Shown here piece by piece: positions 1 to 64,000 of a stretch of DNA of 64,000 nucleotides. The DNA comes from Okeania hirsuta. Lineage in GTDB: Bacteria; Cyanobacteriota; Cyanobacteriia; Cyanobacteriales; Microcoleaceae. Each line of letters begins with the position of its first letter. Within the stretch, counting starts at the first letter, position 1. The notes below the pieces were generated by a model that saw only the letters and a program-made list of their open reading frames with translations, made no database searches and had not been told where the DNA came from. Made by a program: the position numbers and the translations under genes. The stretch covers positions 1-64,000 of the forward strand of contig NZ_RCBY01000003.1 of the NCBI RefSeq assembly GCF_003838195.1. The letters are read 5' to 3'.

Positions 1-61
1 GTACCATTGGTGGCCGAAAATTCAGGTTTAATTACTCCGATGCTACCGGATTTGATATTAT

Positions 62-760
62 ATGTTTTTAATAAGTAGCGATCGACTTCAAGTTAGTAAT
101 ACTCACCAATGGAGAGCTACAAAAACAGAAGCTAAAATTGAAGTTCAACAGAATTTTCTTATAGATTATTTACCATGGATAATGGAAAAGCTGAATAAAT
201 TTGAGGTCGTACATATACCATTAGTCTCCAATTTACCTCTGGAAGCAAGCAGAGAAAAACGAATATTGTCAGCACAATCAATTCAATCTTTGTTGTGCAT
301 TCCTATGGTTTCTGGAGATGAATTAATTGGTTTAGTCGGTAGTGAATATATTCATGCTTTGATAGATAATTTGTTTTGTTCTTACGGGGACAGAGAAAGT
401 CAAATTAAACCTATAATTCATGTAGAAGCGATCGCTCTTAATTTAGAAACTGCAATTCCTTGTGGTTTGTTAATTAATGAATTGGTGACTAATTCACTTA
501 AACACGCTTTCCCTAATAATAAATCTGGAGAAATATGTATTGAATTATATCAAGATCAACAAGAAAAAGTTTATTTTACAATAAAAGATAATGGTATTGG
601 TATTCCTCCTGGTTTTGATTGGCAAAATAGTTCTTCTTTAGGGTTAAAATTAGTACAAATTATTTCTAAACAATTGAAAGCTGAAATTAATTTTGATAGT
701 TGTAAGGGTACAGTAGTTAATTTAAGATTTTATCCTCTCAACTATAAATCCAGATTTTAA
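62..760 (+). pseudogene. decayed GAF-histidine kinase (HisKA_2/HWE-like), no phospho-acceptor region
   Basis: The translation begins inside a GAF sensor domain (residues about 8-93; motif QSIQSLLCIPMVSG). It jumps at about residue 94 straight into the HATPase_c domain of a cyanobacterial histidine kinase: N-box LLINELVTNSLKHAFP, G1 box DNGIGIPPG, G2 box SLGLKLVQ. The DHp helix that should carry the phospho-acceptor histidine is absent, so the protein could not autophosphorylate in the usual way. The frame upstream of the ATG has stops at 29-31 and 53-55, so the rest of the GAF domain and anything before it is missing. This looks like an in-frame internal deletion plus a 5' truncation. A residual ATP-binding module is possible but unlikely to signal alone. 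Confidence 0.7.
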
Positions 761-764
761 ATTA

Positions 765-912
765 CAGCGCTTTTCATTTCATTTCAATAAACCACAGTAG
801 GGGCGTTTTGCTCCGCAACATATAAAGTGGCAGCTCTACGTTAGTAAATGGCCAAAAAGCCCCTACAGGATTTTGGTTATGACGATGTAGTTTATCTATC
901 TGAAAAGCGCTG
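765..912. mobile_element. MITE, family A copy 1
   Basis: A 148-bp non-coding element bounded by the inverted repeats CAGCGCTTTTCA and GAAAAGCGCTG, flanked by TA on both sides (763-764 and 913-914), as expected for Tc1/mariner-IS630 type insertion. Internal words (ACCACAGTAG, CCCTACA, GATGT.GTTTATC) recur in the copy at 4307-4407. No coding capacity. The 913-1127 stretch after it holds only AT-rich, CTTCTTT-rich sequence. Confidence 0.75.
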
Positions 913-1127
913 TAAGGGAAATGGAAAACCTTCACTAACTATCTTTGAGGAACTCCTATCCTTTCTCAAGTCATATCATGTCTGAGGGCAATCGTTTGTG
1001 TAAACCCAAGGGTGAATATCTACAGGAAATTTCAGTTTTTTTTCTTGCTCAATAAATAGCTTTCCTCCCTCTTCCCTCTTCCTTCTTTATTCTTTATTCT
1101 TCCTTCTTTATTCTTTCTTCTGCTATA

Positions 1128-1424
1128 TTATAAATTTTCCGCTCTTTCCAGCAAGGTTTGACTCACAGCTAAATCTACCATTAGTTTTAATTTACGTTTT
1201 TCCTGTTCTGCTAAAAGCAATTTCTGCTCTTTTTTCTGATTCTGAATATCAAGATTATGACCAATAGCCACTGGAATACTACCAATTAAAAAATTTATTG
1301 GTAAGCTCCCAAAATTTCCATCTCTAATTAAACCAGTAAAACTACTAATCATTATAAAGCTAAACCAACCAAGAGAAATAATATGTTTTCTTGGACGAAA
1401 TTTTGATGTAGAATTATTAGACAT
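1128..1424 (-). CDS. small two-helix membrane protein, unknown function
   Basis: Not recognised. A 98-residue protein with two hydrophobic stretches (about residues 18-34 and 41-56), followed by a charged, coiled-coil-like tail rich in Q/E/K/L (about 60-98). The start at 1424 (MSNNST) is preferred to the in-frame ATG five codons earlier because a GGAG/GGGA purine run lies just upstream of it. Topology would put a cytoplasmic helical tail after a membrane hairpin. It stands alone, transcribed in the same direction as the downstream-lying alkane genes but 370 bp beyond them. It could be a real orphan or a fragment of a larger membrane protein. Confidence 0.4.
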   Translation of the reverse strand: MSNNSTSKFRPRKHIISLGWFSFIMISSFTGLIRDGNFGSLPINFLIGSIPVAIGHNLDIQNQKKEQKLLLAEQEKRKLKLMVDLAVSQTLLERAENL

Positions 1425-1456
1425 ATCTTCCCACTCCAAACATTGGATAAACTTAT

Positions 1457-1642
1457 CTAGGTTCTTCTAGTTAGATCCTTCATGCCATCAGGAAATTCCG
1501 GAAATATAGTAGTGATCGCTCCAGTGAAAATTTGGCGTTGTATTAATTCGGGATTAATTATAGTATTGGAGAGAGGAAGTAAAACTAAAAAAGGGCGTTT
1601 TTGATTATGGGTATGATAAGAATAGATCGCTGAAAGCTATAA
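1457..1642 (-). pseudogene. orphan C-terminal protein fragment, unknown
   Basis: An open frame of about 60 codons without a start. It has protein-like composition (words KRPFLVLLPLSN and TGAITTIFPEFPDGMKD) and ends in TAG at 1457, with an in-frame stop closing it near 1643. It looks like the tail of a degraded gene. The family was not recognised. Confidence 0.25.
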
Positions 1643-1797
1643 ACTTAATTCAAAATCTAGAAAAATTATACATTCATTTAGCAACGCCCTTCATTTAATT
1701 GTTCACAAAACATCAATTATCCATGTTCTTTTACTTTTGAACTAGAAGAAAATCAAATGTTCCTAAATTAATAAATTAAATATTTCTTCTGCATTCT

Positions 1798-2817
1798 TCA
1801 AAGCATTAGAGGGCTAAATCCATGTTTGACAGATAACTGACCAATTAGTTCCATTTTTTCTACAGTAATTAAATTACGCCCCCAAGAAAAATTAGTATAT
1901 AACTTTTCAAACTCCAATAGCATTGACTCTGCAAAACAGGCAAACAACTGACGACCAGGCACATCCATATTGACAATATTCATAATTTTCCAGTCAATAT
2001 CAAGAGAGTGTTCTACTATTCCACCATTAAGAACATAGATTCCTTCTTGCTGAACTTTAGTCGCCATGTTTTTTGGATAACCACCGTCAATTAATAAACA
2101 AGGTTTCTTCAAAACATTTGGATCAATTGCTACACCCTTTGGCATACTAGCTACCCAAACTATAATATCCGCCAGAGGCAAAGCTGCATTTAATTCTAAA
2201 ATTTTACCTCGTCCTAATTCCGCTTGTAGATTTTTTAGCCGCTCTTGCTCGCGAGCTATCAATAATAATTCTGCCACTTCTATTTGAGTATTCAACCAAC
2301 GACAGACTCCACTACCAATATCACCAGTTGCCCCGCATACTGCAACTGTTGCTTTTGACAATTCGATTCCTAACTTTTGGGCAGCTTGTTCTACTTGCTT
2401 ACAGATAATATAGGCTGTATGAGTATTACCAGTAGTAAAACGTTTAAATTCTAATGTAATATTGCGGATTTGCTGAAACTTTTGCAAATTAAAATTCTCA
2501 AAAATAATTGATGAGAAACCCCCTAAAGCAGTTATATCAATACCATGCTTCTGAGCATGAGCCATAGCATTCATTATTTTGCGAGTTGCTGCTTTGATTC
2601 GGCGAGCTGCTAGCATTTCCGGTAGAAAACAAGATTCTACATACTTGCCTTCAATTTTTTGACCTGTGATACTTGTTACTTTAATTGTATCGACTATTTG
2701 AGGCGGAGCGCTACACCAGAAATCAAGACCTTGATCTGCATATTCTGGATACCCTAGATCCCTTGCTACTGATTGGGCGTGTTCTAAGCTAGTTAGATGA
2801 CCAATTAGACCAAACAT
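1798..2817 (-). CDS. aar: long-chain acyl-[acyl-carrier-protein] reductase (AAR)
   Basis: Reduces fatty acyl-ACP with NADPH to a fatty aldehyde, the first step of cyanobacterial alkane synthesis. At 339 residues it has the family length and begins with the typical [14 protein letters not shown]. The nucleotide-binding loop [10 protein letters not shown] lies at residues 161-170. The acylation-site cysteine falls at C294 in [11 protein letters not shown], matching the position known for the Synechococcus elongatus enzyme. Its partner oxygenase gene ado lies 171 bp upstream on the same strand, the normal ado-aar order, so co-transcription is likely although ado may also be transcribed alone. 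No disrupted motif was seen. Confidence 0.97.
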
Positions 2818-2988
2818 TAAATTGTAAGTATTATTAGTAAGTTAGTTATTGTTGATGGTGTGTGGAAATCAGAGAGAAATTGGTATATGGCAGTTGGCAA
2901 CTATATATTTTCACTATGAAAAAGTTTTTTGTTAAATGCTACGCCATTACTCATTGCTCGTCCTAATTTCCATTTTGATTGAAATTAA

Positions 2989-3711
2989 CTATACGGCAGC
3001 TAGACCATAAGCTGACATACGCATGATTTCTCCAGTTTTAAAGCCAATATTGTCCAAAGCTTCGCCATAAGCAATCATAAAGTCTTCAACCAAAGCATCT
3101 TTTTCCATTCCCAGGGTCTTCGCATCTTTTTCCACCTGGTTCAACATTTTCCATACTACGGGTAAGTTTTGGCGGTTTGCTTTCTGTAGTTCAGCTTTGG
3201 AGTCTTGAAAATGCTCTTTTAGCCATACTTCGCCAAAGTTGAGGTGGGTATATTCATCTTTGACTACACCTTCAGTAATTTTCCGAGCAAAGGGGTCGGC
3301 AACTGGTATATAGATATTGTAGGCTGCGATCGCAAAGCATTCAATAATTAGAGATTGAATTAGCAAACAAGTAACTAAATTACCTGTTTTTGCTGCTTCT
3401 TGGAAGTTTGTATGTAGTGGCTCAAAAAAACTTTTGGCAAATTCCATATCTGGTGTCACCTTCAGATTTCGGCCACAAGCTTGAAAGCCTTTTTTGTGAC
3501 GATTTTCCATTTTGGAGAGGTTCTTGAGTTCCTCTTCGTGGTCTGGTAGCATTTCAACCAGACTTATATAATTTTCGTATGCCTCTTGCTCTCCTTCAAT
3601 GACAATTGCATTGATTCGGCTGTAGGCATCTTTGTAAGTGAAACTTACAAATATTGTTTTGTCAGTTTCACTTTGAGAATCTATGGTAGAAATTGCTTCA
3701 AGCTTTGTCAT
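2989..3711 (-). CDS. ado: aldehyde-deformylating oxygenase (ADO)
   Basis: A ferritin-like di-iron enzyme that converts fatty aldehyde plus O2 to an alkane (one carbon shorter) and formate, using the product of AAR. At 240 residues it is slightly longer than the usual 231 because of its N-terminus. The expected metal ligands are present with family spacing: E39 (VIEGEQEA), E69 and H72 ([10 protein letters not shown]), E124 (LIIECFAI), E153 and H156 ([11 protein letters not shown]). It lies directly upstream of aar. The start is supported by the family N-terminus and an upstream GGAG purine stretch close to the ATG. Alkanes modify thylakoid and cytoplasmic membrane properties in cyanobacteria. 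Confidence 0.97.
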
Positions 3712-4304
3712 CAGTTAGTTATCTCCTCATCAAAAAATTGCTTTATCAGGGCAAAGAAAAATATTTGGTTTATCTTAACTTAGCTTATAGTTTACTGTAC
3801 CTACTTTCTAGAATAATTGCCTAGTATAACTGTAATTTATTCGGTGAATTTGGCCTTAATCTTGGTAAGAACCTCCATTTATGTCAATTCTAGTTGAGTT
3901 TTTAGTATAAATACTTACTCAAAATTAAATTATACATTAATCCACTGACCATTTTAACAGAAACAATGAGAAGTCCCGCAAACTTTAGTCAGAGAAAGTT
4001 GTACGAGATAGAGACCAATATTATTATCAAAATACAGGGGAGCGACATCACCTAGTGTATGAACAAGGATTACCTGTGAAAGTTGAAGCATCCCTCGATG
4101 TTGTGCTATGGGCAAGCGGGGAAATATGTCAACCTCATAAGTACAGTGAATATTTACTTGGCTTACCTATTGATATTTTAGATTACACTTTGTTATTTAT
4201 GGCTATTATTTACGTTGACCGCTGTTATATGTTGTCGTATTTTATAATGGCCAATATTTCTTTAATACTATCTTGGTTACAACGGCCCTTGACACTCTGC
4301 GCTC
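3712..4304. other. gene-poor stretch upstream of ado
   Basis: Presumed leader and promoter region of ado, then AT-rich sequence. A 90-codon frame at 4055-4327 has no recognisable domain and runs into the IS end and a MITE. I see no convincing gene here. Confidence 0.4.
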
Positions 4305-4306
4305 TA

Positions 4307-4407
4307 CAGCGGTTTTCATTTGGGTAGACCACAGTAGGAACTTTCGATGGAACGTCCCTACAAAGTTTTGTTTGTGAAGATGTGGTTCATCAATTTGAAA
4401 AGCGCTG
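4307..4407. mobile_element. MITE, family A copy 2, nested in IS605 end
   Basis: A 101-bp element with ends CAGCGGTTTTCA and GAAAAGCGCTG and a TA duplication at 4305-4306/4408-4409. The intact IS605 copy at about 58,090-58,115 lacks it and reads continuously through the equivalent point. This shows directly that the MITE inserted at a TA inside the IS terminus. Confidence 0.8.
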
Positions 4408-4436
4408 TAAAGAGACGCAGATTCTTAAGTAGCCCA

Positions 4437-5715
<1,279 letters not shown>

Positions 5716-5779
5716 TTTTTGTTTTTTTTGCTCATATTTTTATGATCATCAAGATGCCGATAAATGTCAACTTATCAAT

Positions 5780-6170
5780 ATGAAAAATCTTTCAAAAGAA
5801 TATCGTCATAACAACCATTCTGTCGGTTTGGCTCATGTCCATTTAGTCTGGATACCTCAAGGACGCAAAAAGCTTTTAGCGGGTGAAGTTAAAACCAGGT
5901 TAGGCAAAATTTGATGGGAAGTGACCACAGAAAAAGGTTGGTTAATCAAAGGATTAGAAATAGCTCCAGACCATGTTCATGTATTGGTAGAGCATGGCTG
6001 TGATGTGGCAATCCACAAAATAGTCAAAGCTTTAAAAGGCAGGTCTTCTCGATTGTTGCGACAAGAGTCTTCTGAATTATGCAAGCTGCCTAGTTTATGA
6101 ACTCACAGTTATTTTTATTATACTACTGGAAAAGTCAGCACCGCCCTTGATTTTGGAATACATCAACGAC
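5780..6170 (+). pseudogene. tnpA (IS200-like Y1 transposase) relic, copy A
   Basis: Matches the intact TnpA at 59440-59847 (HNNHSVGLAHVHLVWIP, then the HUH-type APDHVHVLVEH). It carries an in-frame stop at about 5912 after KTRLGKI, another near 6098, and a frameshift before the catalytic-tyrosine region (ILEYIND equivalent). Non-functional. Confidence 0.75.
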
Positions 6171-6180
6171 CCTCATTAGG

Positions 6181-6225
6181 GCAGGGCTAATTCATTGTCG
6201 CCAGAGAAAAATATTGAGGAGTACA
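6181..6225. repeat. 45-bp inverted repeat, left arm
   Basis: A perfect inverted copy of 7657-7701. The two arms enclose the ISAs1-like relic. The arm sits exactly at the end of the IS605 copy A. Confidence 0.85.
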
Positions 6226-6398
6226 AGTTTGGCCATGTTATCAAGTATTTCATGGTTTTTTCCCGAAATTATCACTCTTAAACAGAAAAAATTGTTACGG
6301 AGTCAGTCGCGATCGCAAACAACCAGGAGGAGTACAAGTTTGGCCATGTTATCAAGTATTTCATGGTTTTTTCCCGAAATTATCACTCTTAAACGGCT
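6218..6398. repeat. direct repeat of about 69 bp, two copies 111 bp apart
   Basis: The stretch starting GGAGTACAAGTTTGG and ending TCACTCTTAAAC occurs at 6218-6286 and again from 6329. The second copy runs directly into an IS5-type terminus (GGCTTTGTTGCATGAAAG at about 6395). A frame runs through both copies but looks accidental. Confidence 0.6.
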
Positions 6399-6512
6399 TT
6401 GTTGCATGAAAGTAGCGATCACAAACACCAGAACGATTGAAATGGAAAACTAGCTCAGAGCAAGGGTCTTGTCTGAACCCATTTCAATTCGAGGGCGACT
6501 TCAGTTCTGGAT

Positions 6513-7597
6513 TTACAACAGCAGAAAAATCTGCTCCAAATCGTGAGCAATGGTACGAATAGCAGTAGTGAGGGAAGAATAGCCATGAAGGCGACAGATA
6601 GCGATCGCCAACTGACGAATCACAGAAAAATTAGCTGCAGCTTGAGAGTGCCGAATTAGACTCTTGTCCTCTCCAAACACTACATCTTTAACCCAATGTA
6701 GTCGATTCTCAATTCCCCAATGTCCCTGAATTCCTACTGCAAATTCTGCAGCACTCAACTCTAGACTACTAATGTAGTAAGCTGTTTGATCATAATCAAC
6801 ACCTGCTCGTTTACCCTGACGCTCTACTTTAATCAAAGACTTAATTCCCTCCCACTCAGAGCTAATTCCCAACAGATGATTAAACACAGATACTGTTCTA
6901 CAAACCAAAGGATTTCTGCATTTGTCTTCTGATATATCAATACTACTTGGTTGTGTTTGTTTAGTCGTTAGTTGTACCTGTTGGTACAATTTTTTTTGAT
7001 TACCTTTGAGTGCTACCCTTGTAATGATTGTCACTGTCAATGATTAACTTGACTGTTTTTTTTGACCATGTAAGGCATCACAAGTAAAAACCACTCCTTT
7101 GAGGTTTAAGCTAGTCAATATGCTTTGGACAACAGCAATTTCACTACTTTCTTGATTGTGAAATTGCTCTACAGGTACAGGTACTCCTTGACAATTACTG
7201 AACACAGAAACAACATTGACAAAGTTTTGGTAAGAACTATTACAATCACTCACAGTAGACCTAATACTCTTACCATCTACTGCTAACCATTCGGCCTCTT
7301 GAATTGTGATTTGCTGTTTAGCCCATTGATTGAATACTTGAGCCAACTGAGCAAAATCAATTCTGGTCATCATTCGCCGAAATGTAGACTTCTGGAGTGA
7401 AAACTCAAAGGTGATAGCTCTAGTTGTTGGTGTAAGGCCAGGTGATGACGACGAGCAAAATCTTCTAGGGCACAATAGGAGAAACAACCGCTCATTGTAC
7501 CCATAATTACTAACAGTAATACTAACCATAATGGATAACGTCTCCCTCTGGCAGCTCGAAAATCTGGTAACTGGGCCAAGATTTGTAACAAGTTCAT
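6513..7597 (-). pseudogene. ISAs1-family transposase, frameshifted
   Basis: Reading right to left: the N-terminus with LLQILAQLPDFRAARGRRYP and a hydrophobic stretch, then RRMMTRIDFAQLAQVFNQW, AVDGKSIRSTVSD, VKGNQKKLYQQ-like sequence, and C-terminal VGIQGHWGIENRLHWVKDV and ANFSVIRQLAIAICR. These are ISAs1-type (DDE_Tnp_1-associated) transposase motifs. The frame changes at about 7420 and twice near 7040, one of them in a run of eight A residues. At least three indels are needed to restore the protein, so it is inactive. Confidence 0.8.
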
Positions 7598-7656
7598 TTC
7601 TATCTAAGCCCTAAATAGAGAATATTTGGCTTCACTCAATACTTGACACCAATCAT

Positions 7657-7701
7657 TGTACTCCTCAATATTTTTCTCTGGCGACAATGAATTAGCCCTG
7701 C
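7657..7701. repeat. 45-bp inverted repeat, right arm
   Basis: The reverse complement of 6181-6225, identical over 45 bases. Confidence 0.85.
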
Positions 7702-7730
7702 CTGATTAAGGGGGGTTAGGGGGGATCTAA

Positions 7731-7760
7731 AACTGTATCTCACCAATTTGAGAAACGCTA
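7731..7760 (-). repeat. fragment of a MITE family B end
   Basis: The reverse complement reads TAGCGTTTCTCAAATT.GTGAGATAC, matching the left end of the element at 33508-33608. Only one end is present. Confidence 0.5.
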
Positions 7761-7909
7761 TATACCAATTTAATGTGAAGTTGCACAGAATAAACTTAAG
7801 CAAGGCAATGTTTTTATAAGCTCTAGTTATATGCAGCTTCATCAAAATTTGGTATCAGATAATTTTAGTAGAGTAAGAGAATATTTGCCCACTCAATGTT
7901 TGCTTTCTT

Positions 7910-8209
7910 CTAATCTTCGTCTTGGAATTCAGTTGCTATTTTATCGAGTCTTTCATTAGTATCTTTAGTCATTTTTAGTAAACCGATACTGACAATTTGT
8001 GAAGCAAGTCCGCCTGCTGTTGTGGCTGTTCCTTCAGAAGTTTTTCCTGATAGTAAAAGTCCCGCACCTGTTACGCTGATAATGGCACTAATTACAGTTA
8101 AAGTTAGAGCAATATTAAAGCTTAATTTTGCTTGACGCAGGCGTTCTTTAATTACGAGTTGTTCCATTGTGGTAGGGGTAGGGTTTTGATTATTATTAAA
8201 TGTAGTCAT
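7910..8209 (-). CDS. TRADD-N-associated-type two-TM membrane protein (CyanoTRADDas_TM-like)
   Basis: A 99-residue protein with an N-terminal polar segment, a charged pre-membrane helix (VIKERLRQAKLSF), two hydrophobic segments (about residues 31-53 and 61-80) and a polar tail ending TKDTNERLDKIATE. This pattern matches the cyanobacterial TRADD-N-associated membrane domain described from bacterial death-type conflict systems; the assignment is from memory of the family. The start at 8209 is chosen over an upstream ATG because AAGGA precedes it at good spacing and the family begins about there. It is divergent from, and 224 bp away from, the HTH-AAA gene at 8434. It may tether or gate a membrane response of the neighbouring ATPases. 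Confidence 0.6.
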   Translation of the reverse strand: MTTFNNNQNPTPTTMEQLVIKERLRQAKLSFNIALTLTVISAIISVTGAGLLLSGKTSEGTATTAGGLASQIVSIGLLKMTKDTNERLDKIATEFQDED

Positions 8210-8433
8210 CTTTGAAATTCCTTTATTACTTTGTTGTCTCCTATATTGACATTTGATAATGAGACTAACAATGGGAAAAGGTAAGGAAATAATTGATGTA
8301 TAAAATATGGTAAATTTATGCAGTTTCACAAAAATGTATGGAAAAGTATGGAAAAGTATGGATTTATGTGTTTTGGATAGTAAATAAATTTATATGATAG
8401 TTTTGGTAAAAAGTCTAGATTTCTAAACTATCC

Positions 8434-10029
8434 ATGAACTTAAAAGTTGAATTTACTTGGGATATAGCAGAAAAACTTGCAGATAAAGCTGTATTTGAAA
8501 AGACAGGAAAATACCTCAGTGATGTTGAAAAAATAATTATTAAAGGTGCTTGGGATAATTATACTTACGAGAAAATGGCAAAATCTTGTAATTATGCTCC
8601 AAATACTTTGAGTAAGGATTATGGCAAAAAGTTATGGGATAAACTTTCAGAAGCATTAGGAGAGGAGGTGTCTAAGAAAAATTTTAGAGAGGCTTTGAAG
8701 CGGAAATGGGATGAACAAGAATTATCAACAATACAAAACAATTTTTCAGTTAATATTCCTATACCGAAAAAAGAAACAGAAGTAGAAAAGACTATTTATA
8801 TAGAACGACAACCCATTAGCTCTATTAGAGTCGCACCAGAATATCTGGAAAAAGTTAAATCGGCTGTTAAGAGTAATAATTTTCCTAGTCAAAAAAATCT
8901 AGCTATTGAGTTAGGTATTGCTCTTTCAACTGTCTCTAATTTCCTTAATTGTAGACCTGTATATTTCTTACATTTTACCGAAATATGTGAGAAATTAGGT
9001 CTTGATTGGCAAGCGATAGCTCAAACACCAGAAAGGGAAAGAAAAATAGAAAATGCCATTTATATTGAACGACCACCTATTGAATCTATTTGTTATGAAA
9101 CTTTATTACAACCAGGTTCTTTAATCAGAATTAAAGCTCCTAAACAAATGGGAAAAACTTTTCTCACTAATAGAATTTTAGAACAAGGGAAAAAACATAA
9201 CTACCAAGCGGCATCTATTAACTTATTAGATGCTGATACTACTGATTTTCAAGATTTAGATAAATTTTTGCGCTGGTTTTGTCGTGGTTTAGGTCGTGAA
9301 TTAAATGTGCCAAAAGAAATTTTAAATGAATCTTGGGATGAGGAAGATAGTAGTAAGGTTAATTGTAAGATTTATTTTGAAGAATGCTTATTGCCAAAAG
9401 TAACAGAAGCATTGGTTTTATGTATAGATAATATAGACTTGATTTTTCCACATCCAATTGCTGAGGATTTTTTGGGATTATTACGTTCTTGGCATGAGAC
9501 AGCAAAACGAAAAAATCTCTGGAAAAAGTTACGCTTAGTAGTAGTTCATTCCACAGAAGTTTATATTACTTTAGATATTAATCAATCTCCTTTTAATGTG
9601 GGCGAACCTATTGAGTTACCAGAGTTTAATTTGGAGCAAGTAAGGAAACTTACTGAAAATTATCAATTAAATTGGCAGGCTGAAAAAGTGAAGCAGTTAA
9701 CTGACGTTATGGGAGGGCATCCTTTTTTATTAGACCGGGCTTTGTCTTATTTAGCAATTCGTCAGAATTTAACCTTGTCGGAATTACTAGAAAAAGCACC
9801 AACTAATGAGGGAATTTATCGCAGTCATCTGCAAGAATTATTATCAATTTTAGAAACTAATCCCGAACTAAAAGCAGCTTTTCATAAAGTTGTTATGGCA
9901 ACAGAATGTGTAAATTTAGAGTCCATGTTGACTTATAAATTGTATAGTTTAGGATTAGTAAAATTAGTGGGTAATAATGTTATTCCTAGATGTGAATTAT
10001 ATCGGCAATATTTTTATGAACGCTTATAA
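8434..10029 (+). CDS. HTH (VMAP-type) - AAA_35-like ATPase
   Basis: A 531-residue cytoplasmic protein. Residues 1-95 form a helical domain (YLSDVEKIIIKGAW, YEKMAKSCNYAPNTLSKDYG) resembling the N-terminal HTH of vWA-MoxR-associated proteins. A second HTH-like segment (NLAIELGIALSTVSNFLN) lies at about 150-190. From about 215 comes an AAA_35-like STAND ATPase with a Walker A variant KQMGKTF near residue 238, Walker B LVLCIDNID at about 328-336, and a GGHPFLLDRAL winged-helix lead-in. No effector domain is visible, so it is probably a sensor or adaptor. It lies 119 bp upstream of the AAA-WD40 gene on the same strand. HTH-AAA proteins of this kind occur in NTP-dependent conflict systems; the role here is inferred. 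Confidence 0.7.
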   Translation: MNLKVEFTWDIAEKLADKAVFEKTGKYLSDVEKIIIKGAWDNYTYEKMAKSCNYAPNTLSKDYGKKLWDKLSEALGEEVSKKNFREALKRKWDEQELSTIQNNFSVNIPIPKKETEVEKTIYIERQPISSIRVAPEYLEKVKSAVKSNNFPSQKNLAIELGIALSTVSNFLNCRPVYFLHFTEICEKLGLDWQAIAQTPERERKIENAIYIERPPIESICYETLLQPGSLIRIKAPKQMGKTFLTNRILEQGKKHNYQAASINLLDADTTDFQDLDKFLRWFCRGLGRELNVPKEILNESWDEEDSSKVNCKIYFEECLLPKVTEALVLCIDNIDLIFPHPIAEDFLGLLRSWHETAKRKNLWKKLRLVVVHSTEVYITLDINQSPFNVGEPIELPEFNLEQVRKLTENYQLNWQAEKVKQLTDVMGGHPFLLDRALSYLAIRQNLTLSELLEKAPTNEGIYRSHLQELLSILETNPELKAAFHKVVMATECVNLESMLTYKLYSLGLVKLVGNNVIPRCELYRQYFYERL

Positions 10030-10148
10030 TGATATAGGACTATCCATTGAGGGCGCGGAAATTAGTAAATCCTGTTCGGAGGATTTCCACAACGAAAACT
10101 CAATCATAAATTACTTTTGACTTTTGACTTCCGTGAAACGGTCTATCC

Positions 10149-13100
10149 ATGAACACAAAACAAAACCAAAATTATCAATATCAAGTAGGAGGAAGTTTAC
10201 CTGCTGATGCACCTAGTTATGTGAAACGAGAAGCAGATGAAAATCTTTATCATGCCCTCAAATTAGGAGCATTTTGTTATGTGTTGAACTGCCGACAAAT
10301 GGGAAAGTCAAGTTTAATGTTACGTACTAAGGCCAGATTAGAAAAAGAAGGGTTTGCCTGTGCTGTAATTGACTTAACTGATGTGGGTAGTCAAGAAATT
10401 AATGTCAAGCAATGGTATCGGGGTATTATTCAAGAGTTGGTTAGCACTTTTGACTTGAGTATTAATCGGCGAACGTGGTTAAAAGAAAGAGAAGATTTAT
10501 CCCCTGTACAACAATTTAGAGATTTTTTAAGAGAAGTTTTGCTGCGAGAAGTTGGGAAAAATACTGTCATTTTTGTTGATGAGATAGACAGTTTAATTAG
10601 TCTAGATTTTCCCACCGATGATTTTTTTGCTCTGATTCGAGCTTGCCATAATAAACGGGCAGAAAATCCAGAATATCAACGATTATCTTTTGCTTTATTT
10701 GGGGTGGCAACTCCTTCTAATTTAATAGCTGATAAAACTCGGACTCCTTTTAATATTGGTAGGGCGATAGAGTTAACAGGTTTTAGTTTCGCAGAAGCCA
10801 AAGATTTCCTAACTCCTGGCTTAAAAAATAGGGTAGAAAATGCAGAACAGGTATTAGCTGAAGTTTTAGAATGGACTGGTGGGCAACCTTTTTTAACTCA
10901 AAAGTTGTGTCAAATAATTGTTCAAAATAATAATAGTAGTACTCCCGATGTGGGAGAGTTAGTTCGGACTTATATTATTAATAATTGGGAATCTCACGAT
11001 AACCCAGAACACTTACGGACAATTCGCGATCGCGTCTTGGTAAATGAAAAACGAGCAAGTCGGTTGTTGGGTTTGTATCAGCAGGTTTTAATCTCGTCTT
11101 ATAAGGGAATAAGAGCAAATGACAGTTCTGAACAAATGGAACTCCGCCTCACAGGTTTGGTTGTCAAATGTCAAGGCAAGTTACAGGTCACTAATTATAT
11201 CTATCAACAAGTATTTAATCTTCAGTGGGTAGAACAGGAGTTAGCCAAGTTACGACCTTACTCTGAGGCGTTTACTGCTTGGCAAAAGTCGGGATGTCAA
11301 GATGAGTCGCGACTGTTGGGAGGTAAAACTTTAGCTGATGCTTTAGTGTGGGCGGGGGATAAAAGTTTGAGTGTTCTCGACTATCGCTTTTTGGCTGCTT
11401 CTCAGGATTTGGAGAAACAGGCTATTGAAGGAGAAAAGTTGGAAATGCAGGTAAAGTTGGATGCTCAGTCGAAGGTAAATCAGATACTAGATGAGGCAAA
11501 GCGGAAAGTAGAAAAGTGGCTGTGGATAAGTTTTGGACTATTGGCACTATCCTTTATGACAGCAGCTTTTACTGGAGTGATTTTTTTGCGAGCAAGTCTC
11601 GAGGTTGCGGAAGTGGAAGCAGTGCGTAAAAGTATTACTTCTCAATTATTTTTTAATTCAAATCAGTATAGGGAAGCAATCCTGCAAGCTTTAAGAGCAG
11701 CAAAACAACTACCGAGTCCTAATATCATATTCCAACCCCAGGCTAATAACAGGAAGCAGATAAAAGGTGCTTTAAGGCAAGTCATAATATCTATCTATCC
11801 TCAAAGATACCGAGAGCGTAATCTTCTGAGGGGGCATGAGGATTCGGTCAATGGTGTAGCATTTAGTCCCGATGGAGAGACTATTGCTTCTGCAAGTGAT
11901 GACTATACAGTGAAGTTGTGGAACCGTCAGGGGAAATTATTGCAGACTCTCACCGGCCATGAGAGTAGGGTCAATGGTGTAGCATTTAGTCCCGATGGAG
12001 AGACTATTGCTTCTAGCAGTGGTGACAAAACAGTGAAATTGTGGAACCGTCAAGGGAAATTATTGCAGACTCTCACTGGTCATCAGAGTTGGGTCAATGG
12101 TGTAGCATTTAGTCCTGATGGAGAGACTATTGCTTCTGCAAGTCGTGACAATACAGTGAAGTTGTGGAACCGTCAGGGGCAATTATTGCAGACTCTCACT
12201 GGTCATCAGAGTTGGGTCAATGGTGTAGCATTTAGTCCTGATGGAGAGACTATTGCTTCTGCAAGTCGTGACTATACAGTAAAATTGTGGAACCGTCAGG
12301 GGAAATTATTACATACTCTCAGTGACCATAAAGATTATGTCAATGGTGTAACATTTAGTCCTGATGGAGAGACTATTGCAACTGCAAGTACCGACAATAC
12401 AGTGAAATTGTGGGAGCGTCAGGATAAAGTCTTGGGTACTCTCAGTGACCATAAAGATTATGTCAATGGTGTAGCATTTAGTCCTGATGGAGAGACTATA
12501 GCAACTGCAAGTGCTGACAAGACAGTGAAATTGTGGAACCGTCAGAGGAAATTATTGCAGACTCTCACTGGTCATCAGAGTTGGGTCAATGATGTAGAAT
12601 TTAGTCCTGATGGAGAGACTATCGCAACTGCAAGTGCTGACAAGACAGTGAAATTGTGGAATCGTCAGGGGAAATTATTGCAGACTCTCACTGGTCATAA
12701 GCATGTGGTCAATGATATAGAATTTAGTCCTGATGGAGAGACTATAGCAACTGCAAGTCGTGACTATACAGTAAAATTGTGGAACCGTCAAGGGAAATTA
12801 TTGCAAACTTTCACCAAGCATAAGGATTTCGTCTGGGATGTAGCCTTTAGCCCTGATGGAGAGATTATAGCAACTGTAAGTTATGAATATACAGTGAAAT
12901 TGTGGAACCGTCAAGGGAAATTATTGCAGACTCTCACTGGTCATGAGAATTCGGTCTATGGTGTAACATTTAGTCCTGATGGAGAGACTATTGCTTCTGC
13001 AAGTGCTGACAAGACAGTGAAATTGTGGAACCGTCAAGGGAAATTATTGCAGACTCTCACCGGCCATGAGAGTTCGGTCTATGGTGTAGCATTTAGTCCC

Positions 13101-13661
13101 GATGGAGAGACTATTGCTTCTGCCAGTGGTGACAAAACAGTGAAATTGTGGAACCGTCAGGGGAAATTATTGCAGACTCTCACCGGCCATGAGGATTGGG
13201 TCCGTGGTGTAGCATTTAGTCCTGATGGAGAGACTATTGCTTCTGCTGGTTATGATAAAACAGTGAAATTGTGGAATCGTCAGGGGAAATTACTGCATAC
13301 TCTCATCGGTCATGAGGATTGGGTCAATGATGTAGCATTCAGTCCTGATGGAGAGACTATAGCTACTGCAAGTGCTGACAAAACAGTAAAGTTATGGAAC
13401 CAGAAAGGACAATTATTGAGGACTCTGGAGGATCATCAGAGTTGGGTCCATGGTGTAGCATTTAGTCCTGATGGAGAGACTATTGCTTCCGCTGGTTATG
13501 ATAAAACAGTAAAATTGTGGAATGGTTGGAAGTTTAGCTTCCATGAGTGGGCTTGCAACTGGATGCGCGACTACCTAGAAAATAACCCTGATGTGAGTGA
13601 AAGCGATAAACATTTATGTGATGGTGTTGGCGACGGGAAGTCAGAAGTCAAAAGTAAGTAA
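10149..13661 (+). CDS. AAA_35-like ATPase - TM helix - 14 WD40 repeats
   Basis: A 1170-residue protein. Residues about 15-345 are an AAA_35-like domain: Walker A variant CRQMGKSSL at 47-56, Walker [11 protein letters not shown] near 138-148, and [11 protein letters not shown] coiled linker is followed by one membrane helix at about 456-480. Residues about 558-1128 hold 14 WD40 repeats of 41 residues (123 bp), enough for two seven-bladed propellers. The repeats are almost identical except at fixed surface positions. There is a short Cys-containing tail. This is a STAND-type receptor layout: the propellers would recognise a ligand and the ATPase would switch state. It may be co-transcribed with the HTH-AAA gene upstream. 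The target and the effector are unknown. Confidence 0.85.
11826..13544 (+). repeat. 14 tandem 123-bp WD40-coding repeats
   Basis: Nearly invariant nucleotide words in every unit (TTTAGTCCTGATGGAGAGAC; ACAGTGAAATTGTGGAACCG). Variation is concentrated at unit positions 5-7, 9, 10, 12, 22, 25 and 27. Such high identity implies recent duplication or homogenisation by recombination. Confidence 0.9.
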
Positions 13662-13728
13662 GGACAGGTTTAACTAAAATTCTTGAAAAATTGGTCATTT
13701 ATTCCTCAAAACCACCCCTACCAGCTTT

Positions 13729-14016
13729 TTAATTCTGAGATTGACTTAACCAATTCATCAAATCATCCATAGAAGTAAAATTGAACTGAGCATCCACAAG
13801 TTCATCCAACTCAGAAATAGATAAACTCCAAATTTTAGCTTCCATTTCTTCAGAAATAATTCCCAAATTACGAGTTAGAAAACGGATAATTATTTTAGCT
13901 ATTCCCTGCTTTAAACCCCGTTCAAAACCTCTTTGGAAACCCCGCTCAAAACCTCTTTGGAAACCTCGTTCAAAACCTGTCTGGAAAATATCCTGATAAA
14001 TTACAGATTCTTGCAT
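13729..14016 (-). CDS. DUF4351-type C-terminal fragment of an Rpn-family protein
   Basis: A 95-residue product with an N-terminal GFERGFQR repeat (an eight-residue unit repeated about three times) and a DUF4351-like helical end (IRFLTRNLGIISEEMEAKIWSLSISELDELVDAQFN, read in two halves). In cyanobacteria this end normally follows a PD-(D/E)XK nuclease of the Rpn/PDDEXK_2 type, absent here. A decayed paralogue with more of the upstream domain lies next door at 14118-14822. The ATG at 14016 corresponds to an internal methionine of the paralogue (MKESVIYQDI there, MQESVIYQDI here). It may be expressed as a short protein but is more likely a relic. Confidence 0.6.
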   Translation of the reverse strand: MQESVIYQDIFQTGFERGFQRGFERGFQRGFERGLKQGIAKIIIRFLTRNLGIISEEMEAKIWSLSISELDELVDAQFNFTSMDDLMNWLSQSQN

Positions 14017-14117
14017 TTGTTACCCTTCTATTCAAATAAAAAAGGAATTTGAATCAGAACATTAAACTCTCCAGTCATCAAATTCCTCAAAATCCAGATT
14101 GACAAAACTACTAATTA

Positions 14118-14822
14118 ATTCTCAGATTCATTTAACCAATTAACCAAATCATCCATAGAAGTAAAATTCAATTGGGCGATCGCTAACTCATTCAACTGAG
14201 AAATAGATAAACTCCGAATTTTAGCTTCTATTTCCTCATAAATATCTCCGAATCTGTGAGTTATTAATGTGATAATAATTTCAGCTTCTCCCTGTTGTTT
14301 ACCTCGGTTTAAACCTGTTTACAAACCACGTTGTTCGCCACGTTGTTCACCAATTTTTTCTCCTTTGTGAAGAATATCCTGATATATTACAGACTCTTTC
14401 ATTATCTCCTCCCTCAAAAGTTGACGAATTAAATTTTTATCAAACCTTAAACCCCTAGTATTTCCGCAGCAGCAGAAATATTTTTTTGTTGATTTGACTC
14501 TTCTATTCTACCAATTCTTTCTGCTACCTGTGACAATAAAGCTGTCGGACTTTCACTACGAGTTAAAGTTGCTAATGGTAATAAAGCATTATCAGCCAAA
14601 AAAGGTGCCGACTCCTCCTCCCAAAGTCGAATTACTCGATAAGAATGCCGAGTATTTTGCCTTTAAAATTTATTTTGAAAAGCCAATTCTGAATCAATCT
14701 CTTTTAACAAGATAACCACTTGCTCAATATCACACCAATATTTCCCATAAAGCAACGTCCAATATTTGAGCATTCTATAGGGAATTGGTGGATCAGAAAA
14801 ACTGCTATTAAAGCCATTCATT
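14118..14822 (-). pseudogene. Rpn-family nuclease/transposase-like protein, decayed
   Basis: Reverse-strand translation gives PPIPYRMLKYWTLLY, then LWEEESAPFLADNALLPL, LATLTRSESPTALL and ISAAAEIL, then MKESVIYQDIL and a DUF4351 end, all typical of cyanobacterial Rpn-like proteins. Stops interrupt it (after LAFQNKF, after AEILGV and after GEQRGL) and at least one frameshift is needed. It is the paralogue of the 13729-14016 fragment, so the pair is a tandem duplication in decay. Confidence 0.7.
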
Positions 14823-14839
14823 CTGACTCCTGACTCCTA

Positions 14840-15280
14840 TTATTTAATGCCATATTTATTCATAAAATCTAAGAGAATTTTTTGATGAAATTCACCAAGC
14901 GATCGCTCCATTCCAGCATTCTCAGAATAAGCTTTACCTGCCTTAATTTCTGCTGGAGTTAATAACCCCATATCCCAACCTTCTCCCAAAACCAAATCTT
15001 TTAATTCCACAGTTAAAGGAGCATGAAATACATGACGAACAACTTTAACATCAGAGTAAACACCAAATTCCGAAACTGTCTCAGGAATATAACTTATTTC
15101 TTCTGCTAATTCTCGTTTCAGAGCCACTTCTGCTGTTTCTCCAGGTTCGATATGACCTCCAAAAAAAGCCCAAACACCAGGATAAAAAATAGTCGGAATA
15201 TTATCCCGGAGTTGCATCAGAAATTTTCCTTCTCGGTAAAGAATAGCGATCGCTACATGAGGTAAATTATTGTTGTTCAT
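14840..15280 (-). CDS. Nudix hydrolase
   Basis: A 146-residue protein with the Nudix box GGHIEPGE...RELAEEI at about residues 40-62, carrying the G-x5-E and RE-x2-EE metal-binding residues. The final glycine of the consensus is replaced by serine (EEISY). It would hydrolyse a nucleoside-diphosphate-linked substrate; the substrate cannot be read from sequence. The start at 15280 (MNNNNLP) is preferred to the earlier MKIKIKKK start because it overlaps the upstream lipoprotein gene by only 14 bp and fits the fold. It is likely co-transcribed with that gene. Confidence 0.85.
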   Translation of the reverse strand: MNNNNLPHVAIAILYREGKFLMQLRDNIPTIFYPGVWAFFGGHIEPGETAEVALKRELAEEISYIPETVSEFGVYSDVKVVRHVFHAPLTVELKDLVLGEGWDMGLLTPAEIKAGKAYSENAGMERSLGEFHQKILLDFMNKYGIK

Positions 15281-15752
15281 TTTCTTCTTGATTTTGATTT
15301 TCAACTTCTACTCGTTCTATTTCTTCTACATAGAAATCTCCCACATCCTGGTTACCTAATTCAGGAACCACAATACTTTGATAACTTATTCTCCCTTTAA
15401 TTGTTATTTCCGTTCCCACCTCTGGTAATTCTGCTTTAGTAAATATCCAAATACTGCCAGTATCATCTGTTAATTCATAAGCACCAGTTTCTAAGAAAGG
15501 AGCTTTACTTTCTACAGTTCCTTTCAAATATACTTGGCGATCGATTTTACCCTTTGTTTGAATTTTGCTAATTCGACTCACATTTAGACTTAATTTAATC
15601 GCTGTTTCTGTAATTTTTCCGCAACTAATTAAACTTGTTACTAACAGCAGAATTAGAATAGTTTTGAATTTATTAAAAAATGGATTTAAGCAGAAATAAC
15701 GAATAAACAGAAAGCTAAATGGAAACTTCTGCAATATTCTTAATAAATTCAT
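15267..15752 (-). CDS. lipoprotein with OB-fold-like domain
   Basis: About 161 residues from MNLLRILQ. The N-terminus has a hydrophobic segment ending in a lipobox (LVTSLISCGK), so the mature protein should be lipid-anchored at the cysteine. The rest (VYLKGTVESKAPFL, GAYELTDDTGSIWIFT, TEITIKGRISYQ) has the strand pattern of nucleic-acid-binding OB-like/BOF-type domains. The longer frame upstream to 15908 contains low-complexity repeat translation (SQKSAVRS) and is not believed. It overlaps the Nudix gene at its 3' end. Confidence 0.7.
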   Translation of the reverse strand: MNLLRILQKFPFSFLFIRYFCLNPFFNKFKTILILLLVTSLISCGKITETAIKLSLNVSRISKIQTKGKIDRQVYLKGTVESKAPFLETGAYELTDDTGSIWIFTKAELPEVGTEITIKGRISYQSIVVPELGNQDVGDFYVEEIERVEVENQNQEENEQQ

Positions 15753-16902
15753 TCTCAATATATTTTTATCAAAATAATTGGGTCTAAAACCCCGCCTTTT
15801 AAGGCGAAATCTTTTTGGAAGGGGGCTCAAATTCCCGTTACAAAAATAACTTCTAACTGCTGACTTCTGACTTCTGACTTCCTTAATGGCTTCCCTGGTT
15901 CTCATCAAAACTTTTTTTCCTTATTTCAACTATTGTTTTATAATTATTACTAAAAAAAATAAAATTTATTTCCATCACTTTCATCATACTTAAAATTTAG
16001 AGTTATAGCAGAAGAAAGAAGGAAGAAGTAAGAATAAGAAATCTGGCGTTGTCTGAGTTTTCAGCTTTAGTTCTATCCTAACCTTTGCTTTGACTGCTAT
16101 AATTTTTTTTAATATCGCCGAAAAATTAAGCTTTAAAGCCTCTACCCATCAAAGATAAAAAAGAAAAAAAATTTTTTTTAATATCGCCGAAAAATTAAGC
16201 TTTAAAGCCTCTACCCATCAAAGATAAAAAAGAAAAAAAATTTTTTTTAATATCGCCGAAAAATTAAGCTTTAAAGCCTCTACCCATCAAAGATAAAAAA
16301 GAAAAAAACATCTTTTTTGAAGGAGAAGTAATTTCAGTTATCAGTGATCAGTTATCAGTTAGCCTCCTCCGGAGGAACTGCGCCCTTCAGCAATAAAGAG
16401 GCTTGATATAAGGAATAGTCTCTTTTTTTTATCCCTTTAAAAAGAGAGGCGCATACCCACAAATTTTCGGTAATTGTTAATTATTAATTGTTGAATTCTT
16501 TCATCCTGACTAAAGAAATAAGGTATCAAACCTGTCCTTTCAAGAAGATAAAAAAAGAAAATTCAGTATTTCAAGCCTCAAGCTTAAACCTGAGATACTG
16601 ATAACTGTTAAATTTTAACTGAAATTACCCTAGATTCCACTAAAATATTAGTCTTCAAATAAAAATACTTTATAGTTCCATAATACCAATAAAATATTTA
16701 ACTCTATATTGAATTTTTTAGCGCCCAAAATTCAACAATATTTTTATTTACTTAAAACATCACAAAATCTACTTTTAGATACTAATAACCATACTATTAT
16801 TTTTATGTTGACAAGAAAATATACTTTAAAAATCAAAAATAAAAATAAAGAAATCTATTCCGATACAGAAATTTAAAAGCAAAGCTCAAACAAGAAATAA
16901 AA
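15753..16902. other. long non-coding stretch before folD
   Basis: Holds CTTCTGACTT-type simple repeats (about 15,855-15,885), the 69-bp x3 repeat, a TTATCAGTTA-type repeat near 16,340 and AT-rich sequence up to folD. No gene seen. Confidence 0.6.
16101..16308. repeat. 69-bp tandem repeat, three copies
   Basis: Each unit runs from a T-tract through AATATCGCCGAAAAATTAAG and CCTCTACCCATCAAAG to an A-tract, so the T8 and A8 ends can pair. The word AATATCGCCG recurs at 16111, 16180 and 16249. The copies are virtually identical, so the expansion is recent. Confidence 0.85.
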
Positions 16903-17766
16903 ATGGTAAAAAAATTAGACGGTAAAGCACTGGCCAAAAAAATCAAAGCAGAACTCCAACAAAAAGTTCAGACCTTGCAAAGCAAAATTGGTCGTCCTCC
17001 AGGGTTAGCAGTATTAATGGTAGGAGACAACCCCGCCAGTGCAGTATATGTCCGCAACAAAGAAAAAGCCTGTAGTCAAGTAGGGATATCCTCCTTTGGC
17101 AAACATTTTCCGGCCCAAACATCTCAAGCTGAATTAACACAAGTTATTCAACAATTAAACCAAAATCCAGAAGTAGACGGTATTCTCGTCCAACTACCTC
17201 TACCAGAACACTTAGACTCTACCTCTTTACTCTACCAAACAGACCCCAGTAAAGACGTAGATGGACTTCATCCCATGAATTTAGGTCAACTGCTTCGAGG
17301 TGAAAAAGGTTTACGCAGTTGTACTCCTGCGGGAGTGATGCGCTTGTTGCAAGAATACAAAATAGAATTACAGGGAAAACAAGCAGTGATATTAGGACGT
17401 AGTATTTTAGTCGGCAAACCAATGGCATTAATGTTATTAGAAGCTAATAGTACAGTAACTATTGCCCATTCTCGGTCTCAGAATTTGGAGGCCATAACCA
17501 GAAATGCAGATATTCTGATAGCAGCAGTTGGTAGGCCAGAAATGATTACGGCGGAGATGGTCAAACCAGGAGCAACAGTAATAGATGTAGGAATTAATCG
17601 AGTCACAGATGAGGCAGGTAATAGTCGGTTAGTAGGAGATGTTCAATTTGACTCCGTAGCGGAGGTAGCAGAATTTATTACTCCCGTGCCTGGTGGAGTA
17701 GGCCCGATGACTGTAGCAATATTATTACAAAATACAGTAGAACGCTGGAGTAGTTTACTCGAGTAG
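16903..17766 (+). CDS. folD: bifunctional methylene-THF dehydrogenase / cyclohydrolase
   Basis: Interconverts 5,10-methylene-, methenyl- and 10-formyl-tetrahydrofolate with NADP(H), feeding purine and formyl-Met-tRNA synthesis. The 287 residues are standard for FolD. Visible signatures: [12 protein letters not shown] (substrate and active site), the Rossmann entry [17 protein letters not shown], and the C-terminal [10 protein letters not shown]. The catalytic lysine region YVRNKEKAC is intact. The gene stands alone on the plus strand; the next gene crtE is 766 bp away. The start is fixed by the family N-terminus [11 protein letters not shown]. Confidence 0.96.
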
Positions 17767-18532
17767 GGGAGTAAGGGAGTGGGGGAGTAGAGGAGTGGGG
17801 AGTAGAGGAGTAGAGGAGTAGAGGAGCAGGGGAGTAGTAAACATAAGAATAATATACATTCACTGGCGAATAATCGCTCTTAACGCTATTGAATCCTGCT
17901 ATTTATAGCATTCACCACTATAGTTAGGACATCGGGTAATTAGGGTTTGCTGAAAAAGTCTTATGGGTGAGGGGAGGAGACAACCCACCCCTCGCCCCTC
18001 CCCCGACCGTGGAGGGGAAGACAGGAGACAACCCACCCCTCGCCCCTCCCCCGACCGTGGAGGGGAGAAATGGGAATGAGCGAGGAGGTAGGAGCTAAGT
18101 TTTGTCCCTTAATTTTTCTGCCCAACTCTTGCACAAAATGCTAGTTTTTTGAGCTTTCTTGAGCGAAAACAGGCGCACTTTTTTCAAGCAAAAACAGCTA
18201 AAACCTTTATATATCAATGCTTTTATCTTTGAACGGTAAGCCCTAATTATCAAACACCAACCAGGCAGTTACTATAGAATTTGTCATATAGTTGGGAGAG
18301 TAGGGGAGTGTGGATAGAACTATCAACATATACTGTATAACCGGATTCTGTATAACACCCACCTACTGGAGTGGTACACCTAAAACTTTGCAATAGATTT
18401 TTGTTTCTAGGTATCTTTATCCCCCCATCTTCCCATCTCCCCATCTCCCCATCTTAGCTGTGTCAGTCTACTACTACCTAAAACCTTCTTCAAATAAATT
18501 TTCAGGATTTCCACCAATAAAGTGTATAATCT
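17767..18532. repeat. non-coding stretch rich in short repeats
   Basis: GGAGTAGAGGAGT-type simple repeat at 17,766-17,835. A 40-bp direct repeat (CCACCCCTCGCCCCTCCCCC core) occurs twice at about 17,975-18,065. A stretch from TTAGGGTTTGCTGAAAAAGTC (about 17,940) to AAGCCCTAATTA (about 18,240) has short inverted ends and could be a degenerate element. CCCATCTCCCCATCT repeats lie near 18,430. No gene seen. Confidence 0.5.
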
Positions 18533-19483
18533 ATGGTGCTAATGCCAAATAGTGGCCATAATATTAATCCCATGCTCCCTCAATTTCAAATAGATACAAC
18601 TTTTGACTTATCTACCTATCTAGCAAAGCGAAAAGCTCTGGTTGAAAAAGCTCTGGACAATTCTATTACCGTAGTCTATCCAGACAAAATTTATGAGGCA
18701 ATGCGCTATTCCCTATTAGCAGGTGGTAAGCGGTTACGTCCAATTCTTTGTTTGGCTAGTTGTGAGTTATCAGGCGGAAATATAGAGATGGCAATGCCCA
18801 CTGCCTGTGCATTAGAAATGATCCATACTATGTCATTGATCCACGATGACTTACCCGCAATGGATAACGACGACTATCGCCGAGGTAAATTAACAAATCA
18901 TAAAGTTTATGGTGAGGATATTGCTATTCTGGCAGGGGATGGTCTGTTAAGTTACGCTTTTGAGTTTGTAGCTACTCAAACTAAGAACGTCCTACCCCAG
19001 CAAGTGCTACAAGTAATAGCTCGTCTCGGAAAAGCTGTGGGAGCAGCAGGGTTAGTCGGAGGCCAAGTAGTAGATTTGGCTTCAGAGGGACTTTCAGAGG
19101 TATCTGAAGAAACACTACATTTTATCCACACTCACAAAACAGGTGCTCTTTTAGAAGCTTGCGTAGTCTGTGGAGCAATACTTGCCAATGCTTCCCAAGC
19201 TAATCTACAAAGACTTTCCCGTTATGCTCAAAATATTGGTCTAGCTTTTCAAATAGTTGATGATATTCTCGATATTACTGCCACTACAGAAGAGCTAGGG
19301 AAAACCGCCAGAAAGGATATAGAAGCTCAAAAAGCTACCTATCCTGCTATTTGGGGATTAGAAGAATCTAGGTGTCAAGCTCAAAGACTAATTGAGAATG
19401 CCAAGGCAGAGTTAGAAGTTTTTGGAGAAAAGGCCATGCCATTAATAGCCTTAGCAGATTTTATTGTCAGTCGCAGTAACTAG
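18533..19483 (+). CDS. crtE: geranylgeranyl diphosphate synthase
   Basis: A trans-prenyltransferase that extends FPP/GPP with IPP to C20 GGPP, the precursor of carotenoids, the chlorophyll phytyl tail and quinones. 316 residues. The first Asp-rich motif [11 protein letters not shown] is at about 104-114 and the second VDDILD at about 242-247. The GGKRLRP and THKTGALL motifs are present. Translation may start at 18533 or at the ATG three codons later (MPNSGHN). The downstream DUF212 gene starts 9 bp after the stop with AGGAG between, so the two form an operon. Confidence 0.95.
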
Positions 19484-19492
19484 GAGTACAAT

Positions 19493-19948
19493 ATGCAAAA
19501 TATTGGCGAAATCATGGATAACCATGTTCTATGGGTTGCTCTCCTAGCTTGTGGAATAGCCCAAGTCGTCAAGGTAGTGGTGGAGTTAGTTCAAAATGGT
19601 AAGATTAATTTACAGGCTTTAGTCACAGCAGGAGGAATGCCCAGCTCTCATTCTGCATTTGTAGCTGCACTGGCAGTAGGAGTGGGTCAAGCCAAAGGTT
19701 GGGGGAGTCCAGAGTTTGCACTGGCTTTAGTTTTTGCCATCATAGTCATGTATGATGCAGCAGGAGTTCGTCAAGCCGCCGGACTACAAGCACGAATTCT
19801 CAATCAAATTATCGATGAATTTTTCCAAGAAGACCACCATCTCAGTCAAGACCGTCTCAAAGAGTTATTAGGCCATACTCCCGTACAGGTAATAGCAGGT
19901 TTTGTTCTAGGAGTAGCTGTATCTTGGATTGCTAGTTTTAGTTATTGA
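19493..19948 (+). CDS. divergent PAP2-family (DUF212/YuiD-type) membrane protein
   Basis: A 151-residue integral membrane protein with the family signature AGGMPSSHSAFVAAL and QAAGLQARILNQI, and four hydrophobic segments. Members resemble acid phosphatases or vanadium haloperoxidases in the SSH motif, but function is unproven. It is translationally linked to crtE (9-bp gap with AGGAG), which suggests a link to prenyl-phosphate metabolism; this is inference from context. Its 3' end overlaps the convergent gene at 19938 by 11 bp. Confidence 0.9.
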   Translation: MQNIGEIMDNHVLWVALLACGIAQVVKVVVELVQNGKINLQALVTAGGMPSSHSAFVAALAVGVGQAKGWGSPEFALALVFAIIVMYDAAGVRQAAGLQARILNQIIDEFFQEDHHLSQDRLKELLGHTPVQVIAGFVLGVAVSWIASFSY

Positions 19949-20618
19949 TTGATTTAATTCTAGGACTAATTAATGTTACCCGACTACTATCCACAACAAA
20001 AGCTAAAAATCCGCGATCGCTTAAGTTGAACAAACTGTTTGTAGCAGCTCTCCTATTCTTAGTATATGTAACCAATAAGAAAGGTTTTTGTCCATAGGCA
20101 ACTAAACCTACATTACGCCCTAAACTTCTTTCTAACTGTAGAGCAATTTCTGGTTGATTATTATAATCGACTAAAACTGCAAAACCCGTACCCAGGGGTT
20201 GAGGATTAAATCCTATTTCTGGAGGCGCTGGCAATGAAGTATCTGATAGAGTTGTTTCTTCACTAGGTCTCACCACATAAGCAGACAACCCTACAATGTC
20301 CTGAATATAACGCGCCCAATCACTAGCCACATCTTTGTCATCAAAACCTCGGATACTACTAACAGTCTGGTCGATGTAGCGACAGACTTCGATGATAATA
20401 TCTGGCGGTAAACTCCGTCTAACTATATCTTGAGCTGCTGATGTCTCTGTAATTATTACCAGTAAGTATTCGTCATTAGCAGGGGGTTGACAAGTTTCTA
20501 CACCAAAAGCATAGTTAGCATCAATTGTCAAGGATGACAAAAATAAAAAAGCTGAGGCCATAAAAGTTTTCAAGCCCCCCAAGCAGAATTTATTGAGTTG
20601 CATTTGAGTCTGATTCAT
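19938..20618 (-). CDS. exported cyanobacterial hypothetical protein
   Basis: Not recognised as a named family. It has a signal-peptide-like N-terminus (basic start, hydrophobic FMASAFLFLSSLTI, then small residues) and a mature part of about 185 residues with two similar halves (EYLLVIITETSAAQDIVRR and TGFAVLVDYNNQPEIALQLER). This pattern recalls cyanobacterial secreted proteins with SPOR-like repeats. The start at 20618 (MNQTQ) is chosen because the earlier ATG adds only four residues. Convergent with the DUF212 gene. Confidence 0.7.
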   Translation of the reverse strand: MNQTQMQLNKFCLGGLKTFMASAFLFLSSLTIDANYAFGVETCQPPANDEYLLVIITETSAAQDIVRRSLPPDIIIEVCRYIDQTVSSIRGFDDKDVASDWARYIQDIVGLSAYVVRPSEETTLSDTSLPAPPEIGFNPQPLGTGFAVLVDYNNQPEIALQLERSLGRNVGLVAYGQKPFLLVTYTKNRRAATNSLFNLSDRGFLAFVVDSSRVTLISPRIKSINN

Positions 20619-20854
20619 GGCCAAAAACAAATTAGGGAGTAGGGAATAGTAAAGACGTTGGATGCAATGTCCCTACAGAGGAGGGAATAATTTGATATAT
20701 TCTCAAGATAGATGAAGATCATTTTTATATAATCCGGTTATATCGTATGTGTTGATCATTCTATAATTACTTCAATATTCAACCTCCCCGACTCCCCGAC
20801 TCCCCGACTCCCCGACTCCCCGACTCCCCGACTCCCCGACTCCTAACTCTCTCT
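20619..20854. repeat. intergenic region with CCCCGACT simple repeat
   Basis: About eight tandem copies of an 8-bp unit (GACTCCCC) at about 20,785-20,842, directly before the ycf54 stop. They could fold or slip. No gene. Confidence 0.6.
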
Positions 20855-21196
20855 TCAAGAATCTTTCACAGAAGCATCCTCAACAGAAGCTAAAGGTTCT
20901 GGGATAGAATCTGAAGGTGCTTGAAATTCACCTGTAATTACAGATTCCAAACGTAACTTTAACCAAGTAATAAATTTAGGGTTAGTAGAAATAATCGCTG
21001 CAGCAGGTTGAGGACATTTAGCCTTAATATTAGCCATTTCTGGAGCTTCTAAAAAAACAGGTTGAGGAACCAACCAAAAATCTATTTCTTTTTCCTTTTC
21101 GTGATAATCTCTGGTGCGTTCTCTAAAAACCTCTTCCAGGGGTTCTTCCTCTAGTAAAAATTTTTTACTAGCTAAAACATAATAATAGGTTTGCAT
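20855..21196 (-). CDS. ycf54: Ycf54-like Mg-protoporphyrin IX monomethyl ester cyclase accessory protein
   Basis: 113 residues with the DUF2488 signatures MQTYYYVLASKKFLLEEEP, EKEIDFWLVPQP and AAAIISTNPKFITWLKLRL. Ycf54 is needed for stability and activity of the aerobic cyclase (AcsF/CycI) that makes the fifth ring of chlorophyll. The start at 21196 is chosen because conservation begins there; the longer upstream extension is low-complexity AT-rich sequence. The C-terminal tail (SIPEPLASVEDASVKDS) is longer than usual and variable. It stands alone between pdxJ and the exported protein. Confidence 0.93.
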   Translation of the reverse strand: MQTYYYVLASKKFLLEEEPLEEVFRERTRDYHEKEKEIDFWLVPQPVFLEAPEMANIKAKCPQPAAAIISTNPKFITWLKLRLESVITGEFQAPSDSIPEPLASVEDASVKDS

Positions 21197-21340
21197 TTCA
21201 ATCAATAAACAAAAATTAGTAATTACCGAATAATTAATAATTAAATAATTAAACAATTCAGCTTACTCTGCCTCCCCTTTCAAGGGGGAAAAAATAAACT
21301 TTTTCCTTATTGGTCAATCTTCTGACTTTTAAGGAGAGGT

Positions 21341-21394
21341 AATTATCCATTATCCATTATCCATTATCCATTATCCATTATCCATTATCCATTA
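21341..21394. repeat. CCATTAT simple repeat
   Basis: About seven copies of an 8-bp unit (ATCCATTA) immediately 3' of pdxJ. Confidence 0.7.
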
Positions 21395-22114
21395 ATGAAA
21401 ACCATTAATGGCTTGTTTCATCTCGCGGACAGCTCGCTCCATACCCACAAGTACCGCCCTAGAAATTATTGTATGACCAATGTTGAGTTCTTCCATACCT
21501 TCTAGACAAGCAACTGGATAAACATTCCCATAAGTGAGGCCATGTCCAGCATTAACTCGGAGTCCAGCAGCGATCGCTATTTTGCAGCCATCTGCCAAAA
21601 TCGTCAATTCTTGATGGCGAGTGGCCTCATCAGTAGCTTCTGCATAACATCCTGTGTGGAGTTCTATAAACTTAGCCTGAATTTCTGCGGAAGCTTCAAT
21701 CTGGGCTTTTTCTGCATCAATAAACATACTGACAGGAATATTTGCTCCTTGCAACTGAGCTACTACCTCTCTCATACGAGGGATATTACTAGCAACATCC
21801 AAACCACCTTCAGTTGTTACTTCTTCGCGACGTTCTGGTACAAGAGTAATATAATCAGGCTTAATATCCAGAGCGATCGCCACCATTTCTGTAGTAGGTG
21901 CCATCTCCAAATTCAAATGAGTCCGCACCGTTTGTCGCAGAATATGGACATCTCGTTCATGAATATGGCGACGGTCTTCCCGCAGATGAACAGTAATACC
22001 ATCAGCACCAGAAAGTTCAGCTAAAATTGCTGCTGCTACTGGATCTGGTTCTACAGTTCGTCGCGCTTGTCTAATTGTGGCAACGTGGTCAATGTTGACA
22101 CCTAGAGTGGGCAA
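21392..22114 (-). CDS. pdxJ: pyridoxine 5'-phosphate synthase
   Basis: Condenses 3-amino-1-hydroxyacetone phosphate with deoxyxylulose 5-phosphate to form pyridoxine 5'-phosphate (vitamin B6 de novo pathway). At 240 residues it is the family length. Conserved segments: [15 protein letters not shown] at the N-terminus, [16 protein letters not shown], the LNLEMAPT glutamate region, and [11 protein letters not shown] near the C-terminus. The start ATG at 22114 is immediately followed by the family start [10 protein letters not shown]. Single gene; neighbours are unrelated. Confidence 0.97.
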
Positions 22115-22830
22115 TTTTTGATTCTCCTGATTATGTAAGTCAATTTGCCATATTAGTTTAGTTGGAAATGTTCACTTGAGCAACTGTTTCTCAGGAATCT
22201 TGCTGTCCAGGCACTTAAAAATTTTACATAGGTAAGTCAATTCATTACCTCCGGCAATAGGGATGCGAGAAGATACAGATTTTTTTTTCTCTTGGTTGAT
22301 TGGATATGGCGAGGTTTCCTCGCCATCCCACCCTACGGGAAGCTACGCTAACGACCGCTTTTTATCCTTTTCAAAGAGGAGGCTTAAGACCTTATTTTTT
22401 TGGTCAAACTAATATATAAATAAAATAATTGTGATGAGGCTTAAATTTTTCTCCCACTTCACACCTATATCTTAGTTTTATATTGATTTATGCCTACTTA
22501 TTAGAATCCCTGTAAATTTAATTCACAGAGCAGTCAATGATTAGTCTTTAAATCAACTATAGACTAAAAAATGTGATTGCTGTTTGCATATCAGTTAATT
22601 TATGGCTAGCTAAATCAATTTAAGCATTGATGAAAATTTAGATTTTTTATGACTATATAAATAAAGATTCAAAAACTGTAAATTGAAAGCTTATATTCTA
22701 TAGAAACTAATATATTAGTTTGGAATCAATGTATTAGTTATAAACTCAATAATTTGGTACTTAATTAAAATTGCAAACAGCTATAACTAACATAAAATAT
22801 GACTGTTTAGTTGTAAATTGGAGCTGTAGC
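22115..22830. other. intergenic region with a dispersed repeat
   Basis: 22,265-22,390 holds a repeat (GGATATGGCGAGG...CCCTACGGGAAGC TACGCTAACGACC) that recurs at 31,935-32,075. The rest is AT-rich leader sequence. No gene seen. Confidence 0.55.
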
Positions 22831-23483
22831 ATGGAAATATTACAAAATAGTCTAAACTTAGTCAAAAAATGGGAAGGACTTTTTCTGAATGCTGATCTAG
22901 ACCCAGTAGGAATACCAACCATTGGGTATGGAACCATTCGTTACCCCAATGGAAAAAAAGTTCAGCTAGGAGAAAGAATTACAGAAAGAAATGCAGAATT
23001 CTATTTAAAGTATGAATGCGACAAAGCAGCAGAAGTAGTTTTGAGGCTGGTTCAAGTTCCTCTGAATCAAAATCAGTTTGATGCTCTTGTATGCTTCTGT
23101 TATAACGTTGGAACTGGTGCTTTTGAAAGTAGTACCATGTTAAGAAAGCTCAACTAAGGAGACTATCAAGGAGCAGCAAATAAATTTCCACGTTGGGTAA
23201 ATGGAGCAGTAAATGGTACGTTAACGATATTATCTGGGCTGATGGGAGAGATAATTATTATGGTAATATTTTTCAGAGTGGTATAGGTCCAGTAACTGTT
23301 CCGTTAGATTATTTAGAACCTGGTACTACAGAAAGAAGTGCAATCGAAATTCATATTGACTGGAATCGCAATTATGGCTCGCCTGGCACTGTGGGTTGTA
23401 TCGCGACCTACAATATAGATGACTATAAAAGTTTCATTACTTGGCTCAGGGACACAGACCCTCGCGGTCTTTATGTTGACTGA
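22831..23483 (+). pseudogene. phage-type lysozyme (GH24) with a C-terminal SxGC-like domain, broken
   Basis: The first part is a T4-type muramidase: catalytic Glu in KKWEGLFLNA, the PTIGYGTI strand and FDALVCFCYNVGTG. It hits a TAA at 23155-23157 where GDYQGAANKFPRWVNG clearly continues the fold. A further frameshift near 23,200 leads into HIDWNRNYGSPGTVGCIAT and FITWLRDTDPRGLYVD, which recalls peptidoglycan-active domains ending in a GC motif (L,D-transpeptidase-like; low certainty). One stop plus one frameshift make it a recent pseudogene. The start at 22831 has GGAG upstream. Confidence 0.75.
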
Positions 23484-23788
23484 AAATTAGGGACTTGCCC
23501 TAAACCTTAGATTAAATAAGCAATCAGCAATCAGCACTCAGCACTCAGCAGTAAATGTTTAGAAGGAGATTTCAACCCTTCCTCAACCTTCCGGTTTATA
23601 GAAACCGGGGATTTAAACCCAGAGCTGCTAAAAACGGAAATGCTAATAGCTAATAGCTAGTTAATTTTCCTTTTCTCAATTTTCTGTATTTTCAACAGGC
23701 ATCATCTACCTACACTGTTAGCGTAGTTATTTCTACGGAGAACAACTAATCTATGAGTGTAGGTTGTTCAATTTAGTAAAGAATAAAT
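23484..23788. repeat. intergenic region with CAGCAATCAG-type repeats
   Basis: AATCAGCAATCAGCACTCAGC simple repeats at 23,520-23,550 and a palindromic TTCCGGTTTATAGAAACCGG at about 23,590, then the ureC leader. No gene. Confidence 0.5.
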
Positions 23789-25498
23789 ATGGCTTATAGA
23801 ATCAACCGTCGTGCCTATGCTGAAACTTATGGGCCAACAATAGGCGATCGCGTCCGTTTAGCTGACACAGAATTATTCATAGAAGTCGAGCAAGACTATA
23901 CCACCTACGGCGATGAAGTAAAATTTGGTGGAGGCAAAGTCATCCGTGACGGTATGGGGCAATCTCCCATTGCCAATGCTGACGGCGCAGTGGATCTAGT
24001 TATTACCAACGCTCTCATTCTCGACTGGTGGGGTATTGTCAAAGCAGACATCGGCATCAAAGATGGTAAAATCTGCAAAATTGGTAAAGCAGGCAACCCC
24101 TACATCCAAGATAATGTAGATATTATCATCGGTCCGGGAACTGAAGCTGTAGCGGGTGAAGGCATGATTTTAACAGCAGGTGGCATTGATGCTCACATTC
24201 ATTTTATTTGTCCTCAACAAATCGAAACAGCGATCGCTTCTGGTATCACAACTATATTAGGTGGAGGAACAGGTCCTGCCACAGGTACTAATGCGACTAC
24301 CTGTACTCCCGGTCCTTGGAATATTCACCGAATGTTGCAAGCTGCTGAAGCTTTCCCGGTAAATTTAGGTTTCATGGGCAAAGGTAACAGCAGTCAACCC
24401 CAAGCTCTAGTCGAACAAGTATTAGCAGGGGCGATGGGATTAAAATTACATGAAGATTGGGGAACTACCCCGGCGGCGATCGACACCTGCTTAAATGTTG
24501 CGGACGAGTACGATGTGCAAGTTGCTATCCACACCGATACTCTCAATGAAGCAGGGTTTGTAGAAACCACCATAAAGGCTTTTAAAAACCGGACAATTCA
24601 TACTTATCACACTGAAGGTGCGGGAGGCGGTCACGCTCCAGATATTATCAAAGTCTGCGGTCAAGCAAATGTTTTACCTTCTTCTACTAACCCCACTCGT
24701 CCTTATACTCTCAATACTTTGGAAGAACATTTGGATATGTTGATGGTGTGTCATCATCTAGACCGAAATATTCCAGAGGATGTGGCTTTTGCAGAGTCTC
24801 GCATTCGTCGAGAAACTATTGCTGCTGAGGATATACTGCACGATCTGGGAGCGTTTAGTATGATTGCTTCTGATTCTCAGGCCATGGGACGTGTGGGAGA
24901 GGTTATTATTAGAACTTGGCAAACAGCTCACAAAATGAAAATTCAGCGCGGACCTTTGAATGGAGAGTCTGGGGAAAATGATAATTTGCGTGCTAAACGT
25001 TATGTGGCAAAATACACGATTAATCCGGCGATCGCTCATGGTATTGCTGAGTATGTGGGTTCGGTGGAAGTGGGAAAGTTGGCAGATTTATGTTTGTGGC
25101 GACCTGCTATGTTTGGGGTGAAACCGGAAATTGTGATTAAGGGAGGAGCTATTGCTTATGCTCAGATGGGAGATGCGAATGCAAGTATTCCTACTCCACA
25201 ACCTGTGGTTATGCAGCCAATGTTTGGTAGTTTTGGGGGAGCGATCGCTGCTACTTCTTTGACTTTTGTTTCTCAAGCTGCTCTGGAAACTGATATTGTG
25301 GCTCAACTACAGTTGAAAAAGTCAGCAGTTGCAGTGGTAAATACTCGGCAAATTAGCAAACAAGAGATGAAATTAAATGATGCTTTGCCAGAAATAGAAG
25401 TTGACCCGGAAACTTATGAAGTTAGAGCTGATGGGGAGTTGTTGACTTGTGAACCTGCAACAGTTTTACCCATGGCACAGCGATATTTTCTGTTTTAG
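23789..25498 (+). CDS. ureC: urease alpha subunit
   Basis: The catalytic subunit of urease, hydrolysing urea to ammonia and carbamate at a di-nickel centre in the cytoplasm. 569 residues. The carbamylated lysine is K219 (GLKLHEDWG). Nickel-binding and active-site histidines are visible in [36 protein letters not shown] and MVCHHLD. No ureA or ureB lies in the 1.2 kb upstream or downstream, so the urease genes are scattered, as in several cyanobacteria. Nickel dependence is shared with the hydrogenase at the window end. No defect seen. Confidence 0.97.
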
Positions 25499-26031
25499 GA
25501 GGTTCGCTCAAAAAGGCTGTTATATCAAATCCGGTTGAATACTTATTATCAGGACTTATATCATGTCCGGATAATTAGTGATAAAAAAACTTTCTCTTTT
25601 TCTTCCTCTTCCTCTTCCTTCTTCTTTGTTCCCTCCTAACTCCTGTACGTCGCCAATCCGACAGCTCCCCTACCTGACTCCTGACTCCTGAGGACTCCGT
25701 CATTTATTTATAAGTATTCAACCGGACATAATATTACGCAAAGACACTATATATAGCGTATGCTAAATGATCGCGATCGCTTACAAGATTATAGCGATCG
25801 CCCAGCTTTGCTGATTCTATTCCTATTCATAAAAACTTAAACGACTATCATTTTAATTGTAGTATATTTTATTTGAGTTCAGATACTAGATATTTAGGCG
25901 TTGCTGAAGTGCGTGTATGATATTAATCCTAATTACTTAGGAGTCAACCCACCCGCACGCCCCTCCCAGGAGGGGAAGTCAGTCAGACCGAGTCAGAAGG
26001 GAAGAAAGAATAAGAAACCCCCAGTAGAAGG
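25499..26031. repeat. non-coding stretch with a long hairpin
   Basis: CCGGTTGAATACTTAT at about 25,532 and its inverse ATAAGTATTCAACCGG at about 25,710 bound a 200-bp stretch containing CTTCCTCTTCC repeats and a second pair (TCATGTCCGG/CCGGACATAA), so this may be a MITE-like element. Two GCGATCGC sites lie at 25,770-25,800. Confidence 0.5.
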
Positions 26032-27051
26032 GGCTTTGTTGCACAAAGAGAGCTTAGAGGGTAAAAATAACAGTGCGTGGCACAACAAACCTATATCAAC
26101 GTAGACATGAGTAAGTCCCAATCTAAGTCTAAGTCTAGGTCCAAGTCTAAGTACCGAGTCAGTAACTGGTCTGAGTATGATGCTTCCTTAAAGCAAAGAG
26201 GGAGTCTGACATTTTGGCTCACTGACGAGGTAATAGAGCAGTGGGTCAACCACAAGAAGACCGGACGTAGGGGAGCATCGAAAACCTATAGTGATGTGGC
26301 TATTGAATTAATGGTGGCTCTCAGCAGCTTATTTGGATTAGCAGGACGACAGACAGAGGGATTTGTGGAATCTATATTTGACTTGATGGGACTAGATTTA
26401 CCAGTACCAGACCATAACACTGTATGCCGTAGGGTCAGAAAACTAAATATTGCAATACCAGTACATCTAGGTGTGAATGAGGCGACCGGAGAGATTGTCA
26501 CAGCAGTTGTCACAACCAATGATGTGAGTGAGACCAAGTATTTTCTGACCTATTAGATGGAGTAGAAGGTGAAATAGCCCAAGTTTCAGGTGATGGGGCT
26601 GATGACAAATACAAGTGCTATGAGACAGCTCACCAACGAGGGATAAAAACGACCATTCCACCGCGTAAAAATGCTGTGATTAGGCAGCATGGCAACTGTA
26701 AAGCCCTACCTGCTCCCAGAGATGAGAACCTCAGACGAATTCGTAAAATAGGACGCCAGAAATGGAAGCATGAAAGTGGATACCATAGACGCTCTCTATC
26801 TGTTTGCGTTTGCGTAGCATCCCGTAGGAAAGCATTCCGTAGGAAAACCACTATGTTTAGGCTCAAAGTTTTATTTTGTGGGAAGTTACGAAGACGATCA
26901 TTTGATAATCAAGCAGTGGAGTTATTCATTCAATGCGCTAGCCAGCAACCGCATGATACAGAATGGTAAACCCGAAAGTTATCAAGTACACATCTAGAAC
27001 TGCATCTCCCCAGGGAGTTATCTGCGATCGCAACATTCATGCAACAAAGCC
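26032..27051 (+). mobile_element. IS5-family insertion sequence, copy 1 (inactive)
   Basis: Ends GGCTTTGTTGCA (26032) and TGCAACAAAGCC (to 27051) are inverted repeats. The transposase inside is broken. A solo end of the same type lies at about 6395 and a truncated copy at 28837-29243. It truncates an IS66-type relic on its right. Confidence 0.8.
26107..27000 (+). pseudogene. IS5-family transposase, internally deleted
   Basis: The N-terminus (NWSEYDASLKQRGSLTFWL, VPDHNTVCRRVRKLNIAIPV) jumps directly to HLGVNEATGEIVTAVVTTND, so the segment carrying the first catalytic Asp is deleted. A frameshift near 26,555 leads to EGEIAQVSGDGADDKYKCYE and PPRKNAVIRQHGNC. About 42 bp encoding VCVCVASRRKAFRRK have been inserted in frame between RRSLS and TTMFRLKV. 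It cannot transpose. Confidence 0.8.
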
Positions 27052-27052
27052 G

Positions 27053-27240
27053 TCACTAAGCGTAAAGTGGCTGGTGGTTCTCGCTTTTGGCCTGGGTTTC
27101 GTCGTTCGGCAACATTGTTGAGCGTCATACAGTCTTGTCGCGCTCAGGGTCGCTCTGTTCTTGATTTATTGAGGCGATCACTTTCTTTGGCAATGCGATC
27201 GCGTTCTCACGAATTATCTCTCATTCCTATCTCTGAGTAA
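27053..27240 (+). pseudogene. IS66-type transposase C-terminal relic
   Basis: The frame following the IS5 end reads RRSATLLSVIQSCRAQGRSVLDLL and ends at TAA 27238-27240, as in the C-termini of IS66 transposases. The rest of the gene is absent, cut by IS5. Confidence 0.55.
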
Positions 27241-27636
27241 TTGGGATAATTTTGTCAACCCCTACACCTGAATGCTTACCACTAACCTATCTATTTTTTG
27301 GAATTATAATGAGAGGATAAAAAAAATAATACTTTATATAATCTATACATATTAATTTTTTAAAGATGAGTAAAACTCGTTGTAATCACAGAGAAAATAT
27401 AAAAAACTAGAGTTTTATGAAGATTCAGTAAAGATTTTAAATGTGGGGTTGCTTTTGCTAATGAAACATATGAAACATATTAAGAATTTATTAACAGGGG
27501 TGACCTTCTTAAAAGTTTAATTGTATTATAAGCAGCGGAGAACTGAGAAAAACTTTATAAATCTCTCAGAGAATTCTCAGATAGTCTCATTAGACTGATG
27601 ACGAGATAATTGATTAGATTGTGAATTAATTCTGCC
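27241..27636. other. leader region of the PEP-CTERM gene
   Basis: AT-rich, with a short inverted word (CTCAGAGAATTCTCAGA, about 27,567). No gene. It probably contains the promoter of the 27637 gene. Confidence 0.4.
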
Positions 27637-28548
27637 ATGACCAACTTATTCAAAAATAGTAAAGCATTATTAACACTTGTAAGCGTTAGTTCTGTTATCA
27701 CTACAGCATCTGTTGCGCAAGCATTAACCTTAAAAGTAGAAGTAGAAAATCTCGGTCTCGATGGTGGTGTGGCCTTGACCCCTGTTTGGGTGGGATTTCA
27801 TGACGGTAGCTTTGATAGTTATAACGGGGGACTTCCCTCCGAGAAAGGGTTAGAGAGAATTGCTGAGGATGGCAATACTATGCCCATCTCCATAGACTTT
27901 CTCGCCAATAAAACCTATGTTCAAGGTGGTATGAGTGGAGTGTTCGACTCAACTCAAGTGGGAACCCGTGTTGATGGTGCCATTGGTGGTGGTCCTATCA
28001 CCGCAGAAACTATGGCTATGAGTACATTTGACGTAACCCCCGATGAATCTAATCGATGGTTCTCTTATGTATCGATGGTTCTTCCTTCTAATGATTATTA
28101 TGTTGCCAATGGTAATCCCTTTGCTTGGGATTTAATGGATTTATTTACAGGAAATCAAAGCCAAATTTCCTTTAACATTGGACTCCCCGGAACCGTTAAT
28201 GATGCTGGAACAGAAGTCAATAATTTTTCTACTTCTGCCGGTAACGGTTTGTTTCCAGAATTACCTGCCGGACAAGGCGGACAAAATCAGGGGGCTGATG
28301 AAAATGGAGTTAATGCCAATGTTGCCGATCCTTATGCTAATTTCCTCAATAGACCAACTAATTTTGATACGGCTTTTGCTGACCTCGATTTCAATGATAC
28401 AACTCTTTATCCCAATGGGATTGCTAGTATCACCATTAGTGTGGAGTCTCAATCCGTTCCCGAATCATCTACCACTGTGGGCTTAATGGCCATGGTCGGA
28501 TTATTCGTCTTTGGTGGTTTACGTCGTCGCAATCATCACTTTAACTAA
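27637..28548 (+). CDS. spondin-domain protein with PEP-CTERM sorting tail
   Basis: A 303-residue exported protein. Signal peptide at residues 1-30 (ends ASVAQA), then a spondin-N-like domain (VENLGLDGGVALTPVWVGFHDG, LERIAEDGNTMPIS). The C-terminus has VPESSTTVGLMAM, a membrane helix and GLRRRN, a PEP-CTERM-type sorting signal with the motif altered to PES. Such proteins are exported and processed by an exosortase in bacteria that make exopolysaccharide. An exosortase gene is not in the window. Flanked on both sides by IS relics, so possibly an island remnant or simply an IS-hit locus. Confidence 0.85.
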   Translation: MTNLFKNSKALLTLVSVSSVITTASVAQALTLKVEVENLGLDGGVALTPVWVGFHDGSFDSYNGGLPSEKGLERIAEDGNTMPISIDFLANKTYVQGGMSGVFDSTQVGTRVDGAIGGGPITAETMAMSTFDVTPDESNRWFSYVSMVLPSNDYYVANGNPFAWDLMDLFTGNQSQISFNIGLPGTVNDAGTEVNNFSTSAGNGLFPELPAGQGGQNQGADENGVNANVADPYANFLNRPTNFDTAFADLDFNDTTLYPNGIASITISVESQSVPESSTTVGLMAMVGLFVFGGLRRRNHHFN

Positions 28549-28621
28549 TTTTTCTCGACACATAACATATCTTTATGGTATCCACTCAATATGATGGGGT
28601 AGGCAATTATGATAGCTGCTA

Positions 28622-28832
28622 AGACCAACCAAGAGAATTAACAGAAGAGCGATCATAAATAATAGTTGCCAGAGAGGGAATATTCCCTCTCCTCAAAATG
28701 CGATCGCGTACATATTCAAAAAAGCTCAATCCCAGTTTACGAGTCGTAGTAACAAGGGACATAAAAGTATCCCAAGCTCTCGTCCCTTCAATCGTCTGAG
28801 TTCCATAACTGATATTGCGTCTCCTCACCATA
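28622..28832 (-). pseudogene. IS66-like transposase C-terminal relic
   Basis: Reverse-strand reading NISYGTQTIEGTRAWDTFMS, VTTTRKLGLSFFEYVRDR and IPSLATII matches IS66-type C-termini. It is cut at its 5' side by the truncated IS5. Confidence 0.55.
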
Positions 28833-28836
28833 GTCG

Positions 28837-29243
28837 GCAAAAACGACAATTCCACCGCGAAAAAATGCGGTGATTTGGCAACATGGCAACTGTAAAGGGA
28901 CTCCCCATCCCAGAGATGAAAACTTGAGGTGCATTCGCATCTGTGGCCGCAAGAAATGGAAGCGTGAAAGTGGCTACCATCGACGTTCCCTATCTGTTTG
29001 CGTTTGCGTAGCATCCCGTAGGGAAGCATTCCGTAGGAAAACTACTATGTTTAGGCTCAAAGTGATATTTGGAGGACAATTGCGACGACGAAAATTTGAT
29101 AGTCAGGCAGTAGAGTTATTCATACAATGTGCCATGCCCAAGCGTATGATTCAAACTGGCAAACCCAAAAGCTACAAAGTTGAGAGCTAGTTAACTTCCA
29201 CTAAGGGAGTTTCTACGAACGCTACTTTCATGCAACAAAGCCA
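28837..29243 (+). mobile_element. IS5-family copy 2, 5'-truncated
   Basis: Only the C-terminal transposase part remains (PPRKNAVIWQHGNC to KPKSYKVES, stop at 29190) plus the right end CATGCAACAAAGCC. It carries the same in-frame insert (VCVCVASRREAFRRK) as copy 1, so the insertion predates the spread of this IS. Confidence 0.8.
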
Positions 29244-29902
29244 TTTTTTTCTGCAAATTTTTTGGCTTCCGAAGTCAGAGAATTTTTGCTAAATAGTTGA
29301 GGGATAATTAATCCAGAATTAGCTTGATATTCTGCAAATTCTGGATAGCGAGATAGAGACTTATCTTTTTTCAGCATATTAGGGATAAATATTCCAGCAA
29401 AAAATGCTCCTAGAATTAAATAAGGCAACCAATGTTGCACTAACATTGCAAAAGAAAGATAGATAAATATTTCTCCTAAATAGTTAGTATTTCGACAGCG
29501 AGCAAAGAATCCTTCTGTGATTAATCCTGGTTTATATTTGAGGGTATAATATTTTTGAGCATCGCTAGTGTAGTGGAAGAAAATGCCAAAAATATTTAGA
29601 GAAATTGCAGCAGCTACTAATGATATTGGAGGTTCACTTCCACTACTAATTAAAATGTAGGGAGCTATCCAATATAAGCAGACTATTCCAAAAATTATAA
29701 TACCTTGTAGAAAAGGAACTTCTTGTTCCCATTGCTTATCTGGATAAATACGGTCTTTCAGTAACCATAAAATTCCATAAGTACCATGTAGGGATAGATA
29801 TACCCACGCAACTAAAGAAAAATTTTGATAGGCTATCATCAGCGTCAATATAAATATAAAAGTTGTCGCTTTAGATAGATTAATTGGATGTTTTACTTTC
29901 AT
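29228..29902 (-). CDS. DUF1295/steroid-reductase-like membrane protein, C-terminus replaced by IS end
   Basis: A 224-residue polytopic membrane protein with about six hydrophobic segments. The family signature FFARCRNTNYLGEIFIYLSF followed by SRYPEFAEYQANSGLIIP belongs to the DUF1295/isoprenylcysteine-methyltransferase-like superfamily (ICMT-type NAD(P)H- or SAM-using enzymes). The last five codons (NGFVA) and the stop lie inside the IS5 right terminus, so the native C-terminus has been replaced. Probably still folded, since little seems lost. Substrate unknown. Confidence 0.75.
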   Translation of the reverse strand: MKVKHPINLSKATTFIFILTLMIAYQNFSLVAWVYLSLHGTYGILWLLKDRIYPDKQWEQEVPFLQGIIIFGIVCLYWIAPYILISSGSEPPISLVAAAISLNIFGIFFHYTSDAQKYYTLKYKPGLITEGFFARCRNTNYLGEIFIYLSFAMLVQHWLPYLILGAFFAGIFIPNMLKKDKSLSRYPEFAEYQANSGLIIPQLFSKNSLTSEAKKFAEKNGFVA

Positions 29903-30089
29903 AATTAGTGCTATTTGTCTTTTTAAAAAACTGCTTATAGCTTATATAGGAATAGAGAGGTAGAGCACCGACATAGAGTGATGACTATCCGAATCAGTGG
30001 AAATGTTTTTCCCACTATTCCTTATTCCCTACTATATAATACATAGGATTAATTTAAAAGTCAAATTCTATTAGAGAAAACCAACCTTT

Positions 30090-31490
30090 CTAACCAGCAA
30101 TAAAAGCAGCAATAACAAACAGAAATAAAATTACTAAAATCCCAATAATTACGGCACTTGAAATTAATAATAAAGAGATAATCGACCATATTCTCTGATG
30201 CTTTCTAAATTCAGCAACATTTTTCCATTTGCGGCTTTTCCAAGCCCACTCATTTCCTTTAAGACCTAAAATTATTCCTGTCAGCAACCATCCCATACCT
30301 AAGGTAACAAAACTTAAATCAATCCAGGCAATTAATCCTATCCAAACATGATTAGTTAAACACCACAAACCAGGCAAGAAAAATGCCCCCCAATTCCAAC
30401 CAATAATTTCTGCTGGTACGTCATTTGAACTATGAATAATATTTCCGAGTTTTGGAATAGAAGCTATGGCTGTTTTTGTCTCTATTTTTTGATTCTTTGA
30501 CTCAGTTTTACTGATTTGAGTTAGTGCAATAATTTCCGGTTCTGGAGGTTGTAGCTGTACTAATATTTCCTCCGCTGATTGGAAGCGATCGCCAGGAATA
30601 AAAGCTAACATTCTATTTAAAATACCATCAAACTTCGGACTTAATTTTAGTTCTTTACTCCATTGCCACTGCATTGTTTTTGTATTAATTAACTCTGAGG
30701 GAAGTTTACCAGTCATTAATACTAAACAAGTCACTCCTAAAGCATACAAATCACTATGTGGAGCAACTATTCCTAACCGCATTTGTTCGTCAGGAGCATA
30801 ACCAAATTTACCTAATTTAGTGCCAGAATAAACAACATTTTCGGAACTATCAGCTTTGTGAGAAACTTCGGCAGCAATTTGTTTTACTCCACCCAAATCA
30901 ATTAAAATTGGTAACCCATCTTCTGCCCGACAAATAATATTATCAGGAGCAATATCTCGATGAATAATTCCTCGACTATGTAGATAATTTAAAACTGGTA
31001 ATATTTGACGAATAAAGTCAATTATTTCAACTTCGCTAAAAAATTTACCTTGTCGCCGACGTTGACTAAGCAGAGATTCATAAGTTTGCCCTTCAATAAA
31101 ATCTTGCACCAAAAACAAACATTTATTTTCCCGAATAAATTCCCAAAAACGGGGGATTTGAGGATGATTAATTTGATGTAATATCATTGCTTCTCGGTGA
31201 AAAAGTTCCTCCGCTTTTTGTATAAATTCAGTGCCTTGGTTTCCTGGTGTTAATTGTTTTAAAACTACTGCTTGCTTAAATCTACCTGTGTCTTCTGCTA
31301 AGTAAGTTTTGCCAAATCCACCTTGACCTATTTGACGAATAATTATGTAGCGGTTTCTTAATTTACTTCCTGGTTTTAATTCCGTAGATGCTGTTTGAAA
31401 GGGTTTTATTTCCTCTAGAAAAGCACCACAGTTAGAGCAAAAGCGAGAGGCAATAGTATTGTTATGTCCACAGTTTGTACAAGTAGTCAT
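30090..31490 (-). CDS. Ser/Thr protein kinase with zinc ribbon and C-terminal membrane domain
   Basis: A 466-residue protein. Residues 4-21 form a CxxC...CxxC zinc ribbon (CTNCGHN, FCSNCG). A Hanks-type kinase follows: glycine loop IGQGGFGKTYLAED, VLK lysine K78, HRDIAPDN (D179, N184), and DLG at 198-200 in place of DFG. The C-terminal third has several membrane segments (WGAFFLPGLWCL, WIGLIAWIDLSF, LLLISSAVIIGIL) with GNEWAWKSRKW, a layout common in cyanobacterial kinases. The start at 31490 (MTTCTNC) is chosen because the zinc ribbon begins there. It probably phosphorylates unknown partners; not part of an obvious operon. Confidence 0.9.
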   Translation of the reverse strand: MTTCTNCGHNNTIASRFCSNCGAFLEEIKPFQTASTELKPGSKLRNRYIIIRQIGQGGFGKTYLAEDTGRFKQAVVLKQLTPGNQGTEFIQKAEELFHREAMILHQINHPQIPRFWEFIRENKCLFLVQDFIEGQTYESLLSQRRRQGKFFSEVEIIDFIRQILPVLNYLHSRGIIHRDIAPDNIICRAEDGLPILIDLGGVKQIAAEVSHKADSSENVVYSGTKLGKFGYAPDEQMRLGIVAPHSDLYALGVTCLVLMTGKLPSELINTKTMQWQWSKELKLSPKFDGILNRMLAFIPGDRFQSAEEILVQLQPPEPEIIALTQISKTESKNQKIETKTAIASIPKLGNIIHSSNDVPAEIIGWNWGAFFLPGLWCLTNHVWIGLIAWIDLSFVTLGMGWLLTGIILGLKGNEWAWKSRKWKNVAEFRKHQRIWSIISLLLISSAVIIGILVILFLFVIAAFIAG

Positions 31491-31589
31491 ATTTATTAAC
31501 TCGAAGGAATAAGGAAGAAGGGTAACTAATAATCCCAATATTAACTTTATGCTTGGCCAACATCTGAATACAAGCATGGTTTATGAGAT

Positions 31590-31856
31590 ATTGATATCCC
31601 TTGGTATGGCAATGGGTAATTACCAATATTATAGCTTTGCCTATAGGTTTATCTATTTTGGGGGTCGTTACTTTTGCTGCATTTGTGATTATTTTTGAAG
31701 TGCCTTTACAAGAAAATGACTGGCCTCCATACCCATTACCATTAGGTTATTTCTTGAAAATTTTGATAACTTGAGTAATTTTAACTGCTTTACAATGGTT
31801 TTTGCTACGACAAAAAATTACTTATGCTTCGTGGTGGGCAACATTCAAAAATTAAT
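31590..31856 (+). pseudogene. relic of a small membrane protein
   Basis: The frame from about 31,612 reads TNIIALPIGLSILGVVTFAAF, FEVPLQENDWPPYPLPLG, then a TGA at about 31,772, then VILTALQWFLLRQKITYASWW and a stop. This composition and LQWFLLR..I..ASWW pattern is typical of a cyanobacterial multi-TM family, but most of it is missing. Confidence 0.45.
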
Positions 31857-32230
31857 AATTAACAGTTAATAATTAATAATTACCTCTCCTTGAAAAGAAG
31901 ATGATTGACGCAGTAGGGAAAATTTTTTCTTCTCTTGATTCGATTGGATATGGCTCCGAGACCCGCTCTTGACAGATCCGCTCCGAAGATCGCCATCCCA
32001 CCCTACGGGAAGCTACGCTAACGACCGTGATTGGATATGGTGAGGGGACCTCGCCATCCCTCAACCGCTTTTTTCCCCTTAAAAGGGGAGGCTTTAAACC
32101 ATAATTATTTAATTATTAATTATTAATTATTCGGTAAATAATACAGTTCAGTTAATAGCATTATTTCTGTTTTTGGGAAGTAAATTTAATTATCCGGATT
32201 TTATATTAAACTTTAATTATTCGGTAAATA
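31857..32230. repeat. dispersed repeat and AT-rich spacer
   Basis: 31,935-32,075 shares its words (GGATATGG, CGCCATCCCACCCTACGGGA, GCTACGCTAACGACCG) with 22,290-22,360. TTAATTATTAATTATT simple repeats flank it. Confidence 0.5.
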
Positions 32231-32425
32231 TTAAGCTAAATTCCGCCACCTATTACTTTCAATACTAGGGGAAGTTGGATTCTCCTTACTTTTATTCATT
32301 AAATCTTCTAAATCTGGAGGAAGAAATCCTCCGACCACACTTTCTAGTTCATATTCTTGTAATGCCACTAAACCATTCTCTACTTGATTAATTTTTTGAT
32401 TTTTCTTGGCTTTAATTTTCTTCAT
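32231..32425 (-). CDS. double-glycine leader peptide (bacteriocin/RiPP-type precursor candidate)
   Basis: A 64-residue peptide with a basic N-terminus (MKKIKAKKNQK) and a leader ending LQEYELESVVGG, which fits the L-x-E-L-x-x-V-x-GG signature cut by peptidase-containing ABC transporters. The predicted core is residues 34-64 (FLPPDLEDLMNK...RWRNLA). No transporter, modification enzyme or immunity gene is recognisable nearby. The neighbours are a second 56-residue protein (32863-33033) and glycosyltransferase relics, so it may be an orphan precursor or the remains of a cluster. Confidence 0.55.
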   Translation of the reverse strand: MKKIKAKKNQKINQVENGLVALQEYELESVVGGFLPPDLEDLMNKSKENPTSPSIESNRWRNLA

Positions 32426-32862
32426 ACTTAATATTTATCTCTTTGTATTGAGGAATTTAGACTCAGTAGAGAAGCTGAGTGGTCATACCAGATTCGGTTA
32501 TCAAAGATACTTTATGAGGATGCAAGATTCAACCTTTTCTCATCTACCCTAAACTTTCTCTCTGTAAAAGTTAGTATGTAAGCATTCAGCGGTCAGCCAT
32601 CAGCTATTAGCTATTGCTTTTAGTTTAGGATCAAAGCTTTATTCATTGTCTTACTACAAAAGTTGCCTTCCTTATCCTTAAAGTCTATATTAATTTAAAC
32701 ACTGTCCTATATGAGAGAGTCTTGTTGCTGAAGTCCGCAGTTCCTCCGGAGGAGGCTAGCTGACAGCTAATAGCTGAATGCTTACGTTAGTATAATGTAG
32801 GGATGTTCTATGAAATATCCCTGCTCACTACCTAATACTTAATACTTGACTTAAGCTTTTAC
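32426..32862. other. intergenic region
   Basis: Contains repeat words (GCATTCAGCGGTCAGCCATCAGCTATTAGC near 32,583, read in two parts, and CCTCCGGAGGAGG near 32,742) but no gene. Confidence 0.4.
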
Positions 32863-33033
32863 TTAACACTTAAAAGAATTATTTGTTTCATTACTTTTGT
32901 TTAGTGCTTGTTCTAAAATTTGTGACCGGATAAAAGTACGTTGTTGATACAGTGCATAGAGTAATAATTCTTGCTGTTTAATCTGCTCTTGTGTTTTTTG
33001 ATAAAGTATCTTCCAATCATGTTCTGCTGACAT
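32863..33033 (-). CDS. small helical protein, unknown
   Basis: 56 residues from MSAEHDWKILYQ. Highly helical and Q-rich (KTQEQIKQQELLLYALYQQR), with a terminal cysteine. AGGAG sits 9 nt before the chosen ATG at 33033, which supports it as a real gene. Not recognised. It lies between the double-glycine peptide and a truncated glycosyltransferase on the same strand. It could be a small partner or regulator, but nothing in the sequence shows this. Confidence 0.5.
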   Translation of the reverse strand: MSAEHDWKILYQKTQEQIKQQELLLYALYQQRTFIRSQILEQALNKSNETNNSFKC

Positions 33034-33115
33034 AATAAAGACTCCTTTAGATATCAAATATGAAGTTTAATTTAAAGATAGAGCTTAAAAAATGAAAGAA
33101 GAAAAAATTTTATTT

Positions 33116-33283
33116 TTAGTAAATCCCCTTCTTTTTTATTAATTTTTGAACAGGGGAAAATAGAGTAACTTCATGCCCACAGCAAACTAATTCATCTGTC
33201 AAGGAAGCTACTATTAATTCAATGCCACTATAGCCAACGGGAAAAATTTTTTCCCATAAAGGAGTAACTTGAGAAATCCGCAT
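33116..33283 (-). pseudogene. N-terminal fragment of a family-4 glycosyltransferase
   Basis: The 55-residue reading MRISQVTPLWEKIFP..YSGIELIVASLTDELV.CGHEVTLFSP is the first Rossmann unit of GT4 enzymes (family pattern YGGIE...LTDEL...GHEVTLFA). It ends prematurely at 33116. Only the N-terminus is present. Confidence 0.75.
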
Positions 33284-33507
33284 ATAAAAATCTCCTAAGT
33301 CCTGAGATGAAAATTTTTAGAAGTAATATTTTGGTACACAGTTTTACTCAGCTATAAGCTGTAAATCTTGATAACAAAATATTAATTAAAGTTTTTGGTT
33401 ATTGCCAAGGTCGGTATAGCCGTTCAAAAGGTAGGGATATCTACACTTTGGTATAATACCTCAGAACTTTAGAACTTTATTCTCATTAGTTAAGCGGACA
33501 TAATATA

Positions 33508-33608
33508 TAGCGTTTCTCAAATTAGTGAGATACGGTTATCTTTTTATCTTTTTATTCCCTGTTCCCTCAAACCTAAAATTTTGTACCTCACCAGTATAGG
33601 AATTGCTA
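33508..33608. mobile_element. MITE, family B
   Basis: 101 bp, ends TAGCGTTTCTCA and ...GGAATTGCTA, flanked by TA (33506-33507, 33609-33610). It shares the internal word ACCTAAAATTTTGTACCTCA (inverted) with the element at 47392-47505. Confidence 0.6.
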
Positions 33609-33646
33609 TAAAACTTAAAATTAATACTTAATTTAAAGTTCTACTT

Positions 33647-33850
33647 CACACTTATAATCATTTTTTTTTCCATAATTTTCCATAACTCTGCTTGTACCTT
33701 TTCAACTACTTCTTGCTACTCCCTTGACTGAGATTGACGGAATAATTTCATTGTGGGATACCAAGAGATATTTTCTACTTCTTGTAACCAACGCCAATCA
33801 GCATTCGTACATACCAAAATAATCTGCTGACATTACTGTTCTAAAATTAT
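33647..33850 (-). pseudogene. duplicated 3' fragment of the TIGR03032-TPR-glycosyltransferase gene
   Basis: Nearly identical to 37,743-37,910 (end of the gene at 37750-40092: NADWRWLQE to LWEIMEKK-like). It then jumps to a segment equivalent to about 38,435-38,460 (CAGCAGATTATTTTGGTATG on the coding strand). It is therefore a deleted partial copy 4 kb from its source. Confidence 0.7.
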
Positions 33851-33913
33851 AGTAATCAGGAAGCAGACATTCCTCTATGTTTCTACTCCCTGCTCCCTTT
33901 TTATTCAAATTTA

Positions 33914-34045
33914 TAGCAATGAGCGCTGGTATATTTACAAATTGCAGGAGGGGTTAAATAGCTAAAAGTTTTATATTATTCCTTCGGAATGCTGCGCAAA
34001 CGGCAATTTATTCCCCCTGTTGCCTGTTGCCTCTCTTGGTGCGCA
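33914..34045. mobile_element. MITE, family C, degenerate (reverse orientation)
   Basis: Starts TAGCAATGAGCGCTGG after a TA. It shares ATATTTACAAATTG, TAGCTAAAAG and the GTTGCCTGTTGCC words with the copies at 49989-50117 and 61301-61411. The far terminus is missing or altered; it merges into GCATTCCCTCTCTTGG repeats also seen at 52,280-52,335. Confidence 0.5.
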
Positions 34046-34287
34046 TTCCCTCTCTTGGTCAGCATTCCGCAAGCGAGCTGGCGTCGTCGCGGGGATTGGT
34101 AACTTGTGCCTCCTGAAAGATAACTTAATATCCGAAGTTTCGGTAAATATTTGGTTTGATGGGTTCAGCCTAACCTTTAGAATCTATCTTTGTCAGCAGG
34201 GGAACGATCGTTGAATTCGTCAAACCTAGTTTTGTCGAGGAAACACTTGAGGAAATTGAAATAATGAGTTGTGGAGACTTTTAAAGT

Positions 34288-34878
34288 ATGTTTAGTCGAT
34301 GCTTTAGGAGATTGCTTGCGATTGCCATTTCTTTAGTATTGTGTCTGACACTGGATATTACATCTGCATCTGCAAAAACCCTGTCATTTAAAACAGAAGG
34401 GAATATGAAGCGAGACGGCCTCCTAACAGGTCAACTTATATTCAGTGATACAGCTTTACAGGAAGCATTGCGTGAGATGTCGGATCAGCAAGGGTTAGGA
34501 GAGCCTATTCCCTTGAGTAGGATTGAAGGAGCTAAGTTCACATTTAAGTATGTTTCTCCCTATTCTGGAGCTGAACATACTGAGGAAACACTGTGCGATA
34601 AGAAAGTTTACGATATCAGTGAATTTCAAGATATACCTTTGACTGGGGGAGGTGAACCAACGCTAGCGCTGTCTGGAGGTCAGCCAGAATTTGTTGATTT
34701 TAGTTCGTGCATTGAAAAGTTGAGTAGTGTTTCATCTAAGATTTCGTCAGTTGATTCCAGAGTTTTTTCTAGCACAGTAGATTCTCTATTTGGTAAGCTG
34801 AATGTATATGATAAAGATGAGATGGGTTATGTACTCTATAAAAGGGTTCGACCGATAAAGTTTGTGTTGAAACCTTAG
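34288..34878 (+). CDS. exported protein, unknown function
   Basis: A 196-residue protein with a clear signal peptide (RRLLAIAISLVLCLTLDI, cleavage after TSASA). The mature part opens TLSFKTEGNMKRDGLLTGQLIFSD, resembling cyanobacterial exported proteins with an internal-strand pattern, and contains two cysteines (C101-region LCDKKV and SSCIEKL) that could form a disulphide. Not recognised further. It is followed 29 bp later by an exported TPR gene on the same strand, so they may form a unit. Confidence 0.65.
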   Translation: MFSRCFRRLLAIAISLVLCLTLDITSASAKTLSFKTEGNMKRDGLLTGQLIFSDTALQEALREMSDQQGLGEPIPLSRIEGAKFTFKYVSPYSGAEHTEETLCDKKVYDISEFQDIPLTGGGEPTLALSGGQPEFVDFSSCIEKLSSVSSKISSVDSRVFSSTVDSLFGKLNVYDKDEMGYVLYKRVRPIKFVLKP

Positions 34879-34907
34879 AACCTGTTTGTATTTTTTATGT
34901 AATAATT

Positions 34908-35651
34908 ATGGGGTTTCTGATGAGAACTATTGCAGGAACATGGATAGTGCCACTCACAGTAAGTTTATGGTTATTTTTCACTTCACACGTTCAAGCCATC
35001 AATGCTCAAGTTATTAATGCTCAAGTCTTTCATCACTTCTTCTCAAATGACTTAAATTCAGAGGTAGTTATTTCTCGCCTATCTGAAGAAAATTTGTCTC
35101 AATTAAAAGAGTCATTTATAGAAGATCGGTTTGATTTTGTTAATACTCTAAGAAGCGATTGTTTGGAATCATCCGATCTGACAGAAATTGAAGACAATTA
35201 TTGTGCAGTGATTGCCCATTCATTTGATTTTGTGGCTTGGAATAATTTAGGGCAAAAATTGTTTGTTCGAGGACGTGATAAGGCAGCTCTTATGGCTTAC
35301 GATCATTCACTGTTAATTAATCCAGAATATTCCCTTGGATTAGCTAATCGGTGTGGTGTATTAAGTCGTTTAGGGGAATATAATCAAGCTCTTGTCTCTT
35401 GTGAATTAGCCCTTAAGGGGGATGGTCGTTGGGGAATACGAGGAGCTGCTTTAGCTTGGAATAACAAAGGAGACGTTTTATTTAACCTGAAACGTTATCA
35501 GGAATCGTTAAGTTCGTTTGATCGCGCGTTGGCAATTAGTCATAATTATGCAGGTGCCCAACGGAATCGAGCAGTTGTTTTACACCAGTTACAAAAAATT
35601 ACTCAAGAACAAGGAGAGGATAATGATATTCGATTTTCTGAATCTGTTTGA
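34908..35651 (+). CDS. exported TPR protein
   Basis: A 247-residue protein. Signal-like N-terminus (MRTIAGTWIVPLTVSLWLFF, then SHVQA). The translation start may be 34908 or the internal ATG at 34920, which has GGGG upstream. Three TPR units lie at about residues 110-235 (AWNNLGQKLFVRGRDKAALM, ANRCGVLSRLGEYNQALVSC, AWNNKGDVLFNLKRYQESL). Probably a periplasmic scaffold of unknown partners. Its last 30 bp overlap a 42-residue membrane protein gene. Context: second gene of a 34288-35751 cluster. Confidence 0.75.
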   Translation: MGFLMRTIAGTWIVPLTVSLWLFFTSHVQAINAQVINAQVFHHFFSNDLNSEVVISRLSEENLSQLKESFIEDRFDFVNTLRSDCLESSDLTEIEDNYCAVIAHSFDFVAWNNLGQKLFVRGRDKAALMAYDHSLLINPEYSLGLANRCGVLSRLGEYNQALVSCELALKGDGRWGIRGAALAWNNKGDVLFNLKRYQESLSSFDRALAISHNYAGAQRNRAVVLHQLQKITQEQGEDNDIRFSESV

Positions 35652-35750
35652 TGTGCGCTGGCTATTAGTTTTTTCACCCATTACAAGTGCTATCGCTTGG
35701 GGGATGATCGTCTATACCGAATTTGACCCCTGGAACCCTTGGCAGTTCTA
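35622..35750 (+). CDS. 42-residue single-TM protein
   Basis: Starts inside the end of the TPR gene with a strong ribosome-binding site (GGAGAGG seven bases upstream of the ATG). Sequence: NLFDVRWLLVFSPITSAIAW carries one membrane helix, and the tail has a WNPWQF end. Small membrane proteins of photosystems have a similar size and the RW-LLVF-P pattern recalls PsbY, but the match is weak and I do not assign it. The overlap and RBS argue that it is translated. Confidence 0.5.
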
Positions 35751-35751
35751 A

Positions 35752-36000
35752 GCTGGAGTTTAGACCAGGGTAAACGCATCTTATTTTGAAGTTCTGACAG
35801 AGTCAAAAATGTCAGACTTCTCAGTATTTATATTTAGGGCTTGCTGATTAAATCTAAAACCCACATTCCCCACGACAAAATGTAGTACATAAAGAGAGGG
35901 AAACTTGAGTAAGTATTTAGACTTATAGTATAGGGTAAGAAGCCGGGACTTTAGTGAAAAAAAGGTAAAAAAAAGGTGATAATATATACCTGACAAGTCT
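35752..36000. other. intergenic / IS701 left flank
   Basis: Contains TTAGGGCTTGCTGATTAAATC (about 35,836), which may be an IS end, and AT-rich sequence. Confidence 0.35.
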
Positions 36001-36009
36001 TTTACGTTA

Positions 36010-37370
36010 ATTACTCCCTGGGGAAAGTCCAATGAAAGAAACAACTTCAGTGGCCATGCCCTCTTGTTTCCATGGATGGTGCGTTCGCGGTAGCGTTGCG
36101 TAAGCAAATCACTTTAACAATGTATTTAAGACAAAAGCTCAAAAAACAGGGTTTAGAAACTATATAGGAGGATTATTAGGAGAAAGCCAGAGAAAAAACT
36201 TGTCTCAGATATCAAACAACACGATAGGTCTGTCATACCACAAATTACGACATTTCCTAGTTCGAGCCAACTGGTCAGTAGATGCTGGTATGGGAGCGTC
36301 GTCTTCAAGTGATGTGGGAATGTCGCCAAACAAAACCTTCTCGTTCATTTGCTTTAATTATAGACGATTCAGGCCACAGAAAAAGCGCACCGCCTGCGCC
36401 GAGGAAACCTCGGCGTAAAGACGGAGCAAGAAGTGGTAATTTAACTGCAGGAGTAGGGCGACAATATATAGGAGAAATAGGAAAAACAGATAATAGTATA
36501 GTCGTGGTGACAACTCATCTTTATGATGGAGTTAAAAGTCTACCTTTAGACATAGCTTTGTATCAGAAAGCTGATTCTTTTCCAAAGGGAAAAAAGACCC
36601 AGAATTTGTCAAGAAACCAGACTTAGCAATGTCTCTAGTAGATCAATTTTTGTCTAGAGGAAACCAACCAGAAATTGTGTTAATTGATGGAGGCTATTAT
36701 AACAATACATCATTCTTAAATCAACTAGAGAAAAGAAATTTAACTTATATAGGAGGATTAGCTAAAAATAGAAAAGTAATCATCAAAAAACAGGATAACA
36801 TTAAAGAAGAAATTAGATTAGACAAGCTAGCATAAAGTATACCTCAAAAAGCTTTTCACTTAGTTCAACTAAGTACAAATCATACTACAGAAGTTTTGGT
36901 GGCCACATTAAAAGTAGAACTGTCTCGGATGTCAGGTCAAAAAACTATAGCTATCGTTATGAATGTCAAAAGTTTTTCTGATGCCACTAATATTAACTAT
37001 TATATTACTAATATAGAACACAAATGTGTAACTTCAGATTGGATATTTTCTACTTACTCTCAGAGAAATTGGGTGGAAGTTTTCGTGATTAGAAGCCAAA
37101 GGATGGCTAGGGCTAAGAGAATATCAAGTCAGAGATCAAAGAAGCTTGAAAAGGCATTTTACTTTAGTATTTTGTGCTTATACATTTATTATCTGGCATC
37201 AGTTAACAGGAGGCATAAGAAGGCGTTGGGCTAACAAAACTTTAGAGACCTTTACTGATACTTTAGAAGCATTTCATACAGCGATATCTTACCGTTTTAT
37301 CAAGTGGTTAGATGAAAACATCGACGTATTTACCGCTCATAAAGAGAGGTTGGGGTTTGTTTGGGTTTGA
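36010..37370 (+). pseudogene. IS701-type transposase, degraded
   Basis: Pieces in several frames: SYHKLRHFLVRANWSVD, RSFALIIDDSGHRKS, GVGRQYIGEIGKTDNSIVVV, then EIVLIDGGYYNNTSFLNQLE, and C-terminal REYQVRDQRSLKRHFTLVFC and YTFIIWHQLTGGIRRRW. These are IS701 family motifs (DDE endonuclease with DDSG and DGGY acidic residues). Frameshifts occur near 36,300, 36,605, 36,834 and 37,090, and a small in-frame insertion APPAPRKPRRKDGAR lies after GHRKS. Confidence 0.8.
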
Positions 37371-37375
37371 AATTT

Positions 37376-37580
37376 GCTAAAGTCCCGCTATCTGCCACCA
37401 TTAAACTGTCAAAATTTAACTGATTTTTAAACTCTTTCATGGCTAGTACAAACTGTTTTTGGTCAGATTCATTTCCCGACCCAATTCTCATCCACAATGG
37501 TACATCTCCATCGTTTGCGCAAATTAAATCCATGATAAATTGCTTTAAATCGGGTCGTTTATCTCTTGAATATCCAGGGG
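37376..37580 (-). pseudogene. IS1634-type transposase fragment
   Basis: Reverse-strand reading PGYSRDKRPDLKQFIMDLIC, NDGDVPLWMRIGSGNESDQK and FDSLMVADS is the middle of IS1634/DUF4277 transposases. It ends abruptly at the junction with the IS701 relic (after ADSGTLANF). Confidence 0.75.
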
Positions 37581-37689
37581 TCCTCAGTCCTCACAAGTTT
37601 CGGAAATTCAAGAACGAGAATAGGGGAAAAAGGGGATGCAGTCCCGCGATGTCGCACGGCGCACCTAGTAGCGCACCAAGCAGGTAGAA

Positions 37690-37740
37690 AAATGCTCCCA
37701 TCTCCCCATCTCCCCATCTCCCCATCTCCCCATCTCTTAA
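37690..37740. repeat. CTCCCCAT simple repeat
   Basis: About five tandem CTCCCCAT units just before the 3' end of the next gene. Confidence 0.7.
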
Positions 37741-37749
37741 TTTAAGGTT

Positions 37750-40092
37750 CTACTTCACACTTATAATCATTTTTTTTCCCATAATTTCCCATAACTCTAC
37801 TTGTACCTGTTCAACTACTTCTTGCCACTCCCTTGACTGAGACTGACGGAATAATTTCATTGTTGGATACCAAGGAGTATTTTCTCCTTCCTGTAACCAA
37901 CGCCAATCAGCATTAAAACATAATAAAGTCCATACAGGTTTACCTAATGCTCCTGCTAAATGTGCCACAGAAGTATCAACAGTAATTACCAAATCTAGTC
38001 GATCTATTACTGCTGCTGTATCAGCATAATTATTTAACTGAGAACTCATATCTTCTATCTGAATATTGGCAGATATTTTAGTTAATTCTTGAGTTCTTTC
38101 TCCTTTTTGCAGACTATGAAATTTTACTCCAGGTACTTGCAAAATTGGTAAAAAGTCAGTTAATTTACAGGAACGATTATGGTCATTTTTATGAGTAGGA
38201 CTCCCTGCCCAAACAATACCTACTTTATATAGCGCGTCGGGAAGGTTAATAGAGTTAGTATTGGGGTATCTTAAATAAGGAATTTCAACAGGAATTGTTT
38301 CTAAAGTTGTGTCAAAAATATAAGGTAAACTCATCAAGGGTACATAAACATCAAATTCTGATAATTTTAGTTCTCCTGGTGGCATTAATTTATCAATTCC
38401 TGGAACACTTTTAAAAATAGGAATTAACTCTGGCGTACATACTAAAATAATCTGTTGACAGCGTTTTGCCACTAGAGGAATATAGCGAATAAATTGAATA
38501 GCATCTCCTACTCCTTGTTCGGTATGAATTAGCAAAGTTTTATCCATAATATCTTCCCCTTTCCATCGGGGATGAGGACATTGAAAGGGAGTAAATTCTG
38601 AAGTTTTCCAACGCCATTCACATTCAGCAAATCCCCGTTTAAAATCTCCATTTTTCAACAATGTCATGCCTAAATTAAAATGAGCTTTGGCAAAACTACC
38701 ATTAAGATTAATTGCCTCTTCATAATGTTTAATTGCTGCTGCTAATTCACCTTTTTGACTATAAGCATAAGCAAGACTGTTATGAGCATCCGCATTATCT
38801 GGCTCTGTCCTAATTACCTGTTGTAAAACATTAATTGCTGCTTCATACTGTTGATTATCTCCTAAAGCTACCCCCAAATTATATTTAGCTCTCGTCAAAT
38901 CCGGTTGTAACTTCAAACATTCTTGATACTCAGCGATCGCTTCTACTAATTTACCTTCTTGATAGAACTGATTTCCTTTGATTAAATGAGTTTCCGATTT
39001 GGCTATTTCTGAAGCTGGTTGTACTGTTTCTGCTAAAGCTTCATCCGGTAAAACATAAGAACTAGCAAGTAAATTTTCATCCCATTCAATAATTTCAGGA
39101 AAGCGAATATTCGGCAAAACTGCCACAGAAAATATTTCTTGAACTCCTTCTTCAAATCTTAAAAAAGCAATAGTTTCTCCAGTTAAAATATTTACTACCC
39201 ATACCCCACATATTCTTTCCTGAAGTTGAGTAATTGGCATCCCAGTAAAAACAGCAGTTTCTCTAACTTGTGATAAACCAATAAATGCTAAATTTCCCCA
39301 AAAATCTATACCACGAGTAAACCCAGGCAACTTAGCAATAGTTTCTAATTTTCTCTCGTTTAAATTAACTTTTGCCAAACTCCCATTTCCTGATTCTAAT
39401 AACCATAATTGTTCCTGATACCATCTAGGAGAATGAGGCATAGATAAACCCCGCATCAATATTTCATTTGTTTCTATATCCATTAATATCCCACCATTAG
39501 CTTTATTATTTCTCCAACCAGCAGCAATATCAGTTTCTCCTAAAGCTGTAGCATATTTTGGTAGGTCATTTTTTAAACATAATCCATTCAAATGACAGCG
39601 GTCTGTTAAGTCATATCCACTAATAAAAGGAGGTCTCCATCTAGGTACAAAACTATTAGGATGACCAAGAGTACAGAGACAAGAAAAACGAGTATTAATA
39701 AACCATAATTCATCCTTTACCCAAGCCATTTCGTGAACATCAATATCCCCAGTCACATGAATATTTCTAGGTAAATAACAAGCATCATGTTTACCAGCAG
39801 GTTCTAATTTTTCTCCTACTGCTGGAACGTTGCGAAAATCCCAAATTTGATAAGCAGTTCCCAAGGCAATTTTTTCGTGAGTTGCTGCTAATCCCATGGG
39901 TTTATTAAAGGTGCGAAAATGAGTATTAATTACCCCATTATCGGCACGCAATACGATTAATTTACCTGCTTGATAAGTGGAGACAACTAAAGAAATGCCT
40001 AACTGGTCTAAAATTTTGGGGAAGTTATTTGTGTGTACGCTTCTTAATAAATAATTGTCGGTATTAACAGGAGCATTAGTTTGATTATTCAT
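37750..40092 (-). CDS. TIGR03032-family beta-propeller-like domain - TPR - GT9/heptosyltransferase-like protein
   Basis: A 780-residue fusion. N-terminal part (about 1-330) has the TIGR03032 signature: LVVSTYQAGKLIVLR, NKPMGLAAT, SCLCTLGHPNSFVPRWRP and HLNGLCL. A linker is followed by three TPR units (about 355-470; ATAEYQECLKLQPD-like) and a C-terminal glycosyltransferase-9-like domain (LLIHTEQGVGDAIQFIRYIP, GIVWAGSPTHKND, VITVDTSVAHLAGALGKPVW). The protein probably binds and glycosylates a protein or glycan partner, but the substrate is unknown. Start at 40092 (MNNQTN). A decayed partial copy sits at 33647-33850. Confidence 0.85.
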   Translation of the reverse strand: MNNQTNAPVNTDNYLLRSVHTNNFPKILDQLGISLVVSTYQAGKLIVLRADNGVINTHFRTFNKPMGLAATHEKIALGTAYQIWDFRNVPAVGEKLEPAGKHDACYLPRNIHVTGDIDVHEMAWVKDELWFINTRFSCLCTLGHPNSFVPRWRPPFISGYDLTDRCHLNGLCLKNDLPKYATALGETDIAAGWRNNKANGGILMDIETNEILMRGLSMPHSPRWYQEQLWLLESGNGSLAKVNLNERKLETIAKLPGFTRGIDFWGNLAFIGLSQVRETAVFTGMPITQLQERICGVWVVNILTGETIAFLRFEEGVQEIFSVAVLPNIRFPEIIEWDENLLASSYVLPDEALAETVQPASEIAKSETHLIKGNQFYQEGKLVEAIAEYQECLKLQPDLTRAKYNLGVALGDNQQYEAAINVLQQVIRTEPDNADAHNSLAYAYSQKGELAAAIKHYEEAINLNGSFAKAHFNLGMTLLKNGDFKRGFAECEWRWKTSEFTPFQCPHPRWKGEDIMDKTLLIHTEQGVGDAIQFIRYIPLVAKRCQQIILVCTPELIPIFKSVPGIDKLMPPGELKLSEFDVYVPLMSLPYIFDTTLETIPVEIPYLRYPNTNSINLPDALYKVGIVWAGSPTHKNDHNRSCKLTDFLPILQVPGVKFHSLQKGERTQELTKISANIQIEDMSSQLNNYADTAAVIDRLDLVITVDTSVAHLAGALGKPVWTLLCFNADWRWLQEGENTPWYPTMKLFRQSQSREWQEVVEQVQVELWEIMGKKMIISVK

Positions 40093-40364
40093 TGTCAGGT
40101 GATCTAAAGTTAGGGTCAAAATAGGTATAACTATATTAAACAATAAAAATAACTCTGAATCCGGACTATTACCAAACTCCAGACGAATTCCTATATAAAA
40201 TTTGGTGATTTTTAATTTCTAGAACACTTAATACCAAGCGTGAAAAAATAATGCTACAAAAAAAGGCTGCAAATTATATCTAAAAATAACTTCTCCAATC
40301 CTAATAATACCAATTTCGATTGTTTTTCCTTTTTTTCTCGATTTGTTTATTACTTCTTCCTTTA

Positions 40365-40740
40365 TTTGTGCTGAAATTCAAAGCAATATCTCTGTTGGAA
40401 CAGGGTACTATAGCTCATCCACTATAGTTGGTTCAATTTCAAAATGTGTTCCGGAACAGTTTTCTATTTTTGGTTATTTATCGCAACAGGTTACTATCGC
40501 AGATTAGCTATAGCTGTCTCAACTTCAAAATATGTTCCGGAACAGTTTTCTATTTTTGGTTATTTATCGCAACAGGTTACTATCGCAGATTAGCTATAGC
40601 TGTCTCAACTTCAAAATATGTTCCGGAACAGTTTTCTATTTTTGGTTATTTATCGCAACAGGTTACTATCGCAGATTAGCTATAGCTGTCTCAACTTCAA
40701 AATATGTTCCGGAACAGTTTTCTATTTAGTGAGAGGGATT
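40365..40740. repeat. 86-bp tandem repeat, about four copies, truncating the next gene
   Basis: CCGGAACAG recurs at 40451, 40537, 40623 and 40709, exactly 86 bp apart. A diverged fifth unit precedes it (GGTACTATAGCTC at about 40,405). Each unit holds palindromes GTTCCGGAAC and AGCTATAGCT. The last unit runs into the stop of the trypsin-FGE gene. Confidence 0.9.
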
Positions 40741-41619
40741 TTCAAACATAATGGCTTGATATTGGTTTTGAGTAACAGGGTATTTACTTATATAAAAAGG
40801 TTGCAGAGTAACTTTATGTTGAGGACTTTCGCCATATATTCCGACTTCATTTTTCGGCGAACCCATAAGAAAAGTACCACCAGGAATAGCCACCATTTCC
40901 AACACCATACCATTACCCAAATCTTCAGTAAAAAATACTGCTTCATTGGAACGACGCTCAATTTCTTCACCTTTGTTATTTACCGTTATCACATCAAATT
41001 TTTCTTGGTAAAAATAAGAAATAGCAGGAGGCATTTGAGGCCAAATTTTCTTCAAAGCTTCTATAGAAATAGCTAACCCCTCCGCTCCATCTTTCTTCAT
41101 ATTGGTAGCTATACCCAACACATGACCAGTTCCCCAGTCAACAACAGGTGCGCCACTATAACCTCTACGGAGGCGATCGCCTTCATCAACTAACAAATTC
41201 CAAACTGCCACTCTTTCATCATTTTGACGAACGAAACGCTTTTTCCCAAAAGTTCCATCAACAGTTTCCAGCAAGATTTTTTTCTCTTCACCATAGAGAT
41301 AATGACCTGCTGTCCGAAAGTTTCGATTTTTTGCTTCAGATAAACTTATTAAATGGAAAAGTGGCACATTCAGCTTTTCAACTCCCAACACTGCTAAATC
41401 AAAACCCGTAATATCTCCTATTGCTAAAACTTTTGCTGGAATATTATTAACCAAAACATTTTCCTCACCACCCACATCCTCAATAACATGAGCGCAGGTT
41501 AGCAAATAAGTATAATTATCCTCTCGATAAAAAGCAAATCCAGTGCCAATAACATCTGCTTTGAAAGAGTTGTCACTAGCACTGGTAATTAAAACAATAA
41601 ATTCTTCTAAATTACTCAT
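40726..41619 (-). CDS. trypsin-like peptidase fused to a truncated FGE/SUMF1 domain
   Basis: A 297-residue protein. A trypsin-like domain with triad His44 (LLTCAHVIED), Asp74 (TGFDLAVLG) and Ser155 (RRGYSGAPVV) at residues 1-200. A linker is followed by the start of a formylglycine-generating-enzyme-like domain (MVAIPGGTFLMGSP, HKVTLQPFYISKYPVTQNQY) that stops at residue 297 after about 70 residues, where about 200 more are expected. The stop lies at the edge of the 86-bp tandem repeat. It starts 4 bp inside the preceding Trypco1 gene's end, so the two are translationally coupled. Peptidase-FGE proteins of this kind occur in bacterial conflict systems. The truncation has probably destroyed the FGE part but not the protease. 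Confidence 0.8.
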   Translation of the reverse strand: MSNLEEFIVLITSASDNSFKADVIGTGFAFYREDNYTYLLTCAHVIEDVGGEENVLVNNIPAKVLAIGDITGFDLAVLGVEKLNVPLFHLISLSEAKNRNFRTAGHYLYGEEKKILLETVDGTFGKKRFVRQNDERVAVWNLLVDEGDRLRRGYSGAPVVDWGTGHVLGIATNMKKDGAEGLAISIEALKKIWPQMPPAISYFYQEKFDVITVNNKGEEIERRSNEAVFFTEDLGNGMVLEMVAIPGGTFLMGSPKNEVGIYGESPQHKVTLQPFYISKYPVTQNQYQAIMFENPSH

Positions 41620-41837
41620 TCTCTGACTTTTTCAGCTTGTTCAATTTCCATATCTTTATTAATTTCTTGCCAAGCTTCAGCAATAGGACGACTAATACTA
41701 ATTAATATAGGTTTAACTTTAGCAAAACTAGACTTAACTTCTTTAATAAGATTAGTAGAAATAGGTTTGGCTTCATTGTCTGGGACTTCTGCCTCAACTA
41801 AAATACCATCTTCTAATTCAATTAATCTGGTGGCCAT
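41616..41837 (-). CDS. Trypco1-like (CU044_2847 family) protein, short
   Basis: 73 residues: MATRLIELEDGILVEAEVPD, then VKSSFAKVKPILISISRPIA and an acidic end (MEIEQAEKVRE). This matches the trypsin-co-occurring domain 1 family. Usual members run about 30 residues further into a strand-rich tail, so this one is shortened. It overlaps the trypsin-FGE start by 4 bp. The family is known for sitting next to such proteases; a role as their regulator or adaptor is a published inference, not shown here. Confidence 0.7.
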   Translation of the reverse strand: MATRLIELEDGILVEAEVPDNEAKPISTNLIKEVKSSFAKVKPILISISRPIAEAWQEINKDMEIEQAEKVRE

Positions 41838-41904
41838 ATATAATTCTTGGTAAATTTAACTGCTATTCCATTCCAGGACATCATATTAAATCCGGATGAT
41901 TTGT

Positions 41905-41995
41905 TATTCCAAGTCATTGCGACGGTTACTCCGTGGAAGGAAGCAATCTCAGGGGTTGTGCGAGATTGCTTCCTATCATCACAATGACAACTTTT
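41905..41995. repeat. palindromic dispersed repeat
   Basis: AGTCATTGCGACGG ... GGAAGCAATCTC ... GAGATTGCTTCC ... CACAATGACA: two pairs of inverted words forming a long hairpin. No coding potential. Confidence 0.6.
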
Positions 41996-42145
41996 CAGCA
42001 GGATTCTATATTACTCTAATTTTCAGGATAATTTCTAGGTACAGGAAAATTTAACTTGGTGGCAACTCACCCTCAAAATAGAGCGATCGCCCAAGTTCTG
42101 ATTATTAAACTAAAGAACTTAACTTCTGACTTCTGGTTTCTGACT

Positions 42146-42420
42146 TCAGCTATAACTGTCAGAAATTTCTCTCACTTCCTCAACAGCGAAATTAAGAATT
42201 TGTGCAACTTGTGCCACATCCATTCCTGTTGCTAATAGTTGAGAAACAGCATTTATTCGTGCTTGTTCAGCTTGTTCAGCTCGTTGACGTTCCTGTTGAG
42301 CCTGTTGTTCAGCTTGTTCAGCACGAGCTTTTTCTAGTTCTGCCCTTTCTGCTCCTGTTAACAACAAATTACCATCTTTGTCCCACCAACGTAACCAAGA
42401 TAAGGAGAATAAGATTTATC
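42146..42420 (-). pseudogene. Uma2-type (DUF820) protein, C-terminal relic
   Basis: The frame reads LSWLRWWDKDGNLLLTGAER then a Q/E/R coiled coil and AQVAQILNFAVEEVREISD, the usual C-terminus of cyanobacterial Uma2-family endonuclease-like proteins. The catalytic domain is absent. Confidence 0.6.
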
Positions 42421-42471
42421 AGACCTAATAACTCTTCTTGCACCAGTCTTTACATTTACTATTAATAATAT

Positions 42472-42747
42472 TTAATAGCCCATTGCATAGAGAGTTTTTC
42501 TATGTTTAGAAAAAGCTAAACTAGCTACTTTACTATTACCTAATTTACCAATAATTGTAGTTTTGGCAGTAGTGGGATTTATTCTGACTAAATCTGTTGT
42601 TTTTTGGTCACGCCACCGAATACCATAGAGTATATTTACACAAAAAGCAATATCAACTATATGCATACCTATAGAACCAATTAAGACTGTTTTTCCTGAT
42701 TCTATATCTAGGGTATAGAGATTACTTGCTTTGCCTTTAGAGTACAA
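42472..42747 (-). pseudogene. beta-propeller fragment
   Basis: 91 residues with LYTLDIESGKTVLIGSIG, VDIAFCVNILYGI, LVRINPTTAKTTIIGKLG and SLAFSKHRKTLYAMG: repeats of the DUF4394/delta-type propeller (gene product compared across time-series like LYxID..TG..T.IG). Only about two blades remain, with stops just outside. Confidence 0.5.
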
Positions 42748-42884
42748 ATCTTGAATATAGATTAATCCTTTAGTATTTTTATAGACTACGTCTAAATAAT
42801 TGATAATTGATAATGGATAATTGATAATTACTTGTTGTTTTTCATCCTTGATTGTTGGTATTATAGGGGTTTTGTTAGAAGACG

Positions 42885-43000
42885 TAGGTTGGGTTGAAGA
42901 ATGAAACCCAACACCACTAACATTTTGTTGGGTTTATCCTCCGGATAAGCTGCGCTTTTCATGTCGCGCAGCGAAACGCTAACGCTCAACCCAACCTATA
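42885..43000. repeat. GTAGGTTGGGTT hairpin repeat
   Basis: Begins TAGGTTGGGTTGAAG and ends CTCAACCCAACCTA. A shorter version occurs at 49,896-49,963. It is an inverted-repeat (MITE-like) family. Confidence 0.55.
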
Positions 43001-43058
43001 TCTCATAACTATTCCCTATTCCCTATTCTCTATTCCCTGTTATAACTGATAACTGAAA

Positions 43059-43376
43059 ATGACTACTGTACTTAATGTCTCACCCAACAATTTGTCAGCA
43101 CCCCCGGTGTTGAACGTGTAGCTCAACGTGCTTTGCGTTATTTAAAATCTGGCTATTCAGTTCATTTACGGGGTCCCGCAGGAGTAGGCAAAACAACCCT
43201 TGCATTACACCTTGCTCATCTACGTCGTCAACCCATTGTTTTAATGTTTGGGGATGACGAATTTAAAACCTCAGATTTAATAGGTAATCAATCTGGATAT
43301 ACTAGGAAAAAAGTTGTGGATAATTATATCCATACCGTATTAAAAGTTGAGGATGAACTGAAACATCATTATCATT
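43059..43376 (+). pseudogene. gvpN: gas-vesicle protein GvpN, N-terminal relic
   Basis: [11 protein letters not shown], then one base lost near 43,094 (frame resumes as [19 protein letters not shown]), then the AAA+ Walker [32 protein letters not shown] and [17 protein letters not shown]. The sequence then breaks off and ends at 43376; the remaining two thirds of GvpN is gone. GvpN is an AAA+ ATPase required for gas vesicle assembly, so the host lineage probably once made gas vesicles. Confidence 0.85.
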
Positions 43377-43490
43377 AATACTGGGGTGGTTTTGGATGGC
43401 AGTCTAGATTTAGGTTTGGCGGAGTTAAGTTTGATTCATGCTCGTTTACACTTAGTTTTAACTTCTAAACCGATCGATCAAAGGAAAAAA
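43377..43490 (+). pseudogene. GvpJ/GvpM-like fragment
   Basis: The frame after the gvpN break reads TGVVLDGSLDLGLAELSL then IHARLHLVLTSKPID, resembling the core strand of GvpJ/GvpM minor gas-vesicle proteins (GVVL.G.....LA...L...L..LLTS). Weak but consistent with the adjacent gvpN relic. Confidence 0.4.
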
Positions 43491-43697
43491 TAAGTGGCAG
43501 TCCTGCAACCATGTTCTTTCAGGAACAAACTTAACAGGTTTGCCAATCACAACAACTTCTGCTTTCTGAAAATTTCGAGCTGCAAATACCCCTTTTCCCT
43601 CATGAGTATTTTTAACTAGAACATCTAAATCAACGACATTTGCAACCGTTGCAAAATCAACTTCTGCACTTTGTAGCTTTTGTGTTGTTTGTGTCAT
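43490..43697 (-). pseudogene. SET-domain protein N-terminal fragment
   Basis: LDVLVKNTHEGKGVFAARNF followed by FQKAEVVVIGKPVKFVPERT matches the start of SET-domain methyltransferase-like proteins. The frame then runs into gvp-derived sequence near 43,490 and stops at 43,458. The two relics abut. Confidence 0.5.
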
Positions 43698-43845
43698 ACT
43701 TTTTAAGTCCTAAAACTAAATTGTTTGAAGATCGGTTTTTGTAAAGTATGTTGTCTTGGTAAAGAGAGTGGGCAATACCCACCCTCAAAGCTAGTTCAAG
43801 CAATTGCGATAGAGGATCGCGCTAGTTAACAGGTAATGGAACTGG

Positions 43846-44958
43846 TTATGACTTACACGGAAAATCATTGTCAAACTGTTCAGGAGTCTTATAATATGTA
43901 CCCTGGGGGAAATACTCACCCATAACCTCCGGTTCGTCACCAGGGATTTTGGTATTTTGGGGTGCGTATTCAAACTCATTCATCTGCATTTGCCAACGGT
44001 TCCGGAGCTCGCCTAGGTACATATCCCCAAACCCATCACCGGCGGCTGGAAACTCTAACCAGGCATAACCACATTCATAATTTGCATTCTTCGGACGATA
44101 GGATGGCCGACTGACAACTACGGTGTAATAACCGTTTTCATCCACTGGAATCTCTTCGTCAAAGACGCTATCAATAACTCGTGATCGAGACAGAGGCTCG
44201 TCTGTAGACCAAGAAAAATAGCGCATTTCAGCATCCCTCGTGCGATTGAAGATTTTATTACCAAAATAGGTCTTGGGAGTCTTAGGTTTTTTGCCTCGCA
44301 AGACCAAGATTTCCCCAAAATTGCGATCCATCCACGTCGTCAGATAAACCGTTGTCGAATTGATAAATCCGCCGGAACCAACATTCGGATCTGTAGGTTG
44401 AGGGCACTGATCTGCGTTATCGGGGCCTTGCTCAAAGTTAGCACAGAAATTATACTTTGCAGTCCACTCGCGGATGATGTAGGGAGGATCTTGGGCAGGC
44501 CAAGTATCAGGTCTGTCTTGGTTGTACCACTCCGTGCGATCGCGCTCTGCTTTATAAGCAACTGGATCGAATGCTGGACTTGGATAAACACTACCCATAC
44601 TGCCTTTGAACTTGGAGTATTTGTTTCTGCAGAGTGCATCGCCCTCAATGACCCTACCATTTTCCCTGATAATTTTCGCCTCGGGTAATTCCGTATCCCC
44701 CAGCAGGTTTGTTCCCTTATCGGGGACATAGAGTCGCATTACTACGATATACCCAATATTGGGGAACTCTTTCTCCCCAAGGTATAAAGTATTGGGTTCG
44801 AGCTTCAATTGTTCTGCTGCCTCGGGGAAAGCATCGCTAAATAATTCTTCAAATTCAGGAAGATCCTCGGGAATCTTGGGCAATTTTTCAACCAACTTGG
44901 GTAAGACTTTAACAAGTGCCTCTTTGAAGTCTGGAGAATTTTCGGGGATCTGTTGCAA
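43846..44958 (-). pseudogene. hypothetical protein, N-terminally truncated at a rearrangement junction
   Basis: About 370 codons remain open (a TTG at 44958 is the nearest possible start). The C-terminal half contains MRYFSWSTDEPLSRSRVIDS, VDENGYYTVVVSRPSYRP and ECGYAWLEFPAAGDGFGD, resembling a conserved family of large soluble proteins in cyanobacteria and actinobacteria whose function I do not know. The frame continues upstream without a start straight into antisense AraC sequence, so the native 5' end is lost. It could still make a protein, but expression is doubtful. Confidence 0.5.
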
Positions 44959-44962
44959 CTTT

Positions 44963-45190
44963 TCCCCTGGTTTTAAAGACTTATTTGGCGTGAGTCCGAT
45001 GCGCTATCTCAAGATACGACGACTTAATGCAGTGCGACAACGCCTGAAAGCAAGCGAACCAGAAAATTGTTCCATCGTCTTCCTTGCTAATGAATTTGGG
45101 TTCTACTGTCCGAGTCATTTTACTAGAGATTACAAAGCCATGTTTGGGGAGTTGCCTTCAGAGACTTTAGCAAAACACTGCAAAAGTTAG
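44963..45190 (+). pseudogene. AraC-family regulator, C-terminal HTH fragment
   Basis: FKDLFGVSPMRYLKIRRLNA, VFLANEFGFYCPSHFTRDYK and AMFGELPSETL: the second half of an AraC/XylS HTH domain, including the second helix-turn-helix. The N-terminal sensor and first HTH are missing; the sequence begins at the junction with the broken gene on the opposite strand. Confidence 0.75.
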
Positions 45191-45770
45191 CTTGAGTATT
45201 GAGCGATAAATATATTCGAAATCTAAAGTTTTTCTTATAATTATTATATTTTTAACAATTTAATGCTATAGCTTGCTTCCCAATATATTCAGTAGACAGA
45301 GCGATCGTGAATATTCTCAAATTTTCCTGCTTCAGTCACAGCAATAAATTAACTTCTGACTTCTGTACGGGCGAATGGCCATTTACTGACGCAGAGCTGC
45401 CGCTAACGCCCCTACCAATTCTGACTTCAAATATATGTTACCAGATTACAAAAACAGTTTAAAAAATGGGTTAGTGTTGAGGACGTAAAGTTAATAAATC
45501 TAGATAAAATCTACTTTTCAGCACATCTAATACCCCACTTGAAATAGCAGTCAGCGCTCAGCGGTCAGCTATCAGCTCTCATGAGGAGGCTTTAATGAAT
45601 ATAGACTGTTTCAGCCAGTTTTTATAGTAAGTATAAATTCTGACAATTAGTCAAGCTTTGATCTCAAACTCAAAGCAATAGCTGATGGCTGTTTGCGTAG
45701 CATCCCGTAGGGAAGTGCTGACGGCTGTTTGCGCAGCATTCCGGAGGAAATGCTTACTAACAAATAAATA
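45191..45770. repeat. intergenic region with GTTTGCG.AGCAT repeats
   Basis: 45,683-45,755 carries two copies of the GCTGTTTGCGTAGCATCCCG/GGAAG type repeat that also sits inside the IS5 transposases, plus CAGTCAGCGCTCAGCGG simple repeats. No gene; leader of hupW. Confidence 0.5.
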
Positions 45771-46232
45771 ATGTTGACAATTATTGGTTGCGGTAATCTT
45801 AACCGTAGTGATGATGGGGTAGGAGTAATTATTGCTCAACGCTTGCAGCAATATTTGACTGAACATCCTCATCCGAATGTCCGGGTTTATGACTGCGGTA
45901 CTGCGGGAATGGAAGTGATGTTTCAGGCACGGGGAACTCAGCAATTAATTATTCTGGATGCTAGTGCTACAGGTTCTGAACCAGGTGCAATATTTAAAGT
46001 TCCTAGTTCGGAGTTGGAAGCACTGCCAGAACCTAGTTATAGTTTGCATGATTTTCGTTGGGATAATGCTTTGGCGGTGGGTCGAAAAATATTTCGAGAG
46101 GATTTTCCTCAAGATGTAATTGTCTATTTAATAGAAGCTGAAAATTTGGATTTTGGTCTAGAACTTTCTTCTGTAGTTCAGCATTCTGCTGAGAAGGTTT
46201 TTCAAGAACTTATATCAACTTTAATTGATTAA
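45771..46232 (+). CDS. hupW: uptake-hydrogenase maturation endopeptidase (HupW-type)
   Basis: 153 residues. The family start MLTIIGCGNLNRSDDGVGV is followed by LIILDAS (D63) and SLHDFRWDN (H93). D15, D63 and H93 align with the nickel-sensing Glu16/Asp62/His93 of Escherichia coli HybD, with Asp for Glu at the first position as in other cyanobacterial homologues. It should cut HupL after the last nickel-site motif, releasing about 16 C-terminal residues; the HupL at the window end carries that extension. 17 kb separates them here. Start at the first ATG. Confidence 0.9.
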   Translation: MLTIIGCGNLNRSDDGVGVIIAQRLQQYLTEHPHPNVRVYDCGTAGMEVMFQARGTQQLIILDASATGSEPGAIFKVPSSELEALPEPSYSLHDFRWDNALAVGRKIFREDFPQDVIVYLIEAENLDFGLELSSVVQHSAEKVFQELISTLID

Positions 46233-46505
46233 GTACCCGTGCAAAATTAATTTAAAATTTTGGCATGAGGGAACAGAGAACAGGAAATATAACTGAGTAG
46301 TAAATATACAAATATTGTTCTTATTTACTTAGTTATCAATTACTGGAAATTGAGAATTAGGAGTGGAAAATTTGTCTTTTTAGCTTATTTCTTCTTCCTT
46401 AAATTTAGCCATCTATCAGTTTTTCTGAAAGTCAAGTAAAGCCAAAGAAAAAGCTGATAGCTGATGGCTAATTGCTGACCACTACTTTAACACAAGGAAA
46501 TTATC

Positions 46506-46769
46506 ATGAACGAACAAAGAACAGAACAATATTATGAATTAATTGATAAATTAGTGAAATGTCCTAATGGAAAAGAACCTGATGTTTTAGATGAAAATAT
46601 TGAATTAGTTGATGCTGGTTTTGTGTCAGTTTTAATGCAAGTTGGTCAAGCACAAATTCATCATGGTAATCAAGATGGTGCTAAATTTTTATTCCATCTT
46701 GCTCGTGAATTAGCTAAACAATTAGGATTATATCCTGACCCTGAAGCTGCTACAACACCTGCCCATTGA
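46506..46769 (+). CDS. small helical protein near hydrogenase genes
   Basis: 87 residues, no signal peptide. LVKCPNGKEPDVLDENIELVDAGFV... is followed by QAQIHHGNQDGAKFLFHLAR and LGLYPDP, a TPR-like helical pair. It has a good AAGGAA site before the ATG. I do not recognise a named family; it may be a one-repeat TPR-type protein. It lies between hupW and hcp on the same strand, but gaps of 273 and 290 bp do not prove an operon. Confidence 0.6.
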   Translation: MNEQRTEQYYELIDKLVKCPNGKEPDVLDENIELVDAGFVSVLMQVGQAQIHHGNQDGAKFLFHLARELAKQLGLYPDPEAATTPAH

Positions 46770-47059
46770 AGAAGGAGTCAGTCCTCAGGAGTCAAGAGTC
46801 AGGAGAATGGAGTTGATGGGTATTCTCACCCCACCAACCGCATTTGCACCCCTGGTGACGGTGGGGTATTAAACCCATAAGGGTTAATGAAGTCAAAAGT
46901 TAACCCACCCCCTAACCCAACCCACCCCCGCCCCTCCCAGGAGGGGATCCAGGAGGGGAAGTAGGGAATTTGAGCTTCGCTCCAAAAATATTTCGCCTTA
47001 AAAAGCGGGGTTGCGCGACCCATATTATTTTGATAAAGATCATGTAGATAGTTAATGTT
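46770..47059. repeat. intergenic repeats
   Basis: GTGACGGTGGGGTATTAAACCC at about 46,855 (the first 20 bases also occur near 5,160), CCCCGCCCCTCCCAGGAGGG near 46,928, and TTTCGCCTTAAAAAGCGGGG at 46,990. No gene. Confidence 0.5.
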
Positions 47060-47386
47060 ATGTTTTCTCAGACAGAAGCAGAAAAATTAGCCATTGATTT
47101 TTTGGGGAATGATTGGGAAATTCCCCAGACAGAACAAGAATGGTTTACTATTAGAAATACGAAACAAGAGCCTAATTGGTATATTGTGGAAGTAGCAATA
47201 GAAGGATATCCTGATTATTGGATTCTTCAGGTTTATGATACGGGTGAATGTGACCCTTGTTATACTTTTGTCTCTCCTTTAAGTGGTTCTCAAGATACAG
47301 ATGATTTGCAGGAATTACCAGAATCTATTGCTAATATGATTAGCTTTGAGCGTAATTCACAAATGTCTGCAACAGCAAAAGTTTGA
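47060..47386 (+). CDS. small acidic protein, unknown
   Basis: 108 residues: FSQTEAEKLAIDFLGNDWEI, then WYIVEVAIEGYPDYWILQVY, DTGECDPCYTFVSPLSG. The helix-strand layout with a W.V.V....W...V.D pattern resembles small immunity-type proteins (YrhB-like), but the match is weak. The CDPC motif might bind metal. Position between hupW and hcp and the lack of a toxin partner leave its role open. Confidence 0.55.
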   Translation: MFSQTEAEKLAIDFLGNDWEIPQTEQEWFTIRNTKQEPNWYIVEVAIEGYPDYWILQVYDTGECDPCYTFVSPLSGSQDTDDLQELPESIANMISFERNSQMSATAKV

Positions 47387-47391
47387 ATATA

Positions 47392-47505
47392 CAGCGTTTC
47401 CCGTTGTTATGAGGTACAAAATTTTAGGTTTAAGGGAACAGGGAACAGGGAACAGGGAACAGAAAAGAATAAAAAAACTGTACATCATAGCTTCGGAAAC
47501 TGCTG
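47392..47505. mobile_element. MITE, family A/B-type
   Basis: 114 bp with ends CAGCGTTTCCCG and CGGAAACTGCTG, flanked by TA (47390-47391 and 47506-47507). The interior shares GAGGTACAAAATTTTAGG with 33508-33608 and contains a GGGAACA repeat. It lies directly after the 47060 gene. Confidence 0.65.
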
Positions 47506-47896
47506 TAAAATACTAAATCAAGTTCGATATCTTGGGGAATATTAATAGTTGAAATCGGTTATTTATTCTGATTTTTTTACTATTAAAATACATCCATCGA
47601 ACTTGATTTTGTTGTATATAGAAATATTAAGTTTTAATGAAATTAAGTCCTTTGAAGAAATATAATAGTTTATAGCTAGTCAATACAGCTAGTCAGTAGT
47701 AGACTGACACAGCTAAAACTGTGCAATAGATTTTTGTTTCTAGGTGTCTTGATCCCCTCATCCCCCATCCCCCCATCTCCCATCTAATGCAACATTTAAA
47801 GTGTGTCAGTCCAGTAGTCCAGTAGGGTGTGTTAGCGGTAGCGTAACGCACCGAAACGAAACTACAGTAAAGAACACCAAATAGGAGAAAAAAATT
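47506..47896. other. intergenic region before hcp
   Basis: AT-rich; contains CCCCCATC-type repeats (about 47,755) and GGTAGCGTAACGCACC, a palindromic word (about 47,838). Probably the hcp leader. Confidence 0.4.
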
Positions 47897-49549
47897 ATGT
47901 CTATGTTTTGCGAACAATGCGAACAAACTGCCAGTGGCCAAGGATGTCATCAATGGGGAGCTTGTGGCAAAAGTCCAGAAATCAACGCCATACAAGATTT
48001 ATTGGTTTACTGCTTGCGTGGGTTGGCAGAAGTCAGACTCCGAGCAAAAGAATTAAATATTCCCACTAGAGAAATAGACGTTTTCATCTGTGAGTCAATA
48101 TTTGCCACAATGACAAATGTTAACTTTAACAAAAAAAGTTTTGCTGAATATATCAAGCAGGCGATCGCTCACCGGGAAAACCTGAAAACCAAAATTCAAG
48201 AAACTAATACATCTATTCAATGGTCTGCTTTAGCTAACTACCAACCAGACTATACAGAAAGCTTATCTCTCCAAGGCGAAAATGCTTCCCTGAAATTTAT
48301 TACTCAGTCTGGCAGTAATGTTGATATCTTCTCTCTCAAACTCACCGTTATTTATGGCATCAAAGGAGTTGCCTCTTACAATTTCCACGCTCAGGAGTTG
48401 GGAGAAGAAGATGAAAAAAATTATGACTTCATCGCCGAAGCATTAGTTGCCTTGGATAACCAAGACCTTACCCTTAATGACTGGGTAAACCTAGCATTGA
48501 AAGTGGGAGAAATTAATCTCAAAACAATGGAACTTTTAGATGCAGGTCATACCAAAACCTATGGTCATCCTGTTCCCACTACCGTACCGTTGAACCCCCG
48601 GACAGGAAAAGCAATTTTAGTTTCCGGTCATGATATTAGACAACTCGCAGAAATCTTAAAACAAACTGCGAATACTGGCATTACCGTCTACACTCATGGA
48701 GAACTTTTACCTGCCCACGGTTATCCGCTTTTGAAGCAACAATATTCTCACTTCTACGGTCATTATGGCACCGCTTGGCAGAATCAAACTAAGGATTTTG
48801 CTAAATTCCCTGGCCCAGTTATTGTGACAACTAATTGTTTGATGCCTCCCCATGAAAATTATGAGGATAAGTTGTTTAGTATTGGTCCGGTGGGATATCC
48901 CGGAATGACTCATTTAGATGCGACAACAGATGGTATGCCTGATTTTACTTCTGTAATTCAAAAGGCGTTGTCGATGCCTGGGTTTACTGAAGATGGAGAA
49001 CCAAAACAGGTAATGGTTGGTTTTGCTCGGAATACAGTGTTGAATGTTGCTGATACTGTAGTAGAGGCGGTCAAGCAAGGAAAAATTCGTCATTTCTTTT
49101 TAGTAGGTGGTTGCGATGGAGCAAAACCTGACCGCAATTATTATACGGAGTTTGTGGAAAAGGTTCCAGAAGATTGTGTGGTTTTGACCCTTGCTTGTGG
49201 TAAGTTCCGCTTTTTCGATCGAGAAATGGGTATGATTGGGGAAATTCCTCGGTTGATGGATGTTGGTCAATGTAATGATGCTTATTCAGCTATTCAAATT
49301 GCTGTAGGTTTGGCAAAAGCGTTTAATATGGGTGTGAACGAGTTGCCGTTGTCGATGATTTTGTCTTGGTATGAGCAGAAGGCGGTAGCTGTATTGTTGA
49401 CTTTGTTATATTTGGGAATTCAGGATATTCGGTTGGGGCCAACTTTACCAGCGTTTATTTCGCCCAATGTGTTCCAGTTGTTAAGCCAAAAGTATAATTT
49501 ACAGGCGATCGCTACTCCGGATGAAGATTTAGCTGCTTGTTTAGGTTGA
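47897..49549 (+). CDS. hcp: hybrid-cluster protein / hydroxylamine reductase
   Basis: A 550-residue hybrid-cluster protein. N-terminal cysteines C5, C8, C17 and C23 (FCEQCEQTASGQGC, WGACG) bind a [4Fe-4S] cluster. Further motifs: ETTVY-equivalent TGITVYTHGELLPAHGYP, NCLMPPHENYEDKLF, VVLTLACGKFRFFDRE and LSWYEQKAVAVLLTLLYLGI, which provide hybrid-cluster ligands. Hcp acts on nitric oxide/hydroxylamine and is linked to anaerobic or nitrosative stress. No hcr reductase is adjacent. It sits in the hydrogenase-associated plus-strand block. Confidence 0.95.
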   Translation: MSMFCEQCEQTASGQGCHQWGACGKSPEINAIQDLLVYCLRGLAEVRLRAKELNIPTREIDVFICESIFATMTNVNFNKKSFAEYIKQAIAHRENLKTKIQETNTSIQWSALANYQPDYTESLSLQGENASLKFITQSGSNVDIFSLKLTVIYGIKGVASYNFHAQELGEEDEKNYDFIAEALVALDNQDLTLNDWVNLALKVGEINLKTMELLDAGHTKTYGHPVPTTVPLNPRTGKAILVSGHDIRQLAEILKQTANTGITVYTHGELLPAHGYPLLKQQYSHFYGHYGTAWQNQTKDFAKFPGPVIVTTNCLMPPHENYEDKLFSIGPVGYPGMTHLDATTDGMPDFTSVIQKALSMPGFTEDGEPKQVMVGFARNTVLNVADTVVEAVKQGKIRHFFLVGGCDGAKPDRNYYTEFVEKVPEDCVVLTLACGKFRFFDREMGMIGEIPRLMDVGQCNDAYSAIQIAVGLAKAFNMGVNELPLSMILSWYEQKAVAVLLTLLYLGIQDIRLGPTLPAFISPNVFQLLSQKYNLQAIATPDEDLAACLG

Positions 49550-50454
49550 CTGGGATGTTTATCGTATAGCTAAGGAGTCAGGAGTCAGAACTCAGGAGTC
49601 AGAATTCAGGATTTAGTAGTTAGAAGTAAAGAAAGGATTTGAATAGCATGAATTTTTAAATTTGTATTCAAATAGACATCTGGTAAAAATCAGAAATAAA
49701 ATCAATTCTTATCCATAAATTATCAATTATTCCCCTCCCAGGAGGGGATCGGGGTGGGTTCCCTGTTGCTTTCCGGGGCTGTTGCCTGTTGCCTCTTTTC
49801 TGGAGATGTCTAATAGAATATCTGTATTAAGATCAGGAGTCAGAGATCAGGAGTCAGGAGTTAGCTATTGGTAGTGGACCGAGACACCTAAAAATGTAGG
49901 TTGGGTTTATCCTAACGGATAAGCTCCGCTAACACTTCGTTCTACCCAACCTACGGTTATTAATACCAATTTTATTTTCATCTAAATATAGCGCTGTGCG
50001 CAGGCAACAGCTCCGGAAGGCAACAGCTCCGGAAGGGGGAATAAAAAACTGATAATATAAGGCTTTTAGCTATTGGACACCTCTTGTCATTTGTAAATAT
50101 GCCAGCGCACATTGCTATAAGTAACCAAGATAACAGTTTTTTTTAGTAGTAAATGGTATTTAAAGTATCGTTTTCATCAAAAAATTAGTCTGCTCTGCTT
50201 CCTCTCTAATCCCTCTGCCTTCTTCTTTACCTTCATCAATATTGGTTATGTCGAACGCCGGATTTAGCGTAGTATGCGATCGATAATATTACTCAAATTC
50301 GGCAAAAATATAAAAAGAGTATAAACAATAAGAGGGGAATTAAGAATATTGATAAAATAAAAATAACTTGAAAGTTAAACTTGGATAATCATAAAAAAAA
50401 CAACATATTTTTGTTAAAAATACTAATTTATTAAAAATTGTGCTTCAAACTATT
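49550..50454. other. gene-poor region with MITE and repeats
   Basis: Holds CAGGAGTCAGAACTCAGG repeats, CCCCTCCCAGGAGGGG (49,733-49,748), a GTAGGTTGGGTT...AACCCAACCTAC hairpin (49,896-49,963) and a family C MITE. No gene seen. Confidence 0.5.
49989..50117. mobile_element. MITE, family C copy
   Basis: 129 bp: TAGCGCTGTGCGCAGG ... GCCAGCGCACATTGCTA, flanked by TA (49987-49988 and 50118-50119). It contains two copies of GGCAACAGCTCCGGAAG. It shares most of its interior with 61301-61411. Confidence 0.75.
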
Positions 50455-50703
50455 AGTGATACCTCCGTTAGAGCAGCACTGAATGCCATTGAATCTGAAT
50501 CAGCAAATGTTTCAGAAAAAATTCAGATTCAATGGCATTCAGTGATACCTCCGTTAGAGCAGCACTGAATGCCATTGAATCTGAATCAGCAAATGTTTCA
50601 GAAAAAATTCAGATTCAATGGCATTCAGTGATACCTCCGTTAGAGCAGCACTGAATGCCATTGAATCTGAATCAGCAAATGTTTCAGAAAAAATTCAGAT
50701 TCA
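50440..50703 (+). pseudogene. displaced 5' end of the TPR gene
   Basis: From a GTG at 50440 the frame reads MLQTISDTSVRAALNAIESE then NVSEKIQ, continuing as QWHSVIPPLEQH and a stop. The first part is identical to residues 4-27 of the downstream protein. It is probably the ancestral start of the TPR gene, cut off by the tandem expansion. Confidence 0.45.
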
Positions 50704-50787
50704 ATGGCATTCAGTGATACCTCCGTTAGAGCAGCACTGAATGCCATTGAATCTGAATCAGCAAATGTTTCAGAAAAAATTCAGATG
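50455..50787. repeat. 86-bp tandem repeat with internal 21-bp inverted arms, about 3.9 copies
   Basis: The unit starts at 50455, 50541, 50627 and 50713. Each full unit holds perfect arms CTGAATGCCATTGAATCTGAA split across 50479-50499 and its inverse at 50522-50542 (shown here without the inverse). The last unit merges into the TPR gene. Copies are essentially identical. Confidence 0.93.
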
Positions 50788-51696
50788 CTGATAGAAATGG
50801 CAAATGGGTTGCAACAAAAACCAAAAGACCCTAAACAACTGGATAATGCTATTGGCCTATATCAACAAGCGATAGAATTATCCAGCAACGATTATCCTCT
50901 GCTGCAAGCAAGAGCATTGGTAGGAATGGCAACAGCCTTAAGAGCTATGCCAGGAGAAGGACCCGATCTATTGCTAGAGGCAAGAGAAGCTTATGAAACT
51001 GCCCTAGAAATATTAAGGGAAGAAGGAATACCTGAAGAAGTTGCAGAAGCAGAAATGAATTTAGGCTTGGTATTACAAGCATTAGTTAGTTTTAACTTGG
51101 CAACAATGAAACAGGTAATAGAAGCATATCAGCGGGGGTTACTAATATTTACCGCAGATAAACACCCACAAGAATATGCCATATTGCAGAATAACATCGC
51201 GATCGCTTATCTCTCGATGACCCTATCTCCAGAAAGAGAGGGTATGCGACAAGCAATGGCAGTACAATCATTTGAGGAAGCATTAAAGGTAGTTAACCTC
51301 ATCGAACATCCCAACGAATACGCGATGTTGCAGAACAATCTGGCCAATGCCTTACAATACCTCCCCAGTCTGCATCCGATAGACAATAATTTGCGGGCAT
51401 TGACTGCATACAATGAAGCCTTGAAAGTCCGTACAGCAAAAGATACACCATTAGAGTATGCAGCCACTATCTCTAATAAAGCCAACCTGCTATACAACTT
51501 ACCAGATAATCCAAAACATCCAGAAACAGGAAATCAGCAAAATCTACTCCAGGCAAAAATGCTCTATGAAGAAGCTCAAGCAATTTTTTGTCAGTATAGC
51601 CAAGTAGAAAGAGCAACAATAGTTTCCGAAGCATTAGCAGCAGTAGAAAGCGAACTATCACTTTTTGATTTTGACTCAGCAGTTACTACTAGATAG
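50704..51696 (+). CDS. TPR protein of the hydrogenase small-subunit maturation type
   Basis: A 330-residue all-helical protein with TPR-like units throughout (AIGLYQQAIELSSNDYPLLQ, AREAYETALEILREEG, VIEAYQRGLLIFTADKHPQE, SFEEALKVVNLIEHPNEYAML). The present ATG at 50704 lies within the last 86-bp repeat unit, in the inverted-copy part. The reading frame to it is otherwise intact, and no ribosome-binding site is obvious. It is followed at 13 bp by a small membrane protein, and the NifU-Rieske gene lies 1 kb on. This set resembles the extended hyp region of Nostoc (asr0689-alr0693), proposed to mature HupS. Confidence 0.75.
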   Translation: MAFSDTSVRAALNAIESESANVSEKIQMLIEMANGLQQKPKDPKQLDNAIGLYQQAIELSSNDYPLLQARALVGMATALRAMPGEGPDLLLEAREAYETALEILREEGIPEEVAEAEMNLGLVLQALVSFNLATMKQVIEAYQRGLLIFTADKHPQEYAILQNNIAIAYLSMTLSPEREGMRQAMAVQSFEEALKVVNLIEHPNEYAMLQNNLANALQYLPSLHPIDNNLRALTAYNEALKVRTAKDTPLEYAATISNKANLLYNLPDNPKHPETGNQQNLLQAKMLYEEAQAIFCQYSQVERATIVSEALAAVESELSLFDFDSAVTTR

Positions 51697-51709
51697 GAGA
51701 ATAAACAAA

Positions 51710-52000
51710 ATGAGCGGTCTAATTACCGTTGTCAATACTCTGATTACAAACTTGGAAGCTATACCCAGCTTTCAAATTTTTATCAGTAACTTAGTTACTG
51801 GAGAGATTACAATACTAACAGCCATATTCTGGCTAGGAGTTGCTAGCGGAATTTCGATTATTGCTGGTGCTATTGGTGGAATATGGTTGGCAGGAAAAGA
51901 TTTAGGTTATAGTCTAGCTGCCATGATTGGTGGATTGTTTGGCCCTGCTGGTGTGATTCCGGCAGTTATTGTTGGCTTGGCAATTTTAAAATTTGTTTAG
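51710..52000 (+). CDS. small membrane protein
   Basis: 96 residues, two to three membrane segments (TAIFWLGVASGISIIAGAIG, IGGLFGPAGVIPAVIVGLAI). AGGAG precedes the ATG at 51710, just 13 bp after the TPR gene's stop, so it is co-translated. Glycine-rich membrane proteins lie in the same place in the hydrogenase maturation set of heterocystous cyanobacteria. Function unproven. Confidence 0.75.
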   Translation: MSGLITVVNTLITNLEAIPSFQIFISNLVTGEITILTAIFWLGVASGISIIAGAIGGIWLAGKDLGYSLAAMIGGLFGPAGVIPAVIVGLAILKFV

Positions 52001-52004
52001 GAGC

Positions 52005-52110
52005 TTTGACTGCCCTGAGTGTGGGATATCTATAGACCGCGATCTGAATGCGAGTATTAATTTAAAAAATGCGGTCCGCTTGACCGTCAATGCCTGTGTA
52101 TGAGTAACCG
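52005..52110 (+). pseudogene. TnpB C-terminal relic
   Basis: CPECGISIDRDLNASINLKN: the zinc-ribbon CxxC and the RuvC-III Asp of an IS605-type TnpB, different from the two longer copies. Only about 30 codons remain. Confidence 0.65.
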
Positions 52111-52753
52111 CCAACGGTCTCAGTTGTTTGCATAGCATTCCGTAGGAAAGCAGGAAGTAAACATTAAAATGTCACTAATTATGCGGTGCGACCCCGCGTC
52201 GGCGCAAGACGCAAGTGGTCAGACCCCGCGACGATGCCAGCTCGCTTGCGGTCGGAACCCGCGTCGGCATCAGACGCAAGGGAATGCCGACCAAGAGAGG
52301 GAATGCTGACCAAGAGAGGGAACGCGCACCAAGAGAGACGTTTTATATCGGTTTTATGAAGCAGCAAGACATTGATTTAGGTAAGATGCACAGATGTTGA
52401 GCGTCTCCCTCGCTGATGGATTCGTATATCAAATCTGCTGCATCATATTTGTAAATCTTTGAAAAGATTTTAGTGGTTGGCAACGACAGGTTTGACAATC
52501 AGGTAGTCCTACTTGTGTAATGGTAGATGGGGATGAACAATGGTGCTTCATGGGAGCAAGATACGAGCAAGGAAGCAAGATGCTTCCACTGCTTTTGTCC
52601 TTGACCAAAATAATTAAAATAGACCACCATTACAATGCATCACTACCTAAATGTTTGAGTATTTGTTACAAACTTCAAACCATGCAATGAACATAAATGA
52701 ATATATTCGTGCAACCCTACAATAACTAACAGTTGAAAAAAGGATAAACAATT
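52111..52753. repeat. GC-rich interspersed repeats
   Basis: 52,185-52,340 is GC-rich (AGACCCCGCG, GTCGGCATCAGACGCAAG, three copies of GACCAAGAGAGGGAA-type words) and is shared in reverse with 34,030-34,090. ATGCTTCCACT repeats lie further on. No gene seen. Confidence 0.5.
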
Positions 52754-52978
52754 ATGCTAGAAGTCGGTTGGTTTAGTACCAAATTATTATTCAAAGGAAA
52801 ACTACTACGAAATCCATTTTATTTTTTCAAACAAGTAGCCATAGGTACTTCTTTTGGTGCTCTATTACTAATAGTAATGGCACAAATGGGAACAACACTA
52901 TTGTTTCCAATTATTATTTCTAGTTTGGCAACTGGAATCTCTATGCCATTTTTGCTGAAAGATTTGAAGTTGCAATAG
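52754..52978 (+). CDS. small membrane protein, maturation-set type
   Basis: 74 residues: a short amphipathic start (LEVGWFSTKLLFKGKLLRN), then two membrane helices (GTSFGALLLIVMAQMGTTLL, IIISSLATGISMPFLL). It lies 16 bp before the NifU-Rieske gene and shares its strand. It resembles the small membrane protein found next to NifU-like genes in the hyp region of N2-fixing cyanobacteria. Function unknown; coupling to HupS maturation is inferred. Confidence 0.7.
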   Translation: MLEVGWFSTKLLFKGKLLRNPFYFFKQVAIGTSFGALLLIVMAQMGTTLLFPIIISSLATGISMPFLLKDLKLQ

Positions 52979-52994
52979 GAAGAAAATAATAAAA

Positions 52995-53861
52995 ATGACT
53001 CAAGCCAAACTTCCCTTGCAAGAGTCTGTGAGTCTAGAATCTCTAGTATCTGATATTAATCATTTTGAGCAGGTGATCGCTCATTGGGATGAAAATCAAA
53101 AAGTAGTGGTTGAAGGGTTGAAAAATGCCATAGAAGCATTACACAAAGAAGCTTTAACCCGATTAATTCGTAGTGTTAAACAGGAATCTATGCCAGCATT
53201 GCGTCAGGCAGTGCAAGATGAAGTAGTTTATAGTCTACTGCGCTACCACGAATTGATTAAACCACCTACGCCTTCTCTAGAAATCAGGGTTCAACAGGCA
53301 TTAGATAGAGTGCGTCCAGGTTTGCAAAGTCATAATGGCAATGTGGAATTACTTGCCATAAAACTACCGGATACCGTGGAAGTAAAATTAGTGGGAAACT
53401 GTAGTAATTGTCCTGCTTCAACCTTAACCATGAAAGATGGAGTCGAGCAGGCAATTAAAACCCACTGTCCGGAAATCAAAAATGTGGTTTCGGTCAATAC
53501 TCCAGTTAGTGGAAAAACAAGCAATACTATTGCCAGTCCCTTTGCTGCACAAGAGGAAACAGGTTGGGTTGCTTTAGCAAATATTGACCAGATACCGAAA
53601 GGTGGTATTTTAGCTGTTGATATGGATGGGTTGAAATTAATTTTGACTCGTGTGGGTAATGATGTTATTGCCTATCGTAATAGTTGTAGTCATTTAGCCA
53701 AACCTTTAGATGAAGGAGAAGTAATAGAAGGTATTCTCACTTGCCCATTTCATAACTTTAAATATAACTTAGCAACCGGACAATGTTTGACTGCTCCAGA
53801 AATGACCTTGCAACAGTATCCGGTAACTATAAGAAGCGGTCGAATTTTGATTAAGTTTTAG
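52995..53861 (+). CDS. NifU C-terminal domain - Rieske ferredoxin fusion
   Basis: A 288-residue protein. An N-terminal helical part (about 1-90) is followed by a NifU-like domain (RPGLQSHNGNVELLAIK; GNCSNCPAST with Fe-S cysteines C136 and C139) and a Rieske domain from about residue 190: C231-x-H233 (NSCSHLAKPL) and C250-P-F-H253 (CPFHNFKYNL), a complete [2Fe-2S] site. Such NifU-like proteins are proposed to deliver Fe-S clusters to the hydrogenase small subunit. The upstream small membrane gene ends 16 bp before it. It is cytosolic, as no signal is present. Confidence 0.9.
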   Translation: MTQAKLPLQESVSLESLVSDINHFEQVIAHWDENQKVVVEGLKNAIEALHKEALTRLIRSVKQESMPALRQAVQDEVVYSLLRYHELIKPPTPSLEIRVQQALDRVRPGLQSHNGNVELLAIKLPDTVEVKLVGNCSNCPASTLTMKDGVEQAIKTHCPEIKNVVSVNTPVSGKTSNTIASPFAAQEETGWVALANIDQIPKGGILAVDMDGLKLILTRVGNDVIAYRNSCSHLAKPLDEGEVIEGILTCPFHNFKYNLATGQCLTAPEMTLQQYPVTIRSGRILIKF

Positions 53862-54381
53862 GTAGAGAAAAGTTTCAAGTTTTGAAATTAGATATCTGTG
53901 AAAAAGAATGTAAGGACATTCCAAGGAGCGTCCCTACAATTATTTTAGGAAATGCTGGGGCACAATAATATTTATGTGCCCTATTTTTATAGATTATGTC
54001 TCCTAGAAAACCACTTGATCTAGCAATTAGATGAGAGAAGAATCACTGATATTAGTTAACCGACTTGCGATCTGCTCTGGACTAGCTAAAGTATTTTCTA
54101 GAGTAGTTAAAAGTTGGTTATCTAATTTTAAAAGCGGGTAGTGGGTGGGGAGATGGAGAGATGGGGAGTGTGAGGAGATGGGGAGATGGGGAGATCGAGT
54201 CCGTTGGTATCGTTTGTGTAAACCTAAGGGTGAATATCTACTCTGACTCCTACCCCTGCCAAAAGACTTTTTCAGCAAACCCTAATTATTAATTATTAAT
54301 TATTAATTATTAATTGTTGAAACCTACCACCTAATAACTTTACGGTCGCTAATTATCCGGACATAATATAACTACAACTTG
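53862..54381. repeat. intergenic repeats and a short protein relic
   Basis: GGAGATGGGGAG repeats (54,150-54,195), TTAATTATTAATT (54,290-54,320), and at 54,027-54,140 (minus) the relic LDNQLLTTLENTLASPEQIA then SRLTNISDSSLI, which looks like the end of a lost protein. TTAGGGTTTGCTGAAAAAGTC-type sequence (about 54,265, reversed) matches that at 17,940. Confidence 0.45.
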
Positions 54382-55343
54382 TCAATCTTCAATGCGATCG
54401 CGCACTTGACCTTTTTCTGCATTCTTCTCTAAAAACTCAATTATCTTGCCAGAAACATCTACTCCTGTAGCTGCTTCTATTCCTTCTAAACCGGGAGAAG
54501 AATTCACCTCCATCACCACAGGGCCATGATTAGAGCGTAATAAATCTACCCCAGCAACTCTCAACCCCATTGCTTTAGCTGAACGGGTAGCAGTTGAACG
54601 TTCTTCAGGAGTTAATTTAATTTTTTCTGCTTTACCACCCCGGTGCAAGTTGGAGCGAAACTCACCCTCAGCTCCCTGTCTTTTCATAGATGCTATTACT
54701 TTATCTCCTACTACAAAACATCGCAAGTCTGCACCACCTGCTTCTTTAATAAATTCTTGAACTAAAATATTAGCATCCAAGCCACGAAAAGCTTCAATAA
54801 CTGACTTAGCCGCTTGATAAGTTTCGGTTAAAACTACTCCGATTCCTTGAGTTCCTTCTAATAATTTAATGACCAAAGGAGCACCTCCCACGGTATTAAT
54901 TAAACCATCAATATCTTTAGTAGAATTAGCAAACCCAGTTACAGGCAATCCAATTCCATCTCTAGCTAATAATTGCAAACAATGTAATTTATCGCGAGAC
55001 CGAGAAATGGCTTGAGAAGGATTTGGGGTAAAAACTCCCATCATTTCAAACTGTCTAACTACAGCGGTACCATAAAATGTTTTAGAAGCACCAATGCGAG
55101 GAATTATAGCATCAAGTCCTTCCAAAGGTTCACCTTTATAAATAACTTGATGCGAGGAATTATAGCATCAAGTCCTTCCAAAGGTTCACCTTTATAAATA
55201 ACTTGAGGCTTCATCGAAGTAATATTCATATAACAGCGCAAGTAATCAATAACTTGCACTTCGTGACCTTGTTTTTCCCCTGCTTCTACCAATTTTCTAG
55301 TTGAATAAAGACTTGGTTCAGTTGATAAAATAGCGATTTTCAT
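54382..55343 (-). pseudogene. rimK: RimK-type ATP-grasp glutamate ligase, broken by a 56-bp duplication
   Basis: Reading from 55343, [20 protein letters not shown] leads to [20 protein letters not shown]. There a perfect 56-bp tandem duplication (55,096-55,207) shifts the frame and ends the ORF ([15 protein letters not shown]). The rest continues in the other frame as [40 protein letters not shown] (ATP-grasp lysine), [20 protein letters not shown] and [13 protein letters not shown]. RimK adds glutamate to ribosomal protein S6 or makes polyglutamate. Removing one 56-bp copy restores the full ligase. Partner protease gene rimB overlaps upstream. Confidence 0.85.
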
Positions 55344-55347
55344 TTTA

Positions 55348-55824
55348 TTATTTTCCAACATTTTTTTTGTCCTTTTTTTGACTAATTTTTGCCTTTTTAT
55401 CTAAATAAGATTTGCCTGGGTTAATTAAGAAAATTCCCCGCACAGCTTGTCGTCCCAATAACATTCTAAATCCCATTAATTCCCGATTAGTTAATGTTAA
55501 CTCAACTTGCCATTTTTTTTGCATTAAATTTACTTCTGTCAGAATCACAGGGCGTAATTCTGCTTGCCCGCTAGAACTACGAACATTACGTTCATCTATT
55601 AATTCTGCTTCAGCAATTACTGTTTGATTCGTATCTCGTTGTTGGGGATTAATTTTAAATTTTACTCTTGGTTTACCATCAATTTCAAAAGTCTCAATAT
55701 CAAAAGCGTGTAAACTAGAGGTACGAGCGCCAGTATCGATTTTTGCCTTGATTTTAGTAATGCCAATTTCGGGTAATGCTATCCATTCCCGCCAGCCAAT
55801 AATTGGTAATTCTTGATGTTTCAT
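55348..55824 (-). CDS. rimB: RimK-associated retropepsin-like aspartic protease
   Basis: A 158-residue aspartic protease-like protein: [13 protein letters not shown], then the active-site [18 protein letters not shown] and strand motifs RRPVILTEV-like and LLGRQAVRG. The DTGA motif matches the RimB family (DUF785/RimK-ATP-grasp partner). In Pseudomonas-type systems it modulates poly-glutamate added by RimK. Here it lies immediately upstream (4-bp gap to the rimK start), so it forms an operon with a now broken rimK. Tail rich in Lys. Confidence 0.85.
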
Positions 55825-56131
55825 TTTTAGTTTTAGGGAGTAGGGAGTAGGGAGTAGGGAAGATGGGGAGCAAGATAGGGAATAAGCAAAAAATATTTAC
55901 CTTGTTAGTTGTACCACATTAATCACCGAATCTACTGTAAGTAAGAAGGTTGTAAATTTTCCCCCATTTCCAGCTTTTAACTTTTGATTTTTGACTTTTA
56001 AAATGGTGCGTTACGGCGCAATTTTAAGTTTTGAGGTACAACCACATTTACACGGTTGCGCCTAACGCACCCTACACACTATCTACACTACAGTACCCAA
56101 AAATTTAGGGAGCAAGATGCTCCCACTACTT
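55825..56131. repeat. intergenic repeats
   Basis: GTAGGGAGTAGGGA repeats at 55,838-55,860. A GGTGCGTTACGGCG...CGCCTAACGCACC hairpin at about 56,005-56,080, related to a word at 47,838. No gene. Confidence 0.5.
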
Positions 56132-57277
56132 TTAACTTTTAACTTTTGACTTTTGACTTTTATAAAAGGGTCGCTTAACAACAATAGCTGCATAATTTTT
56201 ACCCCTAACTTCTACCTCCAATTTTTGACCTACCTTAGCTAATTTTTTAGGTAAATAAGCTAGAGCGATCGCCTTTCCTAAACTTGGAGACTTAGTACCG
56301 CTGGTAACTTCCCCTACCACTTTGCCATCACTCAAAACAGGATAACCATGACGAGCAATAGAGCGATCGAGCATTTCCAAACCCACCAAACGTTTTGAGA
56401 CTCCTTCTGCTTTTTGTGTTTCCAATACTTGACGACCAATAAATTCACCCTTTTTATCCAGATGAACTAACCAACTTAAACCCGCTTCCAGAGGAGTAGT
56501 CTCAGTATCAATATCTTGACCGTAAAGTGCCATTGCTGCTTCTAAACGTAGAGTATCTCTTGCTCCCAAACCGCAGGGAGTAACGCCAGCACTCAACAAA
56601 CTGCGCCATAACTCCACACCCACGGAGGAATCTACCATAATTTCAAACCCATCTTCCCCAGTGTAACCAGTTCTAGCAATAAAACCAGGTTGCTCCAATA
56701 CAGTAATATCTGAATGTCCGAAAAATCCAATTGCTGCCAAATTTTCCTTGACAAATTGTTGCACATAAGATTCTGCTTCCGGACCTTGTACAGCTAATAA
56801 CACTTTTTCCTCAGAGACATCTTGAAATTTAACACCACTAGCTTCTAAATGACTTAATATCCATGCTTTATCATTAGCTTTAGTGGCAGCATTCACAATC
56901 ATAAAACCCCGTGCTTCGTTGGTAAGGGGGTCATCACTTTGACGATAGAAAATAAAGTCATCAATAATGCCTCCCTCAGAGTTTAATAAGACAGTATATT
57001 GCGCTCTACCAGGTTCTAAACTGCTTAAGTCGGAAGGTACTAAATATTGGATTTTCTTAATTAGATCGTGACCTTGAGCGATAAACTTGCCCATGTGGGA
57101 AATATCGAACATTCCTGCTTTTGTGCGTACTGCCTCATGTTCAGTGCTGATGCTAGTGTATTGTACTGGCATTTCCCACCCAGAAAATTCTACCATTCTG
57201 GCCTTGAGTTCGCTGCATAGGTCATATAAAGGGGTGCGGGAGAGAGGTTGTGTATTAGATTCTGTTGATTTGGCCAC
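56132..57277 (-). CDS. gcvT: aminomethyltransferase, glycine cleavage T protein
   Basis: The T protein of the glycine cleavage system: moves the aminomethyl carbon to tetrahydrofolate, releasing ammonia, working with GcvP/H/L in glycine catabolism and photorespiration. 381 residues. SGWEMPVQYTSISTEHEAVR at the N-terminus, the ALDISHM-equivalent MFDISHMGKF, GYTGEDGFEIMV, and the C-terminal EVTSGTKSPSLGKAIALAY motif. The last codons (SQKSKVKS) read into repeat sequence, so the native end may be slightly shorter. folD, also in one-carbon metabolism, is 40 kb away. Confidence 0.95.
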   Translation of the reverse strand: MAKSTESNTQPLSRTPLYDLCSELKARMVEFSGWEMPVQYTSISTEHEAVRTKAGMFDISHMGKFIAQGHDLIKKIQYLVPSDLSSLEPGRAQYTVLLNSEGGIIDDFIFYRQSDDPLTNEARGFMIVNAATKANDKAWILSHLEASGVKFQDVSEEKVLLAVQGPEAESYVQQFVKENLAAIGFFGHSDITVLEQPGFIARTGYTGEDGFEIMVDSSVGVELWRSLLSAGVTPCGLGARDTLRLEAAMALYGQDIDTETTPLEAGLSWLVHLDKKGEFIGRQVLETQKAEGVSKRLVGLEMLDRSIARHGYPVLSDGKVVGEVTSGTKSPSLGKAIALAYLPKKLAKVGQKLEVEVRGKNYAAIVVKRPFYKSQKSKVKS

Positions 57278-57377
57278 TGGTATGTCCCTAATTTAGAATA
57301 AACTTTATTGATTTTAGGATATTGTGGTTATTTACAGAGGTTATGAGTCATGAGTCAGGAGGGAAGAGTCAATAGTC

Positions 57378-57773
57378 ATGGATCATCCTGATTTCAATTC
57401 ACCAGGTAAGTTTGCCGGATGGGGCTACTTTAGGGGAAGAAGACTATATACAGATCAAGGTTATGGTGCTCATCGAAATAGTATGTATGAAATAAATAGT
57501 AATCATGGTACAGCCTGCGCTGGTGTAGCTGTAGCGGAGGCTGATGCTGCGGTTACAGTCGTTGCTGCCCCTGGATTCGGCACGACCTTCCGTTTGTCGT
57601 TGCGGACAGATATAAACCACTTCATTTTTGATCAGAGGTCTTGCATGAGTGGATGTCCTTTTAATGGTAACAAGGTCTTCTTGAACGGCAATGACCTGTG
57701 CCGGATTGAATGTTTGTGCCATAGTTATTATGGTTATTATTGTTTATTGAAATTATTTAGAGGAATACCGTGA
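57378..57773 (+). pseudogene. subtilisin-like (S8) protease fragment
   Basis: HPDFNSPGKFAGWG and NHGTACAGVAVAEADAAVT: the catalytic-His region of an S8 subtilase. The Asp and Ser segments are missing. The frame then reads FGTTFRLSLRTDINHF, which does not fit a subtilase. A 5'/3' deleted relic. Confidence 0.5.
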
Positions 57774-58080
57774 TTATCAGCAATGTCATTATTATATTTT
57801 GCTTTGCGTTCGATTGATGGTAGTTCTAGTCTTTAGCATTAGTATTTGATTTAACCATAAGACTGAAATTCTGAGAATCAAGAGGACTTTTCACCTCCTA
57901 AAATAAAATGTTCTGCTTCCCTTGACAAGCAGGAGGTATTTTTTTATGATCATAAAAAAATACAGGGGGAGAATACCACCTCACCTCACCTCAAACCAGC
58001 AGTCGGGATTTCCCAGGTTAAGGAGTCCCGTGTAGTCGTGTAAGCGCAACATCGGAAGTATGTAAATAGGCAGGACAATA
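57774..58080. other. intergenic region with inverted words
   Basis: Contains AAGCAGGAGGTATTTTTTTATG and CCTCACCTCACCTC repeats. No gene. Confidence 0.35.
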
Positions 58081-58116
58081 ATTTTGACACTCTGCGGTCT
58101 AAAGACGCGCAGATTC

Positions 58117-59395
58117 TTAATTCGTCCAGAAATGAACTCTTAAAGGCGTTGTCAAAGCGCCTCTACTTAGTTGGCTCAAGTCAAGACCAAGCTTTCCAGA
58201 TACTTTTCTGAGAATATTTGCTGCACCGTTGCAGTCAGCATTAATTAAATAACCCGCAGCAGATTGATATAAACCTCGTTTAATACGTTTTCCAGAGGGT
58301 TCCCAGTTATCGGGTTTTTCACCATAGATTGGGAGAAAATCATCATCTAAAAACGATGCTTGCGAGGTATAAGATTCCTCTGTTTCTACAAATTGCACCC
58401 CATATAAATTGCCAAGTTGTTCTATTCTTTCTTTGAGTCTGGCAGTAGGAATTTGTACAAACTTTTGATTAGTTTTAGCTCCTAATTCAATTGATTGTTT
58501 TTGACCTTTATTCCAACCAAAAACCACTGTACCAATTCCATGCTTAAGACAGTGATTAATAACTAATCGCGCTGCGAGTGTTAACAGCATCCCGCATCTG
58601 TCGATTACGTTTCTCAGTCATGCGAGCTAATCTTTGAGACCAAAATCCTTGGGGTTGATTTTCTTTAATTGTGGCAATTTGCTTATTGTACCACTGATTT
58701 TTTGACTTGAGATGTTTCCCATCAATAATAAAGCTATCTCCTTGGGTATCTACACAAGTTAACCAGTTGTCTAAACCGTGGTCAATGGAAAGTGCTTGAC
58801 CAGCATCTAACTTAACTGCCACAGGCGTTTTCATCTCATAGACAAACTCGGTATAAAAGCAACCGTGACGGGGAAGAATCCTAATTTCTTTAATTGAGTC
58901 CCAATCTAAGTTACTTACCATCGGAATGTAAAATGCCTCTAATCCAAACCATGCTTTAACCTTGCGTCCTAATGGAACTCTAATTCCTTCGTTCGTGAAT
59001 TTTAACCATCTTTTAGGATAAGAAACTGTAAATAAACCAGGTTTTCGATAGTTAGGCGGCTTGGGTTTATTGGCTAATTCACCTTTACCAAACAGCTTTA
59101 GTAGCTGTCTGAAACTGCTGAAAGATTCAACAACACCATTGCATATTTGTTGGGCACTAGAGGCATACATTGCGTTAAAATGTCGGTTCCATTTCATCTG
59201 CTCGCAAAGTTCACTTTTGGAGACAAATCTATTTTCTTTAAACCAAACTTGTCGAGCATAATAAACAGAACAATTGAACACTTTATTGGCCTCGCCGCAC
59301 AAGTATTCTAATATGGCCCGTAGTTCTTGATCTGGATGCAATAAAACTTGCTGGCATCCTAGATTTTTTACTTTTTTCTTAGTTTTTTTACTCAT
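58117..59395 (-). pseudogene. tnpB: TnpB (IS605 OrfB) with a +1 frameshift
   Basis: N-terminal HTH/REC part (NCSVYYARQVWFKENRFVSK), GCFYTEFVYEMKTP and RuvC-I LSIDHGLDNWLTC lie in the upstream frame. One extra base near 58,570 breaks the frame just after MRDAVN; copy A has the frame-keeping version here. The second frame carries ARLVINHCLKHGIGTVVFGW, RuvC-II FVETEESYTSQASF and RuvC-III INADCNGAANI. All three RuvC acidic residues survive, but the zinc-ribbon cysteines are not evident. Without frameshifting it makes no full nuclease. Confidence 0.85.
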
Positions 59396-59439
59396 GCTTC
59401 TATGATCATCAATATGTCGATAAGCGTCAATCTATCAAC

Positions 59440-59847
59440 ATGAAGAACCAACAAAAAATATACCGACATGGCAACCATTCGGTAGGTTTGGCCCACGTCC
59501 ATTTAGTCTGGATTCCCAAGAGGCGCAAGAAAGTTTTAGTGGGCCAAGTAAAAATAAGATTGGCAGCTATCTTATCGGAAGTTGCCACAGAAAAAGGTTG
59601 GTTAATTAAAGGATTGGAAATAGCGCCAGACCACGTTCATGTATTGGTAGAGCATGGGTCCGACCTAGCAATTCATAAAATAGTCAAAGCTTTAAAAGGT
59701 AGGTCATCGAGACTGTTGCGACTGGAGTTTCCTCAGCTATGCAAACTGCCTAGTTTATGGACTCACAGCTATTTTTATGACACTACGGGGAAGGTCAGCA
59801 CCGCTAAGATTTTGGAATACATTAATGACCCTGATCACGGCGGTTGA
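59440..59847 (+). CDS. tnpA: TnpA, IS200-like Y1 HUH transposase
   Basis: A 135-residue single-strand transposase. Motifs: KNQQKIYRHGNHSVGLAHVH, the HUH-type metal site DHVHVLVEH, and the catalytic-tyrosine helix KILEYIND. Full length for the family and uninterrupted. It makes a transient 5'-phosphotyrosine link while moving the element as single-stranded DNA. Divergent from tnpB with 44 bp between the two starts. Confidence 0.9.
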   Translation: MKNQQKIYRHGNHSVGLAHVHLVWIPKRRKKVLVGQVKIRLAAILSEVATEKGWLIKGLEIAPDHVHVLVEHGSDLAIHKIVKALKGRSSRLLRLEFPQLCKLPSLWTHSYFYDTTGKVSTAKILEYINDPDHGG

Positions 59848-59919
59848 AACCGCCGCTCGTTTTTCCGCCCCGAACTAAAGTTACGGGGCTACCAAACTCC
59901 CGAAATTTTTCCGTGTTAA

Positions 59920-60146
59920 GGACTTATTCCACACTCATAAAGACCGGAGATTATTTCATAGTTGAAGATGGCATATGCCATCACGGATTGCCTGTAGGAC
60001 CCAAGTCTGGTCCTTATGAAGCCATTGAAGCTTTTGTAAATGAGAATTCTGATTTTGAAATTGACAGGGGTAGAGAATCTTTTCTCATAACATGGAACCC
60101 TAAAGGTTATCTGAGACGAAGAACTCACAGCGATGAAAATCCTTAA
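59920..60146 (+). pseudogene. CmcI/cephalosporin-hydroxylase-type methyltransferase, C-terminal fragment
   Basis: KTGDYFIVEDGICHHGLPVG, PKSGPYEAIEAFVNEN and DFEIDRGRESFLITWNPKGY match the C-terminal third of CmcI-type (Rhamnosyl-O-methyltransferase-like) proteins. It sits between the IS605 end and the IS5-like left end, so both elements have eaten into this gene. Confidence 0.65.
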
Positions 60147-60202
60147 TAATAGAGTTGTTGGGAAATAAGGTAAAATGAGCAAATAATAAATTGGTCAGAA
60201 AA

Positions 60203-61065
60203 ATGCTAAATATTGAACGAGCCTTAAAACAAGACAGGTTACTCAGAGCATTAACAGGATTAAACCGTAAAGCAGATTACACTTTGTTGAAGCCCTTTAA
60301 TCAAATGTATGAGCAAACATTGCTCTTGAAACCTGGTCAACGCTCTGTTGGAGGAGGCCGTAAGGCTCGTTTACGCACCACTCAAGACAAATTATTCTAC
60401 ATTCTCTTCTACTTTAAATGTTATCCAACCTTTGATGTAGCCAGCATCTTGTTTGATATTGATCGCAGCCAGGCACATCATTGGGTTCATCGTTTACAAC
60501 CTATTTTAGAAGCCACCCTGGGAGAAAAAAAAGTACTACCCGAGCGTCAAATTAATTGTGTCCAAGTATTTATAGAGCGTTTCCCTGGAGTAGAACGAGT
60601 AATTATGGATGGCACAGAACGGCCAGTGCAACGACCCACTGACTCAGAAAAACAAAAACTGAATTATTCGGGAAAAAAAAACGTCTAACTCGCAAACATC
60701 TAGCAGCAGTAGACCAAAATCAGCAAGTGTTAGTATTAACTCAGGCACGAGAAGGAAAGTTACATTCAGGAAAAATTCCATGACTCACAAAAGCTAATAG
60801 GAAATATACCGGTCGTGATACCAATTGAAGTGGATAGTGGTTTTCAAGGTATTCAACACCAGTATGAAAATATCCGTATCCCCCATAAAAAGCCAAAGGG
60901 AGGACAATTAAGTGAGCAACAAAAATCGGAAAATCGGAAATTGAGCAAATCAAGGGTGATATGTGAAAACGCCTTTGCGGGTGTCAAACGTTATGGAGCT
61001 GTCAGCCAAATTTACTGTAATCACGCTTATTGATTTTGATGACAAATTGATAGACTTGTCGCTTT
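60203..61065 (+). pseudogene. IS5-family transposase, frameshifted
   Basis: LNIERALKQDRLLRALTGLN and YFKCYPTFDVASILFDIDRS, then RVIMDGTERPVQRP (first catalytic Asp), and KKRLTRKHLAAV in the -1 frame after a run of nine A residues (60,663-60,671). A further frameshift near 60,780 leads to PIEVDSGFQGIQHQYENIRI and ENAFAGVKRYGAV (second acidic region). The A9 break could be programmed slippage, but the second break shows decay. Confidence 0.75.
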
Positions 61066-61300
61066 ATAACTTAAAAAATACCTAAAAACCTTGTTCTGTA
61101 AGGATTGTAGCTATTGGAAGGCAATAATGCTTGGAATTATTGCTCTGTCTAGGTTAGAGTGATTTTTTCCCTTTATTTAGCGACAACTCTAATGTTAACA
61201 GCAACTGGATGGCTGGAACTTATACCTGATAGCAGCATAAATAATTAAATTACTAACAAAATATATCTGTTTTCATTTTCGTTTTTCCCCACCTCAGTTA

Positions 61301-61411
61301 TAGCGCTGTGCGCAGGCAACAGGCAACAGGAGGAATAAAAGACCGATAGTATAAGACTTTTAGCTATTGGACAGTTCTTGTAATTTGTAAATATGCCAGC
61401 GCACATTGCTA
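61301..61411. mobile_element. MITE, family C, nested in the IS5-like right end
   Basis: 111 bp: TAGCGCTGTGCGCAGG ... GCCAGCGCACATTGCTA, with TA duplications at 61299-61300 and 61412-61413. Excising it restores an uninterrupted IS terminus matching the left end. Direct evidence of TA-targeted insertion. Confidence 0.85.
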
Positions 61412-61435
61412 TATTTCCCAACAACTCTACTAAAC

Positions 61436-61765
61436 CAACACTCAGATGTTCCTATCGTAAGGCACATCAAGGTTAAAGGTAATAAATCACCCTTTGACGG
61501 TGACTGGACTTATTGGGGTAGCAGAATTGGCAAACATCCAGGCGTAAGGAAGGAAGTAACAACGCTACTTAAGCGACAAAAAGGTAAATGCGCATCTTGT
61601 GGATTACACTTTAGACCAACGGATTTAATCGAAGTTGACCACATCGTTCCCTGGTCTGAAGGCGGTGATAACACCTATAAAAACAAACAACTGTTGCACC
61701 GACATTGCCACGACGTTAAAACTGCCGAGGATTTAAAAGCAGTGAACCATAGGACTCATTAAATC
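61436..61765 (+). pseudogene. group II intron maturase, HNH C-terminus
   Basis: The frame reads VRHIKVKGNKSPFDGDWTYW, GKHPGVRKEVTTLLKRQKGK, CASCGLHFRPTDLIEVDHIV, NKQLLHRHCHDVKTAED. This is the HNH endonuclease end of an LtrA-type intron-encoded protein: CxxC and EVDHI...HRHCHD. The reverse-transcriptase part is missing, cut by the IS5-like element. Confidence 0.85.
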
Positions 61766-61814
61766 CAAAGTGGAATTTTAAGGGTGTACCCATGACAAGG
61801 GACGTTTAAGAGAG

Positions 61815-61849
61815 GAGCCGTGATGAGGTGAAAGTCTCACGTCCGGTTC
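61815..61849 (+). ncRNA. group II intron domain V
   Basis: GAGCCGTGATGAGGTGAAAG then TCTCACGTCCGGTTC: the 34-nt domain V hairpin with GAAA loop and the AGC-type catalytic triad region. It follows the HNH end at the expected distance. The 3' boundary is near 61,900. Confidence 0.8.
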
Positions 61850-61929
61850 TGAAGACAAGCAGACCCTATAAAGGGCAACTGGAAATGGGTTTGCTTAGTT
61901 TAACTATACTTGGAATTTGCTGTAAAATA

Positions 61930-62141
61930 TTAGTCGCTACTGTTAAAAGACTCAAAGAATCAACTTCTGACTTCTGACTTCTGACTTCTGACTTCTACTA
62001 GCGGATGCTATTTTGATAAAGCTGTTCAGCAATCTTTCCAACTTCTTCATAACTTAATAAGATTGTTTCCATCAATATTATGCTCCCAAAAAAGGATTGT
62101 CTGTCTATAATAGCAAAAGAAAGTATTTATAGGATAGTGCC
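61930..62141. repeat. CTTCTGA simple repeat region
   Basis: ACTTCTGACTTCTGACTTCTG at about 61,967-62,000, then a leader with a GAAAGTATTTATAGGAT sequence before the antitoxin ATG. Confidence 0.5.
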
Positions 62142-62309
62142 ATGAACCAAATAACTATACAACTATCAAAAGAACAATACAAATGTATCCAACAAATTGC
62201 CAACCAGCAGAAAACCTCACCGGAGAAAATTCTAGAATCAAAAATTGCTGAATGGTTACAGGAATCTCAAACTGACTTTAATCTAGCAGCTAACTTATGT
62301 ATTAACTAA
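62142..62309 (+). CDS. candidate antitoxin partner of Doc
   Basis: 55 residues: MNQITIQLSKEQYKCIQQIA, then QQKTSPEKILESKIAEWLQE. The strand-helix-helix start fits ribbon-helix-helix-type DNA-binding antitoxins, but it is not the Phd fold that normally pairs with Doc. It ends 27 bp upstream of the toxin on the same strand. Role inferred from size and position. Confidence 0.6.
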   Translation: MNQITIQLSKEQYKCIQQIANQQKTSPEKILESKIAEWLQESQTDFNLAANLCIN

Positions 62310-62336
62310 AAATTCTGAACTCTATAAGCGGTTAGT

Positions 62337-62738
62337 ATGACTCGCGATCTGAGCCTATCAGAAATTATGGAACTGCATCAGCAAATCATTACCCAAACAG
62401 GAGGAGCTAATAGTTTACGCGATCGCCCTGCTTTAGAATCAGCAGTAGCACAACCAGCAGCGACATTTTCTGGACAAGACTTATATCCAACTGTCATTGA
62501 TAAAGCTGCTGCCCTCGGTTTTTTGATGATCATGAACCATCCTTTTATTGATGGTAACAAACGAACAGGACACGCAGCAATGGAAGTTTTTTTCATCCTG
62601 AATGGACTAGAAATTAATGCTTCTGTGGACGAACAAGAACAAGTTATTTTAGCAGTAGCTTCTGGAGAATTAAATCGAGAAGCATTCACCCGATGGCTAC
62701 AAGCTCATATTAAAACCATCTCTCAAACTGAACTATAA
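62337..62738 (+). CDS. doc: Doc-type Fic-domain toxin
   Basis: 133 residues with the Fic/Doc signature HPFIDGNKRTGHAAMEVF (HxFx(D/E)GNKR), including the catalytic His. Doc toxins phosphorylate elongation factor Tu and stop translation. Also the N-terminal TGGANSLRDRPALESAVAQP helix typical of Doc. Paired with the 62142 gene as a type II toxin-antitoxin unit. Terminal residues ISQTEL. Start ATG 62337. Confidence 0.9.
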   Translation: MTRDLSLSEIMELHQQIITQTGGANSLRDRPALESAVAQPAATFSGQDLYPTVIDKAAALGFLMIMNHPFIDGNKRTGHAAMEVFFILNGLEINASVDEQEQVILAVASGELNREAFTRWLQAHIKTISQTEL

Positions 62739-62863
62739 CTAAAGCCAACTAATAACCTTTATTCTTTAGCTAAAAAATGTTTAGAGTCACAATAGGGACG
62801 CTGCATCCAACGTCCTTTTTTTACCTGTTCGCTGACTGCTGATAGCTGAAAGCTGACAGCTAA

Positions 62864-64000
62864 TTATGATGTCCTAAACCTTGCTAACTCTTCCCCAGTC
62901 TTAGCATCATGAGCGTGAACGGTACACACCAAACAAGAATCAAAAGACCGAGCAACATGACCGACTTCCACAGGGTCATTCACATCAGCAATAGGAATAC
63001 CCACTAATGCCTCCTCAATAGGTCCGCGCACCCCTTGACCGTCACGGGGTCCGACATTCCAAGTAGTCGGTGCAATAACCTGATAATTCTTAATCTTACC
63101 GCCTTCTATTTCCACCCAATGACAGAGGGAACCACGACTAGCGTTAGTGGCACCCCAACCACGACCATCCTTTTCTTCAGGCTTAATATACCAAGGATCG
63201 CGCAACTTAAACTCCCGCAAACAACGTTCGGTTTCACGGTACAATTTAGTTAGTTCGTGCATTCTGGCAAACACGCGCAAATGTACGCTCGGTACCCCCA
63301 TTTTCTTGAACATATCTAAAACTAAACCGTCTTTGTACTGCCAACTTTCCCCATGGTCGCCACCTGATATCAATTCCCGCGCTAAAGCACCAACTTCCAT
63401 CCGACCTAAGTCTTGGTGAGATACAGCAGTTGACCAAGAATAAGCACCGTCAAAGTCAATATCATTATTAGGAATAGGTACGGTAGTGCGGTCAAAAGGA
63501 TGTACATCTCCATCACCCTCGTTATACCAAGCGTGGGCAGTATTCTCCCGGGTAAAAGTATGCTCCATCAATTGATGAATATCTGTAGTGCTATCGTAGA
63601 CACCACTTTTCATAATCATAGCAGCGTTCCGACCTTCAATAGTTGGGCGTTGATATTTGTCTTCGTGAGGCAAGTATCCCCAACTCATATATTTACCGAC
63701 ACCGGCACCAATTTTATCTAAACCAATATTCAGACCCATACGCCAATAGAAACCCAGGTCAGAACTAGCATGAGCGGGATTTTCATCCAACCATTCCATG
63801 AAATCGTCATAAGTTTGAATCTGTTCAAACCTGTCAATGGAACAACCTAACCATATTGGTTCTAACCAGTTAGTGCGGTAATATTCCAACATTGCCCAGG
63901 CGCGGGTAACATCGGTGAGAGTGGGAGCGCACATGACACCACCGGGAACCATGAAACTAGAGTGAGGCCATTGACCGCCGAATAGAGCGTATATTTCTAC
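62864..64000 (-). CDS. hupL: uptake [NiFe] hydrogenase large subunit, C-terminal part
   Basis: The frame stays open to the window edge (no start inside the window; upstream part lies beyond 64,000), so the N-terminal RxCxxC nickel motif is not seen. The C-terminal nickel motif reads FDSCLVCTVH near residue 346 of the visible part, followed by AHDAKTGEELARFRTS, a 16-residue tail that HupW should remove after the histidine. Contains WGYLPHEDKYQRPTIEGRNA and LPIPNNDIDFDGAYSWSTAV-like sequences typical of cyanobacterial HupL. It oxidises H2 made by nitrogenase. hupS presumably lies just beyond the window. Confidence 0.95.
   Translation of the reverse strand, partial: VEIYALFGGQWPHSSFMVPGGVMCAPTLTDVTRAWAMLEYYRTNWLEPIWLGCSIDRFEQIQTYDDFMEWLDENPAHASSDLGFYWRMGLNIGLDKIGAGVGKYMSWGYLPHEDKYQRPTIEGRNAAMIMKSGVYDSTTDIHQLMEHTFTRENTAHAWYNEGDGDVHPFDRTTVPIPNNDIDFDGAYSWSTAVSHQDLGRMEVGALARELISGGDHGESWQYKDGLVLDMFKKMGVPSVHLRVFARMHELTKLYRETERCLREFKLRDPWYIKPEEKDGRGWGATNASRGSLCHWVEIEGGKIKNYQVIAPTTWNVGPRDGQGVRGPIEEALVGIPIADVNDPVEVGHVARSFDSCLVCTVHAHDAKTGEELARFRTS

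Follow-up and report, generated by a model that had tools for sequence, protein, structure and literature searches.

Among the closest described systems are the chimeras of phi29 MDA and the small inverted triplications of yeast. In single-cell MDA, 85% of chimeras are inversions (PMC1855051), and phi29 chimeras have overlaps that peak at 6 nt and lie mostly at 5–8 nt, with a chimeric distance that is typically 250–300 nt (PMC4595205). Hairpin self-priming has been judged minor in MDA. The small inverted triplications of yeast have 6-nt junctions and 30-nt spacers (PMC13334657).

Our analysis of a 64,000-nt stretch of the Okeania hirsuta genome (the window; on contig C223 of an 8.79-Mb genome in 716 contigs, the nearest named relatives of which are Okeania metagenome-assembled genomes) reveals an 86-bp tandem array with inverted arms at the start of a TPR gene, with the geometry of a two-switch fold-back event. 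We conclude, with a probability of roughly 0.7, that the array is an artefact, specifically a fold-back chimera from amplification or library preparation that was kept as a loop by the assembler. The features of the locus, and of a weaker second case in the window, are as follows:

50440–50454, plus strand: ancestral beginning of the TPR gene, with the GTG start and the L-Q-T-I codons, upstream of the array
50455–50786, plus strand: 86-bp tandem array, 3.86 identical copies (TRF period 86, 100% matches, score 664)
50477–50500, plus strand: direct arm of the first unit, 24 nt, 100%, CACTGAATGCCATTGAATCTGAAT (inverted-repeat search)
50521–50544, minus strand: inverted arm, of which 12 nt are inserted and 8 nt and 4 nt overlap the direct copies on its two sides
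50704–51696, plus strand: TPR-protein ORF as assembled, 330 aa, MAFSDTS..., with its ATG from the last inverted arm
55094–55206, minus strand: weaker second case, an exact 56-bp duplication (TRF, 2.0 copies, 100%)

TRF and the inverted-repeat search agree on an 86-bp repeat with inverted arms at the gene start, as the original prediction had it. In particular, each unit consists of 74 nt of the TPR gene's own 5′ end and 12 nt of inverted copy, and the array exceeds a single unit by three extra units, or 258 bp, the figure that had been predicted. The arms are 100% complementary, are located 20 nt apart, and are present in every unit; they had rightly been called perfect, and their length is 24 bp in place of the predicted 21 bp. 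Of 1,460 segments of matched length from this genome, none contains a perfect inverted repeat of at least 20 bp and 1 contains one of at least 16 bp, which excludes a chance origin of the 24-bp arms. A search across the whole genome places the array at a single locus, and a dispersed palindromic element was rejected on that ground. The coordinates and sequence of the array are confirmed as correct in the assembly; whether the organism carries it is another question.

Other repeats in the window include a second 86-bp array (40422–40727; 3.6 copies, the first of them diverged, and no fold-back arms), which is probably a genuine older tandem repeat whose shared 86-bp period is coincidental; a 69-bp array (16101–16318) with three identical copies and a 16-bp A/T palindrome at the joint; and a 123-bp tandem repeat of 13.7 copies, with a consensus that is consistent with a WD40-type repeat protein (11835–13522).

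Comparison with orthologues reveals the ancestral state of the TPR gene. The nine nearest orthologues (from Okeania, Hydrocoleum, Microcoleaceae, and Trichodesmium) have a GTG at the equivalent of 50440, mostly as GTG-CTT-CAA, and read V/M-L-Q-T-I-S-D-T-S, with MLQTISDTS, MIQTISDTT, or a close variant at the N-terminus. Specifically, in three Okeania orthologues with 94% identity, and in those of Hydrocoleum, Okeania, a Microcoleaceae, and Trichodesmium with 77–86% identity, GTG-CTT/ATT/CTG-CAA-ACT-A/CTT runs straight into the coding sequence, with in-frame stops or no ATG upstream of the GTG. Nostocales orthologues have an ATG at the equivalent place and begin MTPSITDS or similar. The repeat is absent from the orthologues in Okeania, Trichodesmium, and Nostocales, and in the homologue alignment, which had been proposed as a refuting test, no orthologue compared, repeat-free ones included, starts MAFSDTS. 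Since the nine nearest orthologues share a repeat-free 5′ end, GTG 50440 is the ancestral start; the comparison thus bears out both the predicted older start and the predicted derivation of ATG 50704 from the inverted copy. Four differences clustered in the arm relative to SIO1I7 proved to be ordinary: SIO2B3 (L035) has identical letters.

As assembled, the ORF from GTG 50440 is 42 codons long and ends within the second unit, and CAATGGCATT, within the inverted arm that closes each unit, means that the last copy always gives an in-frame ATG. The resulting 330-aa protein is 94% identical to orthologues from residue 3 onward and has weak Pfam matches to TPR_12 and TPR-S, both just under the cut-off. 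The living strain most likely lacks the insert and still starts its TPR gene at GTG 50440. A real and functional array, in which three hairpins and overlapping leader ORFs would serve as a translational switch or a length-variable regulator of the TPR gene, is very improbable: the predicted fold of 351 nt of transcript (−148 kcal/mol) has three long stems, with all in-array ATGs, 50704 included, within the stem arms, and leader ORFs of 20–42 codons terminate inside the array, but no relative has the array, its identical copies carry no sign of selection, no evident ribosome-binding site precedes ATG 50704, and unrelated genes bear the same kind of insert.

The gene order TPR gene, orf51665, NifU-Rieske gene is kept in nearly all of 34 loci from Oscillatoriales and Nostocales, and a HycI hydrogenase protease gene is upstream or close only in Okeania/Trichodesmium and a few others of the 34. 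The suggested link to hydrogenase maturation is weak and not specific, the near-constant partners being orf51665 and the NifU-Rieske gene. In the window, this conserved trio occupies 50704–53861 and comprises the TPR gene, a gene for a small hydrophobic protein (51665–52000), and a NifU-Rieske fusion; it is shared by Okeania, Trichodesmium, and Nostocales.

With the empty site taken as the ancestor, and with repetition of the unit giving the array, the insert fits a two-switch fold-back event exactly, with an inverted tract of 24 nt, overlaps of 8 and 4 nt, and a loop of 20 nt. We infer that the event occurred in vitro, with phi29 amplification, for which fold-back chimeras with ~6-nt overlaps are well documented, as the best-known source of such products. 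In the proposed mechanism, a nascent strand ending ATTCAGAT would leave its template while the DNA was being amplified or made into a library, fold back on itself, pair with ATCTGAAT 20 nt upstream (8-nt overlap, 20-nt loop), and copy ~12 nt from its own upstream part in inverse orientation; the strand would then return to the original template, re-annealing at AGTG (4-nt overlap), 74 nt upstream, and recopy the same 74 nt. A simple inverted chimera would be a dead end in the assembly graph and would be trimmed, while a product returning to its own start would form a closed loop, which the assembler would walk one to three times, with the walk count set by coverage. We think that the copy number of 3.86 is unreliable; loop walks set by coverage would make it a value estimated by the assembler instead of a measured one.

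From the predicted sequence of template switching followed by tandem amplification, the two-switch geometry stands; an event in the organism is not supported, the insertions being confined to one assembly and single-copy chlH being broken, and neither is a tandem amplification to four copies established, since a graph loop in a short-read assembler could yield such a count. A mixed origin would be a real single fold-back event with a copy number inflated by the assembler, or a minority allele among many chromosome copies. The perfect 86-bp repeats extend over 332 bp, longer than common short reads, and filamentous cyanobacteria can be polyploid, but a mixed origin would leave the many loci hit in this assembly alone unexplained, and we regard it as highly unlikely.

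A survey of 1.44 Mb of the same genome, window included (~16% of the genome), revealed further fold-back insertions. Perfect inverted arms of at least 14 bp are present in 10 of 73 tandem arrays (period up to 200), versus 2 of 1,460 matched control segments (Fisher p ~2e-12); matched segments were used as the baseline, unit rotations being unsuitable since they contain the partner arm. Nine insertions whose arms reach 17 bp or more are clear direct-inverted-direct cases (the window array, L087:10024, L104:19792, L107:8983, L109:5685, L121:4818, L127:5745, L133:3395, and L147:15194). Six of these nine can each be explained in full by one two-switch event (overlaps of 2–8 nt), and the two-switch loops across the fitted cases are 20–38 nt. 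The direct copies are mismatch-free in every clear case, so that none looks old. Some triplet-search matches (AGGACTTACGCA, ACCCAACCTACA, and the like) look like dispersed repeats and were left uncounted. Weaker cases include the 56-bp duplication in the window, which frameshifts a RimK-like ATP-grasp gene into ORFs 54382–55125 and 55104–55361 (minus strand) and has a 9-nt inverted tract across its joint (switch overlaps 5 and 3, loop 27); it may be an artefact of the same kind.

The nine insertions in 1.44 Mb, against no clear direct-inverted-direct insertion in 0.94 Mb of three congeners (12-nt seed search), give the restriction to one assembly that is expected of chimeras, and the same 12-nt seed search, run on 0.72 Mb from other cyanobacteria, gave none. 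If equal rates are assumed, the probability that all nine fall in this genome is 0.011 versus the congeners and 0.001 versus all controls. The assembly is not enriched in ordinary tandem arrays, with 54 per Mb here versus 124 in the congeners.

Most clear insertions lying in genes break the reading frame. Frameshifted genes are chlH, an AAA-ATPase gene, a flavoprotein gene, a PKS gene, a CIA30/epimerase-like gene, and rimK; in-frame fold-back insertions are present in mrdA (L133:3395–3622, 42 aa) and in nadB (L127:1–121, 22 aa), the contig of which begins inside the fold-back repeat. In chlH, which encodes Mg-chelatase H, a 95-bp fold-back insertion is located in the first codons (L104:19792–19965, G000:C2). 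No other full-length Mg-chelatase H gene is present in the assembly; a second match, on contig C279, is a distant homologue (38%) that is also present in the congeners. The chlH ATG now leads to a ~48-aa peptide, and the first start in the main frame is a TTG inside the conserved N-terminus; in the congeners, the gene is intact. Mg-chelatase H is required for chlorophyll, and a phototroph without ChlH is implausible; the assembled allele therefore cannot be the main one in the strain. The loss of the chlH start and the frameshifts in most of the genes hit show the indifference to gene function, indispensable genes included, that is expected of chimeras.

We favor an artefact because the fold-back class is present only in this assembly, its copies are identical, reading frames are ignored, and chlH is broken. 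A slow evolutionary process is disfavored, since older, diverged examples and cases in congeners would be expected. Our confidence is tempered by several points: the loops of 20–38 nt are shorter than the distance typical of phi29; hairpin self-priming has been judged minor in MDA; the geometry also fits the small inverted triplications of yeast; the insert in the TPR gene leaves a usable ORF; the estimated genome completeness is high (99.99%); and whole-genome amplification is undocumented for this genome.

A real recent burst, in which frequent replicative fold-back template switching in the strain or in a mutator culture would have produced small inverted triplications genome-wide, is an unlikely but appreciable alternative. 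At the TPR gene, one event would have been amplified to four copies by slippage, with the inverted arm supplying the new ATG; the last unit brings an in-frame ATG at any copy number, so the gene would survive. The overlaps of 2–8 nt and the loops of 20–38 nt match the small inverted triplications of yeast with a rad27 deletion (PMC13334657), and the array has the direct-inverted-direct order and the microhomology at both joints of that class, but loss of a FEN1-type nuclease is not found: the 5′ nuclease domain of PolA, the nearest bacterial FEN1 counterpart, scores above the cut-off, SbcD is intact, and both genes are present with open frames, indicating no obvious mutator defect and leading us to reject a PolA 5′ nuclease or SbcD defect as a mutator cause, though a defect may lie in some other gene. 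A burst is further opposed by the absence of diverged older cases in the survey and of any case in the congeners, by the destroyed chlH start and the disregard of reading frames, and by reports that such structures are lost by slippage in E. coli. Somewhat more doubtful again is a strain whose replicative fold-back switching is frequent enough to fill its genome with dozens of recent small inverted triplications, one or more of which would have given a gene, in place of its start codon, a new one derived from the antisense of its own coding sequence. A real burst would be a rare bacterial example of its kind.

If the array is an artefact, as we consider probable, a public genome of near-full estimated completeness holds fold-back insertions, nine in one sixth of its length, that truncate or frameshift genes and imitate template-switch evolution. 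An easy screen would look for identical direct-inverted-direct copies that occur in one assembly only and that hit genes such as chlH.

Phi29 MDA inverted chimeras (Lasken & Stockwell 2007, PMC1855051; PMC4595205) arise when a displaced 3′ end primes on the opposite strand close by, where a few bases are complementary, are dominated by inversions, and have overlaps, like those here, of ~5–8 nt; they usually have a single inversion and an intervening deletion, on a scale of hundreds of bases, whereas here two switches fall within ~100 bp with loops of 20–38 nt, in a genome without documented amplification. Library-preparation chimeras of the PDSM model (PMC10908179) likewise join a strand to its nearby inverse by short complementarity, but they appear at low frequency, as single-inversion reads rather than as direct-inverted-direct loops in an assembly. 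Small inverted triplications, DUP/IN/DUP (PMC13334657), have the same direct-inverted-direct order, with ~30-nt spacers and ~6-nt junctions, but are known from cancer genomes and from yeast without rad27/FEN1, with a duplicated part of median 148 bp, whereas one case here stands as four tandem copies. Short template-switch mutations (PMC8794818, PMC7954356), like the insert here, copy the reverse complement of nearby sequence in one event to give a perfect hairpin; they typically replace sequence in place, whereas here 74 nt are duplicated because the second switch lands upstream.
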